Shown here in pieces: positions 1 through 64,000 of a stretch of 64,000 bases of DNA. How positions within the stretch are numbered: the stretch's first letter is position 1; each line of letters starts with the position of its first letter. A model generated the notes under the pieces. That model was given only the letters and a program-made list of their open reading frames with translations. It had not been told where the DNA came from and did not search any database. Source of the DNA: Candidatus Marsarchaeota archaeon (lineage in GTDB: Archaea; Micrarchaeota; Micrarchaeia; Micrarchaeales; Micrarchaeaceae); assembly GCA_023473665.1 (NCBI GenBank), contig JAMCYM010000002.1, positions 1 through 64,000 of the forward strand. The letters are read 5' to 3'. The position numbers were made by a program, and so were the translations under genes.

Positions 1-215
1 GCCTGGGGAGTACGGCCGCAAGGTTGAAACTTAAAGCAATTGGCGGGGGAGCACACAAGGGGTGGATGCTGCGGTTTAATTGAATCCAACGTCGGAAATA
101 TTACCAGAAGCGACGGCAGGGTGAAGGCCAGACTGAAGATCTTGCCTGACGAGCCGAGAGGTAGTGCATGGCGACCGTCAGCTCGTGGTGTGAACTGTCC
201 GGTTAAGTCCGGTAA

Positions 216-732
216 GTTGACAGAGTGATGCTATGACACAACGATTGAGGTTGACCCCAAACACAAGCTACATGCTTGGAATGTATGTGCAGAGCACTCG
301 TGAACGCATTGGCGTCACGTCAAAGAGAGACGAAGTTATAGAGAAGTTCGTGAAACTCTCGATGGATGAGTTCGGCGTAGAGCCGAACAAGATCCTTTTC
401 GAGGAGCAGGCGCAGGGAACTAGCGCGTTCTTCTACAACTCGAAGCTCAAGAGGCGTTTCGACAAGGCGCTGGAAAGAAGGGATAAGCTCTTCAAGTACG
501 GGAACGAGTACTCAGGCAGCTACATAGCCGGCATGTTCGATGTCAGCGGCGGCAAGGACAGGTACGGCCTGTATTTTGGCAGGCTTGAGCCCGTCGACGC
601 ACTGATACTCGAGAAGCTTGGGATACACACAACAGGCAGTGCGCGCGTGCGGGTCGCAAACCCGAGCGCGCTCGTGACGCTTATACGCGGTCACAGCCTA
701 ATCGTTGCGAGCATTATTCGTTGACCCGGTAA
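216..732 (+). other. Intron in the 16S rRNA gene
   Basis: The 16S sequence breaks after 'ggttaagtccggtaa' near 215 and resumes at 'cgagcgagacc' near 733, a block that is continuous in other 16S genes (about E. coli 1094-1106). The string ccggtaa occurs at both junctions (209-215 and 726-732), so the exact splice points can slide by up to 7 bases; the intron is 517 nt in any register. Almost all of it is the LAGLIDADG gene at 233-724. The self-complementary CCGG at each junction could pair in a bulge-helix-bulge-like structure, the substrate of archaeal splicing endonuclease, but this fold was not computed. Confidence 0.9.
233..724 (+). CDS. LAGLIDADG homing endonuclease-like protein in the 16S intron
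   Basis: A 163-aa protein filling the 16S intron, the usual location for archaeal LAGLIDADG homing enzymes, which cut intronless alleles and spread the intron. Two LAGLIDADG-type helices are visible: YMLGMYVQS at residues 13-21 and YIAGMFDVSGG at 97-107. In both, the position of the second, metal-binding acid appears to be Ser (QST and VSG), so endonuclease activity may be lost or changed. The length matches small double-motif enzymes. The ATG at 233 is preceded by agagtgatgct, matching the GTGAT ribosome-binding motif used elsewhere in this window. The stop lies just before the 3' splice region. The family call is firm; activity is doubtful. Confidence 0.85.
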   Translation: MTQRLRLTPNTSYMLGMYVQSTRERIGVTSKRDEVIEKFVKLSMDEFGVEPNKILFEEQAQGTSAFFYNSKLKRRFDKALERRDKLFKYGNEYSGSYIAGMFDVSGGKDRYGLYFGRLEPVDALILEKLGIHTTGSARVRVANPSALVTLIRGHSLIVASIIR

Positions 733-1183
733 CGAGCGAGACCTTCGCCAACAGTTGCAACCTTGGCAGAGATGCCGGGGGCACTCTGTTGGGACCGCCT
801 CTGTTTAAAGAGGAGGAAGGAGAGGGCGACGATACGTCAGTATGCTCTGAATCTTCTGGGCTACACGCGGCATACAAAGGTCGGTACAATGAGATGCAAC
901 GTCGAAAGGCGAAGCAAATCCCCTAAAACCGGCCTAAGTTCGGATTGAGGGTTGAAACTCACCCTCATGAAGCTGGAATCCCTAGTAATCGCATGTCACT
1001 ATCGTGCGGTGAATCTGTCCCCGCTCCTTGCACACACCGCCTACCAACTCACCCAAGTGGGGTCTTAGTGAGGCAGCGACTCTGTCGCTTTCGAACTAAG
1101 GTTCCGCGAGGAGGGGTAAGGTATAACAAGGTATCCGTAGGGGAACCTGCGGATAGATCACCTCAAAAATAATGTGTGCAAAA

Positions 1184-1253
1184 GCAGGCATTTCGGTACC
1201 TGCATTAATCCTCAAGACTGCGTTTTTCGCTTCCCAGCGTGAGCGCTGCGAAA
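1184..1253 (+). terminator. Two hairpins downstream of 16S rRNA
   Basis: Hairpin 1 pairs GCAGG (1184-1188) with CCTGC (1199-1203). Hairpin 2 pairs TTTCGC (1225-1230) with GCGAAA (1248-1253) and AGCG (1236-1239) with CGCT (1244-1247), leaving a TGAG loop and a 5-nt bulge on one side. They lie between the 16S end and the next gene and could be processing or termination structures. Which of these they are is inferred from position only. Confidence 0.4.
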
Positions 1254-1309
1254 CCTAACGCTCTGCGCATCATATTAATATATTGAATGCGCTAGTCAAG
1301 CGTGGTAAG

Positions 1310-2032
1310 ATGGCCAAGGTACATGAAGGCGGGCAGACGGTCCTTGTTGTAATAGCATTCCTCATCGCGATGGTCGCAATAGTATACGCGCTGGCCGTGC
1401 TCCAGAACGGGATAGGAACGCACGCGAAGGCGCGCATCATAACTGTTGGTGCGACTGGTTACGCCTCCGCGTATCCAGGCGAAGCCGATATATTCCTGCT
1501 TGTCAACGGAACTGGTGCGAGCACACAAGCTGCTGTGCAAAACATGTCAACGACCATGGCCGCCCTGAACAATACGCTGCAGCCGTACATATCCAGAAAT
1601 GTCAGCAACATGAAGACCATTTCATATGCGGTCAGCAAGCCGGTGAACAGCACGCTCTACGTGGCTAGTGAGGGGCTTGAGGTGACAGTGCCGGGAATTG
1701 CCAATGCGACATCAGCGCTGCTCGCCTCAACTTCTATGGCCAACGTGTACGTAAGTGGCGTGCAGGCCGCGCTTACGCCAGCCCAGACCTCGGTGCTCAG
1801 GGTCGAAGCCGTGCAGCTGGCGCTGCAGAACGCCACAGCGCAGGCATTGGCCGTGTCTAAGAGCATATCGTTGCAGAACGTGAGCATAAGCGGCTTTTAC
1901 ATACACCCGTTTGCCGAGCTTACCGGGGCGGAACTTGCCGCCGGCGCCGCGCCCTCGAGCATCAACTCGCTGTTCTACGGAGGCCTTGTGGGCGTCACGG
2001 TGAGCGTCAGTGCGCAGTTCGCCTATAGCTAA
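1310..2032 (+). CDS. SIMPL (DUF541) domain protein, membrane anchored
   Basis: A protein of about 240 aa with an N-terminal membrane segment (about residues 10-31) followed by an extracytoplasmic SIMPL/DUF541 domain. The family pattern is seen in 'ITVGATGYASAYPGEADI' and in the later alternation of strands and Ala-rich helices. SIMPL proteins are periplasmic or surface proteins of poorly defined role. Many N-x-S/T sequons are present, which fits surface exposure. The ATG at 1310 is chosen over an upstream TTG at 1283 because an AT-rich promoter-like stretch (1270-1283) would place the transcript start near 1303. The gene stands alone between 16S and the pyrophosphatase. Confidence 0.75.
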   Translation: MAKVHEGGQTVLVVIAFLIAMVAIVYALAVLQNGIGTHAKARIITVGATGYASAYPGEADIFLLVNGTGASTQAAVQNMSTTMAALNNTLQPYISRNVSNMKTISYAVSKPVNSTLYVASEGLEVTVPGIANATSALLASTSMANVYVSGVQAALTPAQTSVLRVEAVQLALQNATAQALAVSKSISLQNVSISGFYIHPFAELTGAELAAGAAPSSINSLFYGGLVGVTVSVSAQFAYS

Positions 2033-2105
2033 GCGCAGCACGTGGATCCCGGATGGGTGCGCGCCCGCGGCCAGCAACCGGCCCGCCTGCGCTCCCCACA
2101 GAATC

Positions 2106-2113
2106 TTTTTAAA
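2106..2113 (+). promoter_or_regulatory. TATA box for the pyrophosphatase gene
   Basis: TTTTTAAA about 45-52 bases before the ATG at 2158, followed by a short leader with ggggat just before the start codon. This is the spacing expected for an archaeal promoter with a leader of about 20 nt. Confidence 0.55.
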
Positions 2114-2157
2114 CCTTCACAGCGAATACCAGCTGTCCTTTTTGATTCGGGGATAAA

Positions 2158-4140
2158 ATGAGTTTCTACATATATACCCTAGCAGCCGGAGTAGCCGCGC
2201 TGCTGTTCTCGCTGTTTGCGGCGTACTTCACGCTCAGGCAGCCCGAAGGCACTGCAAAGATGCGCGAGATATCTATGGCGATACGCGCTGGCTCGAAAGC
2301 CTACCTCAACAGGCAGCTCAAGACCATAGCCACGTTCGGCGTCATACTCGCTATACTGTTCTACTTCATACCACACGGCGGCGAGATTGATATCGCGTTC
2401 GCTACCGGTGCAATCGCATCTTACCTGACGGCCTACATAGGCATGAACGTGGCAGTGCGCGCCAACGTGCGCACGGCCAAGAGCGCCGAGAAAGGCGTGA
2501 AGCACGCTTTCAGCCTCGCGGTGATTGGCGGCTCGGTAACGGGCTTCGTTGCCGTGGGCCTCGGCCTCATAAGCATATCGCTGCTTCTCCTTTACCTAAC
2601 GCTTTCGAAGGTCGCCATATTGATAGGATTCGGCTTCGGGGCCTCGCTCATCTCGCTGTTTGCAAGGGTCGGCGGCGGCATATACACCAAGGCTGCGGAC
2701 GTGGGCGCTGATCTTGTAGGCAAGACTGAGCTCAACCTGCCTGAGGACGATCCTAGGAATCCAGCAGTCATTGCGGACAACGTGGGCGACAACGTGGGCG
2801 ACTGCGCCGGAATGAGCGCAGACGTATTCGAGAGCTACGCGGTGACGCTCGTTGCAGCATTGCTCATAGCGAACAGCATCAAGAGCGTGACAACCTCCAT
2901 GTTTTCGTATCCATTGCTCATTGCCGGCGTCGGCATAGTCGGCAGCCTTATCGCGATGGTGCTCGTAAAGTCTTTCGCCAAGCCTGTCAGAGCGCTCTAC
3001 GCCATAATACTCACGGCAGTTGTAGTTTCTGGCATTCTTGATCTCGTACTTACAGCCGTGATGGGCTTGCCGCTAACGTACTTCGTGTCCGTGGCATCCG
3101 GCCTGGTCATCGCAATACTAATATTCTGGATTACTGACTACTACACCGGCAACGTCAGCAAGCCGGTGATAAAGATAGCAACAGCAGCGAAGGGCGGAGC
3201 AGGGACTGACGTTATCATGGGCCTGGCTGTGGGCCTAAGGAGCACGTGGATGCCTGTGCTCATAATAGTCGCGGCCATATTCGTCAGCTACTTTGCGGTC
3301 AACAGCGTCTACGGCATAGGCATAGCCGCAGTTGGCATGCTTTCACTTACAGCAACGATTCTTACGATCGACTCGTTCGGGCCGATAACCGACAATGCCG
3401 GCGGCATAGCCGAGATGAGCGGCATGGCGCCGAGCGTCAGGAAGATAACAGATCATCTTGACGCCATAGGCAATACGACCAAGGCCACGACGAAGGGCTT
3501 CGCCATAGGCGGCGCGGCCCTGTCCGCTGTAGCGCTCTTCGTTGCTTTTTCAAGTGCTGTAGGCCTGACGTCGATAGACGCGCTCACTCCATTGGTGACG
3601 ATCGGCATATTCATAGGCGCGCTGCTGCCGTTCATATTCTCCTCTTTCCTCATGGAGGCTGTAGGGCATGCAGCAAACTTGATGGTCGAGGAGGTGCGCA
3701 GGCAGGTCAAGACAATAAAAGGCCTGCTCCAGGGCAAGGCTAATCCAGACTACGCAAAGGCCGTGGACATAGCAACGGTAAACGCGCTCAAGTCGCTGAT
3801 AGTGCCAGAGGTGATAGCGATAGGCACGCCAATAGTGGTGGGCCTGGTGCTCGGAAAGGCAGCGCTCGGCGGCCTGCTAGTCGGCATGATACCCACAAGC
3901 TTTGTGCTGGCCCTGTTCATGGCCAATGCGGGCGGCGCTATGGACAACGCCAAGAAGTACGTGGAGAGCGGCAACTTCGGAGGCAAGGGCAGCGATGCGC
4001 ACAAAGCTGCAGTAGTGGGCGACACGCTCGGCGACCCGCTCAAGGACACGGCAGGCCCGTCGCTGAACTCGATGATAAAGGTCGTTAGCACCATAAGCAT
4101 ACTGCTGGCGCCGATATTCGTCGCGTACACGCTGCTCTGA
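2158..4140 (+). CDS. hppA: Membrane-bound proton-pumping pyrophosphatase (K+-independent type)
   Basis: A 660-aa polytopic membrane enzyme that hydrolyses pyrophosphate and pumps protons across the membrane. The catalytic signature DNVGDNVGDCAG is at about residues 207-218 and the later acidic cluster ITDNAGGIAEMSG is near 415. The length is usual for archaeal and bacterial members. The ion-selectivity region reads GNTTKATTKG, with Lys at about 442 where K+-dependent enzymes carry Ala, so a K+-independent H+ pump is predicted. It has its own TATA box and ends 27 bp before the convergent alaS gene. A proton-pumping enzyme would suit an acidophile, but the sequence does not show the habitat. 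Confidence 0.96.
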   Translation: MSFYIYTLAAGVAALLFSLFAAYFTLRQPEGTAKMREISMAIRAGSKAYLNRQLKTIATFGVILAILFYFIPHGGEIDIAFATGAIASYLTAYIGMNVAVRANVRTAKSAEKGVKHAFSLAVIGGSVTGFVAVGLGLISISLLLLYLTLSKVAILIGFGFGASLISLFARVGGGIYTKAADVGADLVGKTELNLPEDDPRNPAVIADNVGDNVGDCAGMSADVFESYAVTLVAALLIANSIKSVTTSMFSYPLLIAGVGIVGSLIAMVLVKSFAKPVRALYAIILTAVVVSGILDLVLTAVMGLPLTYFVSVASGLVIAILIFWITDYYTGNVSKPVIKIATAAKGGAGTDVIMGLAVGLRSTWMPVLIIVAAIFVSYFAVNSVYGIGIAAVGMLSLTATILTIDSFGPITDNAGGIAEMSGMAPSVRKITDHLDAIGNTTKATTKGFAIGGAALSAVALFVAFSSAVGLTSIDALTPLVTIGIFIGALLPFIFSSFLMEAVGHAANLMVEEVRRQVKTIKGLLQGKANPDYAKAVDIATVNALKSLIVPEVIAIGTPIVVGLVLGKAALGGLLVGMIPTSFVLALFMANAGGAMDNAKKYVESGNFGGKGSDAHKAAVVGDTLGDPLKDTAGPSLNSMIKVVSTISILLAPIFVAYTLL

Positions 4141-4167
4141 TTCTTCTGCCCGGCCTGCGTGCCGGGC

Positions 4168-5967
4168 TCATTTCTGTTCCACGACTGCCTTGATGCGCCT
4201 GATTCCCGCAGCGACAGCCTCCTGCTTGATTATCCTGAAATGGCCGAGCTCGCGCGTGTTCTTAACATGCGGCCCGCCGCAGATCTCTATTGAGTAAACG
4301 GTGCCGTCTTTCGCGATCGTATAGACCTTTACCGTGCTCTCGTACCTGCTTTCGAACACTCCCTGCGCTCCGAGCCTCTTCGCCTCATCAACGCTCATCG
4401 TGCGGAACGAGACGTCTGCACCGGCCTTTATCACGTTATTGACCCAGTCCTCTACCTTTTTTATCTGCTCGTCGGTGAGCTTCTTGTCATAGTTGAAGTC
4501 GAACCTGAGCCTTTCAGCAGTGATGTTCGATCCCATCTGGTGTATCGAAGGGTCTACGACCTTCCTAAGCGCCTCGTTGAGGAGGTGCGTTGCTGTGTGG
4601 AGCTTCGTTGTCTCGGCACTGTTGTCCGCGAGTCCGCCCTTGAATTTCTGCTCTGCCCCCTTCCGAGAGAGCTCCTGATGCTCCCTCATAAGCGCGTTGA
4701 AGCCCTCGCGATCGACCTTAAAGCCCCTCTCAGTGCATATCTCTGCCGTTATCTCAAGTGGGAACCCGAATGATTGGAATAAATCAAATGCATCCTTGGC
4801 GCTCAGTTCCTTCTGGCTGGATTTGGCGAGCTTGTCAAGTATGCTTTCGAGATGCGCGGTACCGTTCCCAAGCGCGGCAGAGAACTTGTCCTCTTCCTTA
4901 TCGAGCTCGGCAAGTATATGCCCGCTGTTTCGTTTGAGTTCTGGATAGTACTCGCCCATAACATCTATCACTACCTTGGCCACCTCAGAGCAGAACTTTC
5001 CAGTGAGGCCGAGCCCCCTCGCATGCCTGATGCTCCTCCTTATGAAACGGCGCAGTATGTATCCCTGCTCCACGTTGCTCGGCACGATGTGCTTGTCTTC
5101 GCCTAGAATCATTACCGCGGCGCGAATATGATCGGTAATTATGCGCGCGCTGCGGTTGGTCCTTTCAATGCCTGGTTTTGACAGCGACAGCACCTTGCCA
5201 AGGATGGGCGCGAGCGTGTCGCATTCGTACACGCTATCAAAGCCGTTGAGCGCGGCGATCGTGCGTTCTACACCCATGCCTGTATCGACGTTTTTCTGTG
5301 ACAGCGGCTCGAATTTTCCATCCTTTGTCTTGTTGTACTGCATCAGCACGTCGTTCCATATCTCGCAGAACGCTCCGTTGCCCGTGAGCTTCAAAAAGTC
5401 TTCTGTGTTTTTCTCTTGGATCTCCTGCACATGGTAGAACATCTCAGTGTCTGGGCCGCACGGCCCTGTCTCCCCAACAGGCCCCCACCAGTTGTCCTGT
5501 TTCCCGAGGAAGTGTATCCTGTTTTTTGGCATGCCCAGGCTTTCCCAGATGCGTGCGGATTCATCATCGCGCGGTGCATCATCATCACCTGCAAAGCATG
5601 TAACGCTTATCTGCTCTGCAGGTATGCCGAGCTGCTCGGTGAGGAACTCGAAGCTCATCTTTATGGCTTCGTCCTTGAAATAGTCGCCCAGCGACCAGTT
5701 CCCCATCATTTCGAAGAAGCTGAGATGCCACAAATCGCCCACATCATCTATGTCCACGGTGCGTATGCATTTCTGTATGCTGCAAATGCGCCTGCCGGAA
5801 GGATGCGGCTCGCCTGCCAGGAACGGGGCGAGAGGCTGCATTCCTGCCATTACGAAAAGCGCGCTCGGATCGTTCTCCGGTATGAGCGATGCGCTATCAA
5901 TCACCTTGTGGCCATGCTTCTGGAAAAACTCAATATACTTCTTCTTCAGCTCAGAAGTTGAAATCAT
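4168..5967 (-). CDS. alaS: Alanyl-tRNA synthetase, short form without C-Ala domain
   Basis: Charges tRNA-Ala. The 599-aa protein begins directly with the class II catalytic core (SLIPENDPSALFVMAGMQ, then CIRTVDIDDVGD and FFEMMGNWSLGDYF). It continues through the tRNA-recognition region into the editing domain, with HTATH near residue 457 and CGGPH near 562 forming the zinc site, and stops there. Usual AlaRS proteins are about 850-950 aa with a C-terminal C-Ala/DHHA1 domain, which is missing here with no sign of a frameshift. The core wording resembles bacterial, particularly CPR-type, enzymes rather than the archaeal form, suggesting transfer. It lies 23 bp downstream of the Exo5-like gene on the same strand, probably co-transcribed. 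Confidence 0.93.
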   Translation of the reverse strand: MISTSELKKKYIEFFQKHGHKVIDSASLIPENDPSALFVMAGMQPLAPFLAGEPHPSGRRICSIQKCIRTVDIDDVGDLWHLSFFEMMGNWSLGDYFKDEAIKMSFEFLTEQLGIPAEQISVTCFAGDDDAPRDDESARIWESLGMPKNRIHFLGKQDNWWGPVGETGPCGPDTEMFYHVQEIQEKNTEDFLKLTGNGAFCEIWNDVLMQYNKTKDGKFEPLSQKNVDTGMGVERTIAALNGFDSVYECDTLAPILGKVLSLSKPGIERTNRSARIITDHIRAAVMILGEDKHIVPSNVEQGYILRRFIRRSIRHARGLGLTGKFCSEVAKVVIDVMGEYYPELKRNSGHILAELDKEEDKFSAALGNGTAHLESILDKLAKSSQKELSAKDAFDLFQSFGFPLEITAEICTERGFKVDREGFNALMREHQELSRKGAEQKFKGGLADNSAETTKLHTATHLLNEALRKVVDPSIHQMGSNITAERLRFDFNYDKKLTDEQIKKVEDWVNNVIKAGADVSFRTMSVDEAKRLGAQGVFESRYESTVKVYTIAKDGTVYSIEICGGPHVKNTRELGHFRIIKQEAVAAGIRRIKAVVEQK

Positions 5968-5990
5968 CTCAACACCATGGGTATATCAGA

Positions 5991-6863
5991 TCACGAATCA
6001 AGCTTCTTCTGCGGCCACCACACCTTGCACTGCTTGCCGAAGAAGATGCAGTAGTCGCACTTCCATTTCTCTTCGAAAGGTACAGGCACGGCCTTGCGTT
6101 CCCCAGTCCAGTACTTCATCGCAAAGGCCGTTATATCATTGAATTCCTGCTCTGTATACTGCAGCCTCATGGTTTTCAGCGTCTTTCCGCTGAACTGGTC
6201 TATGTAGTGCAATTGCACCGTGTTGCTCAGCCTGCCCAGCTTCGTGCACTTCTCGAAGAACTCATTGGAGGCATGCCTTATGCTCCTCGCATCTTTGGCC
6301 ACGCCGATTGCATCCAGCTGCCTGGTAAACTCGTCGGTCAGAGAGAGCCTGTCTACTCCATAGCTCCTGCAGAAATTCTCTGAAGTGTAGAGGCCGTCGC
6401 GCAGGTCCTGCAGCATCTTCCTGTAGAGCATGACCTGCACCCTGTGCGGCCTTATCTGGGGTTCGGAGAACTGGCTCCTCTCGGACTTGGTCTTGTCCTC
6501 GCTCACCATTATCCCATCATCATGAACGAGCAGCTCGTCTATCTTGCCTACTAGCTTGTAGCCGTTGACCGAGCCGTAGACCTGCACCTCGCGCGTGCGC
6601 CTGTTCTTGTGCAGGGAATCGAGCGCCATGCTGTTCGTATAGAGCATCTTGTACAGATAATCTGCATAGCTCTTCGGCTCCAAAGGCAGGGGCTCGTTCA
6701 CCTCGTTCTCGAGCTCTTCGTGCATGCTGCGCCCCTTCCGCATCTCGGCCGTGACCTTCTCGCCTACGGTGTAGCCGAGCTCCATCTTGAGCTCGCACCA
6801 GTACTGCGAGGCTATGTCCGTCGCGCGTATGCTCGTCTTGTGCAGTCTCTCAAGCACGTTCAT
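5991..6863 (-). CDS. Exo5/Cas4-like PD-(D/E)XK iron-sulfur nuclease
   Basis: A 290-aa predicted single-strand exonuclease. The RecB-type catalytic motif is seen as GKIDELL (Asp109) and SEDKTKS (Glu122, Lys124). Four cysteines typical of the 4Fe-4S-bound Cas4/Exo5 group are present: Cys23 in the N-terminal part and Cys269, Cys272 and Cys279 near the C-terminus, with surrounding aromatic residues. No CRISPR array or cas gene lies nearby, so an Exo5-like repair nuclease is more likely than a Cas4 acting in spacer acquisition. It lies upstream of alaS in the same direction. The family is well supported; the substrate is inferred. Confidence 0.8.
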   Translation of the reverse strand: MNVLERLHKTSIRATDIASQYWCELKMELGYTVGEKVTAEMRKGRSMHEELENEVNEPLPLEPKSYADYLYKMLYTNSMALDSLHKNRRTREVQVYGSVNGYKLVGKIDELLVHDDGIMVSEDKTKSERSQFSEPQIRPHRVQVMLYRKMLQDLRDGLYTSENFCRSYGVDRLSLTDEFTRQLDAIGVAKDARSIRHASNEFFEKCTKLGRLSNTVQLHYIDQFSGKTLKTMRLQYTEQEFNDITAFAMKYWTGERKAVPVPFEEKWKCDYCIFFGKQCKVWWPQKKLDS

Positions 6864-7028
6864 GAAAAGTCAGCCCGCCTACTTATCGTCATAGCTAAAA
6901 GCTCAGCGATTACCTCACTCATCACAATGGTAATTAACGTCATGCGTATAAATAGGTTTTGACGGGAAATTTATCCAGACGGGCAAAGCATAAATATGTG
7001 GATATAGTGAGTAGGTGCTGGTGAGGCC

Positions 7029-7490
7029 ATGTTAGGCTCGAAGGAAAATAAGAACACTGCAACTGATGAGTACTATTCAAAACGGTCGGATGCAGCTAAT
7101 GCGCGCGCAGATAACGCTCGCAATGCAGTCGAAGCGTTAAACGCAGAAAGAAGGCAGCAGCGTCTCCTAAGAAAGGAGGAGAAGAGGGCCGAAAGGGAGG
7201 AGTTTAAGCTTGAAGTGAAAAAGGCAGGATACCACACAAGAATCAGCTATCATATATCTGGGTTTATAGATGGCATTGCGAATGCAACCAAGATCTCAAA
7301 ACCAACGCTAATAGCAACATTTGTTACGGGAGGGGCATTTTTAGGTTCAGTGGCTGCGATATATGCGGGGGCTGCCACAGGAAACGTGACACTGGTGAAT
7401 GCTTCAATAATCTCACTTTTTGTCTCTTTTGGTACGGCAGGGCCCCTATGGGGCCGATTTCTTGGCAGCTTGCCTGTCGCATCCAATTAA
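7029..7490 (+). CDS. Hypothetical protein with N-terminal coiled coil and two membrane segments
   Basis: A 153-aa protein of unrecognised family. Residues about 15-65 are highly charged and Ala/Arg/Glu-rich and are likely to form a coiled coil. Two hydrophobic stretches follow, at about 95-118 and 122-142, with an amphipathic segment before them. The ATG at 7029 follows ggtgaggcc, a good match to the 16S tail, which fixes the start. It stands between divergent and convergent neighbours (the Exo5-like gene upstream, the DedA gene downstream on the other strand), so no operon informs its role. Confidence 0.7.
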   Translation: MLGSKENKNTATDEYYSKRSDAANARADNARNAVEALNAERRQQRLLRKEEKRAEREEFKLEVKKAGYHTRISYHISGFIDGIANATKISKPTLIATFVTGGAFLGSVAAIYAGAATGNVTLVNASIISLFVSFGTAGPLWGRFLGSLPVASN

Positions 7491-7523
7491 ATATGAAAGT
7501 AGCTATGTAAAGCTGAGACCAAC

Positions 7524-8156
7524 CTACTTGCTAATGTGTTTCAGCGCGAATTTATACACGATATATAGTGCTATCGCGAATATGCCAACTGCTGTTAGCG
7601 TTATCACTGCGTTGTTGGTTGAGAGCGCCTTCATCCCGAAAATCAGGAGCACGGCATCGTATATCGCCGCGCCTGCAACCGAATACCCGAAGAACCTCTT
7701 CGGCTCCATCCGTGCAAAGCCCGCCGGGAAGCTCATTATCGTCCTTATGACGGGCACGAGCCTTGAGAGGAACACGGCCGCGAGGCCGTTGCGTGCGAAC
7801 CATGCGTCGAAGGCATCCAGCCTTTCCTGCGTCACGTGGAAGAACCTGAGGTGCCTGTAAACTACATCCTTGCCCAGGAAGTAGCCTATGTAATAGTCTA
7901 TCGCTATGCCTGCAAGGCTGCCAAGCAGCGCCGCAATGTATGCAGGCACGAAACGCAACGTGCCGTTCGCCACGAATATCCCAGCGAGCGGGAGTATCAC
8001 CTCGCTCGGCACGGGAATCGAGGAGCTCTCGAGGAGCATCAGCCCGAAGACCGCAAGCAGGCCGTAATGCGACATGAGCGTTTGTATTGTGGCGTAGGCG
8101 TTGCTGAAGAGGGAAGAAATTATGCCTAAGATTATGTAACTAACCATAAGTAACAC
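7524..8156 (-). CDS. DedA-family membrane protein
   Basis: A 210-aa polytopic membrane protein of the DedA/SNARE-associated (VTT domain) family, thought to act in lipid scrambling or flux and membrane homeostasis. Typical family features are 'ESSSIPVPSEVILPLAG' near residues 43-59, the G-x2-G-rich segment after it, and 'FLSRLVPVIRTIMSFPAGFARM' near 128-149, with the conserved Arg residues of the re-entrant loop. The length is standard. A single gene, transcribed towards the small coiled-coil protein and divergent from pelota. Confidence 0.9.
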   Translation of the reverse strand: MLLMVSYIILGIISSLFSNAYATIQTLMSHYGLLAVFGLMLLESSSIPVPSEVILPLAGIFVANGTLRFVPAYIAALLGSLAGIAIDYYIGYFLGKDVVYRHLRFFHVTQERLDAFDAWFARNGLAAVFLSRLVPVIRTIMSFPAGFARMEPKRFFGYSVAGAAIYDAVLLIFGMKALSTNNAVITLTAVGIFAIALYIVYKFALKHISK

Positions 8157-8252
8157 GTCTGCAATACTTGACTATCAAGGTTTATGAATGTTGGGGCGCA
8201 TCTGAAACGCGCAATCTTTAATGCTAAATATGTTTCCTGAGATGGACTGTTG

Positions 8253-9281
8253 ATGCGCATCATAAAGTTCTACGAGAACGACGGGACGCTTAAGGTCAAG
8301 GTCGACAGGCTGGAAGACCTATGGACCATACAGCGCGTCATATTTCCCGGAGATCTCGTGAAGTCGCAGAGCCTGCGCCGCTTCAAGTCCAGCGAAAGCG
8401 ATGTTGGCGAGCTCAAGGAAGTGGTGGTGCGCCTGCGCACCGAGAAGACCGAGCTGGACAAGAACGCGGAGCGCCTTAGGGTGATGGGCAAGATAGTGGA
8501 GGGCAAGCCCATGGACTACATAAGGCTCAATAGCTACCACACCCTCAACGTGGCGCCCGGTGACACGATAGAGATCACAAAGCCGAGATGGCCCAGTTAC
8601 ATGCTGGAAGTGGTGCGCGACTCTGTATCGGACATGAAAAAGCCGAGGCTCGGCATAATAGTGGCAGATGACGAGAAGGCCCAGCCCGCATATCTGCTCG
8701 GCTACGGCATAGAGTTCAAGAAGGAGATATACAGCGGCCTGAGCAAGAAGATGACGCCCAAGGACTTCGCCGAGCAGGAGAAGAAGTACTTCAAGGCAAT
8801 ATCTGATGCCATAGAAGAGATGAAAGTAGACACGGTGATACTCGCAGGGCCGGGCTTCACCAAGGACGACGTCAAGAAGTACATGGACGAGAATGGCATA
8901 ACAAAAAGGCTCACCAAGCGGCTAATGCTAGAGCAAGCGAGCACCCCGGAGCGTTCCGGCGTCTACGAGCTCATAAAGGGCGAGCGCGTGGCGGAGATAC
9001 TGGAGAAGGAGCGCATACGCGATGAATTCCTGCTCATGGAGAAATTTCTGCAGGGCCTGGACAGCAAATCATCGCGCTATGGAGCGAATAACGTAATGGA
9101 GGCGATAGGCGCGTATGAAGCCTCGACAGTCCTCGTGAACGACAGTGTGCTGGGCGCCAGCGAAGTGCAGGAGGCGCTGGCCGCTGCCGAGGAGAAGAAG
9201 TTAACCATAAAAGTCTTCAACTCTGACGACGAGGTGGGCCAGCAGCTCCATTCCTTCAAGGACATAGCGTCTATCGTGTGA
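8253..9281 (+). CDS. pelA: Pelota, ribosome rescue factor
   Basis: Archaeal pelota (Dom34), the aRF1-like protein that works with aABCE1 and an EF-1A-type GTPase to split stalled ribosomes. The N-terminal Sm-like domain starts MRIIKFYENDGTLKVKVDRLEDLW, and the central and C-terminal eRF1-like domains follow (for example VILAGPGFTKDDV near residue 196, and the last 100 residues). As expected for pelota, there is no GGQ motif. The ATG at 8253 is used; a TTG one codon earlier adds only one residue. It is 342 aa, the normal family size. Downstream is decayed transposon sequence, so the gene marks the left edge of the accessory island. Confidence 0.95.
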   Translation: MRIIKFYENDGTLKVKVDRLEDLWTIQRVIFPGDLVKSQSLRRFKSSESDVGELKEVVVRLRTEKTELDKNAERLRVMGKIVEGKPMDYIRLNSYHTLNVAPGDTIEITKPRWPSYMLEVVRDSVSDMKKPRLGIIVADDEKAQPAYLLGYGIEFKKEIYSGLSKKMTPKDFAEQEKKYFKAISDAIEEMKVDTVILAGPGFTKDDVKKYMDENGITKRLTKRLMLEQASTPERSGVYELIKGERVAEILEKERIRDEFLLMEKFLQGLDSKSSRYGANNVMEAIGAYEASTVLVNDSVLGASEVQEALAAAEEKKLTIKVFNSDDEVGQQLHSFKDIASIV

Positions 9282-9310
9282 GACGCTGGCCAAACCTTGG
9301 ACAGATTTTA

Positions 9311-9569
9311 ATGCAGGGGATAGGCTCAGACAAGGCTTCTATGGCGCAATATGTTCCATTACTTCGAATACTAACAGGACGAGTTCCTTACTCACTACCA
9401 CAAAAGAAGCAACGTAGAGACAACGAACATGGCTATAAAGACCAAGCTCGGCGACTTCCTCAAGAACAAGAACTACGTATCTCAGGCTAATGAACTCCTG
9501 TGCAAGCTGATAGCTTACAACATAACAGTCTTGATAAGTGCGATGTATGAGTTGGGGGATAGAAACTGA
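9311..9569 (+). pseudogene. Decayed DDE transposase, C-terminal remnant
   Basis: Reading 9324-9569 in one frame gives the C-terminal pattern of IS4/IS5-like DDE transposases: an LWRNMFHYFEY-like block, then DEFLTHYHKRSNVETT and NELLCKLIAYNITVLISAMYELG. An in-frame TAA (9372-9374) interrupts it, and the upstream part (GIGSDKAS, 9315-9338) is in another frame, so there is at least one frameshift and one nonsense change. Only about 85 codons survive. The conserved Glu of NVETT fits the third catalytic residue of the DDE triad. It follows pelA directly. No terminal repeats were identified. Confidence 0.75.
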
Positions 9570-9576
9570 TTTAGGA

Positions 9577-10533
9577 TTAAAGCCTGTTATTAAGGTAGAT
9601 TAGTCGCTCTATTAGTTCAGGTATTTTTAGTGCGTCTACCTCATTCTTATTTGAATAAAAAGTTAGAGAGTGCGCACCAGAATTAGAGGTTTCTCTTATT
9701 GGTTTAATCAACGTCAAAATAACTTCAACTACTGGCACATCTGGTGCGAAATTTGCCTTTCTTGTCTCCAATTCATCTATAAGAACAGAAAAATCCTTGA
9801 AGCGACGTTTGTTGGTAATGTAATACACATCAAGACCGTTAATTGCAACAGGATATTTTTTCCTTAAAATATCAATTAGTAAATTCTCCACTAATTTTCG
9901 TGATAACATAAGCGCAGAAGTAAACAAACTATAACTGTAAGCCTTATTTATCTCATTTTTTAGATTCTCATATAACGGTTCACCTAAATCCATCATTATA
10001 AATACATTTGATAGATACGGTGTTATAGAGATTGTAAGCGTAGTGTCTGCATAACTGAACTGCTTTGAGGTTTCGTCATATTGTATTCCATTTTCCTTTA
10101 ATGACTCTATAAGCTCTGGGCGCCAATATTTAATCTGTTCGCCCTGTTCATTCCAACTGTTCCAAGTATATCCTTTTACAGTATGGTCTACCAGTACTTC
10201 TTTTGCAAACTTTAATGTATCTTCAGTAGTTAAAACTGCCATTAATGTTTTTCTCAGTTCGCCCCTCAATATGCCTCTTTTGTCCCTATCAGATAATCCC
10301 TCGTAAAGCTCGGATGGTGGATTTTCCATCTCCGACATGAATTTTTTTAAAATTGCAGTAACATCTTTTGATAATTGTAAAGACAATAGCACTTTTGCTC
10401 CAGTAGTACCTACGGTAAGCGGTCTTTCATAGTCATACCTAAAAGCTAATATTTTAATGAGAAGCTCATTTATCCTTGGATTAATTACTATGTCATTTAC
10501 GTTTGGCATAAGCTCACTAATAGATAGTATCAC
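9577..10533 (-). CDS. HEPN/DUF4145-like protein in the AT-rich island
   Basis: A 318-aa protein with no full-length match that I recognise. The C-terminal third resembles DUF4145/HEPN-type helical domains: LSRKLVENLLIDILRKKYP, then after a linker IRETSNSGAH, in which Arg280 and His288 match the R...H pattern seen in DUF4145 proteins. Such domains occur in abortive-infection and toxin-like RNases. The N-terminal 200 residues are unassigned. Base composition is markedly AT-rich compared with flanking housekeeping genes, suggesting transfer. An inverted repeat lies just upstream of the start (10538-10582). The domain call is tentative. Confidence 0.55.
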   Translation of the reverse strand: MILSISELMPNVNDIVINPRINELLIKILAFRYDYERPLTVGTTGAKVLLSLQLSKDVTAILKKFMSEMENPPSELYEGLSDRDKRGILRGELRKTLMAVLTTEDTLKFAKEVLVDHTVKGYTWNSWNEQGEQIKYWRPELIESLKENGIQYDETSKQFSYADTTLTISITPYLSNVFIMMDLGEPLYENLKNEINKAYSYSLFTSALMLSRKLVENLLIDILRKKYPVAINGLDVYYITNKRRFKDFSVLIDELETRKANFAPDVPVVEVILTLIKPIRETSNSGAHSLTFYSNKNEVDALKIPELIERLIYLNNRL

Positions 10534-10537
10534 ATTC

Positions 10538-10582
10538 TGCTCATAAATTATTAAATCTGCTCAGTAATAGGATTTATGAGCA
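10538..10582. promoter_or_regulatory. Inverted repeat upstream of the HEPN-like gene
   Basis: TGCTCATAAAT (10538-10548) and ATTTATGAGCA (10572-10582) are perfect 11-bp inverted copies separated by 23 bp; a further TGCTCA lies between them at 10558-10563. The site starts 5 bp upstream of the start codon at 10533 and fits an operator or an element end. Confidence 0.5.
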
Positions 10583-10614
10583 GCATTTATTAGCAAAGCC
10601 CTCCTGGACGGCCT

Positions 10615-10675
10615 TGTTTAAAAACTCTGAATCTGTCTAAAAACTCATTTGTTTGTCTAAAAAGTGTCTAAAAAC
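10615..10675 (+). repeat. Four iteron-like direct repeats TGTYTAAAAA
   Basis: Copies begin at 10615, 10634, 10654 and 10665. The first reads TGTTTAAAAA and the others TGTCTAAAAA. Spacings of 19, 20 and 11 bp are close to two, two and one helical turns, so bound proteins would sit roughly on one face of the DNA. This could be a binding site array for a replication or regulatory protein; function unknown. Confidence 0.5.
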
Positions 10676-10676
10676 C

Positions 10677-10748
10677 CTACCTAACTATGAGCCTGTATTT
10701 TATGCCCCTCTTCTCGCACCATTCCTTGGCTTTGTAGAAATAATACGA
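10677..10748 (-). pseudogene. Possible C-terminal gene fragment
   Basis: On the minus strand this short stretch reads SYYFYKAKEWCEKRGIKYRL followed by IVR and a stop, a protein-like tail with GC content higher than its surroundings. Stop codons directly upstream cut it off from any start. It may be the surviving end of a deleted gene; the family is not recognised. Confidence 0.25.
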
Positions 10749-10782
10749 TTAATTCTACAGATTTATGATTAAAACGACAAAA

Positions 10783-11280
10783 TCAGTTTTCGTGTCCTTC
10801 TTTGCATATTTTATACAGTGTTTCTATGTTATTGATGGCTTTATCACCATCATTAATTATTATGTTATCCTTTTTATCCTGTTTTTTAAGTGCTTCATAA
10901 TCACTTAGATTTCTATTAGCTGTGAAGATTATACTCTGAAATGGCGGGTCTTTGGAACTAACATAAAGCGTATGCTCCCATATTCGCTTTACTTCATCCT
11001 CAATAGCTTCAATATCTAATGGCTCATTCTGTGGTCTTATTGCTGGTTCTAAGATATTGATTGTAGAATCATCTATTTCATTAGTAAGCTCTGTTGCAAA
11101 ACGATCAAACGATTTTTTAGAGGTTATAATTTGTTTCCTCTTATTTTGCAATGTATTTGTGTTGATATACATAAGTTTATACACAAAGTTGGCAAAAGTT
11201 GTGCCATTTAATTTCTCCTTTATCTCCATTATCCCATTAAAATCAAAAATAATTCTATACGGAATAAAAGATCTGGTCAT
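10783..11280 (-). CDS. Hypothetical protein, second gene of a two-gene island operon
   Basis: A 165-aa Lys/Asp/Asn-rich soluble protein of no recognised family, in strongly AT-rich sequence. The start at 11280 lies 9 bp after the stop of the 80-aa protein on the same strand, so the two are almost certainly co-transcribed and perhaps translationally coupled. The small-then-larger gene order, the shared promoter with a palindrome and the mobile neighbourhood resemble a toxin-antitoxin arrangement, but no known toxin fold or catalytic motif was recognised, so this is only a suggestion from context. Confidence 0.6.
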   Translation of the reverse strand: MTRSFIPYRIIFDFNGIMEIKEKLNGTTFANFVYKLMYINTNTLQNKRKQIITSKKSFDRFATELTNEIDDSTINILEPAIRPQNEPLDIEAIEDEVKRIWEHTLYVSSKDPPFQSIIFTANRNLSDYEALKKQDKKDNIIINDGDKAINNIETLYKICKEGHEN

Positions 11281-11289
11281 AGAAATAGC

Positions 11290-11532
11290 CTACTTTAGAT
11301 ATTTGCTAATGAAAGTAGGGTCAATTTTTGTTATATCAACTATTTTTATAGCACCACTCCTAACTTTCTTAACTAATAGCAGATCATCTGAATTAAGACC
11401 GTCCATCTTATTGATAAGTGAATTGTCATCAAGTATCAACGGATCTATTTTTATAAGGTCTTTTATATCGGCTACACTATCAACATCGTAGAACGTAACT
11501 GATGCAGGAATAGTGGCACCATCGGTCATCAT
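11290..11532 (-). CDS. Small hypothetical protein, first gene of a two-gene island operon
   Basis: An 80-aa acidic, Asp/Ile/Lys-rich protein. Two adjacent ATG codons (11532 and 11529) are possible starts; aaggtgat directly before them is a strong match to the 16S tail and favours the second ATG. No domain is recognised. A TATA-like sequence on the minus strand (11576-11583) is followed by a palindrome (11551-11568), a typical arrangement for an autoregulated small protein such as an antitoxin. The gene for the 165-aa protein follows after 9 bp. Confidence 0.6.
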   Translation of the reverse strand: MMTDGATIPASVTFYDVDSVADIKDLIKIDPLILDDNSLINKMDGLNSDDLLLVKKVRSGAIKIVDITKIDPTFISKYLK

Positions 11533-11550
11533 ATCACCTTGATATAATTA

Positions 11551-11583
11551 TCTCATTTAGATATGAGAAGATATGTTTATAAA
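11551..11583 (-). promoter_or_regulatory. Promoter and palindromic operator of the two-gene operon
   Basis: Reading the minus strand, the TATA-like sequence tttataaa (11583-11576) is followed by the inverted repeat TCTCAT-N6-ATGAGA (11551-11568), then by aaggtgat and the start codon. A repressor bound at the palindrome would block initiation. Confidence 0.5.
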
Positions 11584-11625
11584 CCTTAACATAAGCATCA
11601 ATTTGAAGAAGTTTGGATCAAACGA

Positions 11626-11808
11626 CTATTTTCTCTCCAAGTTTGCTTTTGTGTATCCGTGTTCATTTAAGAATGCCTCGATAATGCTGGCACAGACCTT
11701 AGAATCTGAATCTGTCTTATAGACTCTATCTTTAAGATCTTGGACTATCTCATAAATACCTAAATCGAAAGTAACCTGAATTTTCTTCGAGCCTTTATCT
11801 TTCTCCAT
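11626..11808 (-). CDS. Ribbon-helix-helix-like DNA-binding protein at the element boundary
   Basis: A 60-aa protein (from the ATG at 11808) with the look of a ribbon-helix-helix regulator: a short strand KIQVTFDLG, then two helices around YEIVQDLKDRVYK and SKVCASIIEAFLNEHGYTK. The open frame continues upstream to a GTG at 11886, inside the left inverted repeat of the neighbouring transposon, which suggests that the insertion altered the original upstream region. A TGGACA-N5-TGTCCA palindrome (11858-11874) lies about 50 bp before the ATG and could be its operator. RHH assignment is by pattern only. Confidence 0.5.
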   Translation of the reverse strand: MEKDKGSKKIQVTFDLGIYEIVQDLKDRVYKTDSDSKVCASIIEAFLNEHGYTKANLERK

Positions 11809-11857
11809 AAAGCCTTGAAGTTGTCCATAAAGTAGTAGTTTTTGAACAAGGCTCTCC

Positions 11858-11874
11858 TGGACAGGTATTGTCCA
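11858..11874. promoter_or_regulatory. Palindrome TGGACA-N5-TGTCCA
   Basis: A perfect 6-bp inverted repeat with a 5-bp spacer, lying between the transposon end (11879) and the RHH-like gene start (11808). It is a plausible operator for the RHH-like protein; not tested. Confidence 0.4.
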
Positions 11875-11878
11875 CAAA

Positions 11879-11913
11879 CTCGGCACCTAAATCAGGATGT
11901 CGTATTCGGCACC
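11879..11913 (+). repeat. Left terminal inverted repeat
   Basis: A 35-bp end with CTCGGCACC at 11879-11887 and ATGTCGTATTCGGCACC at 11897-11913. It pairs as an inverted copy with 15039-15073 (25 of 35 positions identical). Confidence 0.7.
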
Positions 11914-11944
11914 TTAAGTTTTGATGCTAATAAAGTGTTAGGCT

Positions 11945-12538
11945 ATGTTTCCGCTATTATTAAACCTTTTTAAAGATAGCATGTTTAATCTGACTATGGC
12001 AATTTGGGTATTTGTATCTCTTTTTGTGCTTGCTGTATTTATTGTATCTTTTGTCTTTGTATTAGCTTACTTCATAATGGATATTTATAGAAGATTCCAT
12101 AAGCGTTTTAAGAATCCACTCGAAGATATACTTAGCATCTTGATTGTCATTTACTTTGCAAGCCTGCTTATTCTCATAGTATCTGCCTTTGAAATTAATT
12201 ACCTACACGACCCACTAAACGCAAGCACAACAAATACTATATATGACCAATTTGCATCTTTCATAAATTGGATTGTAGATAACCTTGTGCCTATAGTGGG
12301 TTCCAGCATTGTTATAGGTATAATTGTGGCGAGCTTCTCTGCGGGTAGAGCATGGAATAGAGTATCAAATGTATTAAAACAATTTGAACCAGATAATCCT
12401 GAATCTATCCCGAAGCGATTAGAAAAAATGGGAAACTCATTAACCAAAATAGAATCTAAAGTGGATAGAACAAAAGAGGACATTGACAAACTTGATGGCG
12501 AATATAACGAACACATAAGGATTCACCACTCTAAATAA
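11945..12538 (+). CDS. Membrane protein, passenger of the transposon
   Basis: A 197-aa protein of no recognised family. Three to four hydrophobic segments are visible (about residues 15-50, 60-82 and 105-128), followed by a charged C-terminal tail (about 140-197) with heptad-like Leu/Ile spacing that may form a coiled coil. The ATG at 11945 is 31 bp inside the left terminal repeat, and the stop is 2 bp from the end of the convergent transposase gene. Location inside the inverted repeats marks it as cargo. The role is unknown. Confidence 0.6.
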   Translation: MFPLLLNLFKDSMFNLTMAIWVFVSLFVLAVFIVSFVFVLAYFIMDIYRRFHKRFKNPLEDILSILIVIYFASLLILIVSAFEINYLHDPLNASTTNTIYDQFASFINWIVDNLVPIVGSSIVIGIIVASFSAGRAWNRVSNVLKQFEPDNPESIPKRLEKMGNSLTKIESKVDRTKEDIDKLDGEYNEHIRIHHSK

Positions 12539-12540
12539 GG

Positions 12541-13713
12541 TCACTGACTTAATTTTATCAGGCTCAGCCACCTATTCCTGTTCGCACCTATGCTTATCCC
12601 AGCAACCTCAGAAGGTGTCAGTCCGTTAAAAGTCATGTGTGGTTTTATGAAGTTGTAATACGTCTTCCAATTCTCTATGTATTGCTCGGCGGTCTTTTCG
12701 TTCTTTAGACCTCTTATTACCTTGTCTCGCTCCCTAAACGTCGCATGATATCGCTCTATGAGCTGGTTGTCCACCTTCTTTGTCATGTGATAGACCCTCT
12801 CATGCGGCTTGTCCCTAAGCCTCTCAGGGACAAACAAGCGTCCATGTGTCGGGAACTCTTGACGTATCGCCTTTTTGTAGAACTGCCCTTTGTCTGTGGC
12901 AATCTCCTTAGGCTTCTGCGATAGGTAAGGCTTTGCCTTCTGTATTATGTTTCTTGCATCGTTTATGAACCTTGCCCTTGTTATCTGGTTAGCCAGCAGA
13001 AACCTTGTCTTATTGTCAAGGACGTTCCAGCACCACTCGTTCTCCTTGCCGATTTGGACTGACTGCTCGTCTATGTGTATCCTCTCACTTGTCTGTGGTT
13101 TCAGGTTTGCTGTGTAATCGTTTATCCTTGCCATGAAGCGGTTAATCCAGCGTCTTACTGTCTCATTGTGCAGTTTCAGCCCGAAGTTCTTGTAGAGCGT
13201 GTCCTGAATGTCCCTTAGACTATTGCCTTTGTAATACATATCAAGGGTAAGACAAACTATCCGAGCGTTGCCCTTTATGCCCTTAGTTGGGTCAAGGACG
13301 AAGAAGGCACCGCACTCTAAGCACCTGTATTTCTGCTTTGCTCCCGACTTGTTCTTCCTGAGACCCTTCTGTATTATCCTCTCGCTCTTGCAGTTGGGGC
13401 ACATCTTCTCGTCCATTATGCCCTCAACGTCGAAGTCGTCCATCTCGACCTTGTTCTTTAGCTTGTTGAACAGGATTATGGCGTCTATGTGCTTGCAATA
13501 GAGACCCTTGTCCTTGCACCTATATATGAAATCAGGGCAGTCGCAGGAATAGGTATCTATGTGGCTTACCTTGTATCTCTTAGTCCTATCGGAAGAGGGC
13601 ACCAGATAAACCCCTTCGTCAAGCACTTCTGGCACCGCTTTGTTGAGCAACGCCGACGCCCTCTCTTTCCTGACATTAGACTGCCTTTTCAAGACATTGC
13701 AATCCGCATTCAT
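12541..13713 (-). CDS. DDE transposase with N-terminal SWIM zinc finger (IS6/IS240-like core)
   Basis: A 390-aa transposase. Residues 57-74 form a SWIM finger (Cys57-x-Cys59 ... Cys72-x-His74). A zinc ribbon follows (Cys104, Cys107, Cys130, Cys133), then a helix-turn-helix-like region (about 150-195). The catalytic core has Asp214 (HIDEQS), Asp273 (ATDKG) and Glu318 (NQLIERYH), ending in the typical 'FIKPHMTFNGLTPSEVAG' tail of IS6/IS240-type transposases. Classical IS6 proteins are about 230-240 aa and lack the SWIM part. All key residues are present, so it may be active. It starts near a palindrome-rich divergent promoter shared with the zinc-ribbon gene. Confidence 0.88.
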   Translation of the reverse strand: MNADCNVLKRQSNVRKERASALLNKAVPEVLDEGVYLVPSSDRTKRYKVSHIDTYSCDCPDFIYRCKDKGLYCKHIDAIILFNKLKNKVEMDDFDVEGIMDEKMCPNCKSERIIQKGLRKNKSGAKQKYRCLECGAFFVLDPTKGIKGNARIVCLTLDMYYKGNSLRDIQDTLYKNFGLKLHNETVRRWINRFMARINDYTANLKPQTSERIHIDEQSVQIGKENEWCWNVLDNKTRFLLANQITRARFINDARNIIQKAKPYLSQKPKEIATDKGQFYKKAIRQEFPTHGRLFVPERLRDKPHERVYHMTKKVDNQLIERYHATFRERDKVIRGLKNEKTAEQYIENWKTYYNFIKPHMTFNGLTPSEVAGISIGANRNRWLSLIKLSQ

Positions 13714-13743
13714 AATCTCACAGTAATACTACGCAATAGAAGA

Positions 13744-13798
13744 TATATATACCTATTGGTATATTATTTATACTAAAGAATACGACGATAAGTTTAAA
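13744..13798. promoter_or_regulatory. Divergent promoter region between transposase and zinc-ribbon gene
   Basis: The TATA-like atatatata (about 13743-13750) serves the minus-strand transposase, and agtttaaata (13791-13800) the plus-strand gene, whose ATG is about 25 bp further, consistent with a leaderless transcript. A palindrome, TATACC-TATT-GGTATA, lies at about 13748-13763 and may be an operator. Confidence 0.45.
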
Positions 13799-13823
13799 TA
13801 CTTATTAGTATAATACTTCTAAT

Positions 13824-13964
13824 ATGGCAAAGGTAAAAATCGACGGGTATAAATGCGAGAGGTGCGGACATATTTGGTTTCCGAGAAGCTATACTACGCA
13901 AGAGCCCAAAGTATGTCCTCGCTGTAAATCACCCTATTGGAATAAGCCCCGAAATGTGAAATAA
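13824..13964 (+). CDS. 46-aa zinc-ribbon protein
   Basis: A very small protein with one zinc ribbon: Cys11-x2-Cys14 (KCERCGHIW) and Cys31-x2-Cys34 (VCPRCKSPYW), the rest being basic. Free-standing zinc ribbons of this kind are common in archaeal plasmids, viruses and integrated elements, where they are thought to bind nucleic acid or partner proteins. The TATA box about 25 bp upstream suggests leaderless translation from the ATG at 13824. It lies inside the transposon-like element, divergent from the transposase, and could regulate or assist it; this role is inferred. Confidence 0.7.
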   Translation: MAKVKIDGYKCERCGHIWFPRSYTTQEPKVCPRCKSPYWNKPRNVK

Positions 13965-14120
13965 GCACCATATACATTGGTTCTTCTCTCATGCCTGAAT
14001 TGTATGGTACTCTGACGATATCAAGAGCTAACTATTAACCTTTTGTATAGTCTGATGGATAGCTTTAAATAGTTATTTCTTCACAATACTGTACGGGGAA
14101 TTGTCCCATAGGTCGATAAA
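13965..14120 (+). promoter_or_regulatory. Promoter and leader of the DUF5343-like gene
   Basis: The TATA-like gctttaaata (14062-14071) lies about 50 bp before the TTG start at 14121. The leader contains gggaattgtccc (about 14097-14108), a short imperfect palindrome that may be a regulatory site. Nothing else is seen in this interval. Confidence 0.4.
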
Positions 14121-14915
14121 TTGACTGAAACAGAAAAACCGTTGGTGTTGCCTTATAACGTCAATATAGACGTCTTGTTCAAGGTAGTGGATGAGCTTCG
14201 CACTGCTGGTCAAGGGGGCGAGAAGAAGGCAGTAGTGTGGCAACACATAGGTCAGGACAAGAAGGCGAGTTATAGCTACGTCTTCAATATGGCTAAGGCG
14301 TTGGGGTTCATAGAAGATGACTATACTACGGCAAAGATAACCTCTTTTGGTAAGAGTGTTGGCTTTCTATCTGGGGAAAAGAAGAATGAAACACTTGCCA
14401 GAAATCTGCCTGCTCTGTATAACACCATATTGAAGTGGGTTTATTATAGCGATGCAAAGGAATTGGAGACAAACGACATTAAGTCACGCCTAAGTTCGTC
14501 AGGAATTACACTACCTGACAGTGTACTGGATGCTGGTGTAGGAACGTTTGCTCATTACTGCGAGCGGTTGGGTATCTTGAGATACATCGGGAGAGGGAAG
14601 GGAACGAAAGTTGTCCTGACGGACTTCGGTAAGCGAATATTTGGGAGTAGTACTACAGATATGTCAGCACAGGATAACAAATCAGAAGAGGTAGATACGT
14701 CGCGGTCGGGAGACACCCCGCAACAGAAACAAGGTATTGCAGTTGCAGGCGAATACGTTGTCCGCATAATAACTCCCGATAGGGATTTCGTTTGGGACAT
14801 CAGGGCAATCTCTGATTTGCCACAATTCAAGGCAATACTTGACGCGACGGAGAAAGCGATAGAAGAGGACTGGAAGAGGAAACACCAGAATAATACGGAA
14901 AATCACGCTGATTAA
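14121..14915 (+). CDS. DUF5343-like winged-helix protein, passenger of the transposon
   Basis: A 264-aa protein with the layout of DUF5343-type proteins: an N-terminal winged-helix region (about 15-80, 'AVVWQHIGQDKKASYSYVFN' to 'LGFIEDD'), and a second helical part with 'LPDSVLDAGVGTFAHYCERL' (about 134-153) followed by a wing and a Ser/Gln-rich linker. The C-terminal 60 residues are separate and unassigned. Such proteins are found near mobile and defence genes; no molecular function is established. The start is TTG at 14121. It is the last gene before the right inverted repeat. Family assignment is moderately sure. Confidence 0.55.
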   Translation: MTETEKPLVLPYNVNIDVLFKVVDELRTAGQGGEKKAVVWQHIGQDKKASYSYVFNMAKALGFIEDDYTTAKITSFGKSVGFLSGEKKNETLARNLPALYNTILKWVYYSDAKELETNDIKSRLSSSGITLPDSVLDAGVGTFAHYCERLGILRYIGRGKGTKVVLTDFGKRIFGSSTTDMSAQDNKSEEVDTSRSGDTPQQKQGIAVAGEYVVRIITPDRDFVWDIRAISDLPQFKAILDATEKAIEEDWKRKHQNNTENHAD

Positions 14916-14931
14916 TCAGGATACGGGATGA

Positions 14932-14977
14932 ACACGGGGGGAACACCTGTCCACCAGATAGGCAGTTCCCCTCGTGT
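14932..14977. repeat. Long hairpin inside the right end of the transposon
   Basis: ACACGGGGGGAAC (14932-14944) pairs with GTTCCCCTCGTGT (14965-14977), 12 of 13 positions, around a 20-nt loop. It starts 17 bp after the stop codon of the DUF5343-like gene and ends about 60 bp before the right terminal repeat. It could be a transcription end, a replication or transposition signal, or a structured RNA. Confidence 0.5.
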
Positions 14978-15038
14978 CTGTATCATACAATATTTTTTAT
15001 CCTCGATAATCTATATACCTTTCGGTAATATCGTGCTG

Positions 15039-15073
15039 GGTGCCGAATGCGACATTACATCACGGGTGCCGAG
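15039..15073 (-). repeat. Right terminal inverted repeat
   Basis: GGTGCCGAATGCGACAT at 15039-15055 and GGTGCCGAG at 15065-15073 form the inverted partner of the left end. AT-rich sequence gives way to host-like GC content soon afterwards. Confidence 0.7.
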
Positions 15074-15186
15074 GATGCGACAGAACCCCTGGACACAAGC
15101 TTTAAATATGATGCGCCTTCACAAGATATTGACAGAGGGGCAATCATAGCTCCGCATATACAACCAGGCAGTTAGCCGGTGTGAAG

Positions 15187-15297
15187 ATGCAGTTGCAAAC
15201 GTTGCGCACGTGGTATATAGGCTCATCCTTTAGGCGCAGCGTCAGCATCGATTGCATCATGAAGCTCACACCAAACAACTACCACCTGGCTGCATAA
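15187..15297 (+). CDS. Possible 36-aa small protein
   Basis: A short open frame starting at the ATG at 15187, preceded by ggtgtgaag, which fits the ribosome-binding pattern used by many genes here (GGTG about 5 nt before the start). The product is mildly basic and of no recognised family. A TATA-like 'agctttaaatatg' lies about 75 bp upstream (near 15099-15111). Without comparison to relatives it cannot be told apart from chance. Confidence 0.25.
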   Translation: MQLQTLRTWYIGSSFRRSVSIDCIMKLTPNNYHLAA

Positions 15298-15324
15298 ACA
15301 CTTTCCAGAAAAGAGGTGTTTCAT

Positions 15325-15717
15325 GTGGGCCGGATGGTAGTAGAAACTAGAGTATATTCTAAGGCGGTTGTGCTTACTGAGCGCGAGCAGCTGCTCATGC
15401 TCGAGATAGGCACCGATAGCATAGACAGCGCCAGCTCGTTCGTCAACTACATCAGCGAGATGTATGGCTTTTCGAAGAGCTCGGTGTGGTACACGCTCAA
15501 CAAGCTGAAGGAGCGCGGGCTTGCCGATTTTGCGAGCAAGGAAGAGCCTGGCAAGGGGCTCAGCCTGACGCAGTCTGGCATGGCGGGGATGCGCGGTATG
15601 GAGCGCCAGAAGGCCGCAATACTTGACAAGTTCGCCAACTCTTTCCTGAGCGGAGCTGATGCTCCACTCCAGGACGACAGCACCTGGGCGAGGATGAGCA
15701 TAAGGACAAGGGCATAG
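15325..15717 (+). CDS. Winged-helix transcriptional regulator-like protein
   Basis: A protein of about 130 aa with a winged-helix fold pattern: helices around 'REQLLMLEIG' and 'SASSFVNYISEMYGFSKSSV', the recognition helix 'SVWYTLNKLKERGLADFASK' and a wing leading into a C-terminal helix. This resembles PadR/MarR-size single-domain regulators; the DNA target is unknown. Of several in-frame starts (GTG 15316, GTG 15325, ATG 15334), 15325 is preferred because gaggtg lies 6 bp before it. It is followed by a strong hairpin and then ilvE. It lies just right of the transposon but has host-like composition. Confidence 0.6.
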   Translation: MGRMVVETRVYSKAVVLTEREQLLMLEIGTDSIDSASSFVNYISEMYGFSKSSVWYTLNKLKERGLADFASKEEPGKGLSLTQSGMAGMRGMERQKAAILDKFANSFLSGADAPLQDDSTWARMSIRTRA

Positions 15718-15730
15718 GTGGTGAAGCAGC

Positions 15731-15753
15731 GCGCAGGGGCAAAGCCCCTGCGC
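15731..15753 (+). terminator. Perfect 10-bp hairpin with three-base loop
   Basis: GCGCAGGGGC (15731-15740), loop AAA, GCCCCTGCGC (15744-15753). It lies 14 bp after the stop of the winged-helix gene. There is no T-run, so it may be a processing or stability structure rather than a true terminator. Confidence 0.5.
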
Positions 15754-15895
15754 CACTACCAGGCTTCGCATGCGCCCTCTCAAAAGGTATCGGTTATGAC
15801 CCTCTTCTTCTTACGATTCGTTTCCCTTCAATCGCCCAAATCCGCAAAGCAAATAATTAATAGCTGCACTGCATGTTAGTGTTTAGGCGCATGGC

Positions 15896-16819
15896 ATGGC
15901 TGAGAATATCAAAGGAAGAATGGTGTGGCTAGACGGCAAGATTGTCAGCTACGAAGAGGCGAAGGTCCCGATACTGACCCATTCGTTGCAGTACGGCAGC
16001 GGCATCTTCGAAGGCATTCGTGCATATCAAACGAAGAAAGGTGCCGCAATATTCAGGCTTCCAGAGCACGTAAAGCGATTCCAGCACAGCGCCAAGATAT
16101 ACTCAATGGAACTCGGCCGATCTGATGGAGAGCTGTCCCGCGCCATAATAGACACGGTGAAGGCCAATGGCCTAGATTCCTGCTACATAAGGCCCTTCGC
16201 ATTTTATAACGATGACAAGATAGGCATGAGCACTACCGGCAAGAAGATCAGCGTGTACATTGCCGCTGTGCCGTTCGGCGCGTATTTCGGCGCGGCAAAA
16301 GAGCGCGGAATAAGGTGCAAGGTGTCTTCATGGAGGCGCATAAACTCCGATATACTGCCTGTGGAAGCCAAGGCGAGCGGCAACTACATAAACTCGATAA
16401 TGGCCAACAACGAGGCGAGGGCATCAGGGTTTGACGAGGCCATACTGCTTTCAAGTAACGGCTACGTAGCAGAAGGCCCAGGCGAAAATATATTCATAGT
16501 CAAGGATGGCGAACTTATCACCCCTGGAATAAGCTCAGACATACTCCTGGGGATAACCCGCGACAGCCTAATTGAGATAGCTGATAAGCTGGGGATTAAT
16601 GTGGCGCAGCGCGAGCTCCATCACGAGGAGCTTTACACGGCAGACGAGGCATTCTTTGCGGGCACCGCAGCTGAGATTACCCCGATAGTGAACATAGACG
16701 GCATGGGCATCGGCGAAGGCAAGCCAGGCCGGATTACTATGATGCTGTCAAAGAAATACGACAGCATAGTTCGCGGCAATGAGAAGGCCTATGCCAGGTG
16801 GCTGACCTACGTAAAATGA
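15896..16819 (+). CDS. ilvE: Branched-chain amino acid aminotransferase
   Basis: A class IV PLP-dependent aminotransferase, 307 aa, that interconverts branched-chain amino acids and their keto acids with glutamate as the usual partner. The start 'GRMVWLDGKIVSYEEAKVPILTHSLQYGSGIFEGIRAY' is the standard IlvE N-terminal signature. The PLP lysine is in EAKASGNYINS (about residue 160), and 'VAEGPGENIFIV' and 'FFAGTAAEITPI' are the family motifs. The ATG at 15896 is used. No other branched-chain biosynthesis gene is nearby, so a scavenging or degradation role is possible. Confidence 0.95.
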   Translation: MAENIKGRMVWLDGKIVSYEEAKVPILTHSLQYGSGIFEGIRAYQTKKGAAIFRLPEHVKRFQHSAKIYSMELGRSDGELSRAIIDTVKANGLDSCYIRPFAFYNDDKIGMSTTGKKISVYIAAVPFGAYFGAAKERGIRCKVSSWRRINSDILPVEAKASGNYINSIMANNEARASGFDEAILLSSNGYVAEGPGENIFIVKDGELITPGISSDILLGITRDSLIEIADKLGINVAQRELHHEELYTADEAFFAGTAAEITPIVNIDGMGIGEGKPGRITMMLSKKYDSIVRGNEKAYARWLTYVK

Positions 16820-16823
16820 GCAG

Positions 16824-17180
16824 TCAAAGGAGCTTCAGCCCCTTGGTGAACTGGTCTATCTCTGCGCTCTTCCACGGACCTATGCCAAGGGCAGTCTTGC
16901 TGCCTGGTGGTATTTCAGTAAGGCCGGCATCGGTCACCAGCGCGCACGGCACGCCCTTGTACTTGAAGGCGTTGTAGAGCTTGACCAGCGCTTCCTCGTC
17001 GCTGACCTTGAGCACTATCTTCTTCTCGCCGCTGTCAAGCCACTCCTTGGCTATTCTCTTGTCAGCTTTCTCGGCCTCGAAGTAGCTCATGAGCGATGCA
17101 TGCGCAACCTGCGCGGCCGCCTTGCCCCTGCCCATATCAAGGTCGGTCCTGACAACTATTGCCTGCTTTATCTCGTCCAC
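16824..17180 (-). CDS. pth2: Peptidyl-tRNA hydrolase, archaeal/eukaryotic type
   Basis: A 118-aa Pth2 enzyme that frees tRNA from prematurely released peptidyl-tRNA. Seen motifs are 'IKQAIVVRTDLDMGRGKAAAQVAHAS' at the N-terminus (the conserved K...GK..AQ.AHA pattern), 'GEKKIVLKV', and the C-terminal 'DAGLTEIPPGSKTALGIGPW'. The length is typical. It converges on ilvE with 4 bp between stop codons. Upstream, on the same strand, is a 254-aa protein of unknown function, about 45 bp away. Confidence 0.95.
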   Translation of the reverse strand: MDEIKQAIVVRTDLDMGRGKAAAQVAHASLMSYFEAEKADKRIAKEWLDSGEKKIVLKVSDEEALVKLYNAFKYKGVPCALVTDAGLTEIPPGSKTALGIGPWKSAEIDQFTKGLKLL

Positions 17181-17224
17181 GTTGACCGCTAATATTTTGC
17201 ATGCAAAGGAATAAGAAGCGTCAA

Positions 17225-17989
17225 TCAGGTCGCATTCCTTGAGGGCGTCTTGGCGCCCCGCAGCTTGACCGGCAACGTACCGTCGAAACCCTTTGTCAAT
17301 TCGGTATCCTTGCCCTCCAGACGATCAATCATGTAAGTTACTGCCTTTGGCAGGTCTTCATGCGTGGTTACGATAAGGCGCCCGCTTCCCATCGACTTCA
17401 GGACACTGTCTTCAATGAACTGATAGCCCTCAATCACGAGTATCGTAGGCACCCTTTTTATCCCTGCGAAGTAAATTGCAGCAGGACTGTAATCTTCAAC
17501 TATGAAGGATGGGGGCTCGCCGTCTATTTTGCGGGCCTTGCCGAATACCCGCTCCCATCTGACCGTTGCTCTTATATGCTCCCTCTCAAGCCTCGCCTCC
17601 ATGTCCACGCATCTTCCGGCTTCATCACGGTAAGTAGGATTGGCGGTTTCGATGTATATTTGATAACCCCTGTCCTGGGCTATGCCCATGGCAATCAGGT
17701 TCTGCCTGTCAAAGGACAGCTTCTGGTCCAGATGGTTGGAAATAGGGCCGCGGGCGTTCGGTGGCAGCATCATAATGCTGCTGAAAATCCCCTCAGTGGG
17801 GAGCTTGAATCCGAAATGCTTGTTGGGTATGCCGTCGCCGCGCCGCAGCATAGTTGTTATCGCTGCGTCAATGGTAGGTATGGTAGGGCCTTCCAAATCC
17901 CATACTGCGGCATGCGCCATCTGGATCGCTGAAGAATACAATGAATTGCCAGATTTATATTCGTCTATGTCTTGTTCGTCGATTGTCAA
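17225..17989 (-). CDS. Hypothetical protein, 254 aa
   Basis: No family recognised. It is a soluble, mixed alpha/beta-looking protein without membrane segments. Features that may help a search are 'GIFSSIMMLPPNARGPISNHLD' (about 68-89), 'DMEARLEREHIRATVRWERV' (about 130-149) and 'VPTILVIEGYQFIEDSVL' (about 179-196), which has the look of a beta strand followed by an acidic loop. The composition is host-like. It is divergent from priS and precedes pth2 on the same strand. The frame is long and well bounded, so a real gene is likely. Confidence 0.65.
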   Translation of the reverse strand: MTIDEQDIDEYKSGNSLYSSAIQMAHAAVWDLEGPTIPTIDAAITTMLRRGDGIPNKHFGFKLPTEGIFSSIMMLPPNARGPISNHLDQKLSFDRQNLIAMGIAQDRGYQIYIETANPTYRDEAGRCVDMEARLEREHIRATVRWERVFGKARKIDGEPPSFIVEDYSPAAIYFAGIKRVPTILVIEGYQFIEDSVLKSMGSGRLIVTTHEDLPKAVTYMIDRLEGKDTELTKGFDGTLPVKLRGAKTPSRNAT

Positions 17990-18031
17990 GTATTATTAAA
18001 TTATGCGTCAGGCATTTAGTTTTTGAAGGTC

Positions 18032-19198
18032 ATGATATCCGTGAACCGCATGCCGACTTCGAACGAGGCTGAATCCATAGCTTCAAAGTACATAAGGGAT
18101 TACTACTCAAAGCACCCTATCAGCGTGGCGAACATCGCGTCGCGGGAGTTCGGCTTCGGCGATTTCGAGAAGAAGATAAAGGTCAGGCACCTATCTTTCG
18201 CGAGCGACAAGGAGCTAAACCGCTACCTTGTCGACAACGCACCGCCATTCGTTTCTTGCTCTTCGGCGCTCTACGAACGCCCGGCTGCGCAGCCCATGGA
18301 AGCCAAGGGCAGGAAGGGCGCGGAGCTCGTCTTCGACCTCGATGCGACCGACATGCGTCTGGCGTGCCAGAAGGAGCATGGCGCCTCCTGGGTGTGCGAA
18401 AACTGCCTTTCTGCGGTCAAAGCAGAGACCGTCAAGCTTATAGAGGATTTCCTTGTGCCAGACTTCGGCTTCTCTGCCGACGAGATATCGGTTAACTTCA
18501 GCGGCAACCGTGGCTACCATGTGCACGTAAACAGCGAGGAGGTGTTCCAGCTTGACGGCAATGCCAGGAAGCAGATAAGCGACTACATAACGGGCACCGG
18601 CATGCGCATCGAGAGCTTCTTCCCGACAATAGGCCAGCGCGGCATGCGCCTCGAGGGCCCGAAGCCAACGGACTTCGGCTGGGGCGGCAAGCTGGCCAAA
18701 GGCATAATCGCGGCGCTCAACAAGGGCACGGACGCGCTCACTGTCCTTGGGATAAGCGCTATAGAGGCCAGGTTCCTGGAGAAGAACAAGGCTGCGGTGA
18801 TACTCGGAATAACGACCGGCAATTGGGACAAGGTGCGCATAACTAAGAAGGCCGAGTTCTGGGCCAACGTAGTGAAGGGCATGACTATAAAGCAGAGCGA
18901 CTCGATAGACAGGAACGTCACGAACGATCCATCGCACATGCTCAGGGTGCCTGAGACGCTCCATGGCGACACGATGCTCGTAGCAAAGCGCATCGGCTCG
19001 GTCAAGGAGCTGGAGAAGTTCGAGCCGATGAGGGACTCGATAGCATTCCAGGGAGGCACGATGCTGGTGCACGCCACAAAGGCGCCTACGCTAACTATGG
19101 ATGGCAAGGTGTTCGGCCCATATGAGAACAAGGACGTTGCGCTGCCGACATATGCGGCGCTCTACTTGCTGATGAAGCGCGCCGCGGTGCCGGCATGA
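18032..19198 (+). CDS. priS: DNA primase small (catalytic) subunit
   Basis: Catalytic subunit of the archaeal/eukaryotic-type primase, which makes primers for DNA replication, about 388 aa. The metal-binding motif ELVFDLDATDM (about residues 95-105) carries the DxD-type acids. A zinc-binding knot follows (Cys...CENC, about 113-130), then the SGNRGYHVHV motif (about 158-167). Of the possible starts, the ATG at 18032 fits an AT-rich promoter at about 17990-18000. The large subunit PriL is not in the window. pyrE follows after 9 bp, suggesting an operon of PriS, PyrE, Nudix and DUF373. Confidence 0.95.
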   Translation: MISVNRMPTSNEAESIASKYIRDYYSKHPISVANIASREFGFGDFEKKIKVRHLSFASDKELNRYLVDNAPPFVSCSSALYERPAAQPMEAKGRKGAELVFDLDATDMRLACQKEHGASWVCENCLSAVKAETVKLIEDFLVPDFGFSADEISVNFSGNRGYHVHVNSEEVFQLDGNARKQISDYITGTGMRIESFFPTIGQRGMRLEGPKPTDFGWGGKLAKGIIAALNKGTDALTVLGISAIEARFLEKNKAAVILGITTGNWDKVRITKKAEFWANVVKGMTIKQSDSIDRNVTNDPSHMLRVPETLHGDTMLVAKRIGSVKELEKFEPMRDSIAFQGGTMLVHATKAPTLTMDGKVFGPYENKDVALPTYAALYLLMKRAAVPA

Positions 19199-19207
19199 GG
19201 CGATGAC

Positions 19208-19747
19208 ATGAACGCGAATAAAGAGCTGGTTGAAAGGCTGAATAATTCCGGCGCCGCGAAGAGGGCGCCGGGCAACGAATGGTACAAATTGCGTTCTGGC
19301 GATAAATCGAAATATTACATTGACGTCAAGACGTTCGATGCCGATCCTGCCAATCTCAAGCTTATCGTGGCTGCACTTTCAGGAATGATACGCGAAAATG
19401 CAGTCGCAGGCATAGAGATGGGCTCGGTACCTATAGCGGTAGGGGTGTCGCTCGCGACTGACAAGATGTGCTACATAGTCAGGAAGGACAGGAAGGCCCA
19501 CGGCGATACCTCATTGCTGATGGGCGGCGATGTGTCAGGCAAGAACGTTGCAGTAATAGACGACGTGGTGACGAAAGGCGGCTCTGTGCTGTATGCAGTC
19601 GATGTCCTGAGGGAACGCAAGGCGATAGTCGAGCACGCGTACTGCGTGGTAGACAGGGAGGAGGGCGGAAGTGATGCAATCGGGGCTGCAGGCGTAAGGC
19701 TGCATTCATTAGTTAGGAAATCCGAGCTTTTCGGGACTGATCATTGA
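19208..19747 (+). CDS. pyrE: Orotate phosphoribosyltransferase
   Basis: Forms orotidine monophosphate from orotate and PRPP in pyrimidine synthesis. The 179-aa protein shows the PRPP-binding motif VAVIDDVVTKGGSV (about 117-130), the conserved 'YYIDVKTFDADP' near the N-terminus, and IVRKDRKAHG (about 92-101), which contains the catalytic Lys of the flexible loop. The length is typical. It follows priS by 9 bp and precedes the Nudix gene by 18 bp. No other pyr genes are in view. Confidence 0.94.
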   Translation: MNANKELVERLNNSGAAKRAPGNEWYKLRSGDKSKYYIDVKTFDADPANLKLIVAALSGMIRENAVAGIEMGSVPIAVGVSLATDKMCYIVRKDRKAHGDTSLLMGGDVSGKNVAVIDDVVTKGGSVLYAVDVLRERKAIVEHAYCVVDREEGGSDAIGAAGVRLHSLVRKSELFGTDH

Positions 19748-19765
19748 ATCGCGTTTGGGGATTGA

Positions 19766-20245
19766 ATGGAGATAAGCGATAAAAGGCTGGAAGAGCTGGT
19801 AAAGGCACGTGCGAAGAAATACATGGAGAGCCGCATAGTTGAGGTGCTGCCCATCTTCAGCGACGGCACGGTTCTGGTGAACCGGCAGTACAGGAAGACA
19901 TCCGGAGAATGGGGCTTCGAGCTTCCGCGCGGCAAGATAGACGAAGGCGAGAAACCAGAAGATGCTGCCGCGCGAGAGCTGAGGGAGGAGACCGGCTTCA
20001 GGGCCGACAGCCTGAAGCTGATGTTCGCCACTCGCCTCGTCGCGAACATAGACTCGATGAAGAGCTACTACTACCTGGCAGAAGGCCTTCACGAAGGCGA
20101 GCCTAATAGGGAGGAAGGCGAGCAGATAGAGACTAATAGGGTAAGCATGGGAGAGCTGATGGCGCTCATAAGGGATGGGAAGATGTCAGACACATCAGGA
20201 ATGTCGGCGGTGATGTACTACAACATGTTCCTTGCCAGGCATTGA
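19766..20245 (+). CDS. Nudix hydrolase (ADP-ribose pyrophosphatase-like)
   Basis: A 159-aa Nudix protein with a complete Nudix box: GKIDEGEKPEDAAARELREE then TGF (about residues 55-77), including all catalytic Glu residues. The preceding 'EWGFELPRGK' and the flanking strands resemble ADP-ribose or sugar-nucleotide pyrophosphatases; the exact substrate cannot be told from sequence. It lies in the same direction as pyrE, 18 bp downstream of it, and 77 bp before the DUF373 gene. A second, broken Nudix gene is at 53.0-53.5 kb. Confidence 0.9.
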   Translation: MEISDKRLEELVKARAKKYMESRIVEVLPIFSDGTVLVNRQYRKTSGEWGFELPRGKIDEGEKPEDAAARELREETGFRADSLKLMFATRLVANIDSMKSYYYLAEGLHEGEPNREEGEQIETNRVSMGELMALIRDGKMSDTSGMSAVMYYNMFLARH

Positions 20246-20322
20246 CCGGGCTGGGGCCGTTCCCCTTTCCGCAACGTTCCTGATAGGTATTTATTCTGAT
20301 GCCTGGATATTGTTATGATAGA

Positions 20323-21540
20323 ATGGCCGAACGGCTGCTTGTGCTGGCAGTGGACATAGACAACGACCTCTACCGCAAGGCGAAGAAGACCGGCCCTGTG
20401 ATAGGCAGGGACGCAAACGTCAAAGCGGCTACGTCGCTCGCGCTTGCAGATCCACAGGATACAGACTCGAACACGATGTTTGAGGCGGTGCACAAGTATG
20501 AAGAGCTCAAGAAGCAGGGCTATGATGTCGAGATCGCAACGATAACTGGCTCTGAGAACGAGGGCTATACGGCAGATGCGGAGCTCTCGAGGCAGCTGGA
20601 CATGCTGCTTGACAGGCTCAAGGTCGATGCCTGCGTGCTGGTAACCGACGGCGCCAGCGACACGCGCGTGCTCCCCATACTGAAGACGCGCATAAAGGTC
20701 AACAGCGTCGACTTCGTGCGTATGAAGCAGGCCGAGCAGTTCGAGAACGCATACTTCGCGGTTCTCGAGAAGCTCAAGGAGCCACATTATGCGCGCATAG
20801 TGTTCGGCATACCGGCCGTATTGCTGCTGCTGTTTGCGGTAAGCTACTACCTGAACTACGGGTGGCAGCTGCCCGTCGCGCTAATAGGATTATATCTCGT
20901 CATAAAGGGCTTCGGCCTTGAGGATGCGTTGGTATCGTCGTTCAGGGGCTTCGGCTTCAGCATAAGCAGGCTGAGCTTTTTGTTCTACGTGAGCGCCCTG
21001 CTCTTCTTCTTCATAGGCCTGGTGCTCGGGTTCGGTGCTTTCGTGCACAACCCGGTTGCAAACCAGCTGTCGAGGGATTCCTATGCTGTGCAGGGCTTCC
21101 TCCTGGTATTCCCGATAAGCATAGGCCTGTATTTAATCGGCCGCATAATGGACCTGGAGAGCAGGCACATGCGCTACAGGGCGATAAACCAAGGCACGTA
21201 CATCAGCTATTCGATAGTATCTCTCGCCATACTCTACATACTAACCGAGTGGTTCATAGGCCAGATATACTTCTGGCAGTTCCTGCTCTGGGTGGCGGGG
21301 CTCATAGTGATAGGCTATGGCATATCGGTGCTGAGCGGCATGGTCAAGAGATACGCTGTTGAGCGCTCCTCGCTGAAGAACAAGAGCGTCATAAACGACA
21401 TAGGCGCCTACATAGGCAAGGTCACTGGCGTAGACACGAAGCGCGGTGTCATGTCAGTGCGCACAGACTACGGCAGCACTATAAGCCTCGAGATCGACCG
21501 CATAAGCACTTCGGAAGCTGACCGCATCATAGTGCGCTGA
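20323..21540 (+). CDS. DUF373 family membrane protein
   Basis: Archaea-specific DUF373 protein, about 405 aa. The N-terminal half is soluble ('RLLVLAVDIDNDLYRKAKKTGPVIGR' with conserved acids, and 'ACVLVTDGASDTRVLPIL' near 105-122); the second half has about six membrane segments followed by a C-terminal beta-rich tail. Biochemical role unknown; the soluble part has a Rossmann-like look. The ATG at 20323 gives the natural family start; an upstream ATG at 20299 adds eight residues. It ends 11 bp before the Rpp29 gene. Confidence 0.85.
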   Translation: MAERLLVLAVDIDNDLYRKAKKTGPVIGRDANVKAATSLALADPQDTDSNTMFEAVHKYEELKKQGYDVEIATITGSENEGYTADAELSRQLDMLLDRLKVDACVLVTDGASDTRVLPILKTRIKVNSVDFVRMKQAEQFENAYFAVLEKLKEPHYARIVFGIPAVLLLLFAVSYYLNYGWQLPVALIGLYLVIKGFGLEDALVSSFRGFGFSISRLSFLFYVSALLFFFIGLVLGFGAFVHNPVANQLSRDSYAVQGFLLVFPISIGLYLIGRIMDLESRHMRYRAINQGTYISYSIVSLAILYILTEWFIGQIYFWQFLLWVAGLIVIGYGISVLSGMVKRYAVERSSLKNKSVINDIGAYIGKVTGVDTKRGVMSVRTDYGSTISLEIDRISTSEADRIIVR

Positions 21541-21551
21541 CGGGGCTAAAC

Positions 21552-21890
21552 ATGCCACGGGGCCTGAACATGCATGATACCGACAGCAACCCGGCAATCC
21601 TAGATAACAGGAACATAGTGTTGCACGAGCTCATAGGCCTGAAGGTAAGGGTGCTGAAGGGCCCCTACGCAGGGAAGAAGGGCTCGCTCAGGGGCATCGT
21701 GATAGGCGAGACGAAGAACACCATTGTAGTAGAAACGAGGCACGGCGACAGGACTGTGCCAAAACTTGGCAGCATCTTCGCATTCGAGGTAGGCGCACAG
21801 CGCTTCGTCGTAGAAGGCAGGGAGATAAACTTCAGGCCCTTCGAGCGCACAGAGAAGGCCCTCAAATTCTACAAGGCCCGAAGAGCATAG
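21552..21890 (+). CDS. rnp1: RNase P protein component 1 (Rpp29/Pop4)
   Basis: A small RNA-binding subunit of archaeal RNase P, which matures the 5' ends of tRNAs. The 112-aa protein carries the Sm-like barrel: 'HELIGLKVRVLKGPYAGKKG' (about 25-44), 'IVIGETKNTIVVETRHGDRTVPK' and 'FEVGAQRFVVEGREINFRPFERT'. In many archaea this gene lies inside the ribosomal operon between L29 and S17, and here it directly precedes S17, preserving half of that order. The start may be at 21552 or at the ATG at 21579. Confidence 0.92.
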   Translation: MPRGLNMHDTDSNPAILDNRNIVLHELIGLKVRVLKGPYAGKKGSLRGIVIGETKNTIVVETRHGDRTVPKLGSIFAFEVGAQRFVVEGREINFRPFERTEKALKFYKARRA

Positions 21891-22004
21891 TTTTTATATA
21901 TTAATACCATCATATTAAACGCAATTCATACCTTTTGGTTTTTTGCTTTGCTACAGCAGAATGTGCGGAACTGCATCATGTCTGCTTTTCATGCAAGTGA
22001 TTGA
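21891..22004 (+). promoter_or_regulatory. Promoter, leader and tiny upstream frame before rps17
   Basis: A TATA-like run, tttttatatatta, at 21891-21903 begins a leader of about 75-80 nt. Inside it an 8-codon frame (ATG 21978 to TGA 22002-22004, peptide MSAFHASD) ends exactly one base before the TTG start of S17 at 22005; its last sense codons contain GTGAT. This may couple translation, or may be chance. Confidence 0.4.
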
Positions 22005-22301
22005 TTGGAATGCGAAGACCCTAAATGCCCGATTCACGGCAGCCTCAAGACGCACGGCAGCGAGATTGAGGGCGTCGTCGTCAGCGACCGCGCCGCCAAG
22101 ACCGTCATAATCGAGAGGCCCTATACTACTTTCCTCAAGAAATACGAGCGCTCGCTCAGGAAGACCTCGCGCATAGCCGCGTACAACCCTGCATGCATAG
22201 GGGCCAAGACTGGCGACCGCGTGGTGATAGCCGGCACCAGGAAGCTCAGCAAGACAAAGTCGTTCGTAGTGACGAAGATAATAGCCAGGGCGGTTGCATG
22301 A
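22005..22301 (+). CDS. rps17: Ribosomal protein S17 (uS17)
   Basis: A 98-aa 30S subunit protein that binds 16S rRNA. It begins 'MECEDPKCPIHGSLKTHG', the standard archaeal start with the C-x4-C-x-H-like element, and continues with 'VVVSDRAAKTVIIERPY' and 'GDRVVIAGTRKLSKTKSFVV'. The start codon is TTG at 22005 in the string GTGATTGATTG, in which GTGAT matches the 16S tail; the same string precedes S5. It overlaps the L14 start by 4 bp (ATGA). Confidence 0.96.
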   Translation: MECEDPKCPIHGSLKTHGSEIEGVVVSDRAAKTVIIERPYTTFLKKYERSLRKTSRIAAYNPACIGAKTGDRVVIAGTRKLSKTKSFVVTKIIARAVA

Positions 22302-22696
22302 AGGGTTTGGCCACAAAGATATCGAAGAGCCTGGTTCCGGGCAGCATACTCACCTGCGCCGACAACAGCGGCGCCAAGACCCTCATGATAATAAACAAGA
22401 TAGGAAAGGCTGGCTCGCACAAGAGGATGGCATCGTCAGGCATAGGTGACATAGTGCTGGCCAGCGTGAAGAGCGGCACGCCGCAATACATAAAGAAGAA
22501 GGTGCGCGCAGTGATAATAAGGCAGCGCCAGCCCATGCGCAGGGCATCAGGCATGCGCGTCAGGTTCGAGGATAATGCAGCAATACTAATAACGGACAGC
22601 GACCTGCCGGTCGCGACCGAGGTCAAGGGCGCTATGGCGCGTGAGGTCATAGAGCGCTACATCAAGCTGGCAGGCATAGCCTCGAGGGTGGTATGA
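22298..22696 (+). CDS. rpl14: Ribosomal protein L14 (uL14)
   Basis: A 132-aa 50S protein at the subunit interface. Family motifs are 'GSILTCADNSGAKTLMIINKIG' near the start and 'VRAVIIRQRQPMRRASGMRVRFEDNAAILI' in the middle. The start is the ATG at 22298, overlapping the S17 stop as ATGA; an earlier in-frame start inside S17 is not credible. Its stop overlaps the L24 start. It is part of the spc-type ribosomal operon. Confidence 0.97.
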   Translation: MKGLATKISKSLVPGSILTCADNSGAKTLMIINKIGKAGSHKRMASSGIGDIVLASVKSGTPQYIKKKVRAVIIRQRQPMRRASGMRVRFEDNAAILITDSDLPVATEVKGAMAREVIERYIKLAGIASRVV

Positions 22697-23172
22697 TGAT
22701 AAAGAGCGGCAAACCACGCATGCAGAGGAAATACCGCTACACCGCGCCTATGCACTCAAGGCAGCATTTCCTGCACGTGCACCTGAGCAAGGAGGCGCGG
22801 CAGAAGCTTGGGATAAAGATGAGGGCGGTGCAGGTGTCGAAGGGCGACACGGTCAAGATAATGAGCGGTTCGAAGAAGGGCACGACCGGCAAGGTCACGC
22901 GCGTAAGCCTGCGCGGCGGAGTGCTCTACATAGATTCGTATAAGAGGAAGGACGCCAAGGGCAAGGAGCTCAGCGTGGCTGTGAACGCCAGCAATGTATA
23001 TATAACCGATCTCAATCTATCGGACAAGCTGAGGGTATCGCGCCTCAAGCCGACGCAGCGGGTCCAGGCTGCAGCAGCCGCGCCCACGGCCGAGTCGGCG
23101 CCAAAGGCAGCGCCGAAGGCAGAAGCAGCAACTGCAGCTCCGCCGAAACCAGAGAGTGATGTTCATGGCTAA
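22693..23172 (+). CDS. rpl24: Ribosomal protein L24 (uL24) with Ala/Pro/Lys-rich tail
   Basis: A 159-aa 50S assembly protein. 'MQRKYRYTAPMHSRQHFLHVHLSKEARQKLG' and the KOW motif ('VSKGDTVKIMSGSKKGTTGKVTRVSLRGG', about 48-77) are typical of archaeal L24. The last 40 residues are a low-complexity Ala/Pro/Lys/Glu extension not needed by the family. The start is one of two adjacent ATG codons (22693 or 22696), overlapping the L14 stop. The 3' end overlaps the S4e start by 8 bp. Confidence 0.95.
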   Translation: MMIKSGKPRMQRKYRYTAPMHSRQHFLHVHLSKEARQKLGIKMRAVQVSKGDTVKIMSGSKKGTTGKVTRVSLRGGVLYIDSYKRKDAKGKELSVAVNASNVYITDLNLSDKLRVSRLKPTQRVQAAAAAPTAESAPKAAPKAEAATAAPPKPESDVHG

Positions 23173-23845
23173 CAAAGGCAACAAACGGCACATGAAGAGC
23201 CTTCACGCGCCCCAGTACTATGGTGTGCATAGGAAGGAGCACGCCTACGTGGCGAAGCAGAGCCCCGGCAGGCACACGCTCGGCAAGAGCGTGCCTTTGA
23301 GCGCTGCCCTCGCTAAGCTTGGTATTGCCGGCAGCATGACCGAGGCGAGGCGCGCAATAAAGGAAGGCAGCGTTACGGTCGGAGGCAAGCCCCGCCGCAG
23401 CCCATCGTTCCCTGTGGGCATAAACGACATAATAACAATCAAGGGCGGAACCAAATACCTGGTGTCGATAAACGAGCAGGGCAAGGTATCGTTCAAGCAG
23501 GCAGACGCAGACACTACGCACTACAAGGTGGTCGGCAAGTACAAGGCGAAGGATGGCCGCATAATGGCAAGGCTGCATGACGGCTCTGTCCTCGCGTTCA
23601 AGAGCGCCAAGGAATTCTCTGTGGGCGACTCGGTGCTCGTCGACGCCAGCAGGGCCTTCAAGGGCGTGGTGCCGCTAAAGGCAGGCGCCGAATGCTTCAT
23701 AGTAGACGGCGTGCACACAGGCGCGAAGGGCAGGATCGCCGAGCTCAAGCCCGGCAACATGCACACCGGCGCATCTGCCGTTGTCGAGCAGGGCGCAGGC
23801 GACAAGTTTGAGACGCTGGTAAGGAACATCATAGTGGTCGGCTGA
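23165..23845 (+). CDS. rps4e: Ribosomal protein S4e
   Basis: An archaeal/eukaryotic 30S protein, 226 aa, with an S4-type RNA-binding region ('VPLSAALAKLGIAGSMTEARRAIKEGSVTVGGK', about 44-76) and the KOW-containing C-terminal part ('IVDGVHTGAKGRIAELKPG'). The ATG at 23165 is chosen because it begins the standard 'MANKGNKRHMKSLHAPQ' and follows the string GTGATGTTC; two earlier in-frame starts fall within that string. Overlaps the end of L24. Confidence 0.96.
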   Translation: MANKGNKRHMKSLHAPQYYGVHRKEHAYVAKQSPGRHTLGKSVPLSAALAKLGIAGSMTEARRAIKEGSVTVGGKPRRSPSFPVGINDIITIKGGTKYLVSINEQGKVSFKQADADTTHYKVVGKYKAKDGRIMARLHDGSVLAFKSAKEFSVGDSVLVDASRAFKGVVPLKAGAECFIVDGVHTGAKGRIAELKPGNMHTGASAVVEQGAGDKFETLVRNIIVVG

Positions 23846-23850
23846 TAGGA

Positions 23851-24384
23851 ATGGCAGGAACTGGAAACGCAACGAATAAGATGCGCGAGGTCAAGGTAGA
23901 CAAGCTGGTCATAAACATAGGCAGCGGCAGCAACGACCAGCAGACCAACAACGCCAAGCGGCTGCTCGAGATGATAACAGGCGCGAAGCCGACGTACGCG
24001 CTCGCTAAGAAGCGGAACCCTACATTCAAGATATCGAAGGGCAGCAAGATAGGGGCGTTCGTAACCCTGCGCGGCTTGCGCGCCGCGCAGCTGCTGCCGA
24101 AGCTTCTTGCTGCAGTTGACAACCGCATAAGGCCCAGCAGCATAACCAACAACACCGTCAACTTCGGCATAAAGGAGTACATAGACATAAGCGGCATAAA
24201 GTACGACCCGAGCATAGGCATGCTGGGAATGAACGTTAATGTATCGTTTAGGAGGCCGGGCCTCAGGACCGAGCTCAAGAAGCGTGCTTCTGGAAAGGTG
24301 AGCAGGAGCCACAGGATCATAGGCAGGGAAGAGCTCGAAAGATACCTGGGCGAGCGTTTCAAGGTAGAGGTGCAGGGTGCATAA
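23851..24384 (+). CDS. rpl5: Ribosomal protein L5 (uL5)
   Basis: A 177-aa 50S protein that binds 5S rRNA. 'MREVKVDKLVINIGSGSNDQQ' at the N-terminus, 'KRNPTFKISKGSKIGAFVTLRG' in the middle and 'FGIKEYIDISGIKYDPSIGMLGMNVNVS' towards the C-terminus are all characteristic. It starts 5 bp after S4e and is followed after 2 bp by the short S14 gene. The ATG at 23851 gives an N-terminal extension of about ten residues before the conserved MREV; an ATG at 23881 is the alternative. Confidence 0.96.
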   Translation: MAGTGNATNKMREVKVDKLVINIGSGSNDQQTNNAKRLLEMITGAKPTYALAKKRNPTFKISKGSKIGAFVTLRGLRAAQLLPKLLAAVDNRIRPSSITNNTVNFGIKEYIDISGIKYDPSIGMLGMNVNVSFRRPGLRTELKKRASGKVSRSHRIIGREELERYLGERFKVEVQGA

Positions 24385-24386
24385 TC

Positions 24387-24545
24387 ATGAAGGTAAAGAC
24401 AGAAGAGAAATTCAAGGGCAAGGGTGTACGCAAGTGCAGGATATGCGGAGGCACGCGCGGCCTCATAAGGTCCCATAACCTCTACATATGCAGGAGGTGC
24501 TTCAGGGAGGTGGCAAAGGACCTAAACTTCAAGAAATATGGTTGA
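24387..24545 (+). CDS. rps14: Ribosomal protein S14 (uS14), zinc-binding short form
   Basis: A 52-aa protein of the 30S head, read directly from the sequence. The zinc-binding cysteines are Cys17, Cys20, Cys35 and Cys38 (CRICG and CRRCF), and the tail FREVAKDLNFKKYG is the usual archaeal S14 ending. It starts 2 bp after L5 and its stop TGA overlaps a possible ATG of S8. It is in its standard position between L5 and S8. Confidence 0.96.
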   Translation: MKVKTEEKFKGKGVRKCRICGGTRGLIRSHNLYICRRCFREVAKDLNFKKYG

Positions 24546-24550
24546 TGCTC

Positions 24551-24931
24551 ATGGACAGGCTTGCAGAGGCAATAAATACGATAAAGGCCAACGAGCGCGT
24601 AGGCAGGCGCGGGTGCACTGTGCTCTCCACAAAGCTGGTGCGCTCTGTGCTCGATGTAATGCAGAAGAACGGCTACATAGACGGCTACGAGGAGCGTACG
24701 GAGCGCTACGCGCGCGTGCTAGACGTGAAGCTCTCGAGGAAGATAAACAGCATAAGCGTGGTCAAGCCGAGATACGCGCTGTCGAAGCTCGACATACAGC
24801 GCTACGAGGAGCGCTACATACCGAGCAAGGACTTCGGCATACTTATAATATCAACGCCGAAAGGCATGCTGACCAACCGCGACGCGAGGGCCGCGGGAAT
24901 AGGCGGCAGGCTTGTGGCATACGTGTACTGA
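24551..24931 (+). CDS. rps8: Ribosomal protein S8 (uS8)
   Basis: A 126-aa 30S protein that binds the central domain of 16S rRNA. 'LAEAINTIKANERVGRRGCTV' at the start, 'LDVMQKNGYIDGYEE' and the C-terminal 'FGILIISTPKGMLTNRDARAAGIGGRLVAYVY' are the family pattern. The ATG at 24551 follows TTGATGCTC, resembling the GTGATGTTC string before S4e, L32e and L18; an ATG at 24545 overlapping the S14 stop would add two residues. Confidence 0.96.
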   Translation: MDRLAEAINTIKANERVGRRGCTVLSTKLVRSVLDVMQKNGYIDGYEERTERYARVLDVKLSRKINSISVVKPRYALSKLDIQRYEERYIPSKDFGILIISTPKGMLTNRDARAAGIGGRLVAYVY

Positions 24932-24938
24932 TGGTATA

Positions 24939-25460
24939 ATGGAAGAGGTAGCGGTGCCGGAAGGCATCGAGATAAGGATCGACGGCGACAAGGTCATAAC
25001 GAAGGGAGCCCTCGGCATGAACGAGCGCGCCTTCAACCATTTGCTGCTCACAGTCGAGAGCGGCGCAAAATCGGTGAAGATAAGCGCCATTGACGACAAG
25101 AAGCTCGCCAAGAAGGCCAACCAGGCGGCTGTGGCGCTGGCCAACGAGGTCAGAAGCGACATCTCCGGTGTTACAAAGAACTTCGAGATCGTGATGGAGG
25201 CCGTATACGCCCATTTCCCGATGACCTTGGAGGTCAAGGGCAGCGAGCTGCTCATAAAGAACATGTTCGGAGAGCGCATGCCGCGGCCCGCCGCAATAGT
25301 CGGCTCTACCAAGATCGAGATCAAGGGCAAGGACGTCAAGGTGTACGGCACGAAGCACGATGACGTAAGCCAAACGGCAGCAAACATACGCCAGGCATGC
25401 AAGGTGCACGGCAAGGACACGCGCGTCTTCCAGGACGGCGTTTATTATGCAAGCGAGTGA
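24939..25460 (+). CDS. rpl6: Ribosomal protein L6 (uL6)
   Basis: A 173-aa two-domain 50S protein near the factor-binding site. 'VPEGIEIRIDGDKVITKGALG' opens the first repeat; 'MEAVYAHFPMTLEVKGSELLIKNMFGERMPR' and 'VKVYGTKHDDVSQTAANIRQA' lie in the linker and second repeat. The ATG at 24939 is 7 bp after the S8 stop. The stop TGA (25458-25460) sits inside the ribosome-binding string of L32e. Confidence 0.97.
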   Translation: MEEVAVPEGIEIRIDGDKVITKGALGMNERAFNHLLLTVESGAKSVKISAIDDKKLAKKANQAAVALANEVRSDISGVTKNFEIVMEAVYAHFPMTLEVKGSELLIKNMFGERMPRPAAIVGSTKIEIKGKDVKVYGTKHDDVSQTAANIRQACKVHGKDTRVFQDGVYYASE

Positions 25461-25465
25461 TGTTC

Positions 25466-25849
25466 ATGGAATCAAAGCCAAGAATAGCAAAGAAGCACCA
25501 TCCGAAGTTCAACGTGCCCAATTACGGCACGAAGAACAGGAAGCGCGTAAGGGAGCGCTGGCGCAAGCAGCGCGGAATAGACAACAAGAAGCGCATAAAG
25601 AAGTCGTTCACGGGCGCGGAGCCGACTATAGGCTACAGAAACCCTGAGGGCATCAGGGGCAGGCGCGCCGACGGCAGGCGCGCCGTGCTTGTCCACAACA
25701 TAGGCGAGCTGCGCACGCTGCTGGAGAATCCAGAAGGCTCAGGCTTCGACATAATGATTGCAGGCGCTGTAGGCGCACGGAAGCGCGCTGCGATATCTTC
25801 GCTTGCCGCGCAGAACGGCATAAAGGTAACGAACGGTGGCATTGCATGA
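25466..25849 (+). CDS. rpl32e: Ribosomal protein L32e
   Basis: An archaeal/eukaryotic 50S protein, about 127 aa, very basic. 'KPRIAKKHHPKFNVPNYGTKNRKRVRERWRKQRG' is the typical opening and 'EPTIGYRNPEGIRGRRADGRRAVLVHNIGEL' the conserved core. The ATG at 25466 follows GTGATGTTC at 25457-25465, in which TGA is also the L6 stop, so termination and initiation signals overlap. The end overlaps the L19e start by 4 bp. Confidence 0.96.
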   Translation: MESKPRIAKKHHPKFNVPNYGTKNRKRVRERWRKQRGIDNKKRIKKSFTGAEPTIGYRNPEGIRGRRADGRRAVLVHNIGELRTLLENPEGSGFDIMIAGAVGARKRAAISSLAAQNGIKVTNGGIA

Positions 25850-26319
25850 GCATAAGGCTTACGAAAAGGGTAGCGGCCTCGATCATGGGCAGGGGCGAGA
25901 GCGCCGTGAGGATCAGCGCGGCATCGATAGCCGATGCCAAGAAGGCGATAACCCGCGAAGACGTCAGGGAGCTGATCAAGAAGGGCGCCATCTACGCGAT
26001 CAAGGAGAAGCACAACATAAGCGCGCACGGCAAGGAGCTCTCGAAGAAGCGCGCTGCAGGGAGGAAGCGCGGCCCCGGAAGGAAGCACGGAACCTACAAG
26101 GCGCGCGCAGGCATAACGTACATGAAGAAGGTAAGGGCGCAGAGGCGCGTATTGCTGCAGCTGAAAAGCGCCGGCACCATAAACAACGAGATGTTCAAGG
26201 GCTTCTATGCGCTGGTCAAGGGCGGCACGTTCGCGAGCAAGGCGACGTTGCTCAACCACATAAGGAGCAGGGGCGTTGCGATAGACGAAGAGTCATTCAA
26301 CAAGCTTAAGCATGCGTGA
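25846..26319 (+). CDS. rpl19e: Ribosomal protein L19e
   Basis: An archaeal/eukaryotic 50S protein, 157 aa, basic and helical. 'TKRVAASIMGRGESAVRIS' and 'GAIYAIKEKHNISAHGKELSKKRAAGRKRGPGRKHGT' match the family. It overlaps L32e by 4 bp and its stop TGA (26317-26319) is embedded in the GTGATGTTC motif that precedes L18. Confidence 0.96.
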   Translation: MSIRLTKRVAASIMGRGESAVRISAASIADAKKAITREDVRELIKKGAIYAIKEKHNISAHGKELSKKRAAGRKRGPGRKHGTYKARAGITYMKKVRAQRRVLLQLKSAGTINNEMFKGFYALVKGGTFASKATLLNHIRSRGVAIDEESFNKLKHA

Positions 26320-26324
26320 TGTTC

Positions 26325-26867
26325 ATGAAGATAAGGAGAATAAGACGCGCTAGGTCGCTGACCGACTACAAGAAGCGCGTGGCGCTGCTCAAGGGAAGGC
26401 TGCTGCGCGTAGTCGTAAGGAAGAGCAACAGGTCAGTGACCGCGCAGCTCGTGGCATACGAGCCGGACGGCGACAAGGTCATTGCAAGCGCGCACTCGAG
26501 GGAGCTCGCGCAGCTCGGCTGGCCGCCGAGAGGCAACATTCCAACCGCATACCTGACCGGGATGCTACTGGCCAAAAAGCAGAAGGCGAATGGCGTGGGG
26601 CGCGTGGTGCTCGACACTGGCATAAGCAAGCCTGTAAAATCTAACGTGCTGTTTGCAGCGGCCAAGGGATGCGCAGACGGCGGCCTTGAGCTCATCAACT
26701 CCATAGAGTTCGATCCGGTGAGGCTGGCCGGCAAGCACATATCGGCATATGCGGCCTCGGCCGCAGGCCAGGGCAGCATGTTCTCCAAGTACAGGAGTGC
26801 AGGCATCGACCCTGCCAAGATAGACGTTCTTTTTGAGGAAGTGAAGAAAAAAATATTGAGCAAGTGA
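26325..26867 (+). CDS. rpl18: Ribosomal protein L18 (uL18)
   Basis: A 180-aa 50S protein that binds 5S rRNA with L5. 'TDYKKRVALLKGRLLRVVVRKSNRSVTAQLV' near the N-terminus and 'GNIPTAYLTGMLLAKKQKANG' are conserved; the C-terminal part is of archaeal length. The ATG at 26325 follows GTGATGTTC (26316-26324); two upstream in-frame starts lie in that motif. Its stop TGA (26865-26867) lies in the GTGATTGATTG string that holds the S5 start. Confidence 0.96.
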   Translation: MKIRRIRRARSLTDYKKRVALLKGRLLRVVVRKSNRSVTAQLVAYEPDGDKVIASAHSRELAQLGWPPRGNIPTAYLTGMLLAKKQKANGVGRVVLDTGISKPVKSNVLFAAAKGCADGGLELINSIEFDPVRLAGKHISAYAASAAGQGSMFSKYRSAGIDPAKIDVLFEEVKKKILSK

Positions 26868-26871
26868 TTGA

Positions 26872-27540
26872 TTGCGCAAATTTGCACCGCGTAGGGAAAA
26901 TGAAAGGGAGCGCTTCAACATAGAGGCGTGGGAGCCGGCCACCGAGCTCGGCAAGGCCGTGAAGGCGCGGCAGATCACGTCCATAGAAGAGATATTCGCC
27001 ATGGGCAAGCACATAGAGGAAGTCGGCATAGTTGATGCGCTACTGCCAGAGATAAAGAGCGAGATAATCGACATAGCAAGCGTGCAGCGCATGACCAGGA
27101 ACAACCGCAAGCAGAAGTTCAGGGTCACGGCCGTAGCAGGCGACGGGCACGGCCATGTAGGAGTCGGGGCGGCCAAGGACACCGAGGTGAGGGCAGCCAT
27201 GGACTCGGCTATAAATGCCGCGAAGCGCAACATAGTGCCTGTTGCTCTGGGCTGCGGCTCATGGCAGTGCACATGCGGCCAGCCGCACAGCCTGCCGTTC
27301 GCAGTCAAGGGCAAGTGCGGCGGCGTGTCCGTGCTGCTCAAACCTGCTCCGAGAGGCCTGGGCATAGTTGCAAGCGGCCCGATCAAGACCATGCTGCAGC
27401 TTGCTGGCGTCAAGGACGTGTGGAGCTTCTCAACCGGCAGGACGCGAACCAAGTACAATACGCTCATGGCGGTGCAGAACGCGTTCGAGAACATAATCAG
27501 CATGAAGAACCTGCCGGCATCTGCAATCGCAAAGCAGTAA
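26872..27540 (+). CDS. rps5: Ribosomal protein S5 (uS5)
   Basis: A 222-aa 30S protein important for decoding accuracy. The double-stranded RNA-binding part 'VQRMTRNNRKQKFRVTAVAGDGHGHVGVG' and the second domain 'LLKPAPRGLGIVASGPIKTMLQLAGVKDVW' are clear. The start is TTG at 26872 in GTGATTGATTG, as for S17. It is the last gene of this cluster: L30, L15 and secY, which usually follow in archaea, are replaced by a ferredoxin gene. Confidence 0.96.
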   Translation: MRKFAPRRENERERFNIEAWEPATELGKAVKARQITSIEEIFAMGKHIEEVGIVDALLPEIKSEIIDIASVQRMTRNNRKQKFRVTAVAGDGHGHVGVGAAKDTEVRAAMDSAINAAKRNIVPVALGCGSWQCTCGQPHSLPFAVKGKCGGVSVLLKPAPRGLGIVASGPIKTMLQLAGVKDVWSFSTGRTRTKYNTLMAVQNAFENIISMKNLPASAIAKQ

Positions 27541-27571
27541 TTGTACAACAAGTATGCCTGCGCTGGCTAAG

Positions 27572-27582
27572 TTTTATATAAA
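27572..27582 (+). promoter_or_regulatory. TATA box for the ferredoxin gene
   Basis: TTTTATATAAA about 42-52 bp before the ATG at 27624. It places the transcript start near 27607, which argues for the internal ATG at 27624 rather than the frame's earlier ATG at 27606. Confidence 0.55.
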
Positions 27583-27623
27583 CCTACTGACTATCGGATT
27601 CGTTAATGTTTAATGGTGTTAGC

Positions 27624-27983
27624 ATGAAGGTTTGGGTCGATAAACCACTGTGCACCGGCTGCCAGCACTGCAAGGACGTGTGTCCTGTGGCTGTATTTGA
27701 GATGAAGAGCAGGAAGGACATGGAGGGCGCCAATTCAGATGTAGCACCGGAAGAGCACAAATGGAAGGGCACGAGCGATCCGGCCACAGTGCAGAAGTGG
27801 AAGGACGTCCAGGACGGCCACAAGCACTTTGCAGACGAGAACGACGGCACAAGCGGCGGCATATCTGTTGCAGTGAACGGCGAGGCCTGCATACTCTGCC
27901 AGGCATGCCTGATACAGTGCGAGGGCGAGTGCATACACATAATAGACGACACCGGCACCGAGTACAAGTCTATATACGCCTAG
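27624..27983 (+). CDS. Dicluster 4Fe-4S ferredoxin
   Basis: A small electron carrier of about 119 aa with two cluster motifs: CTGCQHCKDVCP near the N-terminus and CILCQACLIQCEGEC near residues 91-105. An insertion of about 60 residues, rich in Asp, Lys and His, separates them, as in the extended ferredoxins of thermoacidophilic archaea. The start at 27624 follows ggtgttagc. It probably serves 2-oxoacid oxidoreductases or similar enzymes; no partner gene is adjacent. Confidence 0.9.
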   Translation: MKVWVDKPLCTGCQHCKDVCPVAVFEMKSRKDMEGANSDVAPEEHKWKGTSDPATVQKWKDVQDGHKHFADENDGTSGGISVAVNGEACILCQACLIQCEGECIHIIDDTGTEYKSIYA

Positions 27984-28121
27984 CCGTTTCCCTATTTTCT
28001 TTATGTCATGCTTCGCTAATAGCTGTGCCCGTTTACCTGATTGGCGCCGCGCGACACGCACCGCTAATAACTTTTACGCCTTACTGGTAATGCCGCAGCG
28101 CGGCCGCATTCTGGTGCTGGA

Positions 28122-30809
28122 ATGATAGAATACGCAGGGGAGCCTTACAGCGACATGGAGAGCCTTGCAGCTCTCAACCCATTCGTCAGGAAATGGTTCG
28201 AGAAAGACTTCGCGGAGCTCACCCCGCCCCAGAGATACACCTTCAAGCTCATAGCCGAAAGGCACAATCTCATAGTCTCTGCGCCCACCGGCTCGGGCAA
28301 GACGATGTCCGCATTTTTATCGATAATGAGTGCGCTGTTCGACAGGGCGCTAAAGGGCGAGCTGGAGGAGAAGGTTTACTGCATATACGTATCGCCGCTC
28401 AGGGCGCTCAACAACGACATCTACCGCAACCTTAACGTGCCCCTCAACGAGATATACGCAATGATAAAGAAGCAGAAGGGCGTCGACATAATAAAGGGCA
28501 ACATCCGTGAGGTGACCATAGCTGTGCGAACGGGCGACACGGACCAAAAGGAGCGCAGGAGGCAGCTCGCGCACCCCCCTAACATACTTGTCACGACGCC
28601 CGAGAGCCTTGCGATACTGATAAACTCTGAGAAATATGCAGAAAACCTGAAGACGTGCGAATACATAGTAATAGATGAGCTGCACGAGCTCGCCAACAAC
28701 AAGCGCGGCGTGCACCTCTCGCTGTCTGTGGAGCGCCTCGAGTCCTTCATCGGCCACGGCACAGTGCGCATAGGGCTCGGCGCAACGCTCTACCCGCAAG
28801 AAGAGGCGGCCAAGTTCCTAGTGGGCTATAGCAACGGAGCCCCAAGGGACTGCATAATGGTCGACGCATCATGGAGCAAGAAGCTCAATGTAGTTGCAAA
28901 GAGCCCGGTCAGGGACATGATATACACCGACAGCGCAGTAGTCGAGAAGAAGATGTATGACGAGATAAACAAGATAATAAAGAAAGCAAAGACCACGCTC
29001 ATATTCACGAATACCAGGAGCGGCACCGAGCGCGTCGTTTTCAACATCAAGCGCAGGTTCGGCTACAGCGAGGACATAGCGGCGCATCATGGCTCGCTGT
29101 CAAGGGATTCGAGGCTTGAGGTCGAGGATCTGCTCAAGAAGGGCGCCCTCAAGTGTGCGGTGTCGTCGACCAGCTTGGAGCTCGGCATAGACATAGGCAC
29201 GATAGACAACGTCATACAGCTCGGCTCGCCAAAGAGCGTCTCAAGGGCTGTGCAGCGCATAGGCAGGGCCGGTCATTCGTTCAGGGCTGTTGCCAACGGC
29301 GAGATGATCGTGCTGAACCGCGACGACCTGGTAGAGTGCTCTGTCATGCTCGACGCGGCGCTCAAGCATCATCTCGACGCGTTCGTGGTGCCGAAGAACC
29401 CGCTCGATGTGCTGGCGCAGCACATCGTCGGCATGTCGCTGACCAAGAAATGGAATATAGACGAGGCATACGATGTCATAAAGGGAGCATACGCATTCTC
29501 GAATCTCGATAAACAGGAGTATATGAGCCTGCTGGCCTACCTGGCCGGAAGCTACGTCGGCCTGGAGAGCAGGCACGTATACGGCAAGATATGGTACGAC
29601 GATAAGGAACGCGTCTTCGGCAGGCGCGGTAAGCTCGCAAAGCCTATATACATGCTCAACCTTGGCACGATACCTGATGAAGTCGCTGTCAACGTCTTCC
29701 TCATGGGCTCGGACAGGTGGATAGGCAACATCGAGGAGGAGTTCCTCACCAAGCTGAAGCCTGGCGACATATTCACGCTGGGCGGCAGGCTCTACCGGTT
29801 TGACCATGCCAGGGGCATGCGCGCCTATGTGGCTGAAGCAAAGGGCGCCTCGCCGACGATTCCCCCGTGGTTCTCTGAGCAGCTGCCGCTGAGCTTCGAG
29901 CTCGCCAATGCGATAGGCGAGTTCAGGAAGGGCATGGCAGACGCGATAGGCGCATCTACGAGCAGCAATAGGCAGACCGGCATGATGGCCTTTCTAAAAC
30001 GAGGTACAATACCGAAGAACGTCGATGCGCTACTCAAAGCGATGCCAATAGACGCCAATGCGCGGCACGCCATATTCGGCTATTTCGTGGAGCAGGTGCT
30101 GTTTGCGGGCGCAGTGCCGAACAACAGGTTCATTCTAATTGAGGAGACTTCGGAGGAAGACTCAGATTCAGATTACATAGTCTTCCACTCGCTGTTCGGG
30201 AGGCGCGTCAACGACGCGCTTTCTAGGATAATTGCGATAGAGCTGGGCGACATCCTGAACGAGGACATAGGGGTAATGATAAATGACAACGGCTTCGTTC
30301 TGAGCATCGAGAAAAGCAAGCGCTCCCTTGGCGGGCAGGTGGCCAAAGCGATAAGCATGGCAATGAAATCAGACGCACGGCAGCTGCTAAAAAGCAACAT
30401 AAGAAGGACCGAGCTGATGAGGCGGCGCTTCAGGCACGTAGCTGCACGCAGCTTCATGATACTAAGAAATTACAAGGGCTATAAGCTGCCTGTGGGAAGG
30501 CAGCAGATCAATGCGCAATTGCTGCTAAGCGCAGTAGAGAGCATCGATCCGGACTTTCCCATACTGCGAGAGACCTACAGGGAGATACTCGACGAAGTGA
30601 TGGACCTTCCGCGGACGAGCGAGGTGCTTGAGGGCCTGAAGAGCGGCGCCATAACATACGACATAATCAAGACGCCGAGCCCCAGCCCGTTCGCGCACAG
30701 CATGCTGACGTTCGGCCATGCTGACGTCATACTAATGAAGGACAGGCAGGCATACCTGAAGAAGCTCCACAGGCTTGTGATGAAGCGCATAAACGGTGCA
30801 GCAAAATGA
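28122..30809 (+). CDS. lhr: Lhr-family superfamily 2 helicase
   Basis: A large 895-aa ATP-dependent DNA helicase of the Lhr family, involved in DNA repair. Motif I is SAPTGSGKT (about residues 53-61), motif Ia 'YVSPLRALNND', motif II VIDELHEL (DELH, about 184-191), and motif VI 'QRIGRAGHSF' (about 381-390). The C-terminal half holds the Lhr winged-helix and DUF4145-unrelated beta domain ('IGNIEEEFLTKLKPGDIFTLGGRLYRF'). The ATG at 28122 follows ggtgctgga. The metallophosphoesterase gene overlaps its end by 4 bp, a pairing known from many genomes. Confidence 0.95.
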   Translation: MIEYAGEPYSDMESLAALNPFVRKWFEKDFAELTPPQRYTFKLIAERHNLIVSAPTGSGKTMSAFLSIMSALFDRALKGELEEKVYCIYVSPLRALNNDIYRNLNVPLNEIYAMIKKQKGVDIIKGNIREVTIAVRTGDTDQKERRRQLAHPPNILVTTPESLAILINSEKYAENLKTCEYIVIDELHELANNKRGVHLSLSVERLESFIGHGTVRIGLGATLYPQEEAAKFLVGYSNGAPRDCIMVDASWSKKLNVVAKSPVRDMIYTDSAVVEKKMYDEINKIIKKAKTTLIFTNTRSGTERVVFNIKRRFGYSEDIAAHHGSLSRDSRLEVEDLLKKGALKCAVSSTSLELGIDIGTIDNVIQLGSPKSVSRAVQRIGRAGHSFRAVANGEMIVLNRDDLVECSVMLDAALKHHLDAFVVPKNPLDVLAQHIVGMSLTKKWNIDEAYDVIKGAYAFSNLDKQEYMSLLAYLAGSYVGLESRHVYGKIWYDDKERVFGRRGKLAKPIYMLNLGTIPDEVAVNVFLMGSDRWIGNIEEEFLTKLKPGDIFTLGGRLYRFDHARGMRAYVAEAKGASPTIPPWFSEQLPLSFELANAIGEFRKGMADAIGASTSSNRQTGMMAFLKRGTIPKNVDALLKAMPIDANARHAIFGYFVEQVLFAGAVPNNRFILIEETSEEDSDSDYIVFHSLFGRRVNDALSRIIAIELGDILNEDIGVMINDNGFVLSIEKSKRSLGGQVAKAISMAMKSDARQLLKSNIRRTELMRRRFRHVAARSFMILRNYKGYKLPVGRQQINAQLLLSAVESIDPDFPILRETYREILDEVMDLPRTSEVLEGLKSGAITYDIIKTPSPSPFAHSMLTFGHADVILMKDRQAYLKKLHRLVMKRINGAAK

Positions 30810-31558
30810 TGCTCAACAGTGACATAGAGCTGTTGGAAGGCATGCCGATAGCGCACATAAAGAGCATGAACGCGCTGGCTGTAGCTGACATGCACCTTGG
30901 ATACGAGGGCGTGATGGCCAAGGGCGGCACCATGGTGCCTAAGGTCAACTTCAGGAAGATGACGGACATGCTCTCAAAGGCCTTGCTTAAGACAGGAGCG
31001 CGCAGCATAATAATCGATGGCGACATAAAGAACGAGTTCTCTACAGTCGACATAGAAGAGTTCAACGAACTCTACGACTTTATACAGTTCGCCAAGTCAA
31101 AGGGCGTGCATCTCGTCCTGATAAAGGGCAACCACGACAACTTTGTCGAGCGCTACAAAGAGCCGTTCAAGCTCGAAATCTACAGGCAGGAAGCCATGAT
31201 AGACGGCTACCTATTCTTCCATGGCGAAGAGCTTCCGTCGAAAATACCATCAAAGGCCAAGCTGCTTGTGATGGGGCACGAGCATCCCGCCATAGCAATA
31301 TACAATGCCATAGGCAGGAAGGAAAAGTTGAGGTGCTTCCTGTACGGTTCGTACAAAGGCAAGCGCCTGCTGGTGCTGCCAGCCATAAACTACTTTGCGT
31401 CCGGCACTGAGATAAACCTTCACAGCAAGGATGAGCTCCTGTCGCCAATCTTTCGGCATGCCGATATAGAGAGCATGCATGCGATAGCGATAGGGTACGG
31501 CTCGACCATCGACTTCGGCACGATAGGCCAGTTGCGCGAAGCTGCATACGCCGATTGA
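30806..31558 (+). CDS. Lhr-associated metallophosphoesterase
   Basis: A 250-aa calcineurin-like phosphoesterase of the group often encoded beside Lhr helicase. Metal-binding motifs are DMHLGYEG (about 29-36), DGDIKNE (about 71-77), GNHDN (about 110-114) and GHEHP (about 153-157). The second motif has Asp-Ile-Lys in place of the commoner Asp-Leu-Lys-His. It overlaps lhr by 4 bp, so the two are translated together. It may be a nuclease or phosphatase in DNA repair; the substrate is unknown. Confidence 0.9.
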   Translation: MMLNSDIELLEGMPIAHIKSMNALAVADMHLGYEGVMAKGGTMVPKVNFRKMTDMLSKALLKTGARSIIIDGDIKNEFSTVDIEEFNELYDFIQFAKSKGVHLVLIKGNHDNFVERYKEPFKLEIYRQEAMIDGYLFFHGEELPSKIPSKAKLLVMGHEHPAIAIYNAIGRKEKLRCFLYGSYKGKRLLVLPAINYFASGTEINLHSKDELLSPIFRHADIESMHAIAIGYGSTIDFGTIGQLREAAYAD

Positions 31559-31562
31559 ATCC

Positions 31563-33044
31563 TCATATCCACGGCAGCACGTTAACAAGAAGGAAGATTA
31601 CCACGAGCGCTGTCAGCACCCTGACGATGCGCCTGTTTTTCACGCTGGTAGCATAGATGCGCCAGCCGTCAAGGCCCGGTATCGGGAGCAGATTGACCAC
31701 CGCTACCAGGAAGTTCAGCATGAACAGGAGCGCGAACAGCGTGTACAGGAAATACACCGACTTGTACCATAGGTTAGGCGTTACGGCCTTTGTCACTACG
31801 CCTACCTCTATGCCTATCAAGCCGTGCGTAGAGATGTTTGAGCGCATCGACGTCAGTTCGTACGAGCCTGAGCTGGTAGCTATGTTGATGACAGAGCCTG
31901 GGCTTTCGTTTGACGCGAATGCCTCGAAGCCGGCCAGGTCGCTGACGCGGTAGCCGTTCCACGATATCACCTGCGAGTCCACTTTTATCACGTTGTAGGC
32001 CGGATAGCCAGGTATGGTGCCGGTTATGACAACGCTCTGCTGGTAGACGTGCTGCACCATGTAAGGTATCATGACCACCATGGGCACAAGGAACACGAGC
32101 ATGAGCAGGAAGTTCGACGATACCCCTGCGGCGAGTATCTCGTTCTGCTGGATTGCCGGCAGTTTGGCCACCTGCTTCTCCTCCGGCTCTACAAAGGCCC
32201 CTACAGGTATCAGGCCAAACATCAGAAGGCCGACCGACTTCAGCTTGACCTTGAACATCGCAGCCAGCACGCCATGCGACATCTCATGGAATATGAGTAT
32301 GACGACCAGCGCTATTATGCCCGCAAAGAGCGGCGTGTCTACTCCAGGTATGAGCGGCGCTACGCCTGGCACCTGGCTCGACAGCGGGGCAAGCGACGAG
32401 GTGCTGATTGACGCAACCACCGAGTTCAGTATGTTGTAGGAATTGAGGGCCAGCAGGTAGAACATGTAACCTGAGAATCCTGCTATGAATGTGGCAGCAT
32501 GGAGCGCGTATTCTGACACGCCTCCGCTTAACGCTTCTGCAACGTATGACGATGGGGAAGGCAGCGCCTGCGCCGCCGGCACATACCTCTGCAGCGGGGC
32601 TATGTTTATGAACAGCACCGAGTAGCTAAGGAGCGGCAGCACGAAGAACATGATAATGAAGAGCGACACCAAGCCCACAGCATAGAGGCGCTTGCTTATC
32701 CTGCCCTTCAGCAGAGGGTAAGCCAGCACGCCGAATCCCAGCACTATGCCCCAGAGGGCAAGCGCTTGCCAGAAACCTGAATGGCTCTTTGCGATCCTGC
32801 GCACAGTCGCTATGCCGCGGGAGCCGCTCAGCATGTACATTCCGTAACCGCCGTGCAGCGAGAATATCGTCTTGATGGCGGTGCCGCTGAGCACCAATGC
32901 CACAAGTGCACCGATCCACTGCACCGCAGCGCCAAGATACGATGCGAAATACAGGTAGTAAAGGGCTGCAATCGTTACGATGGCCACAGCGGCTCCGGAA
33001 GCATATCTCAGCCTGCCGTCAATGTGGCTATTTTTATCTAGCAT
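31563..33044 (-). CDS. Site-2 protease family (M50) membrane metalloprotease with PDZ domain
   Basis: A 493-aa intramembrane zinc protease. The HEMSH zinc motif is near residue 252, in a hydrophobic segment, and the third ligand motif 'NLLPIPGLDGWRIY' is near 445-458. Between them is a PDZ-like domain of about 90 residues ('YPAYNVIKVDSQVISWNGYRVSDLAGFEAF'). Four to five extra N-terminal membrane segments precede the catalytic core. Such proteins cleave membrane-bound regulators or other transmembrane proteins. Its stop is 5 bp from the convergent phosphoesterase stop. Confidence 0.92.
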   Translation of the reverse strand: MLDKNSHIDGRLRYASGAAVAIVTIAALYYLYFASYLGAAVQWIGALVALVLSGTAIKTIFSLHGGYGMYMLSGSRGIATVRRIAKSHSGFWQALALWGIVLGFGVLAYPLLKGRISKRLYAVGLVSLFIIMFFVLPLLSYSVLFINIAPLQRYVPAAQALPSPSSYVAEALSGGVSEYALHAATFIAGFSGYMFYLLALNSYNILNSVVASISTSSLAPLSSQVPGVAPLIPGVDTPLFAGIIALVVILIFHEMSHGVLAAMFKVKLKSVGLLMFGLIPVGAFVEPEEKQVAKLPAIQQNEILAAGVSSNFLLMLVFLVPMVVMIPYMVQHVYQQSVVITGTIPGYPAYNVIKVDSQVISWNGYRVSDLAGFEAFASNESPGSVINIATSSGSYELTSMRSNISTHGLIGIEVGVVTKAVTPNLWYKSVYFLYTLFALLFMLNFLVAVVNLLPIPGLDGWRIYATSVKNRRIVRVLTALVVIFLLVNVLPWI

Positions 33045-33128
33045 GAGGAATCAGCTGTAGCAACGCACCTATATTTGGGAGGCAAAAGGATTTATAGAAG
33101 CTGGCAGGAAAACCTATTGGGGGATTTG

Positions 33129-33572
33129 ATGGAGGACTGCGAGCTGTGCGGCCGGCCTACCGAACGCGTGTATGTCGTTGATGTGGAGGGCGTAGAGCTG
33201 AGGGTGTGCCCGAAGTGCGCCAAGGGCAAGAAGGTGATAAGGGATGCGTCTGTGCCAATTAAAACGTCAAAGCCCCGGAGTGCGCCGCGTGCGCAACACG
33301 GAGAGCTCCAGCTTGTCGATGACTATGGCGCAAGGATAAGGAGCGGCCGCGAGGCGATGAAGATACCTCTGAAGGTGCTGGCTGAGATGCTCAACGAGAA
33401 GGAGACATTCCTCTCCAGGGTGGAGGAGCAGAAGACAGCGCCGCCAGAGGCCCTGGTGAAGAAGCTCGAGAAGGCCTTGGGCATAAGGCTTCTGGAGGAG
33501 CCGCCCGCCGAGGCGCAGGAGAGCGCGCGCCGCGGCAAGGAGAACGCTACTCTAGGGGACTTCGTGGGCTAG
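33129..33572 (+). CDS. mbf1: Archaeal multiprotein bridging factor 1
   Basis: A 147-aa MBF1: an N-terminal zinc ribbon (CELCG ... CPKCA, Cys4, Cys7, Cys27 and Cys30) and a C-terminal helix-turn-helix ('GARIRSGREAMKIPLKVLAEMLNEKETFLSRVEEQK', about 66-101). In archaea MBF1 associates with the ribosome or transcription machinery. The ATG at 33129 follows gggggattt and is preferred to an upstream in-frame codon at 33075. It precedes fen by 8 bp in the same direction. Confidence 0.93.
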   Translation: MEDCELCGRPTERVYVVDVEGVELRVCPKCAKGKKVIRDASVPIKTSKPRSAPRAQHGELQLVDDYGARIRSGREAMKIPLKVLAEMLNEKETFLSRVEEQKTAPPEALVKKLEKALGIRLLEEPPAEAQESARRGKENATLGDFVG

Positions 33573-33580
33573 GCGTTGAA

Positions 33581-34630
33581 ATGGCAGTCGACCTGAGCAA
33601 GCTGGTGGTAAGGCGCAAGATAACTGTCGATGAGCTGAACGACCGCGTGGTAGCGGTCGACGCCTACAACGTGCTCTACCAGTTCCTTTCGATAATAAGG
33701 CAGCCTGACGGGACGCTCCTCACCGACCAGAACGGGAACGTTACCAGCCATCTGTCCGGGCTTTTCTACCGCACCATAGAGCTGATAGACCACGGCGTCA
33801 AGCCTATATACGTATTTGACGGCGTGCCCTCGATGCTCAAGCAGAAGACCATAGAGGCGCGCATGCAGAGGCGCGCATCCGCATACGAAGCGTGGCAGCA
33901 GGCGAAGGAAGCAGGCGCCGTAGAGCAGGCGCGCTCCTACGCCCAGCAGAGCTCAAGGGTCGACAAAGCAATAGTTGCGTCGTCGAAGCGGCTCCTCGAG
34001 CTTATGGGAGTGCCATACATAAACGCGCCCAGCGAGGGCGAGGCGCAAGCGAGCTACATGTGCGCCCATGGCCTGGCGTATGCCGCGGCCAGCCAGGACT
34101 ACGACACATTGCTCTTCGGCTCAAAGAACGTGGTGCGCAACCTGGCGCTTTCCGGAAGGAGGAAGCTGCCAAAGAAGAACATATACATAGAGGTGCAGCC
34201 GGAGCTCGTGAACCTCGACGAGACGCTTTCGAGCCTCGGCATAACCCGCAAGCAGCTCATATGGGTAGGCATACTGATAGGCACGGACTTCAACGAGGGC
34301 ATAAAGGGCGTCGGCCCTAAGACGGCGCTCAAGGCGGCCAAGGCAGCGAGCAGCCTGGCAGACATAAAGGCCTTCGCGAAGTCGAAGGGCGGGGAGTTCG
34401 AGCTCGACGTAGCAGAGGTCGAGCAGCTGTTCATGAATCCTGAGGTTACAGAACTGGAAAGGTCGTACATTTCTGCTGCGCTCGACTCAAAGGCAGATGC
34501 GGACGGCATAGTGCGCTTCATGTGCGACGAGCACGGCTTCAGCAGGGAGCGTGTCGCAAAGTACGCGCAGCTTCTGGAGAAGCGAAAGGGATCCGCGCGG
34601 CAGGCCGGCATCTCATCGTGGGTCAAGTAA
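33581..34630 (+). CDS. fen: Flap endonuclease 1
   Basis: A structure-specific nuclease for Okazaki fragment processing and repair, 349 aa. The N-domain contains 'VVAVDAYNVLYQF' and 'VKPIYVFDGVPS', the I-domain 'INAPSEGEAQASYM' and 'AASQDYDTLLFG', and the helix-hairpin-helix region 'ILIGTDFNEGIKGVGPKTAL'. The C-terminus QAGISSWVK is a plausible, divergent PCNA-interacting (PIP) motif. The second residue is Ala where most FEN1 proteins have Gly. It follows mbf1 by 8 bp. Confidence 0.96.
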   Translation: MAVDLSKLVVRRKITVDELNDRVVAVDAYNVLYQFLSIIRQPDGTLLTDQNGNVTSHLSGLFYRTIELIDHGVKPIYVFDGVPSMLKQKTIEARMQRRASAYEAWQQAKEAGAVEQARSYAQQSSRVDKAIVASSKRLLELMGVPYINAPSEGEAQASYMCAHGLAYAAASQDYDTLLFGSKNVVRNLALSGRRKLPKKNIYIEVQPELVNLDETLSSLGITRKQLIWVGILIGTDFNEGIKGVGPKTALKAAKAASSLADIKAFAKSKGGEFELDVAEVEQLFMNPEVTELERSYISAALDSKADADGIVRFMCDEHGFSRERVAKYAQLLEKRKGSARQAGISSWVK

Positions 34631-34712
34631 AACGCTATGAACCCTTTTCCCAAGAAACGACCAGTTCGTTATTTAAAGCAATGCAAGGAAAGTAAGCTCT
34701 GGAGGATGCCAA

Positions 34713-35288
34713 ATGGCCAAGAATGGGGGAAGCATGAAGATAGACCTCGGTGCGGTCCCTGACATAAACACGCTCTTCAGCAGCATAATAAAGGACCTCT
34801 CCAAAGAATTTCCCGAGTTCGAGAAGTTCGACGTGCCTATTGTGCTGTCGTTCAGGCTGCGCATAGAGAACGGCGTTGCAGTGATAGAGGACATCAGCGC
34901 CAGCTCTTCGCCGCCGCAACCGCAGCAAGACGCGCAGCGCCGCACGCGCAATAAAGTACCACAGGGCCCCACGGCGAGCAGTTTAGAGCAGATAAACAAA
35001 TACCCAAAGGACAGGGAGCCGCTTGTCGACGTGTCTGAGAGGAACGGCGTCGCGTCTGTGACAGCTGAAATGAACGGCGCTGCCAGGGAGTCGATACAGG
35101 TTACGGCAAATGGCAATACATTAACGATACAGGCCTCAACCAGGTACGGGCCATTCGATCGTAAGCTCGAGCTGTCAGGCAGCATAAATCCGCAAGCAGC
35201 GGTCGCGCACTACACCAACGGCGTGCTCGAGATCACTGCACCGCTTGACGGCAAGCGCCATGGAAAGGCTATTATAAAGGTATCTTGA
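34713..35288 (+). CDS. Hsp20/alpha-crystallin-like protein
   Basis: A 191-aa protein. The C-terminal 90 residues ('EPLVDVSERNGVASVTAEMNGA' to 'NGVLEITAPLDGKRHGKAIIKV') have the beta-sandwich pattern of small heat-shock/HSP20-like domains. The N-terminal half ('DINTLFSSIIKDLSKEFPEFEKF') and the Gln/Pro-rich middle are less conserved, resembling gas-vesicle GvpH-like HSP20 proteins in layout. Likely a chaperone. The start at 34713 (or the ATG at 34734) is AT-proximal. A very small basic protein gene follows 24 bp later. Confidence 0.8.
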   Translation: MAKNGGSMKIDLGAVPDINTLFSSIIKDLSKEFPEFEKFDVPIVLSFRLRIENGVAVIEDISASSSPPQPQQDAQRRTRNKVPQGPTASSLEQINKYPKDREPLVDVSERNGVASVTAEMNGAARESIQVTANGNTLTIQASTRYGPFDRKLELSGSINPQAAVAHYTNGVLEITAPLDGKRHGKAIIKVS

Positions 35289-35312
35289 AATGCTTCTTCT
35301 GTAGGTGTTTTC

Positions 35313-35432
35313 ATGCAAAAGAGGGTTACGAAATCGAACAGGAAGATCGGCAAGAGGTACAGGAGCGCCAAGAAGCTCAAGCGCATCAGGAAGCCGCACA
35401 GGAAGCGGCTCAAGGCAGTGATGCGGCGCTGA
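35313..35432 (+). CDS. 39-aa highly basic protein
   Basis: A tiny protein in which about half of the residues are Lys or Arg, with no acidic residue; it begins MQKRVTKSNRKIGKRYRSAK. The ATG at 35313 is preceded by ggtgttttc, a good ribosome-binding match with the normal spacing. It ends 2 bp before the convergent neighbour's stop. The composition fits a nucleic-acid- or ribosome-binding protein; no known family (including small ribosomal proteins such as L41e) was matched with certainty. Confidence 0.6.
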   Translation: MQKRVTKSNRKIGKRYRSAKKLKRIRKPHRKRLKAVMRR

Positions 35433-35434
35433 GC

Positions 35435-36022
35435 TCACACGATGTCTACATACATCTTGTCGTTGAACTCATAGGCGGTCGAATTCTCGTCTATCCCAAG
35501 CGCCTTCAGCATCGCGTCCTTGCCTGGCAGTTCCCTTATGCCGTCCTTCATGTCAAGCAGATAGAGCTTGCCGCTGTATTCGTAGTACACCAGCACGTTC
35601 CTGGTGCTGTCCCTGATGCTCATCAGCACCTTGGCCGAAGGATTGCCAAGCTTTATGAGCAGGCTGCACAGCAGCACGCACTTGTCAACAATATCACCCA
35701 TGCCGAACGTCAGCGTGTCGGCCGGCGAGAGCCAGAACTGGAGCGGCAGCGTCGCATCGGCAATCTTATCTCTCACGAATTCCAGCGCCTCCACGCTAGC
35801 GTCGTAGAAGCTGCCCTCATAGGTGTAATGGTCGAAGTCGTCCATTACCTCCTTGGCCTTTGCAGCTACCTTTTCATTGTTCGGCGTCACAAGCGTGGGC
35901 AGCTCCGCTACGGACAAGCTCTCCTGCTCCTCTATGTAATCCTTGTAGCGCTGTATCACGGCCAGGTAGAGCTGGCCCAAATCGCCCTGCCTTTCGGCCA
36001 TAGGCTGCGCATCAATCGCCAT
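35435..36022 (-). CDS. Hypothetical protein, possibly transglutaminase-like
   Basis: A 195-aa soluble protein. The central stretch 'GMGDIVDKCVLLCSLLIKLGNPSAKVLM' (about 106-133) resembles the Cys-helix of transglutaminase-like proteases, in which Cys starts a helix after Asp, followed by a beta strand; later 'NVLVYYEYSGKLYLLDMKDG' could supply the His/Asp strands, but no His is evident in the right place. The assignment is therefore weak. It is divergent from polX and convergent with the 39-aa basic protein. Confidence 0.5.
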   Translation of the reverse strand: MAIDAQPMAERQGDLGQLYLAVIQRYKDYIEEQESLSVAELPTLVTPNNEKVAAKAKEVMDDFDHYTYEGSFYDASVEALEFVRDKIADATLPLQFWLSPADTLTFGMGDIVDKCVLLCSLLIKLGNPSAKVLMSIRDSTRNVLVYYEYSGKLYLLDMKDGIRELPGKDAMLKALGIDENSTAYEFNDKMYVDIV

Positions 36023-36093
36023 ACATCACATACTGCGCTGGAAAGGGATAAAATGGTTCCTTGTTCTATTAGATCGGCAGCAGGGGCGTAGCA

Positions 36094-37821
36094 ATGAGGA
36101 ACAAGGAGCTGGCAGAAATATTCGACGAGATAGCAGCCATGCTCAGCATAGAGGAAACAAAAACATCGCGGTTTGAGGTCAGGGCGTACCAGACGGCCGC
36201 ACTGAACATATCGGGCCTGCAGGAGGACATAGAGGACATATACAGGCGCGGCGGAACGAAGGCGCTCATGGAGCTGCCTGGCGTAGGCAAGGGCATAGCC
36301 GGACACATAGAGGAATACCTTAAGACCGGGCATATCAGGAAGTACGATGCGCTGAAGAAGAAATACCCTGTCGACTTCAAGTCGCTCACAAAGCTGGAAG
36401 GCATGGGGGCAAAGAAAGCAATGCTCCTTTACAGGAAGCTCAAGATTAGGGACCTTGCCGACTTGCAGAAAGCCGTAGCCGCGCACAAGGTGCGCGAGCT
36501 GGAGGGCTTCGGCGAGAAAAGCGAGCAATCGATAGCAAATGGCATCAGGCTGCTTGAGGCAGCAGGCACACGGATGCCTCTAGGCGAGGCGCTGCCGGAA
36601 GCCGAATCCATCGTGAAGGCGCTCCTCGGCAGCAGGCTTGTTGAGGATGCGCTTGTGGCAGGGTCTGCGCGGCGGATGCGCGAGACCGTTGGCGACATCG
36701 ACATACTGGCGCTTTCTAGGAAGGGCGAGCCGGTCATGGACTTCTTTGAGAAGCTGCCCATGGTCATGGGCACGGTGTCAAAAGGGCCTACAAGGACCAC
36801 AGTGCAGCTCAAGATCGGCTTAACGTGCGACCTCCGCGTTATAAAGCCGGAGAGCTTCGGCGCTGCCGTGCAGTACTTCACGGGCAGCAAGGCGCACAAC
36901 ATAGCGACGCGCAAGATAGCAATAGCGAAGGGCTACAAGCTGAACGAGTACGGCCTGTTCAGGAAAAACAGGATTATAGCGAGCAGGGACGAGCGCGAGA
37001 TATACGCCAAGCTCGGCATGGAGTGGGTGCCGCCTGAGATGCGCGAAGACCGCGGCGAGATAAAGCTAGCGCTCGAGCACAGACTACCTAAGCTCGTAGA
37101 GCTGGGCGACCTCCAGGGCGACCTGCATACGCACACGAAAGAGACAGATGGTAACAACACATTGGAAGAGATGGCCGATGCGGCCGTCAAAGCAGGGCTC
37201 AAGTACATCGCTACCACAAACCATACGAAGAGCCTGCGCGTGGCAAGGGGCATGGACGAGAAGGGATTCGCGAAGTTCTTCGAGCAGGTCGACAGGCTCA
37301 ACGACAAGTACAACGGCAGCTTCACGATCATGAAGGGCGCAGAGGTCGACATACTGAAGGACGGCAGCCTTGATCTGGAAAGGAAGGCGCTCATGAGCAT
37401 GGACTGCGTTGTTGGCGGAGTGCATTCAGCGTTCAACATGCCTGAGCGCGAGATGACCAAGCGCATCGTTACTGCAATGGATTCGGGCCTTATGCACATT
37501 CTGGCCCACCCTACTGGCAGGGTAATAGGCGTGCGCGAGGCGTATCCTCTCGATCTAGCGGCTGTCGCAGAAGCGGCGGAAAGGAACGGCGTTATGCTCG
37601 AGATAAACGCGTATCCATTGAGGCTGGACCTCAATGACACCAACATACTTAGCACATCCAAGAGAAATGTGACGTTCGCGATAAATTCAGACGGGCATAA
37701 CGTTACCCATTACTCAGTGTTGAGGTACGGCATAGGCACAGCACGCAGGGGCTGGCTTGGAAAGGAGCGCGTAGCCAACGCACTGCCTCTCGAGAAGCTC
37801 AGGCGCCTGCTGAAGAAATGA
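36094..37821 (+). CDS. polX: Family X DNA polymerase with C-terminal PHP domain
   Basis: A 575-aa repair polymerase. Helix-hairpin-helix motifs ('LMELPGVGKGIAGHIEEYL', 'LTKLEGMGAKKAMLLYRKL') lead into the nucleotidyltransferase core with GSARRMRETVGDIDILA (about 188-204). The C-terminal PHP phosphoesterase domain starts at 'GDLQGDLHTHTKETDG' (about 335-350) and continues with 'ATTNHTKS', 'GAEVDIL' and 'NSDGHNV'. Bacterial-style PolX-PHP proteins fill gaps and have 3'-5' exonuclease activity. A 68-aa gene overlaps its end by 4 bp. Confidence 0.95.
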   Translation: MRNKELAEIFDEIAAMLSIEETKTSRFEVRAYQTAALNISGLQEDIEDIYRRGGTKALMELPGVGKGIAGHIEEYLKTGHIRKYDALKKKYPVDFKSLTKLEGMGAKKAMLLYRKLKIRDLADLQKAVAAHKVRELEGFGEKSEQSIANGIRLLEAAGTRMPLGEALPEAESIVKALLGSRLVEDALVAGSARRMRETVGDIDILALSRKGEPVMDFFEKLPMVMGTVSKGPTRTTVQLKIGLTCDLRVIKPESFGAAVQYFTGSKAHNIATRKIAIAKGYKLNEYGLFRKNRIIASRDEREIYAKLGMEWVPPEMREDRGEIKLALEHRLPKLVELGDLQGDLHTHTKETDGNNTLEEMADAAVKAGLKYIATTNHTKSLRVARGMDEKGFAKFFEQVDRLNDKYNGSFTIMKGAEVDILKDGSLDLERKALMSMDCVVGGVHSAFNMPEREMTKRIVTAMDSGLMHILAHPTGRVIGVREAYPLDLAAVAEAAERNGVMLEINAYPLRLDLNDTNILSTSKRNVTFAINSDGHNVTHYSVLRYGIGTARRGWLGKERVANALPLEKLRRLLKK

Positions 37822-38024
37822 GCGTTGCACATGCAGTTGCCCAAGCAATAAACCTGCAATCCGGAAACATGCCAACGGGAAAAGCACATTGCAATCATTA
37901 TGAAGCGTTCAAAAACGATCCAGCAACTTTGGGTGTTGATGCATTGCCAAAAGAGGAAATAATAAATGACTTGCGTGCAAGTATGATAGCTGTTAGGCAA
38001 TCGGCAGTTCGTGCTAGTAAGTGA
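37818..38024 (+). CDS. Small hypothetical protein, 68 aa
   Basis: It starts at an ATG overlapping the polX stop (ATGA), so it is likely to be translated with it. Mixed composition, no membrane segment, no recognised domain. It ends just before the pilin-like gene, which has its own start at about 38032. The tight overlap favours a real gene, but there is no functional clue. Confidence 0.5.
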   Translation: MSVAHAVAQAINLQSGNMPTGKAHCNHYEAFKNDPATLGVDALPKEEIINDLRASMIAVRQSAVRASK

Positions 38025-38031
38025 GTCGACC

Positions 38032-38889
38032 ATGCATGCAATGAAAGCGCAAAGCGCTATGGAATACCTGATGACCTACGGCTGGGCCATCCTAATAATA
38101 GCAGTAGTGCTTGCAGCGCTCTATGCCACTGGCGTATTCAATCCAAACACGTTTGCGCCTAGAGCCCAGCCTGGTGCTTGCAGCGTCTACAGGCCATATG
38201 GCCCCGGCAGCACGCAGTTCATAAGTACTGAGGGACCGTGCAACAGCGAAGAGCCAAAGTTCGTGGCTCAGTTCAGTGGTGTGAGCTATATAACGACGCC
38301 CTCAACAAACATGCTTAAGGCCACAATGCCACTCACGCTGACTGCATGGATTATGGCATCGTCAACCTCCGGAACTAATGTAATAGTGCAAGAGGGAACT
38401 GCAGCAACTGATGAATCGGCCCACATATGGACAAGCTCAGGCACTTTGCAGGTAGGATTCTATGGCGATAACTGTAACACTGGTGAGCCTGTTAGCGCTG
38501 GGAAATGGTATTTCGTGGCAATGAACTGGACAGGAGGCACAAGCAAGACAATGGGATGGACTATTGATGGTACATCTGGCACATGCGCTATAACCGGGAC
38601 TCCAAGCATACTGTCGGGCACATCCTATATTGGATGGGACGGAAGCGCCGGAGATGAATGGTCTGGAGACATATCAAATGTCCAAATCTACAACACATCC
38701 CTTTCGCAACCAGGCATCCAAGCCATCTATAAAGAAGGCATAGGCGGCCCGCCTATTAAACTGCAAAATCTTGTTGGCTGGTGGCCGCTCAACGGCAACC
38801 CCACTGATTACAGTGGTGATAACCTTAATGGCATAGCTGCTAATGTTATATATACATCGTCGTGGGACTCTGGATACGTCGCGCCATGA
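38032..38889 (+). CDS. Pilin-like surface protein with LamG domain
   Basis: About 285 aa. It begins with a class III (type IV pilin/archaellin-type) signal: 'MKAQSAMEYLMTYGWAILIIAVVLAALY', with the prepilin-peptidase site expected before QSAMEYL. The rest is a concanavalin-like LamG-type domain ('FSGVSYITTPSTNMLKATMPLTLTAWIM', 'SAGKWYFVAMNWTGG', 'GDISNVQIYNTSLSQPGIQAIYKEGIGG', 'LVGWWPLNGNPTDYSG'), which suggests a sugar- or surface-binding protein mounted on a pilus or as a membrane-anchored pseudopilin. The start may be 38032 or 38041. No pilus assembly genes are nearby. Confidence 0.8.
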   Translation: MHAMKAQSAMEYLMTYGWAILIIAVVLAALYATGVFNPNTFAPRAQPGACSVYRPYGPGSTQFISTEGPCNSEEPKFVAQFSGVSYITTPSTNMLKATMPLTLTAWIMASSTSGTNVIVQEGTAATDESAHIWTSSGTLQVGFYGDNCNTGEPVSAGKWYFVAMNWTGGTSKTMGWTIDGTSGTCAITGTPSILSGTSYIGWDGSAGDEWSGDISNVQIYNTSLSQPGIQAIYKEGIGGPPIKLQNLVGWWPLNGNPTDYSGDNLNGIAANVIYTSSWDSGYVAP

Positions 38890-39430
38890 TGTCGCTACTA
38901 AAACTTCGAGATATTGACCTGCTTTCCTGGAATTCATGTTCCAGTTCAGGCTTGATCATGCACTTGTATCATAACATACCTGCGTTACCTAGCGCCTTTG
39001 AGACCTGCTTGCTAACATATGCCTAATCTTCGAGTTGGTGTCTTACAAAAGGCTTTAGGTGCGGCCATGTTTTTTTTTCAACTCCGAGGATTGCACCTTT
39101 TAGCGCTCCTGCTGTCGGTTTCAGTGCAGAAAAAGAGAGGCATAGTTCTTGCTTTTTCCTATGATTCTCGCTGCATCAACTACTCTTATCACGCGTATGC
39201 CATTCTTTGATAAATACGAGTTGAATCCCGAGGTCTTCATTGCTTTATTCCGCGCATGCAAGATATAGATTTTTGTATATCTCATTATCAAATATGATAA
39301 TTAATATGACATAAATAACAACAAAGAAACTAACCCGTGCTTGCAAACGTTGAAATAAGATACATTGATAATAAAGATTATGTTTATTATACAATTTTTA
39401 TTGAATTAACTAAAATATAAAATGCACGAT
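38890..39430. other. Gene-poor AT-rich interval with remnants of an AbiE locus
   Basis: 541 bp without an intact gene. On the minus strand it contains an AbiEi N-terminal remnant (39121-39240). At about 38880-38937, also on the minus strand, a short stretch (MNSRKAGQYLEVLVATSW) is faintly reminiscent of the region before the FKGGTAL motif of AbiEii; this second match is weak. The far right part (39260-39425) is very AT-rich, with no feature I can name. Confidence 0.5.
39121..39240 (-). pseudogene. AbiEi antitoxin N-terminal remnant
   Basis: On the minus strand, 39 codons from an ATG at 39240 to a TGA: MKTSGFNSYLSKNGIRVIRV, then VDAARIIGKSKNYASLFLH. This matches the N-terminal winged-helix pattern of the intact AbiEi at 48095-48730 (FIGFLRDNHMPVFSVKDATK, ILRKPKEYTWLFLNR). 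The frame stops where the next conserved Arg-Leu should follow; another frame continues for about 30 codons. Intact AbiEi proteins are about 200 aa, so this is a dead copy. Confidence 0.6.
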
Positions 39431-42400
39431 TTACAGGAACTTCGACAAGTTGAACTGCCTGTCTGGGACTTCCTGCACTGCGCCTATGCCGCCAAACACA
39501 GTCTCTATCTCGTCCTTTAAGAGCGCGATGCGTTGCTTGATGTAAGGTTCAAGGTCGTACCTGTCGGCTAGCTTAATTGCGGTGTCAAGATATTTTTCTA
39601 TGCCCCCCTTCGAGATCGTGAGCAAGAGTTTGCCGCCGCAGCGCGTGCACTTGCCTATCAGCGGCACGCGCCTGTACTTCGCATTGCAGTTCACACACCT
39701 GAACTCCTGCCTTGAATAGGAATGGAGGTTGCCCATTAAGTCAGGTATGAAATGGCTGAGTATCAGCCTGCGCGCCGTGTCCTTCCTGTCGACAGAACAC
39801 AGCCTGTCGGTGAGCTCGAACTGCATCTCTATCTTTTCCTGCATGGTCTTCAATGTCGTGTAGGAGCTCTTCTTCGGTGACTCTGCTATTGCGCCTATGC
39901 CGCTCGCATGCGTGAAGTCCAGATTGCTGAACACGCCGTCGCTGCCTAGCCTGTTGCCCACGAGCTCCACGCTCATCTCCCCGGGCGGCACGTACTGCAT
40001 GCTCTTGTCATAGAAGCCGAGCCCGTAGCCCTGCACTACTTCCATCGCATGCACCTCGTCATCGACTTCCTCCGGCCTTATGTTTACCGATAGTATGAGC
40101 GGCGCGTCCATCGTGCCGCCTACTGTCGTTGGCAGGTAGCTTCTCGAGAAATTAAGCAGCGCATCAAGGAGCAGCATTGTCGTGTCTTCGTCGCCGTCGC
40201 AGTTGCGCCTGCGCGCCGATATCGTATACGGGTGCGCCAAGCCGACATTTGCCTCGGTGAAGCCTATTATCCTGTTGAGCACGCCCGCTGAAGTATGCGG
40301 CGCCAATGTAACCACATACTGGCCAATTAGGTCTTCTATCCTCTCTGCCCTGTAGAACGGCTCAAGCTTGTAGTACTTCTCGAGTAGCGAGTCAACGAAC
40401 TCCGCCACCCTGAGCATGTACTGCGCGCCCCTCATGTTCAGCACGACGTCCTGATGCCTCAGCTCGAGCAGCTGATTTTCATCGACAAGCTCGCTGCCGG
40501 TGTAGTCTTTGGTATAACCAAGCTCTTTCAGCTTTTCTATGCCTGTGCCGATCTCTTTGGGGTAAAAGTGCGTCATAGGCGCGTCTGTGGCGTCGAACCT
40601 TGCGGTGCCGTCCTTGAAGATGTAGACATTGTTTATGCTCCGCAGTATGCCCTTCTCCAAAGGCTCGGCCACCTTGTCGCCGTTCATTAAGCCCTTGACG
40701 CCTTTCACCAGCTTCGGCATTCCGGATATGCTGAGATTGGCCAGCGCCTCGTTTATCTCGCTGACTATATCTATGGTCTTGGATTCGCTCGCTTCTGCTA
40801 TTCCTCCGCATCTGTCGCATGTCTTGCTGGTCACCAGCGCGCCGCAGCTCCTGCACCTGTACATGATTTCAGCCCTGCTGCCGTGCTTGTGGCAGTAAGG
40901 GCCGTTGATGTACTCCCCGCCCTCCTTGCACCTGTAACGCGCCATCTCTACAGTTATGCCGGGAGATCCGAACTTTCTGGATTCCTGCGCATAAGCTTTC
41001 GACAGGCTCCTCTCCTTGCCGCCGTATTCCCCAACCGGGAAGAGTATGTTAGGCGCTGGCTTCATGAGCCTCTCCTTAGCCTTCTCGGGCCTGCCCATCC
41101 TGCCGCCTATCCTCGTCGAGCGCCTCATTATCGTGAACGGCGCTACCGCATTTAGCACATCCAACGCTTCCTTCCCAGCACTGTAGCTCTCAAGCACGCT
41201 TGCGTCTATTCTAAGCTTGCCGTCCTTAGCGAAACCTAGGGCGCAGAGCAGGCTCTGCGCATCGTCCCCGTGCACCTCTATGCTTGCGCCCTTGTCGATG
41301 TGCGGTATGCACATGCTCTCGAAGGCCTCGCGCGCTTTCGCGGTGTCATCGCCCCCTATGGCTATGCTCTTCACGTCGAACACGCTGTCGGAATCAGCCT
41401 CAATCTTGGCCCCGAGCATCGTCTCGGCCAGGTCCTTAAGACCTGCTATTCCAACATCATCGTAGTCGTATATGTAGAGCGGGTGCATAGGCACCCCATA
41501 CCTGCTGGACAGCTCGTATGCGTCCTTGAAGCTTTTTACTGCCGGCATGCTTCCACTATAGCCGGATTCGCGCAGCTGCGCATACCAATATTCTTCTACG
41601 TAACTGGAGGGCAGCATGGGGGTGTTGGTCTTCTTGAAGTCCCCGTATGTTATGAGCACGTCGCCCACGGCCAGTATCTTCTTTATATGCCCTTTCAGGT
41701 CCCTCACCTGCTTCGCATCGTTAATCCTGAAGGCCTCGCCGGTATCGAGCTTCACGAACGGCCCCTCTATGCTGTCGACAGGCATCGCAATGCAACCCTT
41801 GCCGGGCTTCTCGACCTTCAGTTGCGTCCCAACTGCTATGAAGTCGTCAAGGATGCACATTGTGGCAGGGCTGAAGCCCTTCGCGGCTATGCCCGTGAGC
41901 CTGCTCCTTCCGTAGCGCAGCCTGAACGCGCCCGCATGCTCCGGATATGCGAATACGGGCCTGCCTGCTACCAGCTCCTGCAAGAACACGGCGTCCTTTT
42001 TCTCCTCTGCCTTGTCCTGAGGCTGCGCGCTCACGTGCTTCTCGACCTTTATCACGTTGTTCAGCCAGCCCCAGTCAAGGCCCGCATTCTTCGTGTGCTT
42101 CAGCACGCTCTTCGCCTTCTGGGCTATGCCCTCGCACGTCACCAGGCACACGCCGCTGCGTATCCTATTCGAGAGCATGACGGTCTTGCCTTCGCCGTCG
42201 AGCCTCTGTATGTTCCTGCGTATGCTGACCTCGAGCTGCTCGTTCGGAAGCCCGTCTATGCAGACCGGGCAGTTCTCTAGTATGGAGCGTATGTCCTCTT
42301 CCGGCGGCTTGTACTGCAGCCTCGCTACCCTCGCGTCGTAGATCTGTATCTCCTCTATGTAGCGCTCTATCTCGCTCTGCTGGGCCTTGTAGTTGCCTAT

Positions 42401-42889
42401 GCCAAGCAATTTCCTGCCGTAGTCCGCAAACGCGACAGAGAGCGCCGCGGCCGTGCCTCCAGCTCCCCTTATCGGCCCGGCATAGAGCACCGCCGCGTAG
42501 TCGCTGCCGTCTGCATTCCTGTGCAGCTCTACGCCCTGCACGCCTTCCGTAGGCGCCACGAGCACGCCCTCTGTCATCACAGCGAGCCCTACCCTGACTG
42601 CCATGAGCAGGCGCTTGTCGTTGGGCATCACGAAGCGCTCGTTAGTGCACAGCTCCTTTACCATCTCGAACGCGAGCTCAGGCCTCGACTTCCCGTTCGC
42701 CTTGCTGCGCACTATTTCAGCCAGGCCGTCTATGCGCATTATGCCCTCTACCCTCGCCGCCAAGTCGGGCGCAGGCCGTATCTCTACCTCAGCTTCAGGA
42801 TCATAGCCTAAGGACCGCGCCTTCGCTGCCACGCCGTACGCCTTCTGGAAGTCCCTTGAGAAAAGCTCGAAGTATTCGTTGGTGTTCAT
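39431..42889 (-). CDS. polC: DNA polymerase D large subunit (DP2)
   Basis: The catalytic subunit of archaeal replicative polymerase D, about 1150 aa. The catalytic acids are in NCDGDEDTTML (about residue 895), the hallmark of DP2. Other features are 'LYAGPIRGAGGTAAALSVAFADY' (about 135-157), zinc-finger cysteines in 'CRSCGALVTSKTCDRCGG' and, near the end, 'CVNCNAKYRRVPLIGKCTRCGG', and a C-terminal 'RQFNLSKFL' that resembles a PCNA-interacting end. The ATG at 42889 gives MNTNEYFELF; the frame extends upstream into DP1 but not credibly. No intein is seen. It follows polB with a 4-bp overlap. Confidence 0.97.
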   Translation of the reverse strand: MNTNEYFELFSRDFQKAYGVAAKARSLGYDPEAEVEIRPAPDLAARVEGIMRIDGLAEIVRSKANGKSRPELAFEMVKELCTNERFVMPNDKRLLMAVRVGLAVMTEGVLVAPTEGVQGVELHRNADGSDYAAVLYAGPIRGAGGTAAALSVAFADYGRKLLGIGNYKAQQSEIERYIEEIQIYDARVARLQYKPPEEDIRSILENCPVCIDGLPNEQLEVSIRRNIQRLDGEGKTVMLSNRIRSGVCLVTCEGIAQKAKSVLKHTKNAGLDWGWLNNVIKVEKHVSAQPQDKAEEKKDAVFLQELVAGRPVFAYPEHAGAFRLRYGRSRLTGIAAKGFSPATMCILDDFIAVGTQLKVEKPGKGCIAMPVDSIEGPFVKLDTGEAFRINDAKQVRDLKGHIKKILAVGDVLITYGDFKKTNTPMLPSSYVEEYWYAQLRESGYSGSMPAVKSFKDAYELSSRYGVPMHPLYIYDYDDVGIAGLKDLAETMLGAKIEADSDSVFDVKSIAIGGDDTAKAREAFESMCIPHIDKGASIEVHGDDAQSLLCALGFAKDGKLRIDASVLESYSAGKEALDVLNAVAPFTIMRRSTRIGGRMGRPEKAKERLMKPAPNILFPVGEYGGKERSLSKAYAQESRKFGSPGITVEMARYRCKEGGEYINGPYCHKHGSRAEIMYRCRSCGALVTSKTCDRCGGIAEASESKTIDIVSEINEALANLSISGMPKLVKGVKGLMNGDKVAEPLEKGILRSINNVYIFKDGTARFDATDAPMTHFYPKEIGTGIEKLKELGYTKDYTGSELVDENQLLELRHQDVVLNMRGAQYMLRVAEFVDSLLEKYYKLEPFYRAERIEDLIGQYVVTLAPHTSAGVLNRIIGFTEANVGLAHPYTISARRRNCDGDEDTTMLLLDALLNFSRSYLPTTVGGTMDAPLILSVNIRPEEVDDEVHAMEVVQGYGLGFYDKSMQYVPPGEMSVELVGNRLGSDGVFSNLDFTHASGIGAIAESPKKSSYTTLKTMQEKIEMQFELTDRLCSVDRKDTARRLILSHFIPDLMGNLHSYSRQEFRCVNCNAKYRRVPLIGKCTRCGGKLLLTISKGGIEKYLDTAIKLADRYDLEPYIKQRIALLKDEIETVFGGIGAVQEVPDRQFNLSKFL

Positions 42890-44409
42890 GCGATGGCCTG
42901 GCTGAAGTCTATGCTCTCGAATGTCATGCTTTTCGTGTCGTAAACCGGCAGTATGCACGGCGTCGGCATGTGGCCCTGCTTTATTTGGAAATCAGTGCGC
43001 GCCTGCCATGTGCCGCTGTTCACTATGCCAACGCCGTGGTAATTGGCTGTGCCGTTCTTGTGTATGTGGCCCATGTGGAGTATGTCCGGCACAGTATCTA
43101 TTACCAGCCCGTCGCTCTTTGACGGCACCACTATGTTGCCCGCGTATATCGGCGACAGGTGGCGCCTCCTCAATATCTCTATCATCGCCCTTTCCGGCCT
43201 AGCGTAGCTCATGTTCGGCACCGCGCTTATTATTGAGTCGAGCGAAGTGCCATGATAGGCCAGCACGTCAAGGCCGTGGAGCCTGAGCATGCTGGGATTT
43301 GACACCATGTGCACATTATCTTTCTTGAAGCTCCCTATCAGTTCCTGGGTGAGCGGCGGCTGCGGCTCCGCGCGCTGTACCGCGTCGTGGTTGCCCGTAA
43401 GCACGAACACGTGGATATAGTCGGGTATCGCGTCCATGTACTCGAAGAACATCCTGTACTGCGTATACATGTCGAGCACCGCGAGGTCGCGGTCCTGGTT
43501 AGGATACACGCCTATGCCGTCGGCTATGTCGCCCCCCACCACAACGTACTTGACCCTGCCGGCGAGCTCGCTGCGCCTGCCAGAGCCATCGCCGTTGAGC
43601 CATCCTATCATCTTCGAGAAGTTCTTCTCCATGAAGAGCTTGCTGCCGACATGCACGTCCGATACGAAGGCTATGGCAATTCCGTCGTCGATGCGCTTCG
43701 GCGTCCTTATGGGCACGTCGGGCCATATGAGCTCGTTCGCTATGACGAATGGCCCGGATATCTTGCCCTTGACTGCTACGGCTTCATCGTTTATTATCAA
43801 GGCCGATTTCTCGAACAGCTCTCTCGCTGCCTGCGAGGTGCCGTTCATGAACATGACCTTGGCGCTGCCGGTCTCGTCCTCTATCTCGACGAGCACGTTC
43901 CCGTTCTTCGTCGTGAATTTCCTTGACACGAGGCCCATGATGTAAACCTCGCGGCCGCTGGCGTAGTTTTTCAGCGCCTCAAGGTTCTGCAGCGCATTTC
44001 CCATCTGCGCAACGTGCTGGGCCATTATGGTGCGCATGCGCCTCAGCCTGTCATTGAAATAATCCACGAAATCGCTTACGGAGCCGTGTGCGTGCTCGAC
44101 CTGCCTGTTGCGTATTGCGTAATCGGCATCTATCTCGGCAGCCAAGGGCTTGAACTCCAGGGGCCTATCTATCTCTATCGGCATCGGCACCTTCTCGTTG
44201 AGTATGCCCTGCACGGTCTCGGTCAGCTGCTCGTTGCCCACCACAACCAGCTCGCCCTCCTTGCCGAGACCTGCGAGCCTTGATGCCAGCGCATCGAGGT
44301 CTATGCCCCTGATAGGAGATGCGTCTACGTCTGCGGCCAGCAGCAATCCGTACTTCGAAAGCTTCGCGGCGAGTTCCCCCACAAGCCGCGCGAGCTCTTG
44401 GTCTTCCAT
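42886..44409 (-). CDS. polB: DNA polymerase D small subunit (DP1)
   Basis: The proofreading 3'-5' exonuclease subunit of polymerase D, 507 aa. An OB-fold region ('REVYIMGLVSRKFTTKNGNVLVEIEDETGSAKV') precedes the calcineurin-like phosphoesterase domain with SDVHVGSKLF, GGDIADGIG, LTGNHDAV, AYHGTS and 'MGHIHKNGT'. All metal-binding motifs are intact, so it should be active. It is followed by polC with a 4-bp overlap and preceded by UPF0147, 5 bp away, giving a UPF0147-DP1-DP2 operon. Confidence 0.97.
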   Translation of the reverse strand: MEDQELARLVGELAAKLSKYGLLLAADVDASPIRGIDLDALASRLAGLGKEGELVVVGNEQLTETVQGILNEKVPMPIEIDRPLEFKPLAAEIDADYAIRNRQVEHAHGSVSDFVDYFNDRLRRMRTIMAQHVAQMGNALQNLEALKNYASGREVYIMGLVSRKFTTKNGNVLVEIEDETGSAKVMFMNGTSQAARELFEKSALIINDEAVAVKGKISGPFVIANELIWPDVPIRTPKRIDDGIAIAFVSDVHVGSKLFMEKNFSKMIGWLNGDGSGRRSELAGRVKYVVVGGDIADGIGVYPNQDRDLAVLDMYTQYRMFFEYMDAIPDYIHVFVLTGNHDAVQRAEPQPPLTQELIGSFKKDNVHMVSNPSMLRLHGLDVLAYHGTSLDSIISAVPNMSYARPERAMIEILRRRHLSPIYAGNIVVPSKSDGLVIDTVPDILHMGHIHKNGTANYHGVGIVNSGTWQARTDFQIKQGHMPTPCILPVYDTKSMTFESIDFSQAIA

Positions 44410-44414
44410 GAACG

Positions 44415-44681
44415 TTACTGCTTGATTGATTCAAGCGTGCTCAATATGCTCCATATCACGGTGCGCGCCTGCGCCGGCAGGTTGATGTCGTTGCTCACCG
44501 CGTCGAGGCTGTATATGGCCGCCGATACCCTAACAATCACGTCGCCGCTTTCGTTCAGCTTCGCTTTAGCATCAGTTACTGCGCCCCTGACATTCTTCGG
44601 CACGCTCGTGTCACCTATGAGCGAATCCATCTGCACGTTTATCTGGACTATAGCGTCGGCTGCCTGCTTGTCACTCCCCAT
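44415..44681 (-). CDS. UPF0147 family protein
   Basis: An 88-aa archaeal conserved protein with no known function; it is helical. 'IVQINVQMDSLIGDTSVPKNVRGAVTDAKAKL' and 'RVSAAIYSLDAVSNDINLPAQARTVIWSILSTLESI' are the family signature. The ATG at 44681 is used since ggtgagtttc lies right before it. It starts the operon that contains the two polymerase D subunits. Confidence 0.88.
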   Translation of the reverse strand: MGSDKQAADAIVQINVQMDSLIGDTSVPKNVRGAVTDAKAKLNESGDVIVRVSAAIYSLDAVSNDINLPAQARTVIWSILSTLESIKQ

Positions 44682-44732
44682 GAAACTCACCTAGAACTAA
44701 GTTCCTACTGTAGTAGTTTCCCGAAAACCTAT

Positions 44733-45317
44733 TTATGCATTTGCGATTTTCGGCTTTCTGAAAACCAATAGGTAATGCGTGCCGTAGCCCTTCTCCATGA
44801 TTTTGACGAGACCAACGGCAGCAAAGCGCTTCTCTACGGTTTTTGCATCAAGCCTGATCTGCATGGGTGGGCCGAATTCCGTACGCACCCTTTTCCAATC
44901 GAATACGATTGTCGTGCCGCCGTCCCTAAGCACACGTGCTATCTCGTGCTCGTAGCCCTCAGGCAGATCATGGAACGAGCTGCTCGAAAATACCACGTCA
45001 ACGCTGCTGTCATCCAGCGCCATCCTTCTGCTGTCGGAAGGCACCGGCACAATGTTTTTTATGTCTGCGCAGTTCTTGGCAAGCAAGCTGTTGAGCTTGT
45101 GGTCGCTGTCAACCGCATATACTGTTCTGGCATGCTTCGCGATAATCTTTGTTATGCTGCCATCGCCAGCGCCCAGGTCCACGACATCTTTACCTGCAAT
45201 ATCACGCTCTATGCCGTTGACTACGAGTTCCATGAGGGCCAGCCTCTCCGGAGTTGCCGAGCCCCAGGCCCAGTGCGCATGGCTGCCATGCCTAGTAGCT
45301 TCTGCCATGTCGGTCAT
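44733..45317 (-). CDS. Class I SAM-dependent methyltransferase
   Basis: A 194-aa methyltransferase. The SAM-binding motif VVDLGAGDGSITKIIA is at about residues 41-56, followed by 'VYAVDSDHKL' and the 'VDVVFSSSSFHDL' motif of UbiE/COQ5-type enzymes. The substrate is unknown; small-molecule or lipid targets are typical for this group. It overlaps the stop of the PadR-like gene by 4 bp, so the regulator and enzyme are one operon and the regulator may control it. Confidence 0.85.
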   Translation of the reverse strand: MTDMAEATRHGSHAHWAWGSATPERLALMELVVNGIERDIAGKDVVDLGAGDGSITKIIAKHARTVYAVDSDHKLNSLLAKNCADIKNIVPVPSDSRRMALDDSSVDVVFSSSSFHDLPEGYEHEIARVLRDGGTTIVFDWKRVRTEFGPPMQIRLDAKTVEKRFAAVGLVKIMEKGYGTHYLLVFRKPKIANA

Positions 45318-45793
45318 AATTTGTCTATCCTGTCCTTGAGCTTCTTTACCCTGTCCTTGTACTTGTCGAGCAGATCCCTGTTGTCCTGCAGGTAGTCTAC
45401 AAGCCCCTCGAGCTCAGAAAGCGCGCGCTCCATGTAGAAGCCCTTGTCCTTCCGTATGCCCATGGCTTCTAGGCCCTTGTCAGTCATAGCATACCTGCCG
45501 TCCTCTCCGCGGCTCAGCACGCCGTCCTGGACGAGCTCGTTCAGCATCGGGTATATTGAGCCAGGCGAAGGCCTCCACCAGCCCATGTTCTGCGACTCCA
45601 TCGCGTCCATTATCTCCGCGCCTGTCATCGGCTTGTCCTTGAGCAGGTACAGCGCCCAGTACTTTATGCCTCTTGACCTGAAGCCGCCTATGTGCATGCC
45701 GGCGCCGCGGCCGCCGTAGCCTGCCCCACGCTCGCCATACTCTTCGTCGTCCTCATATCCTGATCCATGCCCGTACATCCTGTGTGGTCTCAT
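45314..45793 (-). CDS. PadR-family transcriptional regulator
   Basis: A 159-aa regulator. The Gly/Arg/Tyr-rich N-terminal 35 residues are unusual. The PadR winged helix follows: 'IKYWALYLLKDKPMTGAEIMDAMESQ' (about 39-64), 'WWRPSPGSIYPMLNELVQDGVLS' and 'YAMTDKGLEAM', then a dimerisation helix pair. The start ATG at 45793 is preceded by agtgatata. A perfect palindrome, TATCAA-T-TTGATA, lies at 45807-45819 between the promoter and the gene, suggesting that it represses itself and the methyltransferase gene. Confidence 0.88.
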   Translation of the reverse strand: MRPHRMYGHGSGYEDDEEYGERGAGYGGRGAGMHIGGFRSRGIKYWALYLLKDKPMTGAEIMDAMESQNMGWWRPSPGSIYPMLNELVQDGVLSRGEDGRYAMTDKGLEAMGIRKDKGFYMERALSELEGLVDYLQDNRDLLDKYKDRVKKLKDRIDKL

Positions 45794-45806
45794 TATATCA
45801 CTTCGT

Positions 45807-45846
45807 TATCAATTTGATATTATTTAGATATCAAATAGATATTTAA
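45807..45846 (-). promoter_or_regulatory. PadR promoter with palindromic operator
   Basis: TATCAATTTGATA (45807-45819) is a perfect 13-bp palindrome, 14 bp before the start codon at 45793. Next to it, atatctatttgatatctaaata (minus strand, about 45823-45844) provides the TATA-like element and further TATC/GATA half-sites. Confidence 0.55.
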
Positions 45847-45879
45847 GGCTTGCGCTGCATGTGCGATATCCAATGGCGG

Positions 45880-46800
45880 TCATTCGCTGGGCTGCGCCAT
45901 CTTCGCGAAGTCCCTGTCGGGTACCTGTATGTACAGGCAGTAGCCCTGGTTTTTCTTGAGCGCGCCGCTGAGCTCCTCTCCTGGTATCGATTCTACTTCC
46001 TCTTCTGTGTAGGGCGGACGCCTTTCAATGAACCACGGCTCGCCGGCATGACGCGCCCTGGTGAGGGCCTCCGCATCGCTTAGCGTGCCTTGGCTGGGAA
46101 GCTTGCCAGAGAATTTGCCTTCTGTAACCTGCTTGAGTATTTCGTCCACTGCAAGTTTCTTTGCGTATGCATTCCTCTCGGCATGGTCCACGCTATCAAG
46201 GCACTTGCCCAGTACACTTATCATGTTTGGCGCGTTTGCAAGCGCCGAATACTCTGCGTAGGTACCATTGCCTATCCTCCTTTCCCTTAGCGCCACGCGC
46301 TCGAGTATCTTGTCTACGTTATACTTGTCTATGAGAAGCAGCCCGTGCATGAGCGCGCTCTTCACGCCCCAGAATATCGCATGGCTCGCTATTACCTTGT
46401 CGTTGACGTTTATCGTTGACGCCCTGTTGTCGACCCGCACGTCGTCCACGCCGAGCTCTGCGAGCGCGTCGTATATGCTCTGCGCAAAGTACTTCCTCAT
46501 GTCCTCGAAATGCCTGAAGCTTCCGTCCCTCGGCACAGTGAACGAATAGGCGATGCAGCTGCTGTCGAACTGCACATGCGAGCCTCCGGTTATGCGCCTC
46601 GCGATGTCGAAGCTGCTGTCAAGCTTCTTGATGTTTGATGCATCTTCGCCGTAGCCCAAGACCACCGCGTCTTTCTCGACGTTCCAGAAGCGCACTGTTG
46701 CAACATTCTTCGATTCTGACCTTGCGAGCAGGTACTCCTCGAGCGCCATGTTCTGCTTTATGCTCAGGGTGCTGTTGCCCCAGTACTCATAATCAAACAT
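45880..46800 (-). CDS. lplA: Lipoate-protein ligase A family protein
   Basis: A 306-aa enzyme that attaches lipoate (or octanoate) to acyl carrier domains of 2-oxoacid dehydrogenases or the glycine cleavage system. Motifs are 'NMALEEYLLARSES', 'RFWNVEKDAVVLGYGEDA', the substrate-binding 'RRITGGSHVQFD' (about 70-81) and 'NDKVIASHAIFWG' carrying the catalytic Lys. The C-terminal 70 residues may represent the accessory domain. Lipoylated target genes are not in the window. It lies 9 bp downstream of the HIT gene. Confidence 0.88.
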   Translation of the reverse strand: MFDYEYWGNSTLSIKQNMALEEYLLARSESKNVATVRFWNVEKDAVVLGYGEDASNIKKLDSSFDIARRITGGSHVQFDSSCIAYSFTVPRDGSFRHFEDMRKYFAQSIYDALAELGVDDVRVDNRASTINVNDKVIASHAIFWGVKSALMHGLLLIDKYNVDKILERVALRERRIGNGTYAEYSALANAPNMISVLGKCLDSVDHAERNAYAKKLAVDEILKQVTEGKFSGKLPSQGTLSDAEALTRARHAGEPWFIERRPPYTEEEVESIPGEELSGALKKNQGYCLYIQVPDRDFAKMAQPSE

Positions 46801-46809
46801 CCGATCAGC

Positions 46810-47238
46810 TCATCCGAACTCTTGCGCCAGCGCCTTTGCAGCCTTGCCCAGCTCTTCCGGCGCGTAATGTATCTTCCTCTGCTTCGGACCCGTTACAAAG
46901 TCGCTCGTGCCCGGTATGATGTGCCAGTGTATGTGCGGTATGGTCTGGCCTGCAGCAGCGCCGCTCAGGCGCATTATTTTGTAGCCGTCTATGCCTTTGC
47001 TCTTGTAGAACATTTCGACCCTATGCACCGCCTCAAAGATGTCGTTGATCTCCTTGCTGCTCAGCTCCTTTGGTTGCTCGGCGTGCCTTATCGGAATTAC
47101 AAGCATGTGGTACGGCGCTACGCCGTCCATCGCAAGCACTATTCTTGCACTGCCGACTTTCACCACTGTCGAACTGCCTATTATCTCCTCCCTGCAGAAG
47201 ACGTCCTTCTGCGTGCTCTTTTCCACCGCACCACCCAA
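46810..47238 (-). CDS. HIT-family nucleotide hydrolase/transferase
   Basis: A 142-aa histidine-triad protein that acts on nucleotide monophosphate conjugates. The triad HIHWHII is at about residues 110-116, with 'APYHMLVIPIRHAEQPKELSSKEINDI' before it. It lacks the second half of GalT-type enzymes. The start is TTG at 47238 or GTG four codons later. It runs in the same direction as lplA, 9 bp upstream of it; any shared role is speculative. Confidence 0.9.
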   Translation of the reverse strand: MGGAVEKSTQKDVFCREEIIGSSTVVKVGSARIVLAMDGVAPYHMLVIPIRHAEQPKELSSKEINDIFEAVHRVEMFYKSKGIDGYKIMRLSGAAAGQTIPHIHWHIIPGTSDFVTGPKQRKIHYAPEELGKAAKALAQEFG

Positions 47239-47321
47239 TTCAATTATGGAAAAGATAAGCTAAATAGTTTTAGGCATTCGCGGGCATTGCTTCGTTACCA
47301 TGGCACCAAACACCACAGTGC

Positions 47322-48098
47322 CTATACCATGCCAGCTTCTGTGAAGCCTTCAACAACTGTGGCTTTGGCCGTTTTATAACCTATAAATTTGTCCTTGGGC
47401 AGAAGCCTCTTCAGCTCCCTGTCCCATACATTTGCCAGTGCATCGACTCTGTTGTGGAACCGCTCTGAAGAGAACATATGGCCATGTTCGCGCATCTTCT
47501 CGTCTATGAGGCCAGCGTCTACATATACGCGCTTGCCTAACAGGAAGCTCAAATCGTATAGGTCGCGGGCTTTAATGTTATGCCTAAACAGCAGGGCCAC
47601 CACCTTTTCAGCCAGAATCTCCTTCTCGTTCATGACCAGGGCAAGATACGGCCTCAAATCTTTGTATACTGGGTTCCTTCTAACCTTGCCTAGTGTTTCC
47701 CTTACAGAGGAATTTTTGTCTATCTCTATCTTGAGGTGCTGGTACTTGTTCAGCATGCCAAACAACGGCCCCCTTATGCTCAGCTCCCATACCAGCATGT
47801 CCTTAGCGTTCTTCTTTCTCATAACTCTTGTCGAATACTCGTCATTCAATGAACCAACAACCCTATCGACTTCTTTGGCAAGCCTGCCAATAATCGTGCC
47901 GGGTACGACAGAAAAATCCAGGTCGTCTGAGAATCGCGGAGAGCCGTAGAATTTGGACAACGCAGTGCCTCCTTTGAATACAATGCTGCCCATGTAGTTG
48001 AATATGCCTGATAGCGCCATTTCCTGGATGTAATCCTTTTCAGCTTGATACGGCTGGTCGTAGTGCCAGGCAGCAAGCAGCGATTCCTTGTCTATCAT
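47322..48098 (-). CDS. AbiEii-type nucleotidyltransferase toxin
   Basis: A 258-aa member of the AbiEii/AbiGii family, the toxin of type IV toxin-antitoxin/abortive infection systems. The nucleotidyltransferase signature is intact: 'IVFKGGTALSKFYGSPRFSDDLDFS' (about 38-62, GG plus DDLD), followed by 'LKIEIDKN' and the C-terminal 'KARDLYDLSFLLGK'. Related enzymes add nucleotides to tRNA ends or bind GTP and stop growth during phage attack. Its start overlaps the AbiEi stop by 4 bp. Confidence 0.88.
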   Translation of the reverse strand: MIDKESLLAAWHYDQPYQAEKDYIQEMALSGIFNYMGSIVFKGGTALSKFYGSPRFSDDLDFSVVPGTIIGRLAKEVDRVVGSLNDEYSTRVMRKKNAKDMLVWELSIRGPLFGMLNKYQHLKIEIDKNSSVRETLGKVRRNPVYKDLRPYLALVMNEKEILAEKVVALLFRHNIKARDLYDLSFLLGKRVYVDAGLIDEKMREHGHMFSSERFHNRVDALANVWDRELKRLLPKDKFIGYKTAKATVVEGFTEAGMV

Positions 48099-48730
48099 TT
48101 CGCCATCCCAGCCTGCGAAAGCAGCCTTGCCTCTTTCTTATAGCCGTGCTCGGCGAGAAGTTCGGCCGTACGCGAAATGACTGTCTTCCTGCCGCTCATC
48201 AACGCATATTCTGCGAGCCTTCCAACGTCTATCCTGCTCGGCTTGTCGAGCATTGTCTCGTCAAGGTCGTTGACATCGTTGAAATAATATATGTCGACTA
48301 TCGCCTTCTCCGGATCTGCTATCGATATGTTGCCATTAGCTTCCTTGTGATAGCCGAACATCATGCCCTTTGAGATATGCTTGAACAAAATATCATACCC
48401 CATCACGTCCCTCACGGCCCTATGCCTCTTAGTCGAAACCACATATACCATATTTGGTATCTGCGTCGTAAACCCATAGTACGCCAACGCCGAAACGAGG
48501 CTTATATATGACGGCGCCACTATGCTTGATGCTACCTCGTATTCGTTGGACCTTTCCTTCAGATAGTATAGGCCCCGTTGGACTCTGCCTACCTTGTTCT
48601 GCTTTACGCATCTGTTCAGAAAAAGCCAAGTGTATTCCTTGGGTTTCCTCAGTATCTTTGTTGCATCCTTTACGCTGAACACCGGCATATGATTGTCCCT
48701 AAGGAACCCAATAAATTCGCTGGTTTGCAC
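48095..48730 (-). CDS. AbiEi-type antitoxin/repressor
   Basis: A 211-aa protein of the AbiEi antitoxin family. The N-terminal winged helix ('VFSVKDATKILRKPKEYTWLFLNRCVKQNKVGRVQRGLYYLKE') is followed by the C-terminal AbiEi domain ('SYISLVSALAYYGFTTQIPNMVYVVSTKRH', 'ADPEKAIVDIYYF'). AbiEi neutralises AbiEii without forming a tight complex and represses its own operon through inverted repeats. Two such repeats lie upstream (48771-48798). It overlaps AbiEii by 4 bp. Confidence 0.88.
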   Translation of the reverse strand: MQTSEFIGFLRDNHMPVFSVKDATKILRKPKEYTWLFLNRCVKQNKVGRVQRGLYYLKERSNEYEVASSIVAPSYISLVSALAYYGFTTQIPNMVYVVSTKRHRAVRDVMGYDILFKHISKGMMFGYHKEANGNISIADPEKAIVDIYYFNDVNDLDETMLDKPSRIDVGRLAEYALMSGRKTVISRTAELLAEHGYKKEARLLSQAGMAK

Positions 48731-48770
48731 ATATAGATTGCATGCGCAAAATATTTACGTGTTTCGTTAA

Positions 48771-48798
48771 ATATCAAATGATATGTATTGATACATAT
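48771..48798. promoter_or_regulatory. Overlapping palindromes upstream of the AbiE operon
   Basis: ATATC-AAAT-GATAT (48771-48784) and ATATGTAT-TG-ATACATAT (48781-48798) are perfect inverted repeats. They overlap or sit just upstream of the TATA-like gatatttaac on the minus strand (48775-48766), about 40-70 bp before the AbiEi start. This is the layout expected for AbiEi autorepression. Confidence 0.6.
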
Positions 48799-48812
48799 AT
48801 ACTTCAAGACCG

Positions 48813-49766
48813 CTACGTTATCACTACGCCGAACACTGTCCTCACGACGAAGCCTATCAGTGCAGTGGCGAAGGCCGTGCCTAGCGATATCGAGATCATC
48901 TCGAGCACGCGCGTCCTTATACCCGTGTCGCTCATTACCGCGATGAGCGCCGAGGCTATCGCCAGCACCGCGCTAACCGATACGACTGAAACTGCAATGC
49001 CTGCATAGCCAGAAATGCCAAGTATGAACGGGTATGTCGCTATGAGCGCCCCGACAAAGTAGAAGATGCCTGTGTAATATGCCTCTTTCCTTGGGCTCGT
49101 CGGCATTGCGCGCTCCTTCTCGAGCGCGTGCTCCACGACCTTCTCCGACTTTGACGATATGTAGGCGCCTGCTGCCATGCTGAGCGTTCCGGCTATGCCC
49201 ACTATTATGCCCGTGAGCGCGACCACGAAGCTCGTAGTTGCGACCATCGCCACCCCGGCAATTACCGCAAGTATCTCAACAAGGCCGTCGTTCATTCCGA
49301 ATACGATCGAGCGCGTGTAGTTGAGCATAGCCTCGTGCTTCTGGGTCTGCATGAGCAGAACTTTCTCATGCTCCTCCTCGTCCTTTATTATGCTGCGTAT
49401 CTTGCCGAGCGCAGCGGGGCTGAAGCCCTCCCCTTCGGCCAGCAACTTATAGCCGTTGAGGCCCTCGCTCTCATGCCTCTCAAGGAGCTTTGTCACGAAG
49501 GCTATGCCCATGAACCGCCTGACCAGCACGTACAGACTTACTTTCATCCTTATTGACAGTGGCATGCCCAGGCTTCTCACGTCCTTTATGCCAAGGAGCC
49601 CGGCCCAAACCATTGCGTGCCGCAGCTCTGTTTTCTTGAGCTTTCCTACGAGCTTCTTGAGCACCGGATCCTTCTCGTGCCTCTCGGTGCTCTCGTACAG
49701 CGCGTAATCCGATAGCTCGTCCCTGAGGAATTCCTCCTCTATGTGCCTTATGCGCTCGCTCGTCAT
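48813..49766 (-). CDS. VIT1/CCC1-type iron/manganese transporter with ferritin-like N-domain
   Basis: A 317-aa protein. The N-terminal 130 residues form a ferritin-like helical domain with acidic and His residues placed as iron ligands ('HIEEEFLRDELSDYALYESTERHE', 'ELRHAMVWAGLLG', 'KDEEEHEKVLLMQTQ'). The C-terminal part is the VIT1/CCC1 membrane domain, beginning 'SIVFGMNDGLVEILAVIAGVA' with five predicted membrane segments. The combination matches erythrin-vacuolar iron transport proteins, thought to export or store Fe2+/Mn2+. It precedes, and is transcribed in the same direction as, the AbiE operon. Confidence 0.9.
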   Translation of the reverse strand: MTSERIRHIEEEFLRDELSDYALYESTERHEKDPVLKKLVGKLKKTELRHAMVWAGLLGIKDVRSLGMPLSIRMKVSLYVLVRRFMGIAFVTKLLERHESEGLNGYKLLAEGEGFSPAALGKIRSIIKDEEEHEKVLLMQTQKHEAMLNYTRSIVFGMNDGLVEILAVIAGVAMVATTSFVVALTGIIVGIAGTLSMAAGAYISSKSEKVVEHALEKERAMPTSPRKEAYYTGIFYFVGALIATYPFILGISGYAGIAVSVVSVSAVLAIASALIAVMSDTGIRTRVLEMISISLGTAFATALIGFVVRTVFGVVIT

Positions 49767-49773
49767 CGTGCCA

Positions 49774-52020
49774 CTAAGAGTAGTTTATCTTGAATATGCG
49801 CGTGTCAGAATTCTGGTAGACAAGCTGCATCGATACGTTAGTGCCGTTGCCGTAGCTGCACGATACGTTTGTGCACGTGAACGTGAACTTGAACGCGTTG
49901 CTCGAGAAGAGCTTCGGGCCAAGTATGGTGCCGCCAGTTATCGTCCTGTTGGCATATGACACCAGCAGCGTGTAGTTCAGCGAAGGCAGCGTCGCGTTGT
50001 ATAAGGTATAGTTGCCCGTATCTGCATTGTACAGCATGACCCTCTTTATCCTGGTGAGCTGCGAGGAGTTGCTCAGCCCTATGCCCGCGCTGATGCCCCC
50101 GCTGGTGTTAGCCAGCAGCACCGCCCTGTATGGCGAGGAGGAGCTCGAAAACTCGTACTCCCTGCCGTTCGTCACGTTGACTATGTTGAGCCCGGTAAGC
50201 GCGCTGTAGCCGTATGCTGTGGCGTTGGTGACGTTGCCCTCCTGCGCTATGCCCGCGAACTCGCTGTACCAGTAGCCCCTCGCAACCAGGTACTGCGGCT
50301 CATGGGTCGCATAAAGGTACTGCACGTCAGGGCTGTCGTTGAGTATGAAGTCAGCAAACCCTGCTATGAGCTGCGAGTTCTGGCCGCCGACGCTGTCCGT
50401 GACGCTCGTGCGATTTGCCCAGCCCTCAATCACCGAGCCGTCGGGCCACACCGCAAGCACGGTCGCGTTGCTCGGCGTGTTGGTCTTGAGCCATGTCATC
50501 GCCTGCAGGAAGAGCGAGTTGATGTCGTCGGCCTGCACTGCCGTGTAAGACTCTGCCGCTGCAAGAAGCGTGCCATACGCCAGCAGGGCTATTATCAGCC
50601 CGGTATATACAATATTGAGATGCGCCTTCCTGAGCTTTCCTGTAGCTCTAGAGAGAAGCACGTATATGCCCCATGCGCCGTAGGCCGCGAACACGGCTAT
50701 GGGCACTGCGACTAGCGAGTTGAACCTTATGGCGTTGGCTTGCAGATAGCCGGTCACTATGAAGTAGCTGAGCATGAGCAGGAAGGCGGGCGTTATGCTG
50801 AGCTTGGCCTTGCCAACTATGCTGTATGCGTAGTTGCCCAGCCTGTGCGCGCCGAAGAGGTACAGCAGCACGCCTATCGGCGCCAGGAAGAGCGCGAAGC
50901 CGAAGCTGCCCCAAAGGAATGCGAACGTGGGCTTCTGCAATTCCTGTATGGTCAGGTTAAGTGCCGAGTTGGCCACGACCAGGCCGTCTCCACCAGCTAT
51001 CCTAACTAAGTAGGAGCTAAAGAGTCCAACGATTGCTATCAATGCAATAAATGCAATTGCTACCAGGAACCCGAGGCGCCTCTTGGCGTTCATTGCAATG
51101 GCAGCGAAGCGCTCGCGCTTCGCCACTATGTACCAGAGCAGAGCTGCGCCAGCAAGCAGCGGCGCATAGAATATCAGGAAGTGCGTGCTGGAGAGCGCCT
51201 CTTGGCCGCGTATTATGCGCAGCGCCATCCACATGTGCTGCATCGCATAAGTTACAAGCAACGCCAGCGACAGAACTACGCCGCTTGCCAAAAGCTCTCT
51301 CTTCGCCGTGATGAAGCCGTAGGAAACGAGAAGCATCACTCCAAATATATACACTATTACGGTATAGGGCGCCCCGCCCCAAACCATGGTGCCGACGCCA
51401 AGTATGAATGCAGCTCCTACAGCCCAGAGCGCCTTGCGCCTCATGTTCCCAGACTCTATCGACCTGAGCATCAGCAGCAAAGCCACGATCATGAATATTG
51501 TTATGAAGCCGTCGCCCCTGTAGACCAGCGCCGCAGTGCGCGCTATGTCGCCCGATGATACTGCCACGAAGAATGCGCCTGCCAAGGCCAGCACGTTGCT
51601 CTTCGCCAGGTGCCTCATGAGGAAGAACGCGCCGATCGCGTCAAGGACGCCGAAGAGCACCGGCACCAGTCTCTGTATCGTATAGTAGCTGACGGAGTGC
51701 ATGAGCAGCGCGTAAGGAACGAGCGTCATGAAGTAAAAGCCAAGGGGCTCGGTGATGTTGTTGTGAACAGGGAAGCCGGACAGGCTGAGCGTCATAGGTA
51801 TGGCAAGATGGTTTGCAACTGCGGCCCTTATCACGGCGTAATGGAAGAAGCCGTCTGGTTCGAAGAAACCCTGATAGCCGAGCATGCCAAGTCTCATATA
51901 CACTGCAAGCACTACCACCAGCGCCAGCAGCGCCACCACGACGTATCTGCTAGTGAGAGCCCTGCCCTGGCTCGGTCTAGCAGTCGCGTTATTGCCTTCG
52001 GTATGCTCCTGCCCTTCCAT
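49774..52020 (-). CDS. aglB: Oligosaccharyltransferase STT3/AglB
   Basis: Transfers a lipid-linked glycan to Asn in N-x-S/T sequons of exported proteins. About 748 aa: the first luminal loop has the catalytic-type acid in FEPDGFFHY (Asp56), about 11-13 membrane segments follow, and the C-terminal soluble domain carries the sequon-recognition motif as WPDGS (Trp525 onward) where most enzymes have WWDYG. The following 'VIEGWANRTSVTDSVGGQNSQL' aligns with the usual context. The ATG at 52020 is preferred over a frame start at 52095. The S-layer gene lies 1.6 kb away. Confidence 0.92.
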   Translation of the reverse strand: MEGQEHTEGNNATARPSQGRALTSRYVVVALLALVVVLAVYMRLGMLGYQGFFEPDGFFHYAVIRAAVANHLAIPMTLSLSGFPVHNNITEPLGFYFMTLVPYALLMHSVSYYTIQRLVPVLFGVLDAIGAFFLMRHLAKSNVLALAGAFFVAVSSGDIARTAALVYRGDGFITIFMIVALLLMLRSIESGNMRRKALWAVGAAFILGVGTMVWGGAPYTVIVYIFGVMLLVSYGFITAKRELLASGVVLSLALLVTYAMQHMWMALRIIRGQEALSSTHFLIFYAPLLAGAALLWYIVAKRERFAAIAMNAKRRLGFLVAIAFIALIAIVGLFSSYLVRIAGGDGLVVANSALNLTIQELQKPTFAFLWGSFGFALFLAPIGVLLYLFGAHRLGNYAYSIVGKAKLSITPAFLLMLSYFIVTGYLQANAIRFNSLVAVPIAVFAAYGAWGIYVLLSRATGKLRKAHLNIVYTGLIIALLAYGTLLAAAESYTAVQADDINSLFLQAMTWLKTNTPSNATVLAVWPDGSVIEGWANRTSVTDSVGGQNSQLIAGFADFILNDSPDVQYLYATHEPQYLVARGYWYSEFAGIAQEGNVTNATAYGYSALTGLNIVNVTNGREYEFSSSSSPYRAVLLANTSGGISAGIGLSNSSQLTRIKRVMLYNADTGNYTLYNATLPSLNYTLLVSYANRTITGGTILGPKLFSSNAFKFTFTCTNVSCSYGNGTNVSMQLVYQNSDTRIFKINYS

Positions 52021-52128
52021 CAGACTCCCAATTTCAGCAATAATGAAAGGTAAGATTATTAATGCGTTGCAGCCATCAATGGCCCTCCCGGCCATGCATC
52101 GGCCGATTTCCGTTCTCCTCCAACCAAG

Positions 52129-52138
52129 CAGTTTATAT
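52129..52138 (+). promoter_or_regulatory. TATA box of the MntA-HepT operon
   Basis: agtttatata, about 34-43 bp before the ATG at 52172. The leader of about 12 nt carries attagggg before the start codon. Confidence 0.45.
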
Positions 52139-52171
52139 ACTTATTAGGTGATAAATTTATTAGGGGACAAT

Positions 52172-52699
52172 ATGGAAAGGCTAATCGCCGGCATTGTACA
52201 CTACCCTAGCCTGAAGACGGTGCTCGCAATAGAGGATGTTTTGCGCAAGGCCAATGCGCCTCTCAGCCGTAACCAGATACTCTCAAGGCTTCCAACCCCT
52301 GTTATGCGCTCCACCCTCAATCTTGCACTTTCATATCTGGAAAAGAGAGGCATCGTGCGCAACGCCGGTGCAGGATTCACATGGAGCCTTGATGAAAGCA
52401 GACTCGACGCTATAGCGGGCGCCATACGCACAATCAGGGAAAAGGCCGTGCCTCTGCTCAGGCAGGGGAACGTGAAGCACGCCGCGGTGTTCGGATCTGT
52501 AGCGAGGAACGAGGCCACGCCCAGGAGCGACATAGATCTCTTGGTTGAATTCAGGGGCAAGCCGACCCTGCTTAAAATAGGGGCGCTGAAGTCGAGGCTG
52601 GAAGAGAAGCTAGGTAAGAGCGTAGATCTCGTGATGTTCAATACGATAGACAGGCGCCTCAGGAAGCAAATAATGCGCGAGATGGTGGGCATACTATGA
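52172..52699 (+). CDS. mntA: MntA-type nucleotidyltransferase antitoxin with winged helix
   Basis: A 175-aa protein. The N-terminal winged helix ('SLKTVLAIEDVLRKANAPLSRNQILSRL', 'LSYLEKRGIVRNAG') is fused to a minimal nucleotidyltransferase with the motif FGSVARNEATPRSDIDLL (about 106-123: GS, then D-x-D). In MntA-HepT systems this enzyme adds AMP to a Tyr of the HEPN toxin and silences it. The 4-bp overlap with the HepT gene supports the pairing. The winged helix is an extra domain, which may allow self-regulation. An earlier GTG at 52148 is unlikely as the start. Confidence 0.87.
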   Translation: MERLIAGIVHYPSLKTVLAIEDVLRKANAPLSRNQILSRLPTPVMRSTLNLALSYLEKRGIVRNAGAGFTWSLDESRLDAIAGAIRTIREKAVPLLRQGNVKHAAVFGSVARNEATPRSDIDLLVEFRGKPTLLKIGALKSRLEEKLGKSVDLVMFNTIDRRLRKQIMREMVGIL

Positions 52700-53034
52700 A
52701 GAAGGATCCAAAGATACTGCTGGGCGACATGCTGTACAGCATAGAGCGCATAAACAAGATGACCCTCAACATGTCGTTCGACGATTTTTCGAAGGACCTG
52801 ACAAAGCAGGATGCTGTGATAAGAAGGCTGGCTGTCATAGGTGAAGCCGCTAACAGCCTGCCCAAGGATTTCACAGAAAGGCATAAAGGGGTAGAATGGC
52901 GTGGAGTCATAGGCATGCGCAACTTTCTCGTGCACGAGTACTTCGAGATCGATATGGAGGTCGTATGGAACACTATAGAGAAAGATATACCAAAGCTCAA
53001 GGCGGAGATCTCAAAGATACTGAAAGAGGCCTGA
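52696..53034 (+). CDS. hepT: HepT-type HEPN ribonuclease toxin
   Basis: A 112-aa HEPN protein (DUF86 group). The RNase motif is R75-x4-H80-x-Y82 (RNFLVHEY), exactly the RX4HXY pattern in which Tyr is the target for AMP addition by MntA. 'LLGDMLYSIERINKMT' and 'VIRRLAVIGEAANSLPKDF' are the usual helices. It is translationally coupled to mntA by a 4-bp overlap. All key residues are intact, so an active toxin is expected. Confidence 0.9.
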   Translation: MKKDPKILLGDMLYSIERINKMTLNMSFDDFSKDLTKQDAVIRRLAVIGEAANSLPKDFTERHKGVEWRGVIGMRNFLVHEYFEIDMEVVWNTIEKDIPKLKAEISKILKEA

Positions 53035-53040
53035 CCGGCA

Positions 53041-53537
53041 AGCCTCTCCGCACACGAGCGCGACAGGTTCTTCGACCAAAGGCGCTGGCTTGCCTCCGTT
53101 GGCGTGAAGGCGCTGATAGCCAACAATGGCAAGGTATTGCTGCTCAGCTCAGGGCCCCTAGAACTGTCGTCGACCATGCCAGCCGCAGGTTCTGGGACCT
53201 GCCAGGCGGCAAGATGGAGCGCGGCGAAGGCATGGCAGAGGCACTGGCGAGAGAGGCGAGCGAGGGGCTCGGCATGCAAAGGAACGAGCTCGCCATAGGC
53301 AGGCTGCTCGATGTCTCGCTCTCCAGGTTCAAGACCTCGCACGGCATGCGCATACCGCTGGTATTGGTTACATACGTATGCTCTCTGAGGCATCCAACAA
53401 GGAGATTCAGGCTGACGGGCGAGCACGCCGCATACGAATGGGCCAGCGCGGCAGTTGCTGCAAAGCGCCTGGCCGCAAAGTTCGGGCCTGAAATGGCAAA
53501 GAGGCTCAGCACGACTTCCCTCGGTGGCATACGTTGA
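53041..53537 (+). pseudogene. Frameshifted Nudix hydrolase
   Basis: Directly after the hepT stop, one frame reads 'ERDRFFDQRRWLASVGVKALIANNGKVLLLSS' and, after a shift near the gggcccc run at 53148-53154, another frame continues 'TVVDHASRRFWDLPGGKMERGEGMAEALAREASEGLGM'. Together they form one Nudix domain. The Nudix box has Gly where the second Glu of EE is required (SEGLG). No convincing ATG lies at the 5' end; the first part is open back to the hepT stop. Two or more defects indicate a dead gene, unless the indel is a sequencing error. Confidence 0.7.
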
Positions 53538-53610
53538 TAAAAGAGCAGATATATGACAAAAAACGTAGTTTGTTATGCAACGTATAAAGAAAATTTTAAC
53601 TATGGCACAA

Positions 53611-53620
53611 CCTTTATATA
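53611..53620 (+). promoter_or_regulatory. Promoter of the S-layer gene
   Basis: cctttatata, a strong TATA box about 17-26 bp before the ATG at 53637, predicting a leaderless or nearly leaderless transcript for the major surface protein. Confidence 0.6.
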
Positions 53621-53636
53621 CCTTTCACTTCATGTT

Positions 53637-56588
53637 ATGTCAGCAACGTTCAAAGAACGTTTACGTGATAGAATGAAAAGTCTAAATGGAAAGAGGATAG
53701 CAGCTGTCGCAGCTGGCGCAGCTCTATTAGGTTTGGGACTTGCGTTCGCAGGTCCAGTGTCATTCCAGAACGTACCAATAATAAGCAACAGCGGCCAACC
53801 GGTAGTGCAGGTGGTAATAGGATCCACGGCTAAGCCGAGCGACGGTGCTGCTGCGGCAAACATCGCGGCTGCAATAGGCAACCTTGCATACACATCGGTG
53901 CCAGTCACTGCAACGGTCAACATGACACAGGCCGCGAAGGTGCTGCACGCTGTGCTTCCATCAAATGCAGGCTACTCGCTCAGCAACGTCAACGTCTACC
54001 TGAATGAGAGCAGCACGGCATACGTGTCGGGCACATACTCGTTCGGCGCATTGATTGGTTCAGTACTGAACGGAGCAGTCCAGCTCAGCTCACCGCAGAA
54101 CACCAAGTCCACGCAGCCGTCATACGCATCTTCTTACGCATACCCATCAAACACCCCATATCTAACTTCATCTTCTCCAACATACAGCCCGTACACCTCA
54201 GCAGGATACGTGCCGTTCAGCTCTGTATCAACATCTAGCGGCGGCGGAGTTTCGTTCTCCTCATTCAGGAATAACGGAGCTGACAACATAATGGAAGTTA
54301 CAAGCGCACAGCTCCCATCGCTCCTGAGCAACTCAGGAACATATGGCGAGACAGAGACTCTGTGGCTGACCGGCTTCCCAGTATACAACCAGCAGAAGAA
54401 CACCTTCCAGCTGCAGAGCGCTGGCGGAGCATACCAGGTGACATTCAACAAGCCGATATCATACAGGACATCATCTAACAGCATAAACAACGCAGCGTTC
54501 ACACTGCTCGGCGAGAACTGGACAATAATAAACTATAAGCTTCCTGGCACAAGCGCATTCAATACTCCAACAACTTCTATAGCAGGTAGCTCAAATGCAA
54601 TAAACGGCGGAGAGATACAGCTAGCATCTTCACTGACTCCGATAACTACACTATATGTAGGCCAGAACGTGACTAGCGGCGCGTTCAAGCTGCAGCTCAC
54701 GGACCTTGGACAGCCAAACGGCAACGGCATCAGCCCAGCAGGCTTCAATATATACTACAATAATGTACTGACAAACGTCACATCCATCTACCCGAACGAC
54801 ACGACCCAGCTGTACAACGTCTCAGGCCACAACCTGTACGTAAAGGTCTCGAGCACATTCGCCGGACTGTATGCGTATGAGAAGTACGCGAAGGTGCAGC
54901 TGTATGCGAACGTCTACAACGTCACTGACAGCAAGGTCTTCAACACAACGAACGACAACGGATGGTCTACGACCCTCCTTTGGACTAACACCAGTAGCAG
55001 CGGCCACGCAAGCCAGCTCTACGGCATCGTACTGTACAACACCACACCAACAACGCTAGCGCCAGGGCAGAGCTTCTCATTCATCCAGAACCCATCAGCG
55101 TACAAGCTGACGTTCGTCGGTGAGTCGCTCGGCAGCGCAAACTTCGATCCGGTGACCGCAACCCTGAGCACAGGCAGCGAAACATACGAGAACAGCCCTG
55201 GTACCTCATTCACAGGCTCAGGAAACATAAACAACATAACAGAGCCGGCGCAGCTGCTGACAATAACCAGCTCGATATCGAATGCATTTACCAATGCAGC
55301 AGGCCAGATAAGCAGCTCAGTGCTCTACGACCTGACGCCATATCAGCTGAGTGAACTGTCGAATTCAGTAACAACTCCCGGAACTGCAAACGTGGTCATG
55401 ACTGAGTATTCGGGCAACTTTATATCGCCAACCAACAAGCTGACAGTAACAATAAGCGGCTACCCAACGAGTACCTCAAGCGGCCCAGTAACAACCTCAG
55501 TAACCTTCAACAGTCCAAGCCAAACCTTATCTGCCGGTGAAGCGTTCTACAACATAACGGCCATACAGCTGCAGAGCAACAGGGCGTTGCCTGGCTTGAC
55601 AGTGAATGTGATCACTACAAATGCCCTTGCTCCAATGGCATCACTTACAACACTATCACCAGACGTCCTATACTCACAGACTGGAAAGAACTACCTGGAG
55701 ACCACAACCGGTACATTAACGTACAACCAGCAGAATGGACAGCCAACATCTTCGTTCGCCATATCTGGCGCCAGCACGACACCTGCAAACACCATCTCGT
55801 CATCCACTGAGTTCTTCTACTACACTATGAACGAGATTGCGGTGCCAAGCCAGTCCAGCTACCAGGATCAGCTTGCCATGGACATCTACAACAGCACTGC
55901 AGGCGCGGGCGCATCTCCACTGTTCCAGCTGAACACATCGACTAGCGGCAAGAACAGCTTGGTGTACACAGCAACCTCAGCAACTGGCGGCGCAACGGTC
56001 AATGCATCAGTAGGCTTCAGGACAGAGCGCGGCAGCAAGGTGGCTTCGATAAGCCCAAGCAGCGTCACGGTCGACTTCGCCAAGAGCGTTGACAACCTGA
56101 TGTTCGCGGTAGGCCCATCAAGCACGACTGCAGCAACCTCGACTGAGAAGATGTACGGGCCTTATGGCATCGGCCAGAGCACCAACATACCGAACGTCAG
56201 CATAGCGAAAGTCACTGCCAACATATCGGTCAGCTCGACTGGCGGCGCAACGGTAGCTGGAATCAGCAACCTGACTGCAATACCATCAGTCAGCGTCGCA
56301 ACAACGCCGGTACTGCTGAACAACCTGCCAACATCGCCTCTGGTGGTGCTTGACTCTGCAGCCAACCCGAGCAGCAACCTGATACTGGTCGGATCTGGTT
56401 ACGTCAACACACTGTCGCAGCAGCTAGAGACATCGCAGGGCATCAGCATAACGCCGACAAGCGCACCGATAACACAGGCCTACGGCACGAACAGGATATT
56501 GGTAGCTGGCTATTACGCAAACCAGACAACATCGGCAGCAAACACATTCATCCAGGACCTGTACGCGAACGCAGCCTCGAGCACGTAA
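53637..56588 (+). CDS. S-layer protein
   Basis: A large secreted protein of about 983 aa. After a basic N-terminus it has a signal peptide ('RIAAVAAGAALLGLGLAFAGPVSFQ'), then 'PVVQVVIGSTAKPSDGAAAANIAAAIGNLAY', the typical opening of archaeal S-layer proteins of the methanococcal/DPANN type. The rest is Ser/Thr/Asn-rich beta sequence with more than a dozen N-x-S/T sequons, matching the nearby STT3. The C-terminal part ('PLVVLDSAANPSSNLILVGSGYVNTL', 'RILVAGYYANQTT') resembles the S-layer C-terminal domain. Strong promoter and terminator hairpin. Codon choice shifts towards A-ending codons in this gene, as often in highly expressed ones. Confidence 0.88.
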   Translation: MSATFKERLRDRMKSLNGKRIAAVAAGAALLGLGLAFAGPVSFQNVPIISNSGQPVVQVVIGSTAKPSDGAAAANIAAAIGNLAYTSVPVTATVNMTQAAKVLHAVLPSNAGYSLSNVNVYLNESSTAYVSGTYSFGALIGSVLNGAVQLSSPQNTKSTQPSYASSYAYPSNTPYLTSSSPTYSPYTSAGYVPFSSVSTSSGGGVSFSSFRNNGADNIMEVTSAQLPSLLSNSGTYGETETLWLTGFPVYNQQKNTFQLQSAGGAYQVTFNKPISYRTSSNSINNAAFTLLGENWTIINYKLPGTSAFNTPTTSIAGSSNAINGGEIQLASSLTPITTLYVGQNVTSGAFKLQLTDLGQPNGNGISPAGFNIYYNNVLTNVTSIYPNDTTQLYNVSGHNLYVKVSSTFAGLYAYEKYAKVQLYANVYNVTDSKVFNTTNDNGWSTTLLWTNTSSSGHASQLYGIVLYNTTPTTLAPGQSFSFIQNPSAYKLTFVGESLGSANFDPVTATLSTGSETYENSPGTSFTGSGNINNITEPAQLLTITSSISNAFTNAAGQISSSVLYDLTPYQLSELSNSVTTPGTANVVMTEYSGNFISPTNKLTVTISGYPTSTSSGPVTTSVTFNSPSQTLSAGEAFYNITAIQLQSNRALPGLTVNVITTNALAPMASLTTLSPDVLYSQTGKNYLETTTGTLTYNQQNGQPTSSFAISGASTTPANTISSSTEFFYYTMNEIAVPSQSSYQDQLAMDIYNSTAGAGASPLFQLNTSTSGKNSLVYTATSATGGATVNASVGFRTERGSKVASISPSSVTVDFAKSVDNLMFAVGPSSTTAATSTEKMYGPYGIGQSTNIPNVSIAKVTANISVSSTGGATVAGISNLTAIPSVSVATTPVLLNNLPTSPLVVLDSAANPSSNLILVGSGYVNTLSQQLETSQGISITPTSAPITQAYGTNRILVAGYYANQTTSAANTFIQDLYANAASST

Positions 56589-56613
56589 CAACAGTAGCAA
56601 TCATGCAGATAGA

Positions 56614-56640
56614 GGAAGGGCTTTTAGCCCTTCCTACTTT
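56614..56640 (+). terminator. Terminator hairpin after the S-layer gene
   Basis: GGAAGGGCT (56614-56622), loop TTT, AGCCCTTCC (56626-56634), a perfect 9-bp stem, followed by a T-rich tract (about 56636-56656). Confidence 0.7.
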
Positions 56641-56720
56641 CTTTTTCTTTGTTTTCAAGCGACAGGGGCGAAGCTCTGCCTCTCGTCAAAACCGCGGCCT
56701 TTCCGGAACGTGACGCACAC

Positions 56721-56731
56721 TTTTTATATAT
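56721..56731 (+). promoter_or_regulatory. TATA box of the large surface protein gene
   Basis: tttttatatat, about 43-53 bp before the ATG at 56774. The start codon is preceded by aaggtgcacgacc, which contains the GGTG ribosome-binding element. Confidence 0.5.
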
Positions 56732-56773
56732 TGCCACTCAATATCATGCAACCATGCGGCAAGGTGCACGACC

Positions 56774-58876
56774 ATGAAGCCTGTATTTGCTCTAGCAGTT
56801 GCGGCCCTGTTCATAATTTTCGCTGCCCAGATGGGCAATGCATCTAGCGTTTCTGTCAACGCATCAATGCAGTCGTTCCTGTCAGCGTACGTCTCTAGTG
56901 CCGTCATAGCGCAGTCGAATTTCACCGCCATAAGCTACGGCAACGGCTCATACCTGCTCATGCAGATCTCTCCTAACAATGAGATGCTGATAAACGTGAC
57001 GCATGGCCGTTACCAATTCGTGCTCCAGAACAATCAGATCGCGGCCATATTAACCCCCTACTTGGAGAACAAGTACTATCCGAGCAGCGCAGCGCTTGCG
57101 CAGCTCAACGGCACATTCAATTCGTATGTCAATCAGACGTCCTCGCAGCTGTCCAAGTGCGTCGATGTGAGCGGTTTGAACAGGATTACAATCTCCAAGG
57201 CTACAATAAACGCCAACAACATGACACTAGCCTGCTCATACGTGCCGCTGTGCAAGAGCACGTTCTCAGGTACTGGCGGCCCAACAGGGCCTCTGGTCGC
57301 AGGCATGCTGAACTTCTCAGCGCATTACCTAAACTATACATCGGCAATAAGCGCCTTCCACAGCGCGCTTTCGAGCCTAAACGCCTCTGACTATGGCACT
57401 GAAATGTCAAGCGCCTCGAGCGCAATAAGCTCCTTGATTTCGCTTTCAAGCACCATAACCCTAAACCAGCTCTTTCCACCAACAAGCAGCATATCCTCAG
57501 CAGAGTATGATGCTTGCGCTAACTATGGCAGCGATCTGGCCGCAGCGCCATGGTATTGCGGCTCTGTAGGGCTTTGCCCCCCAACGACCATCAATACAGC
57601 TGCTCTGGATAACGCCAGCACGCAGGTGTCTGCCTTGGAAGCCTTGCCGGTAGGCAGCGCCTCAGTCAACGCGTACGCTGCCCAGGTCAATTCCACGGAG
57701 CAGCAGTATGTCGTTCCTGTCTTGAAGAAGATAAACTCAGGCCTCTACGCCTCGCTTATAACCCCACTTTTGTCGAAGTACAACGCCACTATACCAAATG
57801 TCACGTTCCTGCTCGGCCATTTCAAGAGCCCTGGCCTTAGCGCGGCGTTCTCTGCGCTCAAGAACGAGTACAACAGCGTTACAAGTGCAGGCCTGGACCA
57901 GAACGTAACTGATGCCGCAATCGCCTTGGGCAGCGCGCTTAATGCGACCATCAAGGCATATGGGAATGCATCAGTCCAGTATATGCCGACCTACAGCGCA
58001 TCGCTGAACGACACCGCAGCTATAATGCTCGCGGAGCTCAACTACAGGCATGTGCCGAGCTCGCTCTTGAGACTTGCGTCAATGCAGTCAAGCATAGAGT
58101 CCAGCCTTTCCGGGGCAGTCAACGGCACGCAGCTCGTATCCCTGTCGTCGCAAATCAGCAACGTAACAAGTAAGGTCGCGACGTTCTCCGCACCGATGAG
58201 CACAGCCGTATTCGTGAAGGGGATTGACGGGTCGTTCATAGGAGCTTTGACGAGCCAAAGCACAAGCACAGCCGCAAAGCTGGCCAGTGCCCCGCTCCTT
58301 GCTGCGATACTGTCGGCCATAATAGGCATAATATTAGTATTTCTGTTCTACCTTGCCACATATCATAGGCTGAGGCACAGGCACCGCATAAGGCATTCAC
58401 GAAGGGTGCGCAAGGCCTGGCTGGTCCTGTTCGTGGTCCTTGCCGTGCTCGTATTGATCTATTCGTATTCGACATACGCCATAGCTAGCTCTGGCAACTC
58501 TTTCCTGCCCGCCAGCTCGTTCTTCTCAGCGCTCAATGCCCACCATTCCGTTGCAGTAGTGCTGAATGAATCGCCTGGCAATGCCGTCAATGAGTCTGTG
58601 ATCCTGTGCGCCTCGTCCCTATATAAGTCCCTCAATGCCGCCGGCAAGAGCGTAATAGCGGTGCCGATACTCAACGGCACGTGCCAGGAGGGCTCACCAT
58701 CGTGCTATCCATCGCTGCTCGCCAACAATACCCCGATCATACAGCTCAACCCGCAGCCCGCCAGTTCTATCATCTATAAGGGCATGTACGGCACTGTGCT
58801 CTATGCGTCAGGCAACGCCACATACGGCTCTTCGTGCAGGCTGAACTCGGCAGTGCAGCTGGCGCTGCGCAAGTAG
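56774..58876 (+). CDS. Large exported membrane glycoprotein candidate
   Basis: A 700-aa protein with a signal peptide ('MKPVFALAVAALFIIFAAQMGNA'), a Ser/Asn/Ala-rich ectodomain of about 490 residues with many N-glycosylation sequons and paired cysteines (for example around residues 120-165 and 245-270), and two membrane segments at about 508-532 and 550-573 separated by a very basic, Arg/His-rich loop. A C-terminal domain of about 125 residues with more cysteines follows. No family recognised. Its position after the S-layer gene suggests a cell-surface structure or S-layer anchoring role, inferred from context. Confidence 0.75.
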   Translation: MKPVFALAVAALFIIFAAQMGNASSVSVNASMQSFLSAYVSSAVIAQSNFTAISYGNGSYLLMQISPNNEMLINVTHGRYQFVLQNNQIAAILTPYLENKYYPSSAALAQLNGTFNSYVNQTSSQLSKCVDVSGLNRITISKATINANNMTLACSYVPLCKSTFSGTGGPTGPLVAGMLNFSAHYLNYTSAISAFHSALSSLNASDYGTEMSSASSAISSLISLSSTITLNQLFPPTSSISSAEYDACANYGSDLAAAPWYCGSVGLCPPTTINTAALDNASTQVSALEALPVGSASVNAYAAQVNSTEQQYVVPVLKKINSGLYASLITPLLSKYNATIPNVTFLLGHFKSPGLSAAFSALKNEYNSVTSAGLDQNVTDAAIALGSALNATIKAYGNASVQYMPTYSASLNDTAAIMLAELNYRHVPSSLLRLASMQSSIESSLSGAVNGTQLVSLSSQISNVTSKVATFSAPMSTAVFVKGIDGSFIGALTSQSTSTAAKLASAPLLAAILSAIIGIILVFLFYLATYHRLRHRHRIRHSRRVRKAWLVLFVVLAVLVLIYSYSTYAIASSGNSFLPASSFFSALNAHHSVAVVLNESPGNAVNESVILCASSLYKSLNAAGKSVIAVPILNGTCQEGSPSCYPSLLANNTPIIQLNPQPASSIIYKGMYGTVLYASGNATYGSSCRLNSAVQLALRK

Positions 58877-58884
58877 GTGCTCAA

Positions 58885-59439
58885 ATGACAAGGAAGTCGA
58901 ATCGGGCTAAGAAGGAACCAACTAATGGTGCAGGGCTTTCCACCAAGGCCAAATATGCCGTAGTGATAAGCATAGTGGTGATAGTGGCGGCAATCGGCAG
59001 TTCCATTTTCTACGGGCTGCATCCAGCGGCTCCCTCAAACTTTTCGGCATTCCAGCACAGCTTCCTTACAGCAAAGAACGTTGGCATATACGTGTATGAC
59101 CTGAACGCCAGCGGCTATGTTGGCGCGGTGGGCTGCGCGACCGGCCTGATCGAAACGATAGTTTCAAGCCCGCAATACCATCGTGACTCCAGCACGATAA
59201 ACTTCTTCGTCGTCAACCAGAGCACGTGCACCTACTCTTATGGTCTTGGCACCCCATCTTCAAAAACAAGCGTGATAAACCTGACGCAGTGCATGGGCTA
59301 TGCATCGAGCGAGCCGAGCGTCTTCATAAACTATAGCACAACGAACAGCACCGTTGTGAAGGGCAATGCGCTGTACGTCAATGGCGACCTGAAGTTCCTA
59401 TCAGAGTGCGGCATATCGAGCGAGATCACCACGACGTGA
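58885..59439 (+). CDS. Small membrane-anchored surface protein
   Basis: A 184-aa protein with a Lys/Arg-rich N-terminus, one membrane segment (about residues 23-47) and an outside domain of about 135 residues with four cysteines and several N-x-S/T sites. The ATG at 58885 follows ggtgctcaa and is preferred over an upstream in-frame start within the neighbouring gene. It starts 8 bp after the 700-aa surface protein ends, so the two are probably one operon and may form a complex. No domain recognised. Confidence 0.7.
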   Translation: MTRKSNRAKKEPTNGAGLSTKAKYAVVISIVVIVAAIGSSIFYGLHPAAPSNFSAFQHSFLTAKNVGIYVYDLNASGYVGAVGCATGLIETIVSSPQYHRDSSTINFFVVNQSTCTYSYGLGTPSSKTSVINLTQCMGYASSEPSVFINYSTTNSTVVKGNALYVNGDLKFLSECGISSEITTT

Positions 59440-59471
59440 GCCTTGAATGGGCGTCACCTGCTTATAGAAAT

Positions 59472-59504
59472 CCTTAAATACTTTTAGGTTTAACATAGTT
59501 AAAC
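59472..59504 (+). promoter_or_regulatory. Promoter and palindromic operator of the AAA/DUF4143 gene
   Basis: The TATA-like ccttaaata (59472-59480) is followed by the perfect inverted repeat GTTTAAC-ATA-GTTAAAC (59488-59504), which ends directly at the ATG (59505). A protein bound there would cover the transcription start of a leaderless mRNA. Confidence 0.6.
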
Positions 59505-60791
59505 ATGAAATACATTAAGAGAATATTATTTGACGAGATTAAGAAGTGGATAGGAAGAAGAGAGATAATAGCAATCAGGGGTCCGCGCCAATCAGGCAAG
59601 ACCACGCTGCTGAAGATACTATCCGAGTGGATTATAGCCGAGAAAAAGGTAGACCCAAAGCATGTAATATACGTTACCTTCGAGGATAGGGAGGAACTTG
59701 ATTCGTTTTCTCAGAACCCTAAAGATTTCACTGCCCGGCACATCAGTGGGCCAGGTAAGCATTATCTGCTAATAGACGAAGCGCAATACTGCAAAGACCT
59801 GGGCCAGAAACTAAAGTTGGTCTATGATCTGTTCGATGACCTGAAAATCATAATTACCGGATCTTCGTCATTAGAACTGAAGAACCAGACCGGCAAATTC
59901 CTTGTCGGACGTCTGTTGGAGTTCGAGCTAATGCCATTGACCTTCTACGAGTATCTCAGCCATGCAGACATAGGCCTCGCTGAGATGTATCATCAGTGGA
60001 ATGAGAAGATAATATCTTCGGTTTCAGTCGGCAAAGCGCTTTCCGTAAAGAAAGCTGCGGAAATATTTAATGACGAGCTCCTGAAGCACCTCAACAATTT
60101 CATGAAGTTTGGCGGTTACCCTGCCGTTGTGGCAGCGCGCAACGAGGAAGAAAAGGTCATCTTGCTAAAGAATCTGATTAACACGTACCTGGATCGTGAC
60201 ATCTTGTCGTTCCTCCAGATTACTGACACTATAAAGTTCAGGAAACTGATGACCCTTCTGGCCGCGTCCGACGGTTCGCTTATAAAGATCGAGAAGTTCG
60301 CAAACGAGATAGGCAGCTACTTCGTGGAACTTACTAAGTTGCTTGATGCTTTAGAGCAGACGTATGTGATACGCAGGATCGGCCCATACCACAAGAATAA
60401 AGTCACAGAGTTGAGGAAAGCGCAAAAGACGTATTTTGTAGATACAGGCCTGCGAAATCTATTGGTAGAAAACTTCTCCAGCCTGGAAAAGAGACCCGAT
60501 GCCGGAGCTTTGGTAGAGAATTTTGTGCTAAATGAGCTCTATCCCTACTGCACGCTGCGTTTTTGGCGTACAACGATGAAATCCGAAGTTGATTTTGTCG
60601 CAGAGCACAAACAGCCGCTGCCTATAGAGGTGAAGTTCCAGCACTATTCCAAGCCTGAACTGACAAAGAGCCTGTACGGATTTTTGGACGCATACAAACC
60701 AAAAGAATGCATCGTCATTACTAAGGATTTCTGGGGAGAGCGCCGCGTTGCAGGTTCAAAGATAACCTTCGTGCCTGTGGTATACCTATAA
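59505..60791 (+). CDS. AAA ATPase with C-terminal DUF4143
   Basis: A 428-aa P-loop ATPase of the AAA_14/DUF4143 group. Walker A is GPRQSGKTT (about 26-34), Walker B LLIDEAQY (about 89-96) and sensor-like ITGSSSLEL (about 119-127). The C-terminal DUF4143 domain ends with a PD-(D/E)XK-like pattern ('LRFWRTTMKSEVDFVAEHKQPLPIEVKF', with Glu, Asp and the ExK element). Archaea carry many copies of this family; proposed roles include DNA-associated or regulatory ATPase. The palindrome overlapping its promoter suggests control by a repressor. It is convergent with prf1, 5 bp apart. Confidence 0.88.
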   Translation: MKYIKRILFDEIKKWIGRREIIAIRGPRQSGKTTLLKILSEWIIAEKKVDPKHVIYVTFEDREELDSFSQNPKDFTARHISGPGKHYLLIDEAQYCKDLGQKLKLVYDLFDDLKIIITGSSSLELKNQTGKFLVGRLLEFELMPLTFYEYLSHADIGLAEMYHQWNEKIISSVSVGKALSVKKAAEIFNDELLKHLNNFMKFGGYPAVVAARNEEEKVILLKNLINTYLDRDILSFLQITDTIKFRKLMTLLAASDGSLIKIEKFANEIGSYFVELTKLLDALEQTYVIRRIGPYHKNKVTELRKAQKTYFVDTGLRNLLVENFSSLEKRPDAGALVENFVLNELYPYCTLRFWRTTMKSEVDFVAEHKQPLPIEVKFQHYSKPELTKSLYGFLDAYKPKECIVITKDFWGERRVAGSKITFVPVVYL

Positions 60792-60796
60792 CGGCT

Positions 60797-61996
60797 TCAG
60801 CCCCTGTACTTGAGCATTGCTGCCACTCCGCCGAAACCGAGGAGAAGCTGCTTGCCGTACTGGCTGTCAGACGAAACGAACACGACATCAACGCCGTTTT
60901 TGTCGGCCAGCTCTATGAGAAGCTCTATTGCATCCTTGTCGCTTACTATGGCGAGGCTGCCTCCGCAGTCGTGGTGTGTCTTTCGCTCGTTGCCGCGCTC
61001 TATCTCAGATAGCTCTGCCCCACAGTTGCTGCACTTGTAACTGACCTCGTAGAGCTCCGCATCGTCGCTTATGATGAGCTTCGATACGTTGTTGCTCATG
61101 AGCGCAGCCTTGACCTTCTCGTAGCCGCTCACAGCCAAGCCGTTCCTTGCGACCTCGCTCATGAACTTCTCCATCACGTTGCGCTCCTGCGTTACCGCCT
61201 GCTCGGAAAGCAGGTCCTTGGCGTGCTCAAGGAGCTCGCGCGCCCCCTCATTCTCGTCGGTATAGCCGGTGTCGAATACGCCAAGAACCTTTATCTGGTA
61301 GTTGAGCACCTTGGCCCTGACGAAGTTGTCCTTCGTCGGCCCCGGGCCACCTACTATGAGCCCCTTCGGCTTGAACTCGTACTTCGCGAACATGTCGTTT
61401 ATCGTATCGCCTACCACTTTGTAGTAATCGTCTATGCTCTCCTCCCTTGCCCTGTCGTATCTCGCGGCGCTCTGGCCTCCCTTATGCACCTTCTGGTGCG
61501 CGAAAGAGCGCAGCTTTTTCTCGACGACGAACTGCGTGCCCTTCAGCATCGCCACAGTTGCCTCCCTGCCGTCAAGGAGCACGATCCCGTATATGTCCTT
61601 GGCCTCCATCATGCGCTCTATGGGCTCAAGCAGGAACGACGAGTCGCACCTGTAGATGTTGGCCTTGATCGGCTGCGGCGGCTCCATGGAGAACAGCTCT
61701 ATGTCCGGCTTGGCCTGCTCCTTTGATATGTTGCCGCAGAAGATCGCCAGCCCGTTCTTTGGCGGAGTCTTGTAGAGCTTGAGGTACTGCATTATCTTCT
61801 CGAGCGCCCCCTGGACGTTCAGCCTCGTCGTCTTCGACTTGATGTTCGAAGCTTGACCATGCTCGTCCCTGAGCTTCGCTATCTCGTCTGAGATAAGGAA
61901 GCCAGGCGGTATATAGACGCTTATCAGCTCGGTTCCGGCTCCTTTTATCGATGAGAGCCTCTTGAGCTCCCTCTTGACTTCGTATTCCTGTTTCAT
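60797..61996 (-). CDS. prf1: Peptide chain release factor aRF1
   Basis: Recognises all three stop codons and releases the peptide. About 399 aa with the stop-codon motif NIKS (Asn51-Ser54, in QASNIKSKTTR), the catalytic GGQ (in HKGGQSAAR, about residue 172) and the C-terminal domain with a zinc-binding site ('CSNCGAELSEIERGNERKTHHDCGG'). The ATG at 61996 is used; the frame begins three codons earlier. It lies downstream of serS on the same strand. A HemK/Mtq2-like methyltransferase, the kind that methylates the GGQ Gln, begins 1.6 kb away. Confidence 0.96.
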   Translation of the reverse strand: MKQEYEVKRELKRLSSIKGAGTELISVYIPPGFLISDEIAKLRDEHGQASNIKSKTTRLNVQGALEKIMQYLKLYKTPPKNGLAIFCGNISKEQAKPDIELFSMEPPQPIKANIYRCDSSFLLEPIERMMEAKDIYGIVLLDGREATVAMLKGTQFVVEKKLRSFAHQKVHKGGQSAARYDRAREESIDDYYKVVGDTINDMFAKYEFKPKGLIVGGPGPTKDNFVRAKVLNYQIKVLGVFDTGYTDENEGARELLEHAKDLLSEQAVTQERNVMEKFMSEVARNGLAVSGYEKVKAALMSNNVSKLIISDDAELYEVSYKCSNCGAELSEIERGNERKTHHDCGGSLAIVSDKDAIELLIELADKNGVDVVFVSSDSQYGKQLLLGFGGVAAMLKYRG

Positions 61997-62059
61997 GAAT
62001 ATCACGGTTTACAGTTCCAGCCACGCTGCTGATGAATTAGTGCGCATGCGCGCCCTGCG

Positions 62060-63358
62060 CTAGGCTTTCGCTGCGCCTATGAACTCCTTGCCCATGTAGG
62101 GCACGAGCGCCTTCGGCACGGTTATCGTGCCGTCGCCGTTGGCGTAGGTCTCTGCAATCACCGCAAGCGCACGCTCTATCGATATCGCGGTGGCATTCAA
62201 GGTGTGCACGTATTTGCGTTCTCCCTTGTCGTCGTATTTTATGTCAAGCCTCATGCTTTGCCAGTCCGTGCAGTCCGATGCGGATGTTACCTCCCTGTAA
62301 TTCTGCTGGCTCGGGAACCATCCTTCAAGGTCGATCTTCTTGGCCGCCACTATCCCTATATCGCCCGTGCACATCTCGATGACCCTGTATGGTATGCCAA
62401 GCTTCTGGAAAAGTTCCTCCTCGTTCGCTACGAGCTCATCGTAGAGCTTCCATGAATCTTCCTGCCTGCAGAATATGAACTGCTCCACCTTGTCGAACTG
62501 GTGCACTCTGAATATCCCTTTCGTGTCCTTCCCGTGCGATCCTGCTTCGCGCCTGAAGCAGGGGCTTACCCCAACATACCTGAACGGCAGATCCTTAGCC
62601 TGCAGCAGTTCTCCGGCATGCATCGCCGCCATGGGGTGCTCAGACGTGGCTATCAGGAACAGCTCCTCGTCGTTTTCGGTATCCGAGCCGGCCTCTTTAG
62701 GCCTTCCACCTACATACAGCGCGTCCTCGAAGTCGCCAAGGCCTGTCACTCCCTTGTAGTACTCCCTTTTCATTAGGTAAGGCGTCTGGACCGGAATATA
62801 GCCTTTTTTAGCCAATTCATCAAGCGCGAACCTTTCAAGCGCTTTTGCCATGAACACAAGGTCGCCTTTCAAATAATAGAACCTGGCGCCTGCAACCTTT
62901 GCGGCACGCTCTATATCGACAAGACCGTTTTTCTCCAAGAGCTCTGCGTGCCCTTGCGACATGCCGCCTTTCGGCTTGCCCCACTTCCTGATTTCCACAT
63001 TCTCGGTCTCATCCTTGCCGTATTTTACCGACTCGTGCAGCACATTCGGCATGTTCCAAAGCAAGTCATCTATCCGCTCCTTGAGTGCAGGCAGCGCGCT
63101 CTCTATCGTGCCTATGGAGTTCTTTGTCTCTGCCAGATCCTTTATCATGGCCGATGCGTCCTTACTATCTTTCTTGAGCTTTGCTATATCCAAGCCTGCC
63201 CTGTTCCTCTTCGCCTGCAGCTCTTGGAGCTTTGTATTCTGCGCCCTCCATTCGACGTCTAGCTTCAGCAGCTCCTCTAGCGGGTAGTCGCTCTTCCTCT
63301 TCTGGAGCGAGGCCCTTATCTCGTCAATATGCTCTCTGACATATCTTGTCGTTATCAT
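62060..63358 (-). CDS. serS: Seryl-tRNA synthetase
   Basis: Charges tRNA-Ser (and tRNA-Sec if present), 432 aa. The N-terminal coiled-coil arm (about 25-100, 'NTKLQELQAKRNRAGLDIAKLKKDSKD') is followed by the class II core: 'GYIPVQTPYLMKREYYKGVTGLGDFED', motif 2 'GVSPCFRREAGSHGKDTKGIFRVHQFDKVEQF' and motif 3 near 'LNATAISIERALAVIAETYA'. It is the common (non-methanogen) SerRS type. Probably co-transcribed with prf1, about 55 bp apart. Confidence 0.96.
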   Translation of the reverse strand: MITTRYVREHIDEIRASLQKRKSDYPLEELLKLDVEWRAQNTKLQELQAKRNRAGLDIAKLKKDSKDASAMIKDLAETKNSIGTIESALPALKERIDDLLWNMPNVLHESVKYGKDETENVEIRKWGKPKGGMSQGHAELLEKNGLVDIERAAKVAGARFYYLKGDLVFMAKALERFALDELAKKGYIPVQTPYLMKREYYKGVTGLGDFEDALYVGGRPKEAGSDTENDEELFLIATSEHPMAAMHAGELLQAKDLPFRYVGVSPCFRREAGSHGKDTKGIFRVHQFDKVEQFIFCRQEDSWKLYDELVANEEELFQKLGIPYRVIEMCTGDIGIVAAKKIDLEGWFPSQQNYREVTSASDCTDWQSMRLDIKYDDKGERKYVHTLNATAISIERALAVIAETYANGDGTITVPKALVPYMGKEFIGAAKA

Positions 63359-63579
63359 GGTTCCACGTTACCATAAAAGTTCAAAATTAAAACCCTTGCC
63401 TTTGCATGGCGCACGCTGCGTCATATGCAGACCTGGAAAAGCAGCCGCTACCTTGGTTCGCGCGTAGTGCGCACAGAATTCGCAGAAAGTGATTGGTACA
63501 CATCACTCACATCCATACTACGCTAGGCATGGTATTTAAGGCTTGCGTTCATTCAAGATAACACGGCGTGGGTGCTTGC
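63359..63579. other. Intergenic region before the HemK-like gene
   Basis: A divergent spacer of 221 bp. The plus strand has tatttaagg (63532-63540), a TATA-like element about 40 bp before the ATG at 63580. For serS, the AT-rich stretch at about 63372-63394 may serve as promoter. No RNA gene recognised. Confidence 0.35.
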
Positions 63580-64000
63580 ATGATATACGACAGCCTGGTC
63601 ATAAACGACTGCACGGACGTGTACAAGCCCAGGGAAGACACCGTCCTTATGGCAAAGGCCGTTGAGGAGCATGCCTTCGGCCAGGTCCTCGACCTAGGCA
63701 CAGGCACTGGCGCGCTCGGAATAGTCGCAGCGAAGAAGGGCTGCAGCGTGACGTTTGCAGACATAAGTGCATCAGCGGTCGAATGCGCAAAATCGAATGC
63801 TGAACTGAACGGCGTTTCGGGCAAATTTGTCGTCAGCGACCTTTTCGATAGCATACGCGGCAGGTTCGACACGATAATATTCAATCCGCCATATCTGCCT
63901 TCAGAAACTACACCAAACGACCCGAAGCTGGTGCCTCTCGAGGGCGGAAGCCGAGGTCGGGAGGTGATAGACCGGTTCCTGGAAGAATACAAGCAGCATG
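63580..64000 (+). CDS. HemK/Mtq2-like protein-glutamine methyltransferase (partial, runs off the window)
   Basis: The first 140 residues of a class I methyltransferase. The SAM motif VLDLGTGTGALGIVAAKKG is at about residues 39-57 and the substrate motif NPPYLP at 102-107, which marks the HemK/PrmC/Mtq2 group that methylates the Gln of release factor GGQ motifs (with a Trm112 partner in archaea/eukaryotes). 'VYKPREDTVLMAKAVEEH' is the usual N-terminus of the short archaeal form. The ATG at 63580 follows ggtgcttgc. The aRF1 gene nearby is its likely substrate. Confidence 0.88.
   Translation, partial: MIYDSLVINDCTDVYKPREDTVLMAKAVEEHAFGQVLDLGTGTGALGIVAAKKGCSVTFADISASAVECAKSNAELNGVSGKFVVSDLFDSIRGRFDTIIFNPPYLPSETTPNDPKLVPLEGGSRGREVIDRFLEEYKQH

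What the first reader, a model, noticed from the sequence alone, without database searches (positions are those of the whole stretch)
1038..1124. Compensatory rewriting of the top of 16S helix 44, next to the decoding site
Aligned to E. coli, positions 1404-1406 read T-A-C (1042-1044) instead of C-G-T, and 1495-1497 read G-T-A (1121-1123) instead of T-C-G. All three layers change together: C1404-G1497 becomes U-A, G1405-C1496 becomes A-U, and the near-universal U1406-U1495 pair becomes C-G. A1408, A1492, A1493, G1494 and U1498 are kept. Paired change argues against sequencing error and suggests altered decoding-site dynamics and aminoglycoside binding. It would also defeat common 16S PCR primers.
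Basis: partly seen in the sequence, partly recalled or inferred. Interest (0 to 1): 0.75.

Follow-up and report, generated by a model that had tools for sequence, protein, structure and literature searches.

The report
Rewritten base pairs at ribosome decoding site
In one order of tiny archaea (Micrarchaeota), three stacked base pairs beside the ribosome's decoding site, one of them described in the literature as the same in nearly all life, have been swapped many times but always kept as matched pairs, so the exact letters there matter less than textbooks suggest.

Summary
The window starts with the 3' part of the genome's only detected archaeal 16S gene. E. coli positions 1404-1406 read U-A-C (window 1042-1044) and 1495-1497 read G-U-A (1121-1123), giving U-A, A-U and C-G for C-G, G-C and U.U. 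It is neither unique nor a sequencing error: a sister genome, a complete genome of cultured Ca. Micrarchaeum (A_DKE) and the rest of an 11-genome clade share it. Of 98 genomes of the order with readable h44, 88 have a Watson-Crick pair at 1406-1495 and 10 keep U.U. The layers did not change together: states CGU, UGU, UGC, CGC, UAC and CGG are all present, needing about 12, 6 and 5 double changes on a 16S tree, with no mismatched intermediate. Other Micrarchaeota sampled keep CGU/UCG (29 of 30). A GTDB scan finds C1406-G1495 elsewhere only in scattered lineages. A 2011 paper calls U1406.U1495 universal except in trypanosome mitochondria, so this is a real, apparently unreported exception. Most likely it is pairing-constrained compensatory drift in a lineage whose decoding centre is remodelled in several places. 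Predicted resistance to gentamicin-type drugs is inference.

The parts
1..1166 (+). 3' part of the 16S rRNA gene (E. coli ~876 to the 3' end), interrupted by an insert; the 5' part ends contig C1, which overlaps this contig by 127 bases
   Evidence: cmscan RF01959 569 bits; other piece on C1; identical 127-base contig ends
1042..1044 (+). 5' strand of the top of h44: U1404 A1405 C1406 (ancestral C-G-U)
1121..1123 (+). 3' strand of the top of h44: G1495 U1496 A1497 (ancestral U-C-G)
1042..1123 (+). helix 44 as folded; 1042-1045 pairs with 1120-1123 as a continuous stem
   Evidence: strand folding
1045..1046 (+). C1407 and A1408, kept
1118..1120 (+). A1492 A1493 G1494, kept
37..37 (+). C at E. 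coli 917 (G in class relatives and bacteria); paired with G18, also swapped, in the central pseudoknot; fixed across the order
83..92 (+). E. coli 963-972 (h31): G-C replaced by A (83) - U (92), nearly fixed across the order
208..727 (+). about 518-base insert (boundaries +-3 bases) in 16S near E. coli 1092-1097, with a 163-aa ORF (233-724); probable archaeal rRNA intron
   Evidence: cmscan insert of 518; ORF; no Pfam match

Best explanation
This is a genuine, functional 16S rRNA in which the three base-pair layers just above the decoding site (1404-1497, 1405-1496, 1406-1495) have evolved by repeated double (compensatory) substitutions within the order Micrarchaeales. Shown: the pairing is kept without a single exception, the identity is not, U.U is replaced by a Watson-Crick pair in most of the order, and the changes happened in separate steps on the tree. 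Inferred mechanism: in this lineage the constraint that elsewhere holds C-G/G-C/U.U fixed (contacts by factors, modification enzymes or switching of this stem) is relaxed or re-balanced, while the stem must still form to hold A1492/A1493 and the P/A-site mRNA path. Converting U.U to C-G stiffens the stem and then permits the weaker A-U at 1405. Inferred consequence: ribosomes that still decode normally but bind 4,6-disubstituted aminoglycosides (gentamicin, tobramycin) poorly.
For: 98 order rows: 1404-1497 U-A 79 / C-G 19; 1405-1496 G-C 78 / A-U 20; 1406-1495 C-G 87 / G-C 1 / U.U 10; no mismatched row; outside the order 29 of 30 CGU/UCG, 1 UGU/UCA. Parsimony on an ML 16S tree with the six trait columns masked: 12, 6 and 5 changes; 11, 5 and 4 on a stricter 97-row tree; UAC/GUA needs 5-6 changes, 3-4 forced by well-supported branches. 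The window lies in an 11-row all-UAC/GUA clade (98/100) with A_DKE. GTDB scan: 112 of 112 readable real hits fully paired. A1405-U1496 (20 rows) occurs only with C1406-G1495, never in 40 U.U rows; a nearest-neighbour model gives +0.3 (CGU/UCG), -3.0 (UAC/GUA), -5.0 (UGC/GCA), -5.8 (CGC/GCG) kcal/mol. Viability of C1406-G1495: engineered M. smegmatis (PMC3101183).
Against: No functional data. The 1405-on-1406 dependence has too few independent contrasts to test. The nearest-neighbour numbers are for an isolated mini-hairpin, not a ribosome. What relaxed the constraint was not identified: changes in H69 and uS12 do not track the h44 state. Deep branches of family f2 are weakly resolved, so the number of U.U to C-G events could be 1 to 3.
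Confidence: 0.85

Rival explanations
1. Adaptive resistance: the C-G pair was selected because it blocks aminoglycoside-type antibiotics (4,6-disubstituted, hygromycin B) in the habitat.
For: Engineered 1406C-1495G in M. smegmatis is highly resistant to gentamicin and tobramycin but sensitive to paromomycin and neomycin (PMC3101183). U1406C and C1496U are listed as hygromycin B resistance mutations (PMC8004914).
Against: The recurrent flips at 1404-1497 and 1405-1496 and reversals to G-C or C-G are not explained by drug escape; many other near-universal sites far from the drug pocket were also swapped in the same order. No exposure data.
Confidence: 0.1
2. Coordinated re-engineering of the decoding centre: h44, 530 loop, central pseudoknot, uS12 and H69 co-evolved to a new decoding mechanism or fidelity setting.
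For: Order-wide G527A, G18-C917 and A963-U972; uS12 QPNSA loop reads QPHSG or QPSSG and PGVRY reads PG(M/L/I/W)KY in the order; H69 C1916.
Against: H69 C1916 and uS12 PHSG are already present in class relatives with normal h44; U.U members of the order carry the same uS12 changes. Timing is nested rather than coupled.
Confidence: 0.15
3. Artefact: assembly error, chimera, or a decaying 16S pseudogene.
For: The 16S is split over two contigs with a 127-base overlap, so the assembly graph branched inside the gene; an insert interrupts it.
Against: Only one 16S was found in the genome; the same six bases occur in a sister MAG (G253), a complete genome of cultured A_DKE (G262) and the rest of an 11-row clade; pairing and catalytic bases are intact.
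Confidence: 0.02

Closest known systems
Trypanosomatid mitochondrial small-subunit rRNA A site (1406C-1495G; PMC3101183)
   Same: U.U at 1406-1495 replaced by C-G; A-U at 1409-1491 as in Trypanosoma; viable naturally
   Different: Organelle rRNA, independent origin; the paper calls it unique; Micrarchaeales also flip 1404-1497 and 1405-1496 and one member has G-C at 1406-1495
Engineered M. smegmatis U1406C/U1495G ribosomes (PMC3101183, PMC3140962)
   Same: The same 1406-1495 C-G pair, tested in vivo: resistant to gentamicin/tobramycin, sensitive to paromomycin/neomycin
   Different: Bacterial context with C1404-G1497 and G1405-C1496 intact; the full UAC/GUA combination was not tested in these papers
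Other natural C1406-G1495 rRNAs found here (a non-Micrarchaeales Micrarchaeon, one Diapherotrites, Kaiserbacteria/Pacebacteria, Dojkabacteria, Christensenellaceae/Clostridia, bacterium YF1.bin83)
   Same: C1406-G1495 with full Watson-Crick neighbours
   Different: CGC/GCG, UGC/GCA or CAC/GUG; none has UAC/GUA
Canonical archaeal SSU rRNA (RF01959) and other Micrarchaeota
   Same: Same gene, same h44 architecture, same A1408/A1492/A1493/G1494/U1498
   Different: C-G, G-C, U.U at the three layers in 29 of 30 class rows

Membership tests
Archaeal small-subunit rRNA (RF01959) | Covariance-model match over the gathering score with the 3' domain intact | tested here: met
   569 bits against a cut-off of 50; 5' part 748 bits on C1
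Archaeal small-subunit rRNA (RF01959) | Decoding bases A1408, A1492, A1493, G1494, U1498 kept | tested here: met
   128 of 128 rows including the window
Canonical h44 top (C1404-G1497, G1405-C1496, U1406.U1495) | Sequence identity at the six positions | tested here: not met
   UAC/GUA in the window
Canonical h44 top (C1404-G1497, G1405-C1496, U1406.U1495) | Base pairing of the layers | tested here: met
   All pairs kept in all order rows and GTDB hits read; fold
Trypanosome-mitochondrion-type A site (C1406-G1495) | C-G at 1406-1495 with A1408 kept | tested here: met
   similarity of state, not of descent
Trypanosome-mitochondrion-type A site (C1406-G1495) | Resistance to 4,6-disubstituted aminoglycosides, sensitivity to paromomycin/neomycin | not testable with these tools
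   Known only for engineered M. smegmatis

The most novel reading that the evidence does not exclude
An entire archaeal order has done away with the 'universal' U1406.U1495 switch pair in most of its members and runs a stiffened, freely re-lettered h44 top as part of a wider re-engineering of its decoding centre (G527A, swapped central pseudoknot pair 18-917, altered uS12 loops, C1916 in H69), implying that conformational switching at U.U is not required for accurate decoding.
Probability: 0.2. Interest if true: 0.75.

Novelty: new variant of a known kind. Interest (0 to 1): 0.5.

Why it matters
The U1406.U1495 pair is described as universal across the three domains and is a core part of the aminoglycoside site. 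An order-wide natural exception, with dozens of species and a cultured member (Ca. Micrarchaeum A_DKE), provides a ready set of natural variants (CGU, UGU, UGC, CGC, UAC, CGG) for asking which features of the top of h44 decoding really needs: pairing, stability or identity. It may also explain part of any poor recovery of these archaea with primer 1492R.

Tried and rejected
Coupling with helix 69 of 23S (bridge B2a): a first pattern was badly written and found nothing; the corrected one shows C1916 in all but one of the listed matches across the phylum, whatever the h44 state, so it is not coupled. Coupling with uS12: the QPNSA to QPHSG change is shared with class relatives that keep CGU/UCG; two extraction scripts failed before this one worked. 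A statistical test that A1405-U1496 depends on C1406-G1495 has too few independent contrasts. A chance hit in an actinobacterial contig (L102) is not rRNA and was dropped. No held paper combined Micrarchaeota, 16S rRNA and helix 44; the search for '1406-1495' found only the trypanosome paper. Subscription literature and SILVA/CRW alignments were not available, so novelty is relative to the held library.

Full report
What is there. The window opens with the 3' part of an archaeal 16S gene (RF01959, 569 bits, window 1-1166). The 5' part ends another contig of the same genome; the two contig ends are identical over 127 bases, an assembly break inside one gene, and no other copy was found. An insert of about 518 bases carrying a 163-aa ORF interrupts it near E. 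coli 1092-1097.

Distribution. In 301 genomes of the phylum, the 5' triplet is C-G-U almost everywhere outside the window's order, while the order has U-G-C, C-G-C, U-G-U and U-A-C; the 3' triplets mirror them. After fetching the genes, 98 order rows gave complete sextets: 1404-1497 U-A 79, C-G 19; 1405-1496 G-C 78, A-U 20; 1406-1495 C-G 87, G-C 1, U.U 10. Not one row is mispaired apart from the ancestral U.U. Of 30 class relatives outside the order, 29 are CGU/UCG and one is UGU/UCA.

History. On a maximum-likelihood 16S tree built without the six trait columns, the three pairs need at least 12, 6 and 5 changes, or 11, 5 and 4 on a stricter set of 97 rows. UAC/GUA needs 5-6 changes, of which 3-4 are forced by well-supported branches. 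The window falls in a clade of 11 rows (98/100 support) that are all UAC/GUA, among them the sister genome G253 and the complete genome of the cultured Ca. Micrarchaeum sp. A_DKE (NZ_CP060530, G262). These independent assemblies rule out a local sequencing error. The layers therefore changed one at a time, not together. The usual path is CGU to UGU to UGC, then to UAC or back to CGC. Because basal branches of family f2 are poorly resolved, the number of U.U to C-G events is uncertain (1 to 3).

Rest of life. A scan of GTDB species genomes for C1406 and G1495 with conserved flanks (1404, 1405, 1496 and 1497 left free) gave 114 stretches. One could not be read with flanks in the script, one is not rRNA (L102), and the remaining 112 are all fully Watson-Crick: 92 Micrarchaeota (UGC/GCA 60, UAC/GUA 17, CGC/GCG 15) and 20 others: one Diapherotrites (CAC/GUG), one bacterium with UGC/GCA (YF1.bin83), and 18 with CGC/GCG titled Christensenellaceae, Clostridia, Bacillota, Kaiserbacteria, Pacebacteria, Patescibacteria, Dojkabacteria, and two whose titles (Prevotella, Alphaproteobacteria) look misassigned. 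One Micrarchaeon (L152, Guaymas) lacks the order's signature bases and so is a separate origin. The C-G pair has thus arisen several times, UAC/GUA only in Micrarchaeota. The published statement is that U1406.U1495 is conserved across the three domains and organelles, with trypanosome mitochondria the exception (PMC3101183); the present data contradict that.

Context in the ribosome. The order also carries other swaps at near-universal 16S positions: C18-G917 to G18-C917 in the central pseudoknot, G963-C972 to A-U, 341-348 and 137-226 inverted, and G527 to A in the 530 loop. Two partners of the decoding site are altered more widely: 23S C1916 in helix 69 and the uS12 loop QPNSA, which reads QPHSG or QPSSG (the best solved archaeal relatives whose alignments were shown all read QPNS). 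Since both occur in relatives with a normal h44, they are background, not direct partners.

How it most likely works. Shown: pairing is under strict selection, identity is not. Inferred: some identity constraint is relaxed in this lineage. A nearest-neighbour model of the four layers gives +0.3 kcal/mol for CGU/UCG, -3.0 for UAC/GUA, -5.0 for UGC/GCA and -5.8 for CGC/GCG; A-U at 1405 is seen only with C-G at 1406 (20 of 20) and never with U.U (0 of 40). This fits a stability budget in which the C-G pair makes room for weaker neighbours, but the dependence could not be tested statistically. Drug effects are predicted from engineered M. smegmatis ribosomes, where 1406C-1495G gives resistance to gentamicin and tobramycin but not to paromomycin or neomycin, and from U1406C and C1496U as hygromycin B resistance mutations.

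Primers. 1492R has 4 mismatches to the window (primer bases 4, 5, 6 and 17 from the 3' end), three of them from this change; 1391R and a 1406R-type primer have 3 on their 5' side. The claim that common primers would be defeated is fair for 1492R and overstated for 1391R.

Verdict. Observation confirmed; interpretation partly supported. It is a real, order-wide, recurrent compensatory variant of a site described as universal, not a peculiarity of this genome.

Noticed in passing
window 37; L001 (5' end of 16S): The central-pseudoknot pair C18-G917 is swapped to G18-C917 in every readable member of the order; U14 also reads C. It is a second rewriting of a near-universal 16S pair and puts a mismatch under archaeal probe ARCH915.
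   Followed up: partly
window 83 and 92: h31 pair 963-972 is A-U instead of G-C in nearly the whole order.
   Followed up: partly
L001 (16S h18 of this genome: GTGGCAGCCGCCACGG): G527 reads A across the order while C522 is kept, leaving a C.A opposition in the 530 loop; C518 reads G here and in many class relatives.
   Followed up: partly
G000:C1:91231-91262 (23S, L277): Helix 69 loop reads UAACUCUGA (C at 1916) in nearly all Micrarchaeota matched, and in one Diapherotrites (L157).
   Followed up: partly
L280 (uS12 of this genome): The conserved uS12 loop QPNSA reads QPHSG (QPSSG in two) in Micrarchaeota, and PGVRY reads PG(M/L/I/W)KY in the order; the solved archaeal relatives aligned here all read QPNS.
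   Followed up: partly
window 208-727: About 518-base insert in 16S with a 163-aa ORF (233-724) without a Pfam match; a stretch YIAGMFDVSGG resembles a LAGLIDADG motif. Several relatives have similarly sized inserts, some near E. coli 1391.
   Followed up: partly
window 1-127: The first 127 bases are identical to the end of contig C1, the mark of a k=127 assembly-graph break inside the 16S gene.
   Followed up: yes
L201, L205, L211, L219, L220, L223, L261: C1400 (the P-site wobble-contact base) reads U in several genera of the order.
   Followed up: no
L175, L165: Kaiserbacteria-type 16S genes have C1406-G1495 and an unusual 3' end (GGAAUGUAA...) without an obvious GGAUCACCUCC anti-Shine-Dalgarno tail.
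   Followed up: no

Follow-up and report, generated by a model that had tools for sequence, protein, structure and literature searches.

A cargo-carrying transposon with compound ends and an IS6-related SWIM transposase in a Micrarchaeota genome

Here we report a transposon of 3224 bp (positions 11864-15087) in a 64,000-nucleotide stretch of DNA, hereafter the window, which belongs to a Micrarchaeota genome (G000; 779 kb in three contigs). The element encloses four open reading frames, all found where an earlier reading of the window (the original prediction) had placed them: a 197-aa membrane protein with about four transmembrane segments by hydropathy (11945-12538, + strand), a 390-aa transposase (12541-13713, - strand), a 46-aa zinc-ribbon protein that is divergent from the transposase and a putative accessory DNA-binding protein (13824-13964, + strand), and a 264-aa protein with a TTG start and no recognised family (14121-14915, + strand). 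The G + C content of the element is 0.43, versus 0.53 for the window.

The element is bounded by two compound ends of about 50 bp each. The left end (11864-11913, + strand; full sequence GGTATTGTCCACAAACTCGGCACCTAAATCAGGATGTCGTATTCGGCACC) has the tip GGTATTGTC and is kept among relatives; the right end (15038-15087, - strand; reversed, GGTTCTGTCGCATCCTCGGCACCCGTGATGTAATGTCGCATTCGGCACC) has the tip GGTTCTGTCGCAT; each carries two TCGGCACC tags 26 bp apart. The two CGGCACC motifs that had been predicted for each end are indeed present in a fixed and inverted arrangement (11881 and 11907 on the + strand, 15039 and 15065 on the - strand). The predicted extent of 11879-15073 proved too small, and the boundaries were moved out because an IS6-like tip of about 15 bp lies outside each of the proposed 35-bp ends. 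Beyond the tips lies a perfect 8-bp target-site duplication that the prediction had missed, CCTGGACA, whose unstranded left copy (11856-11863) is identical to the right copy (15088-15095).

A genome of the same genus (G001) contains the uninterrupted target CTTGGACACAAGC. Window positions 7552-9275 and 15087-15753 align with this genome, where just 87 bp separate them, and the right-hand homology begins at 15087, the edge of the element. A further segment (9276-11855), distinct from the transposon, is also missing from G001, so this genome documents the right junction and the target, not the otherwise identical empty site for which the original prediction had proposed to search. The transposon is real and intact. 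It is the one complete copy in its own genome, which has a single transposase copy and no sign of recent multicopy expansion.

The transposase joins a SWIM finger (ligands C57, C59, C73 and H75), a zinc ribbon (C105, C108, C131 and C134), a helix-turn-helix (HTH) and an IS240-type DDE core (D215, D274 and E320) in a single protein, as predicted for all but the HTH, and the SWIM, ribbon and DDE positions are all invariant in seven aligned copies. Its Pfam matches to IS240 (PF13610; 3e-16) and SWIM (PF04434; 2e-4) both pass the curated cut-offs, and the NCBIfam IS6 equivalog score (109.2 bits) falls under the cut-off of 125. An AlphaFold model based on seven sequences had a pLDDT of 41; the model used here, based on 19 sequences, reached 71.7, with low values in the SWIM region. 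An RNase-H core is supported by this model (Z about 16), and the modelled core resembles retroviral integrases and TnsB (Z 14-16 over about 140 residues). The best full-length structural match is ISCth4 of the IS256 family (6xg8), yet it shares 12% identity and has a different domain content.

The SWIM finger had been considered notable as a trait of eukaryotic Mutator-like transposases. SWIM is shared with these, but a MULE transposase domain was not found in the window transposase, which had no match to MULE or Transposase_mut in Pfam at E<1. Because IS5-like SWIM transposases are common in the same phylum (L026, L028-L030), SWIM is not diagnostic of Mutator-like elements and does not distinguish the new element from prokaryotic ones; nothing links it to Mutator-like elements. 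The IS5-like proteins share with the new transposase the N-terminal SWIM and a zinc-ribbon neighbour of the 46-aa type, which adjoins them in six other genomes; they differ in having a DDE_Tnp_1 core, not IS240.

A protein search of 148 relatives recovered homologues, the nearest full-length ones with 66-78% identity, in genomes that belong to a single order and to two of its families. Including that of the window, nine Micrarchaeota copies are two-ended, and each of them has a perfect 8-bp duplication and the same end plan. The duplications of the other eight are GCTTTAGA (G042), GCGCTGAG (G005), CTTCAATC (G100), GTCTTTTT (G111), ACAGAACG (G107), CTAAAAAT (G088), CCGCATGC (G076) and CTGAAAAG (G094, where the element is split over two contigs). 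Complete elements on single contigs measure 2175-4381 bp, and all nine two-ended autonomous copies carry both cargo and doubled ends. A non-autonomous copy of 488 bp in G103 has both ends, a duplication matching at 7/8 positions and one membrane ORF of 100 aa, and lacks a transposase. Doubled ends and 9-bp duplications also delimit complete elements on two contigs labelled as viral by IMG/VR, one of 4889 bp (L181; 18/18 end match) and one of 2848 bp (L076). A single order of Micrarchaeota gives the best view of the family, and its distant members lie on IMG/VR contigs. Phage records yielded no match and plasmid records only distant IS6-type matches (<60% identity); the SWIM-less IS6-like relatives L061, L063, L065 and L067 had no clear similar ends flanked by duplications.

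The ends follow a common grammar. In the window element, the tip of each end is IS6-like (GGTWYTGTC), and the end has TGTCGCAT-n-TCGGCACC twice in direct orientation, at a distance of 26 bp. Across the family, the outer unit is GGTWYTGTC followed by GCATnn or nACAAAC and the tag, and the inner unit is TGTCGCAT followed by the tag. The 8-bp tag differs from element to element (classes TCGGCACC, TCATTACC, TCGTCAGT/TCGTCATC and TCGGTTG) and is near-identical at all four sites inside one element; the tags of an element's two ends agree at 7.19 of 8 positions versus 5.67 of 8 by shuffling (p 1e-4). Among 24 ends read, the tag-to-tag distance was as a rule 26 bp. The TCATTACC class alone had 36 bp, longer by one turn of the helix, and a few divergent ends had 27-29 bp. 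The exact pattern CGGCACC-N19-CGGCACC occurred in five genomes in a search of the 148 relatives, all with this transposase. A tag-free end-core pattern matched 27 ends in 18 of 301 Micrarchaeota genomes, versus none in the reversed control. Transposase copies with different ends, which the original prediction had set against itself, do exist; only the tag and, once, the spacing differ while the architecture is the same, so the finding is refined rather than refuted.

Several end loci have one recognisable end only, and several in relatives have decayed. The window's own genome contains a second, lone compound end (G000:C3:21293-21336; L121 6294) with the tag TCGGTGCC, which has no partner end and no transposase nearby; for single-end loci, this one included, no matching duplications were found within 9 kb. 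At the right end in G094 (L078, 1845 region) the unit occurs three times in tandem, with the third copy 26 bp farther inward.

The cargo differs among copies. In G042 it is a 796-aa protein with HSDR_N, N6_Mtase and a specificity region, and in G100 and G094 a fusion of N6_N4_Mtase and Mrr_cat, accompanied in G094 by PDC-M24A/B; all of these defence genes lie inside two ends with matching duplications. L181 carries a type IIG restriction-modification (RM) system (PADLOC 5e-127). Loci with one recognised end carry an AAA ATPase (AriA/PDC-M38A-like) and a 235-aa protein (G041), methylase-Mrr (G090, G124 and G067) or SoFic (G004). All four close homologues of the methylase-Mrr fusion (at least 57% identity) lie at a transposon end, versus G067 alone among 14 farther homologues (31-41%). 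The remaining cargo consists of small membrane proteins, some of them recurrent (205/222 aa in G111/G107; 214/206 aa in G088/G041). Annotation thus shows defence cargo in several copies of the family (type I/IIG RM, methylase-Mrr, PDC-M24 and the AriA-like ATPase), and a comparison of the sequences shows that cargo is freely exchanged between elements.

The suggestion that the cargo may be a defence unit therefore holds for several relatives but is not shown for the window copy, in which no defence gene is recognisable. The 264-aa and 197-aa proteins have no PADLOC match, and with a cargo made up of a membrane protein and a protein without a family, a defence role of the window copy is unproven. 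The 197-aa protein gave only a weak match, to a 93-aa membrane protein of another element. Part of the 264-aa protein weakly resembles a protein encoded next to an IS6-like transposase in G276; the DUF5343-like label proposed for the 264-aa protein was dropped, with no support from profiles (nothing at Pfam gathering level), PADLOC, PHROGs, PDB, plasmid records or viral contigs.

When the transposase was split by domain, the tag-class signal was confined to the zinc ribbon (residues 101-145; 1/300 shuffles, versus 133/300 for SWIM). Residues 115-116 separate the tag classes (QK, KK, KQ and K[YF]), in a covariation that comprises 11 sequences and was spotted after looking. With the whole protein open to the search, 2/20,000 shuffles gave an equally good residue pair, and 26/20,000 did so when shuffling was kept inside two transposase clades. 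The transposase tree is poorly resolved, with one useful split (86/97 support), and two tag classes span it. Since the tag class follows residues 115-116 and not SWIM, the transposase's own zinc ribbon is likely to read the 8-bp tag. The SWIM finger was rejected as the reader, residues 1-100 being without class signal. The correspondence is blurred among distant members, in which it is not unique: L181 combines KK with a different tag, AGGGACTT, L076 combines KS with GGGAG, and L184 has KF with a left end of GGTTG type (class TCGGTTG) and a right end of GGGAC type.

A small divergent gene of DNA-binding type, present beside each transposase checked, offers another candidate: its product (zinc ribbon, RHH-like or AbrB-like) might read the variable tag and steer the transposase to the right ends. 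The neighbour is a zinc ribbon in the window, G100, G094, G018 and L184 (homologues of the 46-aa protein having the same place in G100, G094 and G018), RHH-like in G042, G111, G107, G088, G090 and G041, beta-rich in G005 and G076, and AbrB/ChpS-like in L076; the RHH-like and beta-rich labels are read from the sequence, with no profile match behind them. That the zinc-ribbon type also accompanies the IS5-like SWIM transposases speaks for such a role. However, near-identical RHH-like proteins pair with different tags, TCGTCAGT in G111 and TCGGTTGT in G090, and zinc-ribbon proteins pair with both TCGGCACC and TCGGTTG. With the pairings of tag and protein type running counter to it, we rejected the small protein as tag reader and consider such a role unlikely.

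It is quite improbable that the locus is domesticated or dead, a remnant of a defence island with relic ends. The single copy, the decayed end loci of relatives and the lower G + C content of the element would fit such a history, but the 390-aa ORF is intact, its metal-ligand and catalytic positions are complete, and both ends and the 8-bp duplication are perfect. Least probable, by a little, is the disfavoured reading that the element is simply an archaeal insertion sequence of the IS6 family whose passengers were picked up by chance, with doubled ends and cargo being incidental. The IS240/IS6 core speaks for it, as do the GG tips, the TGT motif and the duplications of 8 bp, which agree with the description of IS6 members (PMC7986276). 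Against it, cargo and doubled ends occur in nine of nine two-ended autonomous copies, and the ISfinder survey reports one passenger-bearing member, none above 1760 bp and single repeats of 15-20 bp.

Taking boundaries, duplications, end architecture, uninterrupted target, cargo exchange and tag-ribbon covariation from the sequence, we consider it highly probable that the element is an autonomous DDE transposon with cargo, a member of an IS6-related family that has two-unit ends, a ribbon-read tag and exchangeable, often antiviral cargo. Which protein binds what, the stoichiometry, the reaction type and the function of the window cargo we infer. The 390-aa transposase would bind two units at each end. 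There the conserved TGTCGCAT part adjoins the IS6-like tip, and the zinc ribbon is the most likely reader of the variable tag next to that part. A paired-end complex, built from two protomers at either end, would cut at the GG tips and insert with a stagger of 8 bp. SWIM probably has a part in binding DNA or in assembly, and the small divergent protein (zinc-ribbon; elsewhere ribbon-helix-helix-like or AbrB-like) may regulate or assist. Genes between the ends would travel along and often be exchanged, with compact antiviral systems in many copies.

Within the IS6-related elements, a kind that is itself known, these transposons form a new branch with cargo and compound ends. With IS6/IS26 elements (archaeal; long zinc-finger clade h / VII) they share the IS240-type DDE core, zinc ribbon and HTH, GG tips with a TGT motif, and 8-bp duplications (nine perfect cases here). 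They differ in SWIM, the variable tag and an NCBIfam IS6 score below the cut-off (109 versus 125), in two units over about 50 bp per end instead of a single repeat of 15-20 bp, and in lengths of 2175-4381 bp with cargo instead of 700-1760 bp without passengers. The one passenger-bearing example named in the IS6 survey, ISDsp3 (PMC7986276), is likewise of IS6 type with a passenger gene, but measures 1456 bp, has one hypothetical passenger and lacks an intact zinc finger. Zinc-finger extensions are known from clostridial IS6 members (PMC6807381). The literature searched, with most subscription papers lying outside it, did not describe SWIM in any IS6-type element, and a passenger-rich, compound-ended branch was not found in the available portions of two IS6 surveys. 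Tn7-like transposons have repeated transposase sites at their ends, as does the new family. They also share boundaries that enclose exchangeable defence systems (PMC8649781), whereas the new family has a single transposase, no TnsA/C/D-type genes and simple 8-bp duplications.

IS6-type elements are important as gene mobilisers, and the family is one concrete route for small defence systems to move among DPANN archaea, in which RM and CRISPR-Cas are underrepresented according to a survey (PMC12988326). Its exact boundaries make unknown cargo minable by guilt by association. Through the covariation of ribbon residues and tag, the specificity of a DDE transposase can be put to a direct test and perhaps be reprogrammed. 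We tentatively propose, as a reading somewhat short of an even chance, that the ends have interchangeable addresses: two ribbon residues would choose the tag, of which each element has four copies. Sister elements of one lineage whose tags differ would consequently not cross-mobilise, and cargo-only copies with the right tag would be mobilised in trans. Genome-poor DPANN archaea would then have in this family a main vehicle for their compact antiviral systems, and the genes of the 264-aa protein and of the small membrane proteins would be defence genes that have escaped recognition.

The segment to the left of the element has features of its own. Positions 9577-11532, missing from G001, encode a 318-aa protein with weak similarity to DUF4145 and two orphan ORFs. 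A 46-aa ORF at 9429-9569 resembles the C-terminus of IS5-like SWIM transposases (L026) and is thus a remnant of the other SWIM transposase, immediately to the left of the transposon. In G001 (G001:C9; L129, about 7500), the 87 bp at the uninterrupted site include an inverted repeat, TGTAGTTTAAT...ATTAAACTACA, perhaps the relic of another small element. In the window, CCTTGGACA- and TCCTGGACA-like copies (9295-9303 and 11855-11863) bracket the extra segment 9276-11855, which suggests that this target had already received an insertion before the transposon landed there.
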